DNA of 26,479 bases, taken from IMG/VR virus record IMGVR_UViG_3300024346_000435, positions 1 through 26,479 of that record, one strand, 5' to 3'. Position numbers and translations under genes: made by a program. This DNA comes from a virus. Shown here piece by piece: positions 1-26,479 of the stretch (position 1 is its first letter; the number at the start of each line of letters is the position of its first letter). The notes beneath the pieces were generated by a model that ran no database searches, was not told the DNA's origin, and saw only the letters and a program-made list of their open reading frames with translations.

Positions 1-34
1 TCCAGAAGCAGAGGTGGCGTACTCGCTGTGCCAT
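1..34 (-). CDS. 5' end of an unidentified gene downstream of SSB (partial)
   Basis: An ATG at 34 overlaps the SSB stop codon as ATGA, the same coupling used by most genes here. Only 11 codons are inside the window (MAQRVRHLCFW), and the frame is open to the left edge. In T7-like genomes the gene after the SSB is often endonuclease I or another DNA-metabolism gene, but nothing in these residues identifies it. The call rests on the overlap and the open frame only. Confidence 0.5.
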   Translation of the reverse strand, partial: MAQRVRHLCFW

Positions 35-633
35 CAGAAGTCCTCGCTGCTCATGGGTACATCGCCCTTCTCTACCTCAGATGCTTCGGCTTGGGTAGCC
101 GAGAAGCCATAGTCATTGAAGCCCATGTTGCCGCTGTTGGCCTGAATAACTTGCACAGCTTCGAGGCGCAGGCTCAGGCCAGCACCGACCGAGGCGACGA
201 AGTAAGCGTTAGCTTTGAACGCCACCTTGATCTGAGAGTTGTGGCCAATGATGCCCGTGAAGGGCTTACCATCAGAGCCAAAGAGGGCAGGCTTGCGCTC
301 GTACTTGCGGCCATCCTTAGTCTCGCCGCTCGCACCCAGCTTAAACTTAACCTTGTACAGCCCAGTCTCGTTGCCTTCCTTGTCGGTCAGCGGACGCACA
401 GGCGAGTCGGCCTGCTTGATCTTGGGCTTCTTGTGTTCAGTCATCATCGCCTTGATAGCCTGCACATACATCTCCTCCAGCATCTGGATGAAGTTGTTGT
501 GCTCGGTATCGTTCGGGTTAAGGACGATGGTTGCTTCGTAATCACCAGCCTCGTTGAACTTTGTGTTCGGCTCGTTGAGCTTCGGCCACAGGGTAGTTGC
601 AACTGGCGAGGTGATGATCTTGTTGTTGTTCAT
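34..633 (-). CDS. T7 gp2.5-like single-stranded DNA-binding protein
   Basis: The 199-residue product resembles phage T7 gp2.5-type SSBs, which coat single-stranded DNA and recruit polymerase and primase-helicase during replication. Supporting features are the small single-domain size, a central basic and aromatic OB-fold-like stretch (KVKFKLGASGE, GRKYERKPALFGSDGKP), and an acidic C-terminus ending in phenylalanine (SEVEKGDVPMSSEDF). An acidic tail with terminal Phe is the hallmark of gp2.5 and mediates its protein contacts. The ATG at 633 overlaps the RNA polymerase stop codon (ATGA), so translation is probably coupled. Its position directly after the polymerase gene matches several marine T7-like phages. 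The family call is based on tail, length and position rather than on an alignment. Confidence 0.82.
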   Translation of the reverse strand: MNNNKIITSPVATTLWPKLNEPNTKFNEAGDYEATIVLNPNDTEHNNFIQMLEEMYVQAIKAMMTEHKKPKIKQADSPVRPLTDKEGNETGLYKVKFKLGASGETKDGRKYERKPALFGSDGKPFTGIIGHNSQIKVAFKANAYFVASVGAGLSLRLEAVQVIQANSGNMGFNDYGFSATQAEASEVEKGDVPMSSEDF

Positions 634-3071
634 GAGAAGAAGTATTGGCTTTGGTTTAGAGTTGTGATGTCGAAGCTGCCCATCTCGGGAGGAGCTGGAA
701 CAGCCTCGGAGTTGTTGAGGCGCAGCTTAGTGTTCTCGGCAAACTCTTCAAGAAGATTCCCAGAGAATGTCTCAAGTGCTGCATCCTTGAGAGCTTGCGA
801 CAACAGATCCACTTGCGATGCAGGTACTCCGAAGGAGTCATGCACGCAGGTAATCTGGTATACGCCCCGCTCGGCTAGACGATTGACAGCCTTGACTAAG
901 ACGGTCGCGTCTAACGAGTGGATGAAGTTGGGGGACAGGGCTGACCGCTGCTTGGTGCGGCTCAGGGTCTTGTCCTCCTCGCGCATCTTGAAGACCACAT
1001 AGCGGTCGCCAAGATTGGTGCGGACATACGCACCTCGTGTGCTGTTGTACTTGTGCCGGACGAAGAAGCCAACGGGTGTAGTCCACTCGATGGCCTTGCC
1101 TTCGTCGGTGTGTAGGTTAGCTACCTCGTGCAGCCATGACATGGCAGCTCGTGCCCCAGTCACGATCTCATTGATGCTGGCCCAGACCATACGGTTGAGG
1201 TAGATCAGGTAGCGGTAGCTGTCCTCAGCGATGGGGGCTAGGCGGTTGGCGTAGCAATGGTCTGCGTAGTAGTCGCTTACATACTTCTGGCTGGTGTAGA
1301 TGCTGGCTCCGTAGGGCAGCACCATGACCGAGCGTTTAACCAGACCACGAGGTAGGCGGTGATGCCAGAACTCCAGCCACGCCTTGGACATCGGGTGCTC
1401 GTAGCTATCCTGTAGCTTCTTTAGCGTCAGGTCAGCCACACGCTGGTAGATATCCTGCGGTGCAGGCGAGGGTGCACAGTTGGTTGCATCCGCACCGTAC
1501 TGGTCGCGCAGCATGAGAGAGAACAACTGTAGGCCATTGTTAGATCCGTCAAGTTGGATCGGCAAATGGCTCAAAAATTTTTCACCCTCAACATTTGCTA
1601 CCTCAATGCACGCTGCGAGGAACTGCCAAGGCTTGTCGGCCTCAGCCCACCACAGGTCAGAGAGGGGATCACGGCCAGTAGCTTGGATGCGAGCTAGGTT
1701 GTCTCGTGTCCATGCTTCCCGTTCATCCCATGTGCCCTTGTCCATGCCAAAGGTGTTGGCGGTGTGGCGGTAAAGCCATTGCTTACCCCGACTGTCCAGC
1801 TTGACACCGTCACGGAACATCAACAGGCCGCGAGCTAAGTCATCGCCCTGCGGATTGAGGAAGGAGGGCACAGCGTACACCCGACCTCGGAAGTCAAGCT
1901 GATAGGGGAACCAGAACGGTTCAGCACCCATCTCCTTGGCTACCATCAGGGTGCGGCTAGTCCCAATACGAAGGGCTTGGTGCTCACGGTTACGGGTGTG
2001 GGCACGAGCAGCCATCTTCTTCCATTGGCGGTGCTCCTCGCTGTCCTTATCGCATTCTGGACGGGTAGGAGGAACCTCGTCGGTACGCTTGGGCAGGCAG
2101 GGCACATCCATGTCCCGCTCCCACAGCTCACGGGCCACATCGTAGACGGTGCGGTTGATCAGGAACGGTGTGTTCTGGATGTGGTTGACCGCTTGGTATA
2201 CGGCTGGACAGTTATCCTTGCTGTTGGTTGCAAGGACATCCTCGTCCACACCTTTGATCAGCTTGAGCTTGGGCAGCTCCTCTGTCCAGTAGCCCCCATC
2301 ATCGACAGTACGCCATGCTTTGGGCGGAGCGTTGAGCGGTAGCCAGAAGGGTTTAGCTGCGGCCAGCAGTTCGTGTGCTTTCTTCAGCCACTCGACGGTC
2401 TCGGGCGTAGGCATCACCAGTTTCATGGTGCTACGCTTTCCCGGAGTTGTCGGGTTGGCTACATTCTTGAAGTACAGCAGGCCGGAGGTCTCGACCATGA
2501 TCTCCAGCATGAACGCACCCACCCGCATCTGATCGCGGTGTGACCAGTCAGCTAGGCTGAGGGATGTGACCAACCACTTGAGGCTTTTGTTGGACTGGGC
2601 ACGGTTGCGTGCCTTGGTCTTGGTGCGCTTGTGCTTACGCTGGTGGTTGAGGAACTCGGTCTTGTCCTTCGCCTTGATGGCGCGGAGCATAGCCTCCTCA
2701 CGGAGGTGTGCCCCGACTGCATGGGCGATGGGCTGGTAGTACATACCCTTGGCTAGGCAGTCCATGATCACGCGAGCTGCGATGATGGATGCCACATCAG
2801 CGGGGATCGCTGCCAGCAGGGGAACTGATGCAGCGTACTGTCCAGCCACACCAGACTTGTACTTCTCTAGCATGGACTCGATGCGTCCAGTCATCCGGCG
2901 TGCTGCCTCGGTCATGAGGCAACGCTCGGGGCTGAAGTGGGTCGGTGCTACAGGCGCAATCATCTCAGCCTTCTGCTGCCCGTAGGCCACAGCTTGGCGA
3001 GAGCGATAGCGAGAGAGGCCGAGAGAACGCATTCGTTTCTCCCGTGCTCGTGTAGATTTCTTGTCGGTCAC
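630..3071 (-). CDS. T7-type single-subunit DNA-directed RNA polymerase
   Basis: This 813-residue protein belongs to the T7/mitochondrial RNA polymerase family and should transcribe the middle and late phage genes from phage-specific promoters. All polymerase signatures are present: the DFRGRVY motif (393-399), motif A with catalytic D508 (QLDGSNNGLQLFSLMLRD), motif B with K579 (RGLVKRSVMVLPYG), the PNFIHSLDA segment (714-722), and motif C with catalytic D745 (CVHDSFG). The protein ends in an aromatic tail (QYFFS), comparable to the FAFA end of the T7 enzyme, and is somewhat shorter than T7's 883 residues. It starts with GTG at 3071, overlapping the HD-hydrolase stop as GTGA, and its own stop overlaps the SSB start. 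It lies downstream of the early block and integrase, as in other integrase-bearing T7-like phages. Confidence 0.97.
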   Translation of the reverse strand: MTDKKSTRAREKRMRSLGLSRYRSRQAVAYGQQKAEMIAPVAPTHFSPERCLMTEAARRMTGRIESMLEKYKSGVAGQYAASVPLLAAIPADVASIIAARVIMDCLAKGMYYQPIAHAVGAHLREEAMLRAIKAKDKTEFLNHQRKHKRTKTKARNRAQSNKSLKWLVTSLSLADWSHRDQMRVGAFMLEIMVETSGLLYFKNVANPTTPGKRSTMKLVMPTPETVEWLKKAHELLAAAKPFWLPLNAPPKAWRTVDDGGYWTEELPKLKLIKGVDEDVLATNSKDNCPAVYQAVNHIQNTPFLINRTVYDVARELWERDMDVPCLPKRTDEVPPTRPECDKDSEEHRQWKKMAARAHTRNREHQALRIGTSRTLMVAKEMGAEPFWFPYQLDFRGRVYAVPSFLNPQGDDLARGLLMFRDGVKLDSRGKQWLYRHTANTFGMDKGTWDEREAWTRDNLARIQATGRDPLSDLWWAEADKPWQFLAACIEVANVEGEKFLSHLPIQLDGSNNGLQLFSLMLRDQYGADATNCAPSPAPQDIYQRVADLTLKKLQDSYEHPMSKAWLEFWHHRLPRGLVKRSVMVLPYGASIYTSQKYVSDYYADHCYANRLAPIAEDSYRYLIYLNRMVWASINEIVTGARAAMSWLHEVANLHTDEGKAIEWTTPVGFFVRHKYNSTRGAYVRTNLGDRYVVFKMREEDKTLSRTKQRSALSPNFIHSLDATVLVKAVNRLAERGVYQITCVHDSFGVPASQVDLLSQALKDAALETFSGNLLEEFAENTKLRLNNSEAVPAPPEMGSFDITTLNQSQYFFS

Positions 3072-3586
3072 TCGTCCCTCCGTAGCTGGTTGAAGCGCGT
3101 GAGGAATAACTCACGAGCGTTGGCGACAGTCCAAGGTACGATGAAGGTGGGGTCAGGGCGCACACCGATCAGACCGTAGTCACCGATGGGCATGAGGTCT
3201 CTGACCTCAGCAGCGCACATCTCTAGGTCTGCCTTCTTGACCTCCTCCTTGTAGGTGTCCGGCTCGATATCAAAAGCAGCGCAGATCGTAGCGTTCAATC
3301 GCTTCTCGATCTCACGGTACTGGGGGAGCAGAGCCTTGAGCGGGGTAGGTACATCGACGAGGTACGCCTCGGTCGCATCATGCAGCAGGGCGTGCAACCC
3401 AGCACGATCATCGACCAAGAACGAGACACGCACCGAGTGTTCCGCTACTGAGTAGAACTGGTGCGTGTGTCCGGCGAAGCGGCACAGGTGCGCTAGAGAG
3501 TAAGCGATGTCCCCGATGTGGATGTCCTCGATGCGAGGTGCGAGGGGATCTAGCTGACGACCGCTGTGCGTTGTGATGTACTTCAT
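3068..3586 (-). CDS. HD-domain phosphohydrolase, YfbR-like 5'-nucleotidase family
   Basis: The 172-residue product is an HD-superfamily metal-dependent phosphohydrolase resembling YfbR-type 5'-deoxynucleotidases. Putative ligands are H50 in EHSVRVS, the H69-D70 pair in ALLHDATEAYLVDVPTPLK, and D120 in VKKADLEM. The HDATE...DVPTPLK block closely follows the YfbR pattern. A role in adjusting nucleotide pools during phage replication is inferred from the family. The frame is open further upstream to 3637, but that extension would run into the tRNA-like gene. The internal ATG at 3586 gives MKYITTHSGRQLDP, a natural N-terminus, although no strong ribosome binding site precedes it. Its stop overlaps the RNA polymerase GTG start (GTGA), so the two are probably co-translated. 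Confidence 0.85.
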   Translation of the reverse strand: MKYITTHSGRQLDPLAPRIEDIHIGDIAYSLAHLCRFAGHTHQFYSVAEHSVRVSFLVDDRAGLHALLHDATEAYLVDVPTPLKALLPQYREIEKRLNATICAAFDIEPDTYKEEVKKADLEMCAAEVRDLMPIGDYGLIGVRPDPTFIVPWTVANARELFLTRFNQLRRDE

Positions 3587-3609
3587 GTTGGGTATGTGGG
3601 TATGTTGGG

Positions 3610-3684
3610 TGGTGAAGCGGGTGGGAGTCGAACCCACATTTGGAGTCGCTAAAGCCCTCCGGCCTACCGTTGACTGACCGCTCC
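3610..3684 (-). tRNA. tRNA-like gene with encoded CCA, apparent anticodon TTA (possible attP)
   Basis: The minus strand can fold as a short tRNA. The acceptor stem GGAGCGG (5' end at 3684) pairs with CCGCTTC with one G-U, followed by discriminator A and an encoded CCA. The T arm is perfect (GTGGG-TTCGACT-CCCAC), and the D loop has the expected A and GG bases with three D-stem pairs. The anticodon arm is irregular: the outer pairs GGAG/CTCC form, but the two innermost pairs of a standard 5-bp stem are G-A and G-G mismatches. Taking the loop as CTTTAGC, the anticodon is TTA (3650-3652), which would read UAA. It could be a real tRNA, a decayed one, or a tRNA-derived attachment site, since it lies 74 bp past the integrase stop and integrases commonly target tRNA 3' ends. 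Isotype is uncertain. Confidence 0.6.
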
Positions 3685-3689
3685 GTAAA

Positions 3690-3720
3690 CTGGGAGATAG
3701 GCTCTCAACCTACCCCCCAG
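3690..3720 (-). terminator. 12-bp stem-loop between integrase and tRNA-like gene
   Basis: The arms at 3690-3701 and 3709-3720 pair over all 12 positions (two G-U in RNA) around a 7-nt loop. On the minus strand the hairpin is followed by TTTAC and then directly by the tRNA-like gene. It could be an intrinsic terminator with a weak U tract, an RNA-processing site releasing the tRNA, or part of the attachment site. A smaller hairpin (CATCG-7 nt-CGATG, 3738-3754) lies between it and the integrase stop. Confidence 0.5.
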
Positions 3721-3758
3721 CCCAACAACAAAGGAACCATCGCTCGCAACGATGATGT

Positions 3759-4535
3759 TCAGATCCTAGCTACGGCAGACTGTAGGTCTACCATGTCTAG
3801 GTGAGAGTAGCGCATCGTTACCACAATTGAACTGTGGCCGAGCAGCTTCTGGACTACGGCAAGGTTGACCCCAGCCTTGACTAGGCGTGAGGCAAAGGTG
3901 TGCCGGAGTGAGTGGACTACCAGATCCTTATCAGTCAGGCCCGACAAAGCCTTGGCCCGATTGAAGTGGTAGTTCAGAGTGGCTTGCTTGATCGTGCCGC
4001 TGCGCCCTTGGCTCATAGCCATGCGTGCCTCGGCGTTGATCGGTACGGTGCGTGGCTTGCCGCCCTTCGTGTTAGCCACTCGGATGGTGTCACCTTGAAT
4101 GTCATCTGCACCAAGGCGGAGTGCTTCACCGACCCGCAGTCCTGTGTTCACGAGGAATGTACAGAAGTTGCGGTAGTCGGGAGGCAGGTACGAGAACAGG
4201 AGAGCCTGCTCTTCCTGCGTCAGGATACGGGAGCGAGGCTCACCCTCCCGCTCCTTACGGATGCGGAGCGGTGCTGCTACCTCGCCCAGCTCGTAGCCTA
4301 CCGCTGCCATCTTACCGAGGGCAGCTAGCTTGCGGTTGATTGTGGCCCCGCTCAGACCCTGACGCTTCAGCTCCTGCCGCACACACTCGATGTGCTTGGA
4401 GCCGAGAGCCTTGACGCTGGTGTTGGGGCCGACAATTCCTACAACGGTGCGAGCGTTGGCGACAAGGCCCAGCTCGTCCTTCTTACCTGCCCAGACTGTG
4501 CGCTCGGTGTACGAGCACAGCTCTTGGAGGTTCAC
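3759..4535 (-). CDS. int: Tyrosine recombinase, phage integrase
   Basis: The 258-residue protein is a compact tyrosine site-specific recombinase. The catalytic set is visible: R134 in NTGLRVGEAL, a lysine in the NTKGGKPRTVPI beta-hairpin (about 157-160), H208 and R211 in VHSLRHTFASRL, H234 in LLGHSS, and nucleophile Y243 in MRYSHL. The N-terminal ~95 residues form a SAM-like core-binding domain (SGATINRKLAAL). It should integrate or excise the phage genome at an att site, most likely the adjacent tRNA-like sequence. It starts with GTG at 4535, overlapping the upstream gene's stop as GTGA, so it is translated from the early operon. No excisionase or repressor is recognisable nearby. All active-site residues are intact, so it is unlikely to be a relic. 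Confidence 0.95.
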   Translation of the reverse strand: MNLQELCSYTERTVWAGKKDELGLVANARTVVGIVGPNTSVKALGSKHIECVRQELKRQGLSGATINRKLAALGKMAAVGYELGEVAAPLRIRKEREGEPRSRILTQEEQALLFSYLPPDYRNFCTFLVNTGLRVGEALRLGADDIQGDTIRVANTKGGKPRTVPINAEARMAMSQGRSGTIKQATLNYHFNRAKALSGLTDKDLVVHSLRHTFASRLVKAGVNLAVVQKLLGHSSIVVTMRYSHLDMVDLQSAVARI

Positions 4536-4669
4536 TTCTTATCCTTGCTGCGCCCTGCGCTCCAGTCACCGAAGACAATGCAGAGTAGACTCAGCACCGT
4601 CATGACTGCCCCGATCTGGAGGAGCAGCTCACCCGCAGCAGACGGGCGCATGATGTCATCGTAGTTCAT
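4532..4669 (-). CDS. Small single-pass membrane protein (45 aa)
   Basis: The ATG at 4669 overlaps the stop of the preceding 38-residue gene (ATGA), and its own stop overlaps the integrase GTG start. The product starts MNYDDIMRPSAAGE and has one strongly hydrophobic segment, LLLQIGAVMTVLSLLCIVF, followed by a charged tail (GDWSAGRSKDKK). That predicts one membrane span with a basic C-terminus. I do not recognise a family. Together with the next small membrane protein and the lysozyme a few genes upstream, it could take part in lysis or membrane targeting, but that is inference from proximity. Confidence 0.65.
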   Translation of the reverse strand: MNYDDIMRPSAAGELLLQIGAVMTVLSLLCIVFGDWSAGRSKDKK

Positions 4670-4782
4670 TGTGCGTCCCAGTAGAATCGGCGGATGAGTT
4701 CGCTGATAAGGATGGTGCTGACGATACCCATGCAGCAGAAGAGAGTCAGCCAGCACAGGAAGTTGAAGAGGCGTTCTTTCAT
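4666..4782 (-). CDS. Very small membrane protein (38 aa)
   Basis: A 38-codon frame runs from ATG at 4782 to TGA at 4666. It is linked to its neighbours by an ATGA overlap at both ends, which is the main evidence that it is real. The product begins MKERLFNFLCWLTLFCC, continues MGIVSTILISELI and ends RRFYWDAQ: one or two hydrophobic segments with basic flanks and three cysteines near the membrane. No family is recognised. Its size and shape are compatible with a membrane peptide such as a small holin or regulator, but there is no direct evidence for either. Confidence 0.6.
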   Translation of the reverse strand: MKERLFNFLCWLTLFCCMGIVSTILISELIRRFYWDAQ

Positions 4783-5048
4783 TGTGGTTCTCCGTGGATC
4801 GTTTGCTCGGTGAGCATATCGAGGTTGTTGATAAGTTCCTTGAACCGCGAGCGGAAAGCTGCGGTGCTGTATAGGTAGGGTAGCGCGGGGTCGGCGGTTA
4901 GTCCATCGTCCGGCGTGTTACCCCACCCGATTTCGATCAGCTCAAGCAGCCACATGGAGTGCCAGAGCTGCTGGATCTGACGACCAGTCGAGGGTGAGTT
5001 GATCTCGTAGTACTCACACATCTTGGGGATGTGAATGTATAGGTTCAT
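4779..5048 (-). CDS. Hypothetical early protein (89 aa)
   Basis: The 89-residue product starts MNLYIHIPKMCEYYEINSPS and contains a central aromatic, leucine-rich helix region (QIQQLWHSMWLLELIEIGWG) and a helical C-terminus (RSRFKELINNLDMLTEQTI). The ATG at 5048 has a GGAG ribosome binding site (CCTAGGAGCACACC) at good spacing, and the stop overlaps the next gene by ATGA. There is no signal peptide or convincing membrane segment. I do not recognise the family. It sits in the coupled operon between the lysozyme and the integrase. Confidence 0.72.
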   Translation of the reverse strand: MNLYIHIPKMCEYYEINSPSTGRQIQQLWHSMWLLELIEIGWGNTPDDGLTADPALPYLYSTAAFRSRFKELINNLDMLTEQTIHGEPQ

Positions 5049-5057
5049 GGTGTGCTC

Positions 5058-5285
5058 CTAGGATTTGGGATCGGTGTGTCGGCCTAGACTGTGGTGCAAG
5101 CGCACCTCCACATTCTTGTAGGCGATGACCCGCCGTGCCAGTTCCTGCCGGAGCAGGGCGATCTGAGCAGAGTAAGTCTCAGCCTTGGCAGCGTTGCGCT
5201 CGATAGCTTGGGTCAGCTCGACGATGCGCTCGTCGATTGTCTGGCCCGATAGCTGGCGTGCGTAGGTTTGGAAGTCAGCGTTCAC
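5058..5285 (-). CDS. Small coiled-coil protein (75 aa)
   Basis: The 75-residue protein starts at a GTG (5285) overlapping the lysozyme stop as GTGA. Residues about 15-55 (DERIVELTQAIERNAAKAET and on through YSAQIALLRQELARR) show a regular hydrophobic heptad pattern, predicting a coiled coil, followed by a basic tail with histidines. No catalytic motif or membrane segment is visible. The stop is TAG, and the next gene begins 9 nt later in the same frame. The function is unknown; direct coupling to the lysozyme gene hints at a shared role. Confidence 0.7.
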   Translation of the reverse strand: MNADFQTYARQLSGQTIDERIVELTQAIERNAAKAETYSAQIALLRQELARRVIAYKNVEVRLHHSLGRHTDPKS

Positions 5286-5692
5286 TTGCTCATCTCCTTC
5301 TTGACCTTGAGCCAGTAGGCTTCGGTTGCTTTCTTGGTGTAACCCTTCGGCCCTCCATTGTGGATGCGAGCCAGCGTCTCCCAGTCACCCGCAGCCAGAG
5401 CCTTGGGTGCGTAGCGTTGGAAGTAGGCACGCATGGTACGCTCGCTGTACACATGGTCAGCGAGGCAGTCACCGTACCTGCCATCCTTCATGCGTGCATC
5501 CTGCCAGTACGCACGCTGGATTTGGTAGGGGCCAATAGATTTGCCGTTGTCCCCTACTGCGTAGCGTCCGTTGTCGGGCATACCGCCCGTCTCGACACGG
5601 CGGATGGCATCGAAGAAGTCTCGTTCGGTGTTGGCTTTGGTAACCATAGGGGCAGCGACGACAGCCAGCACGAGTGCGGTCTGAGCGATCAC
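5282..5692 (-). CDS. Secreted i-type-lysozyme-like muramidase
   Basis: The 136-residue product has an N-terminal signal sequence or signal-anchor (IAQTALVLAVVAAPMVTKA, residues 2-20) followed by a lysozyme-fold domain of the destabilase/i-type kind. Supporting blocks are FFDAIRRVETGG with probable catalytic E34, GDNGKSIGPYQI (48-58), AYWQDAR, the YSERTMRAYFQRYAP helix, and ETLARIHNGGPKGY (105-118). This should cleave peptidoglycan glycan strands, probably after export through the host Sec pathway. The GTG start at 5692 overlaps the previous stop (GTGA), which places the start exactly at the signal peptide; the frame is open further upstream but would add an unlikely leader. It lies in the early operon rather than next to the late structural genes, which is unusual for an endolysin. 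Confidence 0.85.
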   Translation of the reverse strand: MIAQTALVLAVVAAPMVTKANTERDFFDAIRRVETGGMPDNGRYAVGDNGKSIGPYQIQRAYWQDARMKDGRYGDCLADHVYSERTMRAYFQRYAPKALAAGDWETLARIHNGGPKGYTKKATEAYWLKVKKEMSK

Positions 5693-6051
5693 GGCAGCAC
5701 CTCCATCTGGTTGGCGGATGGGATGCAGCACTCAGGGCAGTACAACCCGCCGTCATGCACCAGCAGGAAGTTGACGGCAGCACGCACGGTCTCGGGTTGG
5801 TCAGCCAGCTCGGCGTGAGTGGTGACCTCGCCCTCGGCGTAGCAGGATTCACACTTGTAGGTTTTCAATACACGCTCCGTGCTGACCAAGGTCACGGTTG
5901 CGCTTGGCATGGCCCCCTTCAGGTGTTCAAGGGTGTAGTCGTTGATGTTGTCCACCATACGCTGCGTACACTTGACAAGTTCCTTGACCGAGGATGGGCG
6001 CAGCGAGCCGCCATTGATAGCGATGAGGATGGTTAGTGCGTTGAATCTCAT
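5689..6051 (-). CDS. Hypothetical protein with two CxxC pairs (120 aa)
   Basis: The ATG at 6051 follows a strong ribosome binding site (AAAGGAACTATC), and this choice discards an unsupported 32-codon extension. The product starts MRFNALTILIAINGGSLRPS and has a helical segment (SVKELVKCTQRMVDNINDYT). It carries two CxxC pairs, CESC at about residues 68-71 and CPEC at about 106-109, suggesting a small zinc ribbon or knuckle. The family is not recognised. A nucleic-acid-binding or regulatory role would fit a zinc ribbon but is inference. Its stop overlaps the lysozyme start (GTGA), so it heads the coupled lysozyme-to-integrase operon. Confidence 0.75.
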   Translation of the reverse strand: MRFNALTILIAINGGSLRPSSVKELVKCTQRMVDNINDYTLEHLKGAMPSATVTLVSTERVLKTYKCESCYAEGEVTTHAELADQPETVRAAVNFLLVHDGGLYCPECCIPSANQMEVLP

Positions 6052-6088
6052 GATAGTTCCTTTCGTTGTTGGGTAGGTTGTTGGGTGA

Positions 6089-6361
6089 TCAGGGTAGGCA
6101 GACTTCCCAGAGGCCGACAAGTTCTGTGCGACCTTCCGGCGCAACATCCACTAGCTTGACCGTGCTGGGCCAGCAGTAGCCGAAGTCGTAGCCGCGCTGC
6201 ATCATGATGTCACGGTTGTTGCTTGCCGCCTTGGCACACTCAAGGGCGGTTGCCTCGTCGGTGTAGTAGTTCCAGTCCACCTTGTACCCGCCGCGAGTAT
6301 CGACTGGCTTGGGGTACGACATCCAAGGTTGGCTGGTCGTCTTAGTGTTCTTGCTCTTCAT
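6089..6361 (-). CDS. Hypothetical early protein (90 aa)
   Basis: The ATG at 6361 is preceded by AAAGGAACTATC, the same ribosome binding site and spacing as the next gene, and lies just after the multi-hairpin leader at 6394-6470. The product begins MKSKNTKTTSQPWMSYPKPV and is rich in aromatic residues (GGYKVDWNYYTDEATALECA, RGYDFGYCWP), with no membrane segment or recognised motif. It looks like a compact soluble early protein, possibly host-directed. The function is unknown. Confidence 0.75.
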   Translation of the reverse strand: MKSKNTKTTSQPWMSYPKPVDTRGGYKVDWNYYTDEATALECAKAASNNRDIMMQRGYDFGYCWPSTVKLVDVAPEGRTELVGLWEVCLP

Positions 6362-6393
6362 GATAGTTCCTTTCGTTGTTGTTGATGTTGATA

Positions 6394-6470
6394 CTGACGG
6401 CCTCGTCAGGTGGTGCGTCACACCACTACATCTAGAGCGGAGAGTGTCCGCCCTAGTTGTTTCGGCCTAG
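6394..6470 (-). promoter_or_regulatory. Candidate phage promoter with multi-hairpin leader, copy A
   Basis: On the minus strand this contains the box CCGAAACAACTAGGG, then a 5-bp hairpin GCGGA-CACTC-TCCGC (6437-6451), then GTGGTG-TGACG-CACCAC (6410-6426) and CTGACG-AGGC-CGTCAG (6394-6409), followed by a ribosome binding site and the ATG at 6361. The same order of elements occurs upstream of two other early genes. If transcription begins at GGG, the RNA would start with a 5'-terminal hairpin, as in several T7-like leaders. The promoter role is inferred. Confidence 0.6.
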
Positions 6471-6471
6471 G

Positions 6472-7458
6472 TCACACCGCTACCAGAGCGGACATAACCT
6501 TGGCCTTGAATTCAGCAGCGTCACCGTAGATGTTGGCGTGCATCCGGCGTTCGCTGTTGTCGTTGCGGACGGTGCGTTCGTGATCAGTCCACTCGGTGAT
6601 CGAGTTGAAGATGCCCCAGAGGGAACCATCAGCGACTGCGTTCTTCGAGTTGTACAGCTTGGACTGCCACTCGGAGACCGTAGCCTGAGCCTTGCGCTTG
6701 GCACGCTCGTCGTCAGGCTTGCCGACCGCTGCGATGTACGCACGCTCGTAGATCTCCTGCACATCGGAGGTCTTAGGCTTGGTACGGTTGAGCTGGACAA
6801 CCTGAGCCTCGAAGGCACGGGCGGTCTCAACACCGAGCACAAGCTCGCGAGCGATGCGCTCGATCTTGAGGTGTACCGAGCGGGTGTGGCGCACCTTGTG
6901 GGCGTTGTTGCCAGCCTCACGCAGGGCCATGTTGTAGGTGTTGTTGCACACCACACGCACCGATGTGTTGAGGCAGCTAAACGCTGCGCTACCATCGTGT
7001 GAGTTGCCGAACATGGCGTAGGTGCGGACGATATCACCGTTGCCAGCGTCGAACACATGGGTGTGAGCACACACGAACGAGATAGCACCGCCCTTGAACG
7101 AGCCGCACGACTCGATGCGTACAGGTGCATCGGTGACGGCAGCGACACCGTCACGGATCATCTCGAACACTTCGCGGTTCTGCACAGGGGTGTAGCGGTC
7201 ACCGACCACACCGAGGACTGCACCATTGTCCGAGCGGACAACTGCACGGTGATCGGGCAGGGTAACACGCGCACCATCTTGAGCACCGCCGACCAAGGGC
7301 ATGGTCTGGATCGGGACGAGATGCACATCCCAGTTCAGGTAGCCAGCGGCCAGAGCCTGATCAGGTGTGAAGGTAGACGGCAGGACTTGGCCGAGGCCAT
7401 GCCATGCACGAGTACCAGCGAGAACGAGCGTGTCCGAGGAAGTGATGTTGTGAGCCAT
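6472..7458 (-). CDS. DUF932 family (phage/plasmid-like) protein
   Basis: The 328-residue product matches the DUF932 / phage-plasmid-like protein family. Typical blocks are the N-terminal AWHGLGQVLP, the middle VVGDRYTPVQNREVFEMIRD, and the conserved cysteine and asparagine region FSCLNTSVRVVCNNTYNMAL, followed by KVRHTRSVHLKIERIARELV. The family is widespread in phages and plasmids, and its biochemical activity is not settled. The ATG at 7458 has an AAGGAATC ribosome binding site, so the open upstream extension is discarded. The gene stands alone between two copies of the multi-hairpin leader (copy B upstream, copy A immediately downstream), making it an independently expressed cassette, probably at a high level early in infection. 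Confidence 0.85.
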   Translation of the reverse strand: MAHNITSSDTLVLAGTRAWHGLGQVLPSTFTPDQALAAGYLNWDVHLVPIQTMPLVGGAQDGARVTLPDHRAVVRSDNGAVLGVVGDRYTPVQNREVFEMIRDGVAAVTDAPVRIESCGSFKGGAISFVCAHTHVFDAGNGDIVRTYAMFGNSHDGSAAFSCLNTSVRVVCNNTYNMALREAGNNAHKVRHTRSVHLKIERIARELVLGVETARAFEAQVVQLNRTKPKTSDVQEIYERAYIAAVGKPDDERAKRKAQATVSEWQSKLYNSKNAVADGSLWGIFNSITEWTDHERTVRNDNSERRMHANIYGDAAEFKAKVMSALVAV

Positions 7459-7488
7459 GATAGATTCCTTGTTGGTTGTTGGTTGAGA

Positions 7489-7566
7489 CTGACGGCCATC
7501 GTCAGGCAGCGCATTACGCTGCGACAACTAGAGCGGAGAGTGTCCGCCCCAGATGTTTCGGCCTAG
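7489..7566 (-). promoter_or_regulatory. Candidate phage promoter with multi-hairpin leader, copy B
   Basis: The minus strand has the box CCGAAACATCTGGGG, the hairpin GCGGA-CACTC-TCCGC (7533-7547), then GCAGCG-TAATG-CGCTGC (7506-7522) and CTGACG-ATGGC-CGTCAG (7489-7505). A ribosome binding site and the DUF932 ATG (7458) follow. The second hairpin has a different sequence from copy A but the same position and stem length, so the structure is kept while the sequence changes. Confidence 0.6.
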
Positions 7567-7571
7567 CGTGC

Positions 7572-7856
7572 TTAGTAGTCCAGATCAGCCAGCATGGAGC
7601 GGCGATCACGGATGAAGTCTTCGCGGGTCTCAGGTGTGTGTAGAAAGTTGTGGTTTGCCTCGTACTTTAGGCCATCACACACACGATACAGTTCCTCGCG
7701 AACATCCCACTCTTTCGCAAGCACACCGACTACGGGATTGTCGAGGATGCGCTGCATCGAGGCACGCATCTCAGGTGATTCCTCGCAGGCGATGTGCGCT
7801 TCGAGTTGGAGGATGGTAGATTCGGAGAGGCGACGATTGTAGGTAGCTTGTTTCAC
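7572..7856 (-). CDS. Hypothetical helical early protein (94 aa)
   Basis: The chosen start is GTG at 7856, preceded by CCAAAGGAACCAACC, the standard ribosome binding site of this genome; the longer open frame has no such site. The product (starting MKQATYNRRLSESTILQLEA) is charged and helical, with the stretch EESPEMRASMQRILDNPVVG in the middle and a basic-acidic C-terminus (TREDFIRDRRSMLADLDY). There are no membrane segments or recognised motifs. The stop is TAA, followed after two codons by an in-frame TAG. It belongs to the first early transcription unit with the three genes upstream. Confidence 0.7.
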   Translation of the reverse strand: MKQATYNRRLSESTILQLEAHIACEESPEMRASMQRILDNPVVGVLAKEWDVREELYRVCDGLKYEANHNFLHTPETREDFIRDRRSMLADLDY

Positions 7857-7872
7857 GGTTGGTTCCTTTGGA

Positions 7873-8100
7873 TCAGAGGTTGTGGGCTGCGACGACATCG
7901 TCAACCCAACCAAGTTGTTTGATGGTGAGCCGCAGTTCGTAGCCAAAGCGGTCGTCGGTGAGCAAGCCGAGTTGCTCGACAAGGTTGACTGACGCGCTGT
8001 AGGTACGACCATCCTTATTAAGGACGACCATAGAGCCGTCATCGTCAACTTGGATGCTGAGTTTGCCGAGGTTAGCGGGTGCTTTGATAGTGCGTTGCAT
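7873..8100 (-). CDS. Hypothetical early protein (75 aa)
   Basis: The ATG at 8100 is preceded by AAAGGAACCAACT. The 75-residue product starts MQRTIKAPANLGKLSIQVDD and looks like a small alpha/beta protein: an acidic beta-rich N-terminal half (SIQVDDDGSMVVLNKDGRTY) and a helical C-terminal half (KQLGWVDDVVAAHNL). It has no cysteines, membrane segments or recognisable motif. It lies between the GP88-family gene and the 94-residue gene, each with its own ribosome binding site. Confidence 0.72.
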   Translation of the reverse strand: MQRTIKAPANLGKLSIQVDDDGSMVVLNKDGRTYSASVNLVEQLGLLTDDRFGYELRLTIKQLGWVDDVVAAHNL

Positions 8101-8130
8101 AGTTGGTTCCTTTGGTTGGAGGTTGGAGAA

Positions 8131-8925
8131 TCAGAGACGGACAACCATGCCCGTCGTATCCTTGCTCATGCGACCCTTAGCACGGAGGCCGACAATGCAT
8201 CCCTTCGGATCGCGGGTGCGGTCGTCCGAGATATCACCATCGATCACGGGAAGGCCGAGGTAGGTAGTCGGCAGAGGTTGCTTGCGCTTGGTCGAGAAGA
8301 CCACCGCCACATTGAGACCGCGAGAGGCCGCTTCGACAATCTGAGAATCCGTAGTCATCTCAGAACGCGAGAGAGTCACATGGTGATCCAAGGCCTTGGT
8401 GTCCCAATTCTTGGTGTATTCGTAGAATGCGAGGTCGGCATCGATGTGGGCGCAGGCTTCACGGATCGCGGCACGAACCTTGGCAAGGCCTTGGAGGTCG
8501 CTTGTGCCATTGAGACGGATCGTCACACGGATGCGACGACCTAGCTTGCGTTGACGCGAGGCGATGCGCTTGGCAGCATCGGAGGCGAGGTCGGCAATAA
8601 AGGCTTGCCGATCCAGAAGCCAGTAGAGGCTACGGTTTACCTGAGCGCGTTGGCATCCTTGCATCACCATGCGACCTGCGTGCTCACCGAGGCAAGCAGC
8701 GTAGCAACCTTGGCTCATGAAGGGACAGAATGCACCCGCCTTGAAGTACAGAACCAAGGCGAGATCGGCATCTCCCGATTCCTCGGACTTGATGGTCTTA
8801 GCTGAGGCCGACCAGAGGCCTGAGGCACACTTGCGCTTGCCGCGCTTAGTGTACTTGAAGGGATCGACCCCGCTCGCCTTGAGGCTTGCGAGGATTGAGC
8901 TTGAGGCTTCTACTGCGAAGGTCAT
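8131..8925 (-). CDS. GP88-family phage protein
   Basis: The 264-residue product matches the phage 'gene product 88' (GP88) family as I know it: an N-terminal cysteine cluster (CPFMSQGCYAACLGEHAGRM), then NRSLYWLLDRQAF, then RVTIRLNGTSDLQG, DLAFYEYTKNW, HVTLSRSEM, GLNVAVVFSTKRKQPLPTTY and the terminal VIDGDISDDRTRDP...IVGLRAKG. The family is common in phages; no firm biochemical role is known to me. The cysteines suggest metal binding. The start at 8925 is chosen because its ATG overlaps the previous stop (ATGA); an in-frame ATG three codons earlier (8934) is also possible. It is in the first early transcription unit behind leader C. Confidence 0.8.
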   Translation of the reverse strand: MTFAVEASSSILASLKASGVDPFKYTKRGKRKCASGLWSASAKTIKSEESGDADLALVLYFKAGAFCPFMSQGCYAACLGEHAGRMVMQGCQRAQVNRSLYWLLDRQAFIADLASDAAKRIASRQRKLGRRIRVTIRLNGTSDLQGLAKVRAAIREACAHIDADLAFYEYTKNWDTKALDHHVTLSRSEMTTDSQIVEAASRGLNVAVVFSTKRKQPLPTTYLGLPVIDGDISDDRTRDPKGCIVGLRAKGRMSKDTTGMVVRL

Positions 8926-9134
8926 AGGGCACATCCTGTGGCGAGAGCTTTGCCGCCGATATTGATCTCATTAGGGTACGGGCGAGTATTGAGCTGGACT
9001 TCTGCACCGCAGATACGGCAGCGTCCAAGCTGCACAAAGCGGGTTCCGAATTCAATCGGCGCATCCCACTTCATGCTGTGGCCACGAAACTTGGTCGAGC
9101 TTTGAGCTTGCTTCTTTAGGGTAGAGAGCTTCAT
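8922..9134 (-). CDS. Small CxxC protein, first early gene (70 aa)
   Basis: This is the first gene after the non-coding region. The ATG at 9134 follows AAAGGAACCCT, and the stop overlaps the GP88-family start (ATGA). The product begins MKLSTLKKQAQSSTKFRGHS and contains a CRICGAEVQLNTRPYPNEIN segment, a half zinc ribbon, ending IGGKALATGC. Small proteins with this 'C-x-x-C-G-A-x-V-x-x-N-T-x-P-x-P-N-E-I' pattern occur in other phages as uncharacterised proteins. The two C-terminal elements could form a four-ligand zinc site. Function unknown. Confidence 0.78.
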   Translation of the reverse strand: MKLSTLKKQAQSSTKFRGHSMKWDAPIEFGTRFVQLGRCRICGAEVQLNTRPYPNEINIGGKALATGCAL

Positions 9135-9154
9135 AGGGTTCCTTTGATGTTGAT

Positions 9155-9246
9155 GCATCGGAGCTACCGATGCTGAGACTCTTCAGGCAAGGAGCGGCCT
9201 TGCGACACTTAGAGCCGGAGAGTGTCCGGCCCTAGTGTGTTTCGTC
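9155..9246 (-). promoter_or_regulatory. Candidate phage promoter with multi-hairpin leader, copy C
   Basis: The minus strand has the box CGAAACACACTAGGG, then GCCGGA-CACTC-TCCGGC (9214-9230), GCAAGG-CCGCT-CCTTGC (9187-9203) and GCATCGG-TAGCT-CCGATGC (9155-9173), followed by the ribosome binding site and ATG at 9134. The first stem is one base pair longer than in copies A and B, with a matching C and G added on both arms, which supports selection for pairing. The arm GACACT (9204-9209) can also pair with AGTGTC (9221-9226) as an alternative fold. Confidence 0.6.
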
Positions 9247-9278
9247 ACAATTCAGGCTTACCGATTCCTTTGCGTTTG

Positions 9279-9353
9279 CACACTCTATGCATCAAGGTAC
9301 TTGGGAGGCACTCCCGATGCATTGTGTGAATAGAGTATCTGTATTAGATACTC
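9279..9353. repeat. Nested inverted repeats in the non-coding region
   Basis: CACAC (9279-9283), ATGCATC (9287-9293) and GGGAG (9303-9307) pair with CTCCC (9311-9315), GATGCAT (9316-9322) and GTGTG (9324-9328) as a branched hairpin. ACTCTAT (9282-9288) can instead pair with ATAGAGT (9330-9336). Immediately beyond is a perfect hairpin, GAGTATCT-GTATT-AGATACTC (9333-9353). The overlapping, mutually exclusive pairings are unlike ordinary intergenic sequence. Confidence 0.65.
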
Positions 9354-9427
9354 GGGTTGATTTTACACTTACAGCGTTTGGACTCATGGTCTACCTTATC
9401 GGCGTTTGCCAGTAGTATCTGTAAGCG

Positions 9428-9484
9428 TAGGCTATCGGGCCGATTGTCGTGGCTAATAATCACCAGCAGCGACAACCTAGGCTA
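9428..9484. repeat. Inverted repeat framed by direct repeats
   Basis: TTGTCG (9444-9449) pairs with CGACAA (9470-9475), with a possible inner TGG/CCA extension. The element is framed by direct copies of TAGGCTA at 9428-9434 and 9478-9484; an inverted copy (TAGCCTA) occurs at 10081. It could be a protein-binding or replication element; no role is assigned. Confidence 0.45.
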
Positions 9485-9643
9485 CCCGTTCCTACCGCGA
9501 TGGACGATGCATCCTATTGCATCCCCTAGGTGAGGCCATCAGCCCCCGATCCGATCCCGATCTCAGCGGAAACCCCGAGTAGTGCTTCCCGAGTGTCGCC
9601 CTTAAGCTAACCCGTCCGCACCGCATCTTGCAGGAGTGTTTAT

Positions 9644-9661
9644 GTAAGGCTTGCGCCTTAC
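9644..9661 (-). other. Perfect hairpin with GCAA tetraloop
   Basis: On the minus strand GTAAGGC and GCCTTAC form a 7-bp stem closed by GCAA, a GNRA tetraloop that is stable in RNA. It is followed by ATAAACACTCC rather than a U run, so it is a poor intrinsic terminator. It lies between leader copies D and C. Confidence 0.5.
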
Positions 9662-9740
9662 CGCCCACTTCGATCTAATCAATCCCTAGTGCGGGTTCGG
9701 CCCCCGCTGCTGTCCACCGTCCGCGTTGTTAGAGAGCCGC

Positions 9741-9800
9741 TGTCGAGCTGTCACCTCGACACTCATGCCGGAGAGTGTCCGCCCCAACAGATTCCGAAGC
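9741..9800 (-). promoter_or_regulatory. Diverged leader element in non-coding DNA, copy D
   Basis: The minus strand contains TTGGGGCGGACACTCTCCG, sharing the GGGGCGGACACTCTCCG core with copies A and B. The upstream box is degenerate (CGGAATCTGTT). A downstream 7-bp hairpin, TGTCGAG-7 nt-CTCGACA (9741-9761), follows as in the other copies. An alternative perfect 7-bp stem, GACACTC/GAGTGTC (9758-9764 with 9773-9779), would exclude both. No gene follows for about 600 bp, so it could drive a leader RNA or mark an origin. Confidence 0.5.
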
Positions 9801-10040
9801 CCTTATAGACTTCGCGTGCGCGCGCGCGAGGGCGTGGAATCGTCGTAAGTACCTGCAAATACAGCACTTGCAACGGATTGCTAGTCCCTAGGAGGGGGGA
9901 TTTAGGCCCGACTCGATAACGATACCCATCTCGGATTTTTCCGCCAAACTATTTCAGGCGGATAAGGCCACTTTGGAGGCGGCAATCCAGAGATAAAGAT
10001 GACCCCCTAGCTAGCACCATGCTAACCAGAGGGCCATGCC

Positions 10041-10071
10041 CCCCTCAACAATGCACCACGGGGTTGAGGGG
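10041..10071 (-). terminator. Strong stem-loop after the last tail gene
   Basis: CCCCTCAAC (10041-10049) pairs perfectly with GTTGAGGGG (10063-10071) over 9 bp, 30-60 nt past the stop of the 395-residue tail gene. Its position suits the end of the late transcription unit, but no U run follows on the minus strand, so a standard intrinsic terminator is not shown. It is framed by direct repeats TAACCAG at 10023 and 10072. Confidence 0.45.
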
Positions 10072-10100
10072 TAACCAGTATAGCCTACAGACGGCTCATG

Positions 10101-11288
10101 TCAACGCTCAGTCACCACAATATGCCCCGTCAGCGTCACAGCCGAGGAGCTGGTGTTCTTCAGGAAGTAGTGCAGGTTGCTACCCGTGTACAGACGGATG
10201 CCCGGATCCGAGTACTGGCTGACCAACGCCACATTGACTTGGCTAGCCGACACCACCATGAGGGGTCGAGCTACGATCAGCGACACCGTTCCAGCAACCA
10301 AGCTTGTGCCTAAGGTAATTGACTGGATGCTTTGGACGCCTTTGCAGCCTGCCGCTAGTTGGAACCAGACCACATTGCCAAGCACGGGTGTCGCAGGGAT
10401 TTGGTCGCCAGCAATAGCCGCCAGCGTAGCCGTCTTACCTGCAACACCATCGCTGTTGGTGTAGGTCACCGTGCTGTTGGTAATCGCAGCGGCGTTTGTA
10501 TTGGCCGTGGTGGTCACCAGACCAATGATGTAGCCTGCGCCGTTTGTGCTGCCGTCTAGATCACGCGCAGGGAAGGTTGGGGTCGTAATAGCCTGAGCGG
10601 TCGTAGTCGTCACCACGAGGCCCGTATTGACCCACACGATGTCCGCCAGCATGATCGTGCAGAGGGTCGTCGTAGCAGCCGCAGCCTCGGTGATGTACAA
10701 CTGACCAGTCGGTGTCCAGAGCGGTAGGCAACCGTTGTCGGCTGCTGTCATGCCGTCTGTAGCTCGACCGTTGATGCCGGGGGTGCCGGGCGACCAAGCA
10801 CCGTTAAAGCCTGCGTCCTTCCAGAACGCATACCAGCACGCCGTGCCCTCTGTCGCTGTACCGACCTTGTTGACCCCAATGACCCTACCAGTCACCCCGA
10901 CATTGGATGGGTTGTTGACCTTCTTGTCGCCGCTCGGGTCAAACACGCACCATTCGCCTCCGTCAGTCCATTGCAGGGACTCTCCGGCAGACAGCACGGC
11001 CTTGAATAGGCAGTACTCAGTACCGCTGACATCCTTTTTAACCGTCACGGTGTTAGCCGTAGTCGCATGACGGTTGAACACCGAGATGCTCTTGATCCCT
11101 CGCTGGGTAGACGCAGCAGGTGCTGCCACAATCACGGTCGTACTGACTGTGTTGATCGTACCCTGACTGTCAGCAGGCGTGAACGCGCTGGTCGTCATGT
11201 CCACATACGACACCGCATAGTCGATATTGGCTGTGCTGCTGGTCGTTAGCTCAAGTACTTTGGTCGTAGCGTCAAGTGTGATTGCCAT
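10101..11288 (-). CDS. Putative tail fibre / receptor-binding protein (395 aa)
   Basis: The start at 11288 (MAITLDATTKVLELTTSSTA) follows a perfect GGAGG ribosome binding site with 8-nt spacing. The protein is rich in Thr, Ala, Val and Gly with almost no long helices, as expected for beta-rich tail-fibre modules. The N-terminal part resembles short structural proteins that hold an intrinsic beta-sandwich (STQRGIKSISVFNRHATTAN, TVKKDVSGTEYCLFKAVLSA, GESLQWTDGGEW). The central part has beta-strand repeats, and the C-terminus (NLHYFLKNTSSSAVTLTGHI) may be the distal tip. It is the last gene of the late block, next to two other tail-type genes. Receptor binding is inferred from position and composition. 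Confidence 0.65.
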   Translation of the reverse strand: MAITLDATTKVLELTTSSTANIDYAVSYVDMTTSAFTPADSQGTINTVSTTVIVAAPAASTQRGIKSISVFNRHATTANTVTVKKDVSGTEYCLFKAVLSAGESLQWTDGGEWCVFDPSGDKKVNNPSNVGVTGRVIGVNKVGTATEGTACWYAFWKDAGFNGAWSPGTPGINGRATDGMTAADNGCLPLWTPTGQLYITEAAAATTTLCTIMLADIVWVNTGLVVTTTTAQAITTPTFPARDLDGSTNGAGYIIGLVTTTANTNAAAITNSTVTYTNSDGVAGKTATLAAIAGDQIPATPVLGNVVWFQLAAGCKGVQSIQSITLGTSLVAGTVSLIVARPLMVVSASQVNVALVSQYSDPGIRLYTGSNLHYFLKNTSSSAVTLTGHIVVTER

Positions 11289-11289
11289 G

Positions 11290-11868
11290 TTAGAAGCCTC
11301 CAAACGCCATACGGGCCATAACTGCTGGTTGGTCTAGTCCAGAACCACCCCCGCCTCCGCTAGGAGCAGCCCATGTACCGTCTGCGCGTAGGAAGTTAGT
11401 TGTACCACCTCCGCTGGCTGGGGCTACTCCGGCAGCTACGCTGGTAAACACGGGAAGCTGTGCGGGTGCAACCTTGGCAGAGCCATCTAGCCCTGCGTAC
11501 CCGCCAGCAATGTTCTTGTTGCTGTAGGTCTCTACACGGCTACCGTTGGCTCGGACTAAACCAAGACCTTTAGCAAGGATATCTACACCAATATCCGTGT
11601 CCGTACCGTCAGCCGACACAACTACAGGCGTTCCCGTATCAGAGTTGGTAGCAGTCAGGTAGTTAACAGCGAGACCCGACAAAGTGTCGTCAAATCGCAG
11701 CACAATATGGCTGTTGGTCGGGTCAATGACCGAGTTCAGCGGCAGATCGAGCGGAATAGCCTCCGCTTCCAAGACTGCGATGCGTGTTTCGTGGTTGTTT
11801 TGTACGCCTAAGAACTGTGTCTCAGCCGATACAAGAGCGGGTTGGTTCGTGTTGCGGGGTAGTGCCAT
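11290..11868 (-). CDS. Putative tail fibre protein (192 aa)
   Basis: The protein (MALPRNTNQPALVSAETQFL at the N-terminus) has the composition of a tail-fibre subunit and carries the common fibre motif GGGTTNFLRADGTWAAPSGG near the C-terminus, followed by a glycine-rich stretch and a short end (QPAVMARMAFGGF). A short helical segment near the start (NNHETRIAVLEAEA) could trimerise. The start is uncertain: ATG 11868 has no ribosome binding site, and in-frame GTG codons at 11895 and 11910 are alternatives. The frame is continuous with the upstream hydrolase gene across a single TAA at 11920-11922 with no other stop, so a readthrough extension of that protein is conceivable. Confidence 0.7.
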   Translation of the reverse strand: MALPRNTNQPALVSAETQFLGVQNNHETRIAVLEAEAIPLDLPLNSVIDPTNSHIVLRFDDTLSGLAVNYLTATNSDTGTPVVVSADGTDTDIGVDILAKGLGLVRANGSRVETYSNKNIAGGYAGLDGSAKVAPAQLPVFTSVAAGVAPASGGGTTNFLRADGTWAAPSGGGGGSGLDQPAVMARMAFGGF

Positions 11869-11919
11869 AGTCGATGGGAAAGCTGGGAGGCTCACAACCC
11901 CCCAGCCCACCTCACTTTC

Positions 11920-13494
11920 TTAGATGTACCAGTTGGTTGGCATACGAACAAGACGCGACGAGCCACTACCGCTGTAGTAGTAGTCGCCGTAGTAAGCGGA
12001 CTCAAGCGGCCCTGTGGGAGCCGAGCGTCCAGCCGCAATCTCTTGCATCCAGTTGACGACATCCGCCGTCCACACAGGCTGCGCTGAGGTAGCAGCATCC
12101 AGCATCTGAGCTTCCATCGGGCAAGCGTAGCGGAACGACACGCTGCTGTTGTTGACCGCTGCGGTGTACTGAATCATACGCATCAGTACATCGTCATGCG
12201 GGTCAGAAGCCCACCAGAGATTGCCGCCGTGCATACTGGTTGCGTCCACTTCGTCGCGGACAACACCGATACCACCGAGGTTAACTTGCAGGTTAACGCC
12301 AGTAGTCGCCGTGTCTCCGTTTGCAGCACTATAGGTGCAGGTCACATTGTCGAAGGTAGTACGCAACTCACCCGTGGAAGCGAGCGTCTGCTGGCCGGGC
12401 AGCTTAATGTAGCTACCACAATCAGCAGCAGTCGCCGCCATGGTTGCTGCGGTCACGGCGTTGGATCCGTTTACAGCCGTCACCAAGATCTTGGCCTTAA
12501 CACCGACACCACCATCTACCGAGATGGTCTGGCCTGCGCTGAATCCAGAGCCACCAGCAGCAATGGTTACTGCGGTGTTGGCTTCAGTCGAAGACTTAAA
12601 CCGACGAGCGTATTCTTGACCAATAAACTCGTACAGGTGGTAGACAGGGGGCAGGTACTTGAGGTTCTTGTTCTGCTCCAAGTACCACAGCAGCGAGAGC
12701 TGCTCAGTATGGTACGCAGGCAGAGCAGCCAACTGAGCACGGGTGAATACGCCCGTGTAACGCTGGGTAAAGATCGGGTCGTTGATCGACTTGGTTGTGT
12801 TAACGCCAAAGCCCTTGTCGAACCGCGCCATGATCGGCGTGTTCATGCGGAAGTCAGGGCAACCGTAGTGGTTGATGATACCAGCCACGGTCGAATCGAC
12901 ACCCGGCATCAACCCGTAGTAGTTACGCAGGTTAGGTGTCATGTTTTCGCTGAACAGGGGGCCAGTAATCTGGCTCAACATACAGCGAACGCCGCCAAAG
13001 CTAGAACCCATCAAGAAGATCTTCTTGGGATCAATGCCGAATTCAGCAGCTCGGCTCTTGAGCACCATGATGAAGACCTTCAATTGCTCAAACAACGCAC
13101 CAGCAGCTAGCGACTCGTTGCCGTTTGGCAGAGTCCAACCAATACCTTGGGTATGGGCGTTACCAAGCTGGTCTACTCGGCGGTACGGGTACGACGAGTC
13201 GTTCAGCGGGAAGATGTGCTGCTGGGCCGTAAAGCCAACCAACACAGCCTTCATGCTGGTCGCCGCTTGCAGGGCCGCAAACACAGCATTGCCGTTACCG
13301 TTGGCAATGAACGGAAGACGACCATCGTTCTGAGCAGCACCACCACCATGCACATAGATCAGGCATGGGTTAGCTTCAGTACGAGAGCCGTTAGGGTGCA
13401 GCTTGACATGGAAGCGTGAAGACTCAAAGTCCCCACCCCATCGCACATCAATTGCGTCTTTTGTCGGAGAGACGGTGAAGTTAATTTGAGTCAT
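11920..13494 (-). CDS. Alpha/beta-hydrolase (esterase-like) tail protein
   Basis: The 524-residue product combines a serine-esterase fold with a fibre-like insert. The oxyanion-hole motif HGGG is at 49-52 (IYVHGGGAAQNDGR). The nucleophile elbow G-S-S-F-G is at 163-167 with S165 as probable nucleophile (FLMGSSFGGVR). A candidate catalytic His is H433 in SDPHDD, preceded by HGGNLWWAS. Residues about 308-412 form a separate beta-rich module (GSGFSAGQTISVDGGVGVKA...) of the kind repeated in tail fibres. Such phage esterases usually deacetylate capsule or O-antigen sugars during adsorption; that role is inferred. The start ATG (13494) is 1 nt past the upstream stop, with no ribosome binding site, so coupling is likely. 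The C-terminal acid residue of the triad cannot be fixed by eye. Confidence 0.75.
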   Translation of the reverse strand: MTQINFTVSPTKDAIDVRWGGDFESSRFHVKLHPNGSRTEANPCLIYVHGGGAAQNDGRLPFIANGNGNAVFAALQAATSMKAVLVGFTAQQHIFPLNDSSYPYRRVDQLGNAHTQGIGWTLPNGNESLAAGALFEQLKVFIMVLKSRAAEFGIDPKKIFLMGSSFGGVRCMLSQITGPLFSENMTPNLRNYYGLMPGVDSTVAGIINHYGCPDFRMNTPIMARFDKGFGVNTTKSINDPIFTQRYTGVFTRAQLAALPAYHTEQLSLLWYLEQNKNLKYLPPVYHLYEFIGQEYARRFKSSTEANTAVTIAAGGSGFSAGQTISVDGGVGVKAKILVTAVNGSNAVTAATMAATAADCGSYIKLPGQQTLASTGELRTTFDNVTCTYSAANGDTATTGVNLQVNLGGIGVVRDEVDATSMHGGNLWWASDPHDDVLMRMIQYTAAVNNSSVSFRYACPMEAQMLDAATSAQPVWTADVVNWMQEIAAGRSAPTGPLESAYYGDYYYSGSGSSRLVRMPTNWYI

Positions 13495-13497
13495 GAA

Positions 13498-14289
13498 TCA
13501 GAGGGTGTAGATAGAAGAGGCCTCGGGGATTGTGCGAACAACGCCTCCAACCACAACAACGCGACTTGTGGCTGCAAAGCCCAGCGTTGATAGTGCATAA
13601 GCGATCTTGATGCCGTTAGAGCAATCAACAGCGGACATTGCCACACAGTTGGAGCTAGCTGCTGTGGTCGTTGTGTCAGCCGCATCAGCAAGGAAAGTAC
13701 CCGCACCTGCGTTGGAGTCGCCAACATTGTTGTTCCACATGATGGTGCTGGTCGTGATCTGCCGCCATTGCATAGCACCAGTAGCTTCGTTTTCGATCTG
13801 CGCCGAGACGAACGCTACTCGCATATTGGAATGGAAAGCGACCTTCTTGTTAGCGGTCACAGTCACCAAAGCTGAGGCCATTGTGTGGTTCAGCAGGTTA
13901 GGTGCAGTCAATGCAGTCCTGTTAGCCACAGTCGTCGTCGGCCAGCTTGCGCTACCAATACCACCAGTCAACGGGATGTAGGTCGGAAACTCTTTCGTCA
14001 GGCTGTCGGCCCACAAACCTTGGTTCAGACGGCCAGCAGTAGCCGTAGCGTCTACATCGATGTAGCCGTACACATCCCATTCAAGGATCAAAGGCCACGC
14101 ATACAGGTCTTGCGGGGTCAGCGTCACGGGAGACAGAAGAGTCGTGTCTCCTGTAATGTCAATCTGGTTAACACCAGCTACCCATGTAGACGGGGTTGCA
14201 GTAGCCACCGAACACTTGGCACTCATGCCAGAGTCGGAGGTTGTAATTTGTTGCCCCTCAGGGGCACTTCGGATTCGGTACGGGCGCAT
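13498..14289 (-). CDS. Putative tail-associated structural protein (263 aa)
   Basis: The protein (MRPYRIRSAPEGQQITTSDS) is rich in Thr, Ala, Val and Ser, with alternating hydrophobic segments (QIDITGDTTLLSPVTLTPQD, LILEWDVYGYIDVDA) typical of a beta-sandwich, and no catalytic motif. It lies directly upstream of the esterase-like gene, with one spacer base between stop and start, so the two are probably co-translated and may be partners in the tail. No ribosome binding site is clear before the ATG at 14289. I do not recognise a family; the structural role is inferred from composition and neighbours. Confidence 0.6.
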   Translation of the reverse strand: MRPYRIRSAPEGQQITTSDSGMSAKCSVATATPSTWVAGVNQIDITGDTTLLSPVTLTPQDLYAWPLILEWDVYGYIDVDATATAGRLNQGLWADSLTKEFPTYIPLTGGIGSASWPTTTVANRTALTAPNLLNHTMASALVTVTANKKVAFHSNMRVAFVSAQIENEATGAMQWRQITTSTIMWNNNVGDSNAGAGTFLADAADTTTTAASSNCVAMSAVDCSNGIKIAYALSTLGFAATSRVVVVGGVVRTIPEASSIYTL

Positions 14290-14323
14290 AGGTGAGGTGT
14301 TTCTTTAGTTGGGATGTATAGTT

Positions 14324-14629
14324 CTAACCGAGCAAGCGACGAGCTAGCTCAGGGTTCTGTCGTAGAAGCAGCGGGATGAGCTGATCTAAAGCCCGTACCT
14401 GCCGCTCATCTAGTTCTAGTTCATAAGCTGCTGAGGCTGCATGGAGCAGCTCGTGGAGGAGGGTAGTCGGCAGCATGGATTCGTCTTGAGGACTGATCAG
14501 GATGGTCGGCTTGGGGTGTTCACGGTACTGTCCCCAGTCTGTCAGCTCGGCTACCTCCTTGACATCGATGCTCTGGACACCAAGGTAAAGAGTTTTAAGA
14601 TACCACTTCTGTTGCTGCTTCTTTGCCAT
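14324..14629 (-). CDS. Small HExxH metallopeptidase-like protein (101 aa)
   Basis: The 101-residue protein contains a zinc-protease signature HELLH at 59-63 (TTLLHELLHAASAAYELELD), with E75 as a plausible third ligand, and resembles small ImmA/IrrE-type or related phage metallopeptidase domains. The upstream region (LYLGVQSIDVKEVAEL and PTILISPQDESMLP) fits the beta-strands preceding the active-site helix. The C-terminal helix is LDQLIPLLLRQNPELARRLL. The ATG at 14629 follows AAGGTAGAAGC. It is the first gene after TerL and its downstream gap. Its substrate is unknown; virion maturation, host-regulator cleavage or a purely structural role are all possible. Confidence 0.7.
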   Translation of the reverse strand: MAKKQQQKWYLKTLYLGVQSIDVKEVAELTDWGQYREHPKPTILISPQDESMLPTTLLHELLHAASAAYELELDERQVRALDQLIPLLLRQNPELARRLLG

Positions 14630-15053
14630 GCTTCTACCTTAGCCGGATATGAGTTGTATTCATTCTGATATTGGCAGGCCAGCTCCGCGCCGTCCCCAAT
14701 CCAGATATGAATACATCCCTCATGCTCAAGTTAGAAAACCCATATGCTCTACTTCTGTTCTACTTCAAAAGAAGAAGGGGGGTTAGAGGGGGGAGGCACG
14801 ACTCGTCCCTCGTCGGCCTGAGAAGGGTAACAAACCTCACTACCAACTTCTTCCAACTTCGATCAAGATTTCTGATTTTTCTTTCCGGCTGCTACTTTCA
14901 AAGGATTTGTCGCCAAGCGGAGGCTGCGTTAGCAGACTCCTGCTTCATCCTGTGAATCATATAGATACTAAGAAACGGGCCAACGCAATAGGAACGCATT
15001 ACAGCGATCCTGCTAGTGGGCTGGTAGGTAGAGACCTGTAGACCAGCTATCGT
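14630..15053. other. 424-bp gap after TerL
   Basis: No gene is convincing here. Two 9-bp arms, TGTATTCAT (14655-14663) and ATGAATACA (14707-14715), form an inverted repeat on the upstream side of the metallopeptidase gene. Purine-rich blocks (GAAGAAGGGG, GAGGGGGGAGG) lie at 14770-14795. The TerL frame stays open for 51 codons beyond its TAA, ending with TGA at 14898-14900. No copy of the early-gene leader is present. Promoters or terminators for the tail operon would be expected here, but I cannot point to one with confidence. Confidence 0.6.
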
Positions 15054-16763
15054 TTACCAGCGGCCCTTGTAGCGCGTCTGGAGCGATCCCATCCAGCCTT
15101 GGGGGGTTGGCTTTCTACCAATGGCGTGCTCGACGAAGGTGTCCAGCTCCTTTTGGAGACGGTCAGCCTTACGGACAGCCATAGCATCATCAACGGATGC
15201 GCCGATCTTTTCGACCCAGTAGTTGACGGCCATCGATAGAGCGTCTAAGCGGTCGTCGTGGACTAGGCTTCCACGATCAAGCGTGATGTGGGCTAGTTGG
15301 AAGAGGAGGCTGTACTTGAGGCGTTGTTCGACACCCATGTCGCTGGTGTCGTTACGGACGAAGGCTAGGTCACGCTCGATCAGCTTGCGGTCGAAGATCA
15401 GGCGGTGCTGGTTCATGACTGGTTCGAGGGTCTCGATGATTCGCCGCTCTTTTTGCGACGAATGTTTGACCTCGGTCAGGGTGCATGGGTGGTACTTACG
15501 GAGGATCGGGGCAAAGAGCTGACCCCACATACCGTCACCGTAGTTCGCTTCGTGTACGATCTCCGTAACCTTGTATTTAGCAGCGACTTGCGCTAGTCGT
15601 GTGAGGTTCTGTTCGGTGTATCCACCACGGACACCGTCAGCGTCGAGGACGAAGAACTGGTGGGAGAGTTTGGCGATGACACAGTAGCCCAGCTCGTCTT
15701 TACCACGACCGCTGGGGTCGATAGTCATGACGATGCCGTCATACTTGGTGGGCTGACCGACACGGGACATGGGGCGGTAGTAACGGTCGCCGCTAAACCC
15801 GAGGGTCTCGATGTCCCACTCTAGTGTTCTGTCAGAAGCGTAAACCAGCTTCTCGAATCCGTGAGTATTGTCAAGGTCGTCAACGATTAAGTCCGACAGC
15901 TTGAGCGGGTAGCGATCAGCATCGCTGATGGATGTGTCAAGCTGGAATTGGAGAGCGAATCCTGAGCGTCCGTAGGATAGCTCGCGTTCTTCTAAGTCTA
16001 GGTCGCTAAAGCGTTTAGGATCGATTGGGTCGCCCTCGTCCAGACCGAGTCCGTCGATAAACGGAGCCAGCTTTTCAGCATAGCCCTTGCGCTGCTTGAC
16101 CGTAGGCATACGAGCAGGCCAGATGCGAGTATTATATCCCCGACTTGGGAGGATAGAGTAGATCGACTCAGCAGACTGGGGCGTACCGAGGAACAACACC
16201 TTGCTGCTGTCGCCGGGCTTGAGGACTGCGTCAAATTCCTTGATGGACTCCAGCAGCTTCTCGCGCATACCGGGTGTCCACGAGTTGTTGGCTACTTCGA
16301 TGTCGTCAGCCACGACAAGATTGGCGCGGCTACCCGTGATCTGACCAGTAATACCAACTGAACGAACAGACGGGGCATGAGAAGCAGGAGCAGGGCCGAC
16401 ATCAAATGCGATTTTGGAGTTGCGCTGCTCGCCCCGTGGGGCAAGGTGGTTGAGGAAGGGTAGCTCGTTGATTAGACGAAGGGTAAAGGTCGTGAAGTCG
16501 TCAGCACGAGTCTTCGATGCCGATACTACGAGGATGTTGTCGGCAGGGTGATGGTAGAGCCACCACAGCACATAAGCCGAGGTAATCCACGACTTGCCTA
16601 CACCACGATACGCTTGAACAATGGAGCGTTTTGGGCCGTGATGTAAGTAAGACGCAATGTCGTACTGGACTGGGGTCGGGTCAGGGAGACCTAACCCACG
16701 CCAGCAGAGGAACACGAAGTTCCTGAAGTCACTAAGATCAAGTGCCGTACTTTTGCGTGTCAT
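15054..16763 (-). CDS. Terminase large subunit (T7 gp19-like)
   Basis: The 569-residue protein is the packaging ATPase-nuclease. The N-terminal ATPase has a Walker A-like loop AYRGVGKS (51-58), a Walker B ANLVVADDIEV (D153-D154) and the coupling-type segment KVLFLGTPQSAESIY. The C-terminal RNase-H-like nuclease shows MTIDPSGRGKDELGYCVI with D349, EIVHEANYGDGMWGQLF, and DDRLDALSMAVNYWVE with terminal acidic residues. Length and motif order match T7-like large terminases (T7 gp19 is 586 residues). It overlaps the TerS gene by 26 bp and starts with ATG at 16763. It pumps concatemeric DNA into proheads and cuts it. The stop is TAA. Confidence 0.95.
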   Translation of the reverse strand: MTRKSTALDLSDFRNFVFLCWRGLGLPDPTPVQYDIASYLHHGPKRSIVQAYRGVGKSWITSAYVLWWLYHHPADNILVVSASKTRADDFTTFTLRLINELPFLNHLAPRGEQRNSKIAFDVGPAPASHAPSVRSVGITGQITGSRANLVVADDIEVANNSWTPGMREKLLESIKEFDAVLKPGDSSKVLFLGTPQSAESIYSILPSRGYNTRIWPARMPTVKQRKGYAEKLAPFIDGLGLDEGDPIDPKRFSDLDLEERELSYGRSGFALQFQLDTSISDADRYPLKLSDLIVDDLDNTHGFEKLVYASDRTLEWDIETLGFSGDRYYRPMSRVGQPTKYDGIVMTIDPSGRGKDELGYCVIAKLSHQFFVLDADGVRGGYTEQNLTRLAQVAAKYKVTEIVHEANYGDGMWGQLFAPILRKYHPCTLTEVKHSSQKERRIIETLEPVMNQHRLIFDRKLIERDLAFVRNDTSDMGVEQRLKYSLLFQLAHITLDRGSLVHDDRLDALSMAVNYWVEKIGASVDDAMAVRKADRLQKELDTFVEHAIGRKPTPQGWMGSLQTRYKGRW

Positions 16764-16956
16764 CGAATGGGAGAATCTTGGCTAGCCCTTCGAGGCCGCT
16801 GTCTTTGACTGGGACAGCCTCGATGCCGTTGTCTTTCAGCATCTGTCGGGCCACATTGAGTTCAGCCGCTGTAGCCTGACCGCTGCGGATGCGAGCTAGG
16901 AGGTCTTCGGCTAGGGCTTGGTGCAAGGTTGCGAATGTTTCACTTAGGTCGGTCAT
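16738..16956 (-). CDS. Terminase small subunit (T7 gp18-like)
   Basis: The 72-residue product is recognisable as a T7-like small terminase by MTDLSETFATLHQALAEDLL and RIRSGQATAAELNVARQMLK followed by DNGIEAVP, the pattern of helical DNA-recognition proteins in these phages. It is a little shorter than T7 gp18 (89 residues). The ATG at 16956 overlaps the upstream stop as ATGA, which decides the start over a longer open frame. Its 3' end overlaps the TerL gene. It should recognise the packaging site on the concatemer and load TerL. Confidence 0.88.
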   Translation of the reverse strand: MTDLSETFATLHQALAEDLLARIRSGQATAAELNVARQMLKDNGIEAVPVKDSGLEGLAKILPFDDTQKYGT

Positions 16957-17183
16957 GGAAATAGATACCTCGCTACGATTGATGCTACCGTAGCCACGGC
17001 AGCGGCCCATCCCAAGAACCACGCTCGGGACATCTCTAGCTCGACGATACGGGTTTCTAGCTTAGTAATACGCTCGGCCACTTGGGTCTGTTTGTCGCTC
17101 ATAGTCTCGATCTTGCCTTCGATGCGACCGATGGCGACTAGGACTTCTACTAGGTTAGCGTCGATTTTCTCGTTAGTGTTCAT
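16953..17183 (-). CDS. Small coiled-coil membrane protein, XhlA-like (76 aa)
   Basis: The 76-residue product has an N-terminal amphipathic coiled coil (NLVEVLVAIGRIEGKIETMS, then a second heptad stretch ERITKLETRIVELEMSR) and a single C-terminal transmembrane helix (WFLGWAAAVATVASIVARYL). This architecture matches hemolysin XhlA-like and related phage lysis-associated membrane proteins, which sit beside holins. A holin or lysis-accessory role is plausible because T7 places its holin gene next to TerS, as here. No ribosome binding site precedes the ATG at 17183, which lies 6 nt after the TAA of the giant virion protein and in the same frame. The stop overlaps TerS (ATGA). Confidence 0.72.
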   Translation of the reverse strand: MNTNEKIDANLVEVLVAIGRIEGKIETMSDKQTQVAERITKLETRIVELEMSRAWFLGWAAAVATVASIVARYLFP

Positions 17184-17189
17184 TAGGAA

Positions 17190-20100
17190 TTAGTCTTGGG
17201 TGTCCAATACGGACGGAGCGATGCCCATCTTTGCGTCACGCTTCATCAAGCGCAGCTCGTTACGCACTTGCTTGAGTTCAGGCGACTCATTGACCAGCAT
17301 TTGCCATGCACGGGCACGGTACTTAGCCAGAACAGCACGCATAGCGTAGATGCGGGGGCTATCGACCAAGTCCGTACCGATGGGGGTCATACGCTGATAG
17401 CGTTCAGTTTGAATTAACGCTTCAGCAGCTTGGCGTACAGTCTTGTTGTTGATCACAACCTGACCAGCCAGTTCTTGGTAACGGTCGTAAGCGTTAGCTC
17501 CACGGCCCGTCTTGATGTTACGCAGGTCAAGCCCTTCAACCGTGTAGCTCGGCGGTTTGAGAGCTTCACCCAGAGAGATCAGCTCGCGATCCAGCGCATT
17601 TGTCGAGCGTTCCTTGACGGAGATGGGCGAGAACAGGTCGGGGCCGAGTTTATCAGCCTTCTTGACTGGCAGACCGAACGCATCACGCATCGGCGGCAGT
17701 TCTTCCGACAATCCCGGAGTCGATGCCCACACATGGTTGATAAGACCATCAAGCATCTCGCCATCATTCGGGTTACGGACATACTCGTCCGACAGGTCAG
17801 TCACCGTGCGGCGCATACCTTGGTACGGAACCAGCGATGCACCGTAACGCTTGGCCCACTCTGCACCCTTGTGGCCGGACTCATCGCCAAAGATCTCGAC
17901 GAAGGACTTGATGCCTTGCAGGTAGCTCTTCTGAGTGAGCTGGTTGGTGATGGCGTAGAACGCCGAGGCCCAGATCTCCTCGCCAAGCTGGAGGCCATCG
18001 CGGTCAGCGTGGAGGTACTGAACCGCCATAGTGCTGTCGGCAATGAATCCCAGCATGGAGCTGAACGGGTCAACTCGGTTGAAGCTGATCCATTCGTTGG
18101 TGACAGGACTCTTGAAGCTGTACGGTTGGAAGCCAGCGTTACGCCATGTCTTGGACTCGTCGGGGTTCTTGGGGCCACGGCCAGTCAAGTTGCCGCTAGC
18201 TGCCATCGACCACGCCATACCCAGTACCGCAGTACCGAACAGGGCGCGTCCAGCAGCGTCTGCACGCACGGTCGGATCTTCGCTAGACAGCTCGCGTAGG
18301 AAGCGAGATTCCTGTTCGCGCAGAGAGCGACTAACGAATGCCGGAGCACCCATGCGATCCATGCGCGTGGCTGCACGGTTGCCAAAGCCCAGCTTGACGA
18401 AGTCCATGAGCGGGGTAACAGGGTTACGATCCACCGCATAGATCAGCGCGTTGATAGGCGTGCTAACGAACGGCAAGAACACTCGCATAGCGGGGTGGCG
18501 AGTTACTGCGTTGATCACAGTACGCTGCCAGTCATAGCGAGGGTCTGCTTGCAGCGTAGCCTCAAGTGCCGTGTTACGGGCACGCTGAGATGCTTCACGG
18601 AAGTTTGTAGCGACCGTACCGCTGTTGCGCCAGTACTCGTCACGGTAGTTTTGTGCGTAGTCCAGCAGCTCATCTGCGGTGGCATGGGGGCCAAGGACAG
18701 TACGAGCGCGTTCCTGACCTTCACGGATCAGACGCTGGTTCGACACGAACTCGCCGTTGACGATGGCAAGATCCATAGCCTGTTGCATACGGGCAGCACG
18801 CTCGGGGCCAACCACACCAGTTGCATCCAAGTTGTCGAGGACATTGGCACGCAGGTGACCACGGTAGTTGAGCTGCTTGAACAACTCGTCGCCCGTCAAG
18901 ATCAAGCGCATGGGGAGGCGCACAAGGCCACCCATAAAGTCGAAGGACACTTCGGCAGCACGCTGTGCTTGGGGGCCAGCCACATTACCAGCACCACGGG
19001 CCATCATGTTGGACAGGGGGATGTTGTCGCGGGTGAACGCCTGTTGGCGAGTCCGCTCCATACCCATGTTCGTACCAATCGGACGGCCTTCAGCAAACGC
19101 ACGGCTCATCACACCCAGACCGTCCAGCAGACCAGTAGCCATACCGATGTAGGCGTTGAGGCCGCTGCGGATAGAACGGGCGTTACCCGTAACCATACCG
19201 CCAAGCATACGCTCCAGCGGAATAGTCATGGTGGTCAGGGCGTTACCTAGGAACTGCACGCCAGCCCATGTGGTTGACGAAGACACGAGCGAGTTCATCC
19301 ACCACTCGTTGTGGAAATCCCAGAAGCCCAGCGTGTTGAAGTCACGCGAAGCGCGGGAGATGATGCGGCTTACACGGCCTGTGACATCGCCACCTTCACG
19401 CACTTGGATGTCCAGAAGCTGCTGGAGACGCTCCATCGACAACAGGACAGCCTGACGGCCACCCATACGCTGAAGCATTTCGTCCAGACGGGCCTCACCG
19501 TACATCGTTTGCAGAGTACGGACAGCGTCCAAAGTCGCCGTAGACACGCCATGCGGGGCCGTAGCCGGGGGCGGGGGAACAGCCGTAGAGGTGGGCGGAA
19601 CCACAGTCGGCGTGACGGGAGGCGTAGCCGTGCTGGGAGCGGTTGCGTTGAGCGCATCCAATCGACGCTGGAGGCCACCACGCACCGCTTGCAGACGGTT
19701 AACGCGAGTACGCAGGGCATCGACTTGCGCTTGCAAAGCAGACACTTCTGCGCTGTTGCTGGCAGTTGCTGCGGCTAGGCGAGTATTGGCATCTGCAAGC
19801 TCAGTATTGAGCTGCTGGATCTGCGACACAGCCTGTTGCAGCTCATCGCTGACTTGCGAGATCGGCGCAGACGGAGTTCCTGCCGTAGCCGCACCAGTTC
19901 CACCAACACCAGCTCCAACGCCAGCAGCCACAGGCTGACCAGCGGGGGCCGCATCGGGGCTACCAAGTGTGGGGCGGTACTCTGGCATCAGATCGCGACT
20001 GATGTCAGCACGCAGCGAGTGCAGCAAGCGTCCGGCCTCAGAGCCAACACTCTTGACTGCACCAACCAAGTCACCAAGGGCGGCAATCTTGATAGCTGCG

Positions 20101-23100
20101 GTCAGCATTTCGGCAGACGACACGCTGTTCGGATCGGCAGCTTGCTTACGCACCAACGATGTCAGGTCGGTCATGACCTCATCGTTCAGCTTGAGCATCA
20201 TGAAGCGAGCCTGCCACAGCTCACCACGGAGGCTGGCGACATCGCGAGCGCGGCCCTTAAGGTGACGGGCCATCTCGAACACAGTCATGCCAGACGCATC
20301 GGCAAGCGCACGCAGGCCGTCTTCTTCCATCTGGCGCAGGCTGTAGTCCTGCACGCTGTTGATGCCACGACGAGCTAGGTCACGGCCAATCACATAGCGT
20401 TCGATGACGCGCAGGAAGCTACCCTCGCGGCGATCCACACCAAGGACGGAGAAGTTCAGCGCAGCGCGGCGAGTTAGCAGCCACTCTTGCAGAGCTTCAT
20501 CGGCGTTAAGGGTGCGGGGGGTGATTCCAGCAACGGTTCCGGGATGGTTCTCGAACCAGTAGATCAAGTCATCAGCATCCTCGCCCGTCAGCGGAGTATT
20601 GCTCTGACCGATCTCTTCCGGCAAGCGGCGACGACGACCATCAGGTGTCAGCACAGGGCCGCTAGGCGGCGGAGTCGGGGGCGGAGTAGCACCCGCACCG
20701 CCACTCGGGGGAGTAGGCGGAGGAGGCGTACCACCAGCACCACCGCTGGGAGGAGCAGGAGGCGTAGGCGGAGGAGTAGCACCGCCAGCACCACCACTCG
20801 GGGGAGTTGTAGGCGGAGCAGTCGGGGGAACAGTAATATCCCCAGATGGCGGAGTCGGGATGGAGGCAGACGACTCTGTAGGTGCTGCCGCTACATCCGT
20901 GGCATCGATGTTACTCGGGGCAATCAGCGACTCCAGCTCGTTAGCAATATCGTTGACATCGCCAGACTTCCAAGCCTCCGTCTTCAGCAGAGACTTGATC
21001 TGCTTGCTTGTGACGGTGTGCCCAGCCTCAGCTAGCAGCTCGACAGCTTGCTCGGCAAAGTCGTTAGCCAGCCTCTTGTCATCGACACCAAACAGCGAAG
21101 CCTCGCTACGCATCTCCTTCCAGAGATCCGAGAGGCTCATCGATGTGTCTTCGACAACACTACGGGCAGTACGCTCCGCTTCAGCAGCACGAGCCTCTGC
21201 CGGATTGGTGACCATATCCGCATCCGGCTCGACAGGGGCGGTGGACGGGAACTGAGAGCGTGTAGGCGGAGGTGTCGAAACCTCTACTTCTTCAGCCGCT
21301 TCGGCTACATCATCCAGCAGGCCGGGTTCGGGTGCAGGTTCTGCTGCCGCCGTGGTCGGCTCTTCGACCCTTGTACCTGCAACACTAGCTGCTTCGTCTG
21401 CGGGTAGAGCATCCGAAGTCTTACCAGCCTGCATCTGCTCCAACGCACTCACTAGGTCGTAGTGCTTGCCATCGTTCAGTTCACGCAGCAGCATCCGCCG
21501 CGCATCCTTACCCAATGTCCGCGAGCTGGTCGCCCCTGACTGGCGGAGGCGCATCACAAACTCTTCAAACTTGGAGCTGATGGCCTCGACATACTCTTTA
21601 CCGAAGTCGTCGATAAAGGCTTTGACCATGTCCACATTGCCGTCGATCAACGCTTCCACAGCCATAGCGATGTTTTCGCCGTGGCGGTCTACAGCTTCAA
21701 AGTCGATTTCTGTAGGCTCGTCAACCTCAGCAGTAGTAGCACCAGAAGCCTCTTTGGCCTTATCTGCGATACGCTGCCGTTCGCGAGCTTCTAGGGTTAG
21801 ACGATCCGCTTCCTTCTGCGATACCGTACCAGCTTGCACGCCTTCAAGTGCGGCTTCAGCACGAGCACGGGCAGTTGCAGCGCGGTTCTCAGCTAGGACG
21901 GTAGGATCGCTACGCTTCCTGCGGGTAGCCGTGACCTTGTTTGCACGCTTGAGCTTGGTGGGTTGAGCGGTCTTGAGCTTGCTGACTACCAGCTCAATGT
22001 CCTTAGCGTTGAAGCGGATGTTCGCACCCGACAGGCTAAATGCACGCTTATCGGCCAGCACCTGAGCATCGGTCTGGTTCTTGTTCTTAGCAACCCCAAG
22101 CTCGTCCATCTGCGCTTTGAACTCGCGCACACGGGTAGCTACCGTCTTGAGGTCGTCCTGCGACAAGCCATACTGCTTTGCAACTTTAGTAAGCGTTTCA
22201 GTAGCGGACTCAACACCGCTGGTTTGTAGGCGGATTACAGCCTTTTGGTACGCCTTCTCCAAGTCATCGATAGATGTGTTGGAATCGATGTCACGGTCTA
22301 GCTCTAAGAACTCGCTAGATGGGCGTTTAACTTTACTGCCCGTACTTCCCTCAGCAGCCGCTTCTAGGCTTGTCGTGCTTTGCTTGCTCTTCTCGCTGGT
22401 GGTGATTAGCAGCTCGCGAAGTTCATCTGTCTTCTTAGCGGACACCTCTTTGAGCTTCTCGATAGCCTCCTTGACGGCATCGTCAGAGACTTCCACACCA
22501 GCGGCCTTCAAGAACTCAACAATGCGTTCTCTAGACTTAGATCCGGGCTTGGTTGCGGAGTAGCGCACAAGAGCCAGCAAGACGCTACCGCCCGGTGCGT
22601 CAGCATCGACAACAACATCGACAGCATTGGGGCCACTACCAATGGTGGGGTGTTGGCGAGTCTTTCGGAGAGCCTCGTCAAACCCGTTCATGGAGGTGTC
22701 GTATGGCAGGTTGATGTCCTTGCCGGACTTACCTGAAGCCCCAGCAAGCTCGACCATATCGTTGACCTTCTCGACGAACTCGTCGCTAAAGTCGGGGATC
22801 GTGTACGAGTAAGCCGTAGTAGACGACACATCGCCCAGCGAAGACAGGCGCGTAACCGTTGAATTGGCGTTGTCGATACGCCCCTTCATGAACTGGTTGA
22901 TCTGGTGATCTAGCGCGTTCTTGCCGAACTTGTAGGCAAACAGCGCGGAGAAGTCAGACCACATAAGCTGGGCCTGAGCAAGCAAGGCGCGGACACCGCC
23001 GTCCTTGATTGTCATCAGCTTATCGATGCGTGCGGACGCTTTAAGCGTAGCGTGGTGCGCCCACCACTCTGAGGGGCTAATGAGGTGGTACTCGTCGTTG

Positions 23101-24965
23101 GCAAGGATCTCTTGCAGAGCCTGACGGCGAACCTTACCGTCTACCGAGCGCAGGTTCTGGAAGCGAGCCTTAGCATCGGGGTTAGTACGCAGGTGTGCGG
23201 CCTGCTCACGCACGAACTGATCCTGAAGACGCTTGACCATCTTCGGCTGGAGCTTGCGCTCTAGCGAGTGGAACAGCTCGTGCATCAGGGTGCTGCGAAC
23301 CTTGCCGCTTTGCAGGGCAACGCCGTAGATGCTTACGGCCTTGGTGGCGTAGTTGTAGGAGCCGTCCGCCTCACTACCAAAGCTCTTCTTGCGGAAGTAC
23401 ACCTTGACATCGTCAAAGTGCCGCTCACCGATGGATGTTACCAGCGTGAACAAGATGTCCTTGTCCCGCTGATCCATGTTCATATCTACAATCTTGGTGT
23501 CCGCCAACAGGTTGTTGACGGTCGTCTTGTAGATGACACGGTCGTAGGCGTTGCGGTCTGTACCGAACAACAGAGACTGAGTGCCGACATCCTGACGGCT
23601 GGCCTGTTCAGTATTAGCCAGCTTTTTGAGCTGATTCCGCAGCGGATCCACGCTGTTGATCTGCTTCATCGGCTCAGGCTTGTTAATAGCCATGTCCCAG
23701 ACGAAGGTCATGTCTTTCAGATCCTTACGCCAGCCGGGGTAGGTATCCTTGAAGACCGAGGTTGTGGTCTCGTTACCGATGCGCGAACGGACATTGATGT
23801 CCAGCGACTCGGCAAACTGTTTCTCTGCTGCGTAGATCTTGCGGAGAGCCTTGGTTCCGCCCTCCAGCTTGAGACCCTTGAGCATAAGCTGCGGACGCTT
23901 AGTAGGCGATCCCAGCTTGGCAGCTTCTTCGGCGGTAGCTTCGGCCTTAGCAGCGAGGCTGCGGACAGCCTTACCCAAGAACTGACCATCGCGGTACAGC
24001 TCCATGACAACCGTATCGGTTCCCGGCGAATCCACAAAGCGTGTTTCGATGCCGTCCCTAGCTAGGGCATCAGAGATGGTGGACTTGTATGCGCCGACAA
24101 CCTCATCAATGTTGAAGGTGTCCACATCGCTGGCCGCATCAATAGACAGGCCAGAAGCCGCTCTGTCCTTCTCGGCAGCAATGTTGATCTGACGGTCGAT
24201 GAAGGAATCGATTTCCTCCTCAAGAAGGTTGGATGCCTTGAACGCAGCTTCAGAAGGTGATGCGCCAGCATCTCGCATCTTCTTGTACGCCTTGGTCATC
24301 TTGGCCCCGCCGAACAGCATTCGCGTAGCTGCGTCAAACGGCAAGCCTAGGATGCCACCCTCCACCATGTTCTTGAGGCGACCTTCAAAGTCGGAGTCAT
24401 CCATCTCCGTCTTGAGGTAATCGCTGACCACATTCGCGTAGGGCGTATCCTTCAGCAGGTCGGAGAGGCGACCATCGCTGCCCTCAAACGCTGCAAAGTC
24501 AATCACCGCACTACGAGCGGCCTCAGACACCAGCGTATCGCGAGCCAGCCACTTACCCGCCTTGCCCAGCTTTCCGGCCTTACCAGCTAGGCCGAGTGCG
24601 CTGAACGGGATCAGGAACTGTGTCAGACCTTCGGTAAGACCGCCAGCCCAATGCCGAGAGACACCAAGAATGCGGTCTTCATCCTTGTAGTCCGGCAGCA
24701 TATCGAAGCTAGCCATATCGGCCAGACCGTAGATACCCTGCACCATGCCCTCGATGCCGCGAGGCACGCCCATCAGAACATCTTCAAAGATGTCTCCTGC
24801 GGACATAGCGTCTTCGACTTCGGGGCGAGCTAGCGCATCACCGCCACGCTGCTTCCAATCGTAGCCACCCGTGCGGAACCAGTTCGACGGAGAGCTGAAG
24901 ATGTTCGGCTGCTCGGTCATGTCCGGCTGGTCGAACGGATCTTGTTCGTTTGTGAAGTCTTGCAT
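17190..24965 (-). CDS. Giant internal virion / ejection protein with metallopeptidase domain (2591 aa)
   Basis: Positional counterpart of T7 gp16, but about twice its length (1318 residues). Regions in order: N-terminal segment with a Gly/Ala-rich hydrophobic patch (FLIPFSALGLAGKAGKLGKA, about 117-136) and AVIDFAAFEGSDGRLSDLL, common in podovirus ejection and large polyvalent proteins; a metallopeptidase-like domain with MHELFHSLERKL (H562, E563, H566); a long charged helical middle; a Pro/Gly repeat linker of the form PPSGGAGGTPPPPTPP (about 1365-1441); a coiled coil (about 1705-1768, ELQQAVSQIQQLNTELADAN); a second Pro/Val linker (about 1774-1805); and a C-terminal ~700-residue region (from DFHNEWWMNSLVSSSTTWAG) resembling the C-termini of large virion-injected proteins. 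I see no lytic transglycosylase domain like that of T7 gp16. It is probably injected with the DNA; protease substrate unknown. Confidence 0.8.
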   Translation of the reverse strand: MQDFTNEQDPFDQPDMTEQPNIFSSPSNWFRTGGYDWKQRGGDALARPEVEDAMSAGDIFEDVLMGVPRGIEGMVQGIYGLADMASFDMLPDYKDEDRILGVSRHWAGGLTEGLTQFLIPFSALGLAGKAGKLGKAGKWLARDTLVSEAARSAVIDFAAFEGSDGRLSDLLKDTPYANVVSDYLKTEMDDSDFEGRLKNMVEGGILGLPFDAATRMLFGGAKMTKAYKKMRDAGASPSEAAFKASNLLEEEIDSFIDRQINIAAEKDRAASGLSIDAASDVDTFNIDEVVGAYKSTISDALARDGIETRFVDSPGTDTVVMELYRDGQFLGKAVRSLAAKAEATAEEAAKLGSPTKRPQLMLKGLKLEGGTKALRKIYAAEKQFAESLDINVRSRIGNETTTSVFKDTYPGWRKDLKDMTFVWDMAINKPEPMKQINSVDPLRNQLKKLANTEQASRQDVGTQSLLFGTDRNAYDRVIYKTTVNNLLADTKIVDMNMDQRDKDILFTLVTSIGERHFDDVKVYFRKKSFGSEADGSYNYATKAVSIYGVALQSGKVRSTLMHELFHSLERKLQPKMVKRLQDQFVREQAAHLRTNPDAKARFQNLRSVDGKVRRQALQEILANDEYHLISPSEWWAHHATLKASARIDKLMTIKDGGVRALLAQAQLMWSDFSALFAYKFGKNALDHQINQFMKGRIDNANSTVTRLSSLGDVSSTTAYSYTIPDFSDEFVEKVNDMVELAGASGKSGKDINLPYDTSMNGFDEALRKTRQHPTIGSGPNAVDVVVDADAPGGSVLLALVRYSATKPGSKSRERIVEFLKAAGVEVSDDAVKEAIEKLKEVSAKKTDELRELLITTSEKSKQSTTSLEAAAEGSTGSKVKRPSSEFLELDRDIDSNTSIDDLEKAYQKAVIRLQTSGVESATETLTKVAKQYGLSQDDLKTVATRVREFKAQMDELGVAKNKNQTDAQVLADKRAFSLSGANIRFNAKDIELVVSKLKTAQPTKLKRANKVTATRRKRSDPTVLAENRAATARARAEAALEGVQAGTVSQKEADRLTLEARERQRIADKAKEASGATTAEVDEPTEIDFEAVDRHGENIAMAVEALIDGNVDMVKAFIDDFGKEYVEAISSKFEEFVMRLRQSGATSSRTLGKDARRMLLRELNDGKHYDLVSALEQMQAGKTSDALPADEAASVAGTRVEEPTTAAAEPAPEPGLLDDVAEAAEEVEVSTPPPTRSQFPSTAPVEPDADMVTNPAEARAAEAERTARSVVEDTSMSLSDLWKEMRSEASLFGVDDKRLANDFAEQAVELLAEAGHTVTSKQIKSLLKTEAWKSGDVNDIANELESLIAPSNIDATDVAAAPTESSASIPTPPSGDITVPPTAPPTTPPSGGAGGATPPPTPPAPPSGGAGGTPPPPTPPSGGAGATPPPTPPPSGPVLTPDGRRRRLPEEIGQSNTPLTGEDADDLIYWFENHPGTVAGITPRTLNADEALQEWLLTRRAALNFSVLGVDRREGSFLRVIERYVIGRDLARRGINSVQDYSLRQMEEDGLRALADASGMTVFEMARHLKGRARDVASLRGELWQARFMMLKLNDEVMTDLTSLVRKQAADPNSVSSAEMLTAAIKIAALGDLVGAVKSVGSEAGRLLHSLRADISRDLMPEYRPTLGSPDAAPAGQPVAAGVGAGVGGTGAATAGTPSAPISQVSDELQQAVSQIQQLNTELADANTRLAAATASNSAEVSALQAQVDALRTRVNRLQAVRGGLQRRLDALNATAPSTATPPVTPTVVPPTSTAVPPPPATAPHGVSTATLDAVRTLQTMYGEARLDEMLQRMGGRQAVLLSMERLQQLLDIQVREGGDVTGRVSRIISRASRDFNTLGFWDFHNEWWMNSLVSSSTTWAGVQFLGNALTTMTIPLERMLGGMVTGNARSIRSGLNAYIGMATGLLDGLGVMSRAFAEGRPIGTNMGMERTRQQAFTRDNIPLSNMMARGAGNVAGPQAQRAAEVSFDFMGGLVRLPMRLILTGDELFKQLNYRGHLRANVLDNLDATGVVGPERAARMQQAMDLAIVNGEFVSNQRLIREGQERARTVLGPHATADELLDYAQNYRDEYWRNSGTVATNFREASQRARNTALEATLQADPRYDWQRTVINAVTRHPAMRVFLPFVSTPINALIYAVDRNPVTPLMDFVKLGFGNRAATRMDRMGAPAFVSRSLREQESRFLRELSSEDPTVRADAAGRALFGTAVLGMAWSMAASGNLTGRGPKNPDESKTWRNAGFQPYSFKSPVTNEWISFNRVDPFSSMLGFIADSTMAVQYLHADRDGLQLGEEIWASAFYAITNQLTQKSYLQGIKSFVEIFGDESGHKGAEWAKRYGASLVPYQGMRRTVTDLSDEYVRNPNDGEMLDGLINHVWASTPGLSEELPPMRDAFGLPVKKADKLGPDLFSPISVKERSTNALDRELISLGEALKPPSYTVEGLDLRNIKTGRGANAYDRYQELAGQVVINNKTVRQAAEALIQTERYQRMTPIGTDLVDSPRIYAMRAVLAKYRARAWQMLVNESPELKQVRNELRLMKRDAKMGIAPSVLDTQD

Positions 24966-24966
24966 A

Positions 24967-26479
24967 TCAGTTGTAGAAGCGGGAGTGTGCGGTTAGCTGG
25001 TCGCGGATGAACATCTCACGGTTTTCAAGCGTGTCGGGGATGTTCAACTTGTTCAGGGTAGATTTTAACAGGTTACCTTCAGTTCCTTCTGGCAAGTCGC
25101 TGGCACGCTTAAAGAACTCCTGTAAGGTGGGGAGTCCAGTACGGACACCTTCATACTGCCCCTTGCCGGGGATGTCCATAAAGAATGGGGTGTAAGCTGG
25201 GTTCAGGTTGTCCGTCCGTAGGCGGACACCATTTACATTTAGATTGGTGTTTGTGGACACAACCTTGCCAGAGATGACCTCGCTGGTGGTTAGCCCGAAG
25301 TTCTGCACAACGGACTCCATCAGGGCAGAAGCCTTGGCCGGATCATTCATCACATGGTTCTTGTACTGCCAGCCCTTAAACTGGGTGTCTAGGAACTGCT
25401 CGCGGTAGTACTGCGGATAGGCTTTGAATGTTTGGGTGGCTTCTTGCGCTCTACGCAAAGAACCTACGCTTTGAGCACCCTTTAGCGCAATTTGATGCTG
25501 ATGTACCAATCCAAAGGTTTCAGCCACACCTTCTTTATACGCATCCCTATCCAAGCCCATAGGAAGAATACCGCCAATGGCCTGATCTTCCACATCTGTC
25601 TCGTCATACATAAGACCAAGCGACCACGGCTTGTCGTACTTCATCATGTACGATTCGTTCCAGCTACGCCCAGTTTGCGCCTTAGTTAGGTAAGTATTGG
25701 TAGCGGTTAACTGTGCGGCAACCTTTGGCGAGGCTAGGTTTGCCACCAAGATGTTGTAGGTGTCCGGGGACACAAGTTTCTCGATTGCCGGAAGAGCCTG
25801 ATCTTGCACGGCTTTCGTTACAGCACTTGCGACATACTTTTGCTGATCGACTCGGTTTAAACCTTGCTTGATTGCTTCGCGATAGGCTGCGGTTTTGACG
25901 GGGCTAATCGTATCCTCAATAATACTTCTAGCGTTATTTAGTTCCCCCGGAACATCTGCTTTGGATGTGGCCCCTAAATCGGCCATAGCACTACTAAGAG
26001 CCTGACCGACTTTAGAGTAATAATCAGTTAACTCACCTCCAGCACCAGCTTGTGGGTTAATGACCCATTGAGGCGGATTAAAGTAGTCGTCGTGCAGCTT
26101 CTGAATGGCGTTAGCCGCATTGGGGTCTAGCAGGCTTTCCAGCTCGGCTACCGCTGCGTTGTCTAGGTTTAGCTCACCAACGGCCCGTTTACGCAGCTTG
26201 TCGGTAGCATCTTTCTGAGTCTGCTCCAGACCCTTCCTAACATCATCTACCTTAGCGATGTAGTCATCGCGGAGCTTCTGGAGCTGCGCGTCTCGGTCTT
26301 TAGTAGACAGACTGCTGTCGTTAGACACAGCCATCAGCTCTGCGTCAAACTCTCGCTCTAGATTGCCAAGCTCCGTGACATACTTCTCCCGTGCGGGTAG
26401 CTGGGAAACAATAGAACGCATCTCGTTCAGCTTAGATCCTACAGCTTCCTCAGACCTGCGAGCTTGCGGGGTATCCGCC
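24967..26479 (-). CDS. Internal virion protein, gp15-like by position (partial, N-terminus outside)
   Basis: The frame is open through the right edge of the window: 19 further sense codons precede the first ATG (26421) and read ADTPQARRSEEAVGSKLNE, so the protein starts outside. The visible part is mostly helical and charged, with a long coiled-coil-like region (LGNLEREFDAELMAVSN, LEQTQKDATDKLRKR). The C-terminus (PTLQEFFKRASDLPEGTEGN...REMFIRDQLTAHSRFYN) is compact. It directly precedes the giant virion protein with one base between stop and start, the position of T7 gp15 before gp16. A role in the ejection apparatus is inferred from this synteny; no motif identifies it. Confidence 0.62.
   Translation of the reverse strand, partial: ADTPQARRSEEAVGSKLNEMRSIVSQLPAREKYVTELGNLEREFDAELMAVSNDSSLSTKDRDAQLQKLRDDYIAKVDDVRKGLEQTQKDATDKLRKRAVGELNLDNAAVAELESLLDPNAANAIQKLHDDYFNPPQWVINPQAGAGGELTDYYSKVGQALSSAMADLGATSKADVPGELNNARSIIEDTISPVKTAAYREAIKQGLNRVDQQKYVASAVTKAVQDQALPAIEKLVSPDTYNILVANLASPKVAAQLTATNTYLTKAQTGRSWNESYMMKYDKPWSLGLMYDETDVEDQAIGGILPMGLDRDAYKEGVAETFGLVHQHQIALKGAQSVGSLRRAQEATQTFKAYPQYYREQFLDTQFKGWQYKNHVMNDPAKASALMESVVQNFGLTTSEVISGKVVSTNTNLNVNGVRLRTDNLNPAYTPFFMDIPGKGQYEGVRTGLPTLQEFFKRASDLPEGTEGNLLKSTLNKLNIPDTLENREMFIRDQLTAHSRFYN

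Follow-up and report, generated by a model that had tools for sequence, protein, structure and literature searches.

The three repeated elements A, B and C in the early region of this T7-like phage are very probably type II (permuted) hammerhead ribozymes that process early RNA, with cleavage predicted from sequence and fold, and self-processing of the early polycistronic transcript is their most likely role. The window, by which we mean the whole stretch of 26,479 nt analysed from virus record IMGVR_UViG_3300024346_000435, belongs to a T7-like phage with an integrase, and all three copies lie on its minus strand, as do its main genes. A sequence-only reading had described three copies sharing a box, a CACTC-loop hairpin and downstream ribosome-binding sites, together with a second hairpin of changed sequence but kept pairing and an added C-G pair in copy C; all of these are present at the coordinates it gave, and the similarity of the copies is far beyond chance. 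Alignment of A, B and C showed a common GAAACA, the CACTC-loop hairpin, UGU-H, a second hairpin with differing arms and CUGANGA. The parts follow one another as stem II, GAA-A15.1, stem III, U16.1-H17, the predicted cut, stem I, CUGANGA and stem II, which is the order of a type II hammerhead. The supposedly separate box CGAAACA is in fact the GAAA of the catalytic core followed by the first stem III pairs; since CGAAACA-N-CT lies within the ribozyme and must be transcribed, it cannot stand upstream of the start of an RNA that folds as a hammerhead. The predicted ribozymes, each identified by strict scan, alignment, covariation and folding, are:

6399..6467, minus strand: ribozyme A, type II hammerhead (99.3 bits with covariance model R1, for which it was a training sequence); first side of stem II GGCC 6467-6464; GAAA 6463-6460; stem III up to U16.1 at 6428; H17 = A at 6427; predicted cut 6427/6426; stem I hairpin 6426-6410; CUGACGA 6409-6403; stem II GGCC 6402-6399
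7494..7563, minus strand: ribozyme B; GGCC 7563-7560; GAAA 7559-7556; H17 = C at 7523; predicted cut 7523/7522; stem I 7522-7506; CUGACGA 7505-7499; extra U 7498; GGCC 7497-7494
9173..9250, minus strand: ribozyme C; stem II UUGUGAC 9250-9244; GAAA 9243-9240; H17 = C at 9204; predicted cut 9204/9203; stem I 9203-9187; CUGAAGA 9186-9180; stem II GUCUCAG 9179-9173, with a U-U mismatch

A strict scan for the type II order on both strands of the 26.5 kb returned exactly three sites, namely A, B and C (shuffle control: one match in 40 single-strand shuffles), and the type I/III order (CUGANGA ... GAAA) gave no match in the window. Stems I and III are loop-closed and stem II is open in all three copies, as in the type II topology. 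The required core positions, taken from PMC3088659 (C3 U4 G5 A6 N7 G8 A9, G12 A13 A14, A15.1-U16.1 and H17), are complete in the three window copies and in four copies from a close relative, G001. The pairs adjacent to the core (1.1-2.1, 10.1-11.1 and 15.1-16.1) contain no mispair in A and C. Copy B carries an extra U between CUGACGA and stem II that is absent from its G001 homologue, B2, and by the criterion of mispairing beside the core (PMC3088659) it could be slow or inactive.

The sequence GGACACTCTCCG has four exact matches in the window, all on one strand, and an exact motif search revealed a fourth, partial copy that the sequence-only reading had missed:

9769..9789, minus strand: element D, TGTTGGGGCGGACACTCTCCG without the hammerhead core (R1 16.2 bits, E 0.063)

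We rejected D as an active ribozyme, as GAAA and CUGANGA are missing from their place; it may be a ribozyme relic or a promoter-like motif.

Covariation, folding and covariance models

The relative G001 (IMGVR_UViG_3300042568_000126; 42 kb) matches the first 7.9 kb of the window at 94% and contains four strict hammerheads: counterparts of A, B and C plus one additional copy, E2, which precedes a 145-aa ORF and has stem II as GGUC/GACC, compared with GGCC/GGCC in A. The stem I arms likewise differ within the window (GUGGUG/CACCAC in A, GCAGCG/CGCUGC in B and GCAAGG/CCUUGC in C). Across the seven copies from the window and G001, 97.3% of cells pair, compared with 83.5% in shuffled and 34-51% in slid structures. 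Of the six pairs in stem I, four have changed on both sides, as has one of the four in stem II. The covariation score reaches 0.443, whereas shuffles give 0.137 and slid structures at most 0.119; the copies are few and closely related, and these counts are support for the structure rather than independent events. Core-proximal stem III pairs are invariant in all copies and hence uninformative for covariation. When run unguided, RNAalifold folded the consensus of the seven copies as the hammerhead, with the core single-stranded. Conservation of pairing over sequence had earlier been taken to point to an RNA function, with compensatory stem changes in relatives set in advance as the test; the changes found in stems I and II, and the unguided fold, bear this out. 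Processing was among the functions then named, but the proposed layout of a promoter box followed by a leader was mistaken, the box being part of the ribozyme. By inspection, the pseudoknot between loop I and the 3' tail that characterises type II hammerheads can be drawn with four pairs in A (UGAC/GUCA) and B2 (ACUG/CAGU), and is not clearly drawable in B, C, E2 and C2.

The third hairpin of the earlier description corresponds to an alternative pairing of the CUGANGA strand, identified by folding in two copies:

6394..6409, minus strand: third hairpin of A, CUGACG-AGGC-CGUCAG
7489..7505, minus strand: third hairpin of B, with the same alternative pairing

In A and B the CUGACG/CGUCAG pairing competes with the core, and in a model without tertiary contacts it is favoured over the hammerhead by about 2 kcal/mol (-36.3 against -34.4 kcal/mol in A; -37.6 against -35.9 kcal/mol in B). 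It differs in C and is absent from E2, and was rejected as a shared, conserved functional feature.

Rfam left A, B and C unlabelled, with no window copy matching a model above its gathering score and none labelled at E up to 5-10, probably owing to a 66-position model with a strict cut-off. The Rfam Hammerhead_II model (RF02276, 37-bit cut-off) also scores clear type II copies from pelagiphages below its cut-off, so the Rfam miss limits the label and not the structural type. R1, a covariance model trained solely on the seven copies of the window and G001, picks up type II hammerheads in unrelated pelagiphages that were not part of its training, with E values of 1.7e-13 to 7.6e-8. Two of these places, in HTVC109P (E 5.3e-6) and HTVC168P (E 1.3e-4), are matched by Hammerhead_II as well, both below its cut-off. 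To judge from these sequence matches, the window elements are tied to the known type II family through pelagiphage intermediates, and standard Rfam annotation overlooks such ribozymes. An exact search of viral contigs for the stem III 15-mer gave nothing recognisable beyond G001 (no hammerheads in the other 42 contigs), and GTDB genomes contained no relatives of the window's polymerase or DUF932 protein.

Gene context and proposed processing of the early RNA

The window also encodes a T7-type terminase, and the features that surround the ribozymes are:

630..3071, minus strand: T7-like single-subunit RNA polymerase, downstream of all three ribozymes
3759..4535, minus strand: tyrosine integrase, downstream of ribozyme A
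6089..6361, minus strand: 90-aa ORF, the first gene after ribozyme A (ORF list)
6472..7458, minus strand: DUF932 protein, alone between ribozymes B and A
8131..8934, minus strand: GP88 family protein (PF17338), between ribozymes C and B
8922..9131, minus strand: 69-aa ORF, the first gene after ribozyme C (ORF list)
10077..10104, minus strand: candidate host sigma-70 promoter TTGACA-N16-TATACT, directed into the early region

The candidate promoter matches at 11 of 12 positions and is identical in G001; no host sigma-70 promoters were found within the three leaders. Ribozyme A starts a few nucleotides past the DUF932 stop codon, and B a few nucleotides past the stop of the preceding ORF.

We propose that host RNA polymerase probably starts a long early RNA at the candidate promoter near 10,090, and that this RNA would hold A, B and C between its gene blocks. 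During transcription stems III and I would form, the CUGANGA strand and stem II would close the core, and the RNA would be cut between the two hairpins. Hammerhead self-cleavage is site-specific and yields a 2',3'-cyclic phosphate and a 5'-OH. The upstream mRNA would then finish, just past its stop codon, with the hairpin of stem III (-17 to -25 kcal/mol by folding), and the downstream mRNA would open with a 5'-OH where the stem I hairpin begins, some 65-72 nt ahead of its start codon. With stem III closing the upstream product and stem I opening the downstream one, both new ends would bear hairpins, which we infer to stabilise them. The resulting units would run from C to B (four ORFs including GP88), from B to A (DUF932 alone) and from A onward (including integrase and RNA polymerase). 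With regard to the competing hairpin in A and B, the RNA would presumably be cut first and refold afterwards, an order made plausible by the upstream GGCC partner existing before CGUCAG is made.

A promoter-like motif in stem III and other readings

The sequence GGGGCGGACACTCTCC, which resembles the SP6 promoter around GACACT, does not vary in stem III, and it turns up again, with no core beside it, at D and at G001 31927-31946. This raises the alternative, which we regard as unlikely, of a dual element in which stem III also holds a promoter for the phage RNA polymerase, of the SP6-like form T-T/A-GGGGC-N-GACACTCT with GGGCGGACACTC as the proposed core: read-through RNA would fold and be cut, and RNA begun inside stem III would lack the GAAA strand and stay uncut. 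The constancy of the motif among paralogues while stem I changes is consistent with such a promoter, as is its presence without a catalytic core at the two sites above, in each case within the early region and on the strand that is transcribed. The -10 T/G and GACACT fit the SP6 promoter layout, GACACTATAG occurs three times in the SP6 locus, and the residue aligned to T7 N748 is R, as in SP6, although this single informative residue of the polymerase specificity loop is too weak to decide the promoter question. Against a promoter, a weight-matrix scan of the 26 kb of the window and the 42 kb of G001 found no comparable site before late genes, where a T7/SP6-type promoter would be expected to recur; all strong sites lie in the early region. 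Moreover, no G-rich start follows the motif, stem III sequences are variable in other T7-like phages, and D may be what is left of a ribozyme, for its homologue in G001 retains CTAGGTGTCGC and a stem I-like hairpin and looks, from its sequence, like a decayed ribozyme. Because of the missing late-gene sites and this decayed appearance, the dual element is kept as a rival only. That the same DNA decides between a self-cut RNA (read-through from the host promoter) and an uncut one (start inside the ribozyme) seems to us distinctly unlikely; if true, it would couple the switch from host to phage polymerase to RNA processing.

It is improbable that the repeats are hammerhead derivatives, spread by duplication, that are now inactive relics. 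D and G001 31927-31946 do look decayed, and B has its extra U and a loop I change relative to B2, but all seven full copies, from two phages, have kept an intact core while stem I has diverged with compensation. The main proposal of the sequence-only reading, a promoter with a structured leader for 5' protection or translation control and no cleavage, accounts for strong hairpins repeated three times before ribosome-binding sites, but we consider it similarly improbable, as it gives no reason for the invariant letters to coincide exactly with the hammerhead core, for stem II to covary across both sides of the element or for E2 to lack the third hairpin.

Relation to known hammerheads and to T7 early processing

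The hammerhead reading places A, B and C in a kind that has been known since 2011, that of hammerheads clustered between prophage genes. Type II hammerheads in clusters around prophage genes were described in that year by Perreault et al. (PMC3088659); tandem prophage hammerheads of three bacteria showed activity in vitro, as did the A. tumefaciens ones in E. coli, and processing of long phage RNAs was proposed as their role (PMC3088659). Like the window copies, the prophage type II clusters (PMC3088659; RF02276) have the permuted order, a full core and an open stem II, and several copies flank single genes or short blocks near an integrase on the transcribed strand. The window copies differ in their long stem III (approximately 13-14 pairs) with an invariant CACTC-loop motif, in lying upstream of the RNA polymerase gene of a T7-like genome that has its own polymerase, and in going undetected by Rfam's type II model. 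In the open-access literature we found no description of hammerheads placed upstream of the polymerase gene in T7-like phages, or of a hammerhead with a promoter-like stem III.

A scan for all three permutations in 79 further T7-like loci, chosen by polymerase homology, identified 30 strict hammerheads in 12 loci (19 type I, 7 type III and 4 type II). All 30 lie on the strand of the RNA polymerase gene and upstream of it (297 kb scanned), with none downstream (441 kb), kinship among loci being ignored in these counts; the opposite strand of the 79 loci had no strict hammerheads, and a reversed-sequence control gave no type I/III and three weak type II matches. Strict matches among annotated phages were found in the cultured pelagiphages Eistla EXVC025P (three), HTVC109P (three) and HTVC168P (two), and Caulobacter phage S2B has at least one clear type III hammerhead (L067:651-705); these hammerheads carry no annotation in the records shown. 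The strict scan found none in HTVC105P, CRP-125, CRP-227, LUZ100 and MedDCM-OCT-S45-C18. One Eistla site is matched by the RAGATH-1 hammerhead model (RF03152) at 24.7 bits, below its cut-off. The type I/III hammerheads of T7-like phages (for example in L093, L113, L117, HTVC109P and Eistla) have the catalytic core of the window copies and likewise lie between early genes, upstream of the gene for the RNA polymerase, but they differ in permutation and have a variable stem III. The purpose of phage and prophage hammerheads has been a question since 2011, and their occurrence at one defined place, the early region, in many T7-like phages ties them to early-transcript processing. The cultured pelagiphages provide phage-host pairs for RNA end mapping.

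In T7, RNase III processes the early message. As the window ribozymes would, the T7 RNase III sites cut one early polycistronic RNA into hairpin-ended units, and both sets of sites lie ahead of gene 1 and around it. The T7 cuts are made by a host protein enzyme, whereas the RNA of the window would cut itself, and the analogy is one of role only.

tRNA-like gene and other features of the window

A tRNA-like gene adjoins the integrase gene and is kept in the close relative G001. Its UUA anticodon would decode the UAA stop codon. The gene may encode a suppressor tRNA, or it may be a fragment of an attachment site. The candidate sigma-70 promoter is directly followed by a terminator-like hairpin, after which roughly 750 bases contain no obvious gene. 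The large ORF includes a repeat rich in proline and glycine, encoded around 20664-20818.

Window 3610-3684 (-), tRNA-like gene, anticodon UUA
L057:7666-7740 (-), counterpart in G001
Window 9999-10037 (-), terminator-like hairpin
Window 17190-24965 (-), 2591-aa ORF

RNA polymerase and a lone hairpin in G001

The RNA polymerase proteins of G001 and the contig L061 are 99-100% identical, while the divergence of other genes can be much greater, which suggests recent exchange of the polymerase block between these contigs. G001 also carries a stem III hairpin alone within a gene leader, which could be the place of a former ribozyme.

G001 31927-31946 (-), stem III hairpin, 10-pair stem

Hammerheads in other T7-like phages

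Twelve uncultured T7-like phage contigs (L093, L107, L113, L117, L120, L121, L123, L126, L131, L133, L143 and L146) carry between one and five hammerheads each in their early region, with types I, II and III all represented in the set. In Caulobacter phage S2B (L067), a clear type III hammerhead lies close to where the early region begins; a second site is a weaker candidate of type I. Both are unannotated.

L067:651-705, type III hammerhead
L067:2554-2613 (approximate), type I hammerhead candidate
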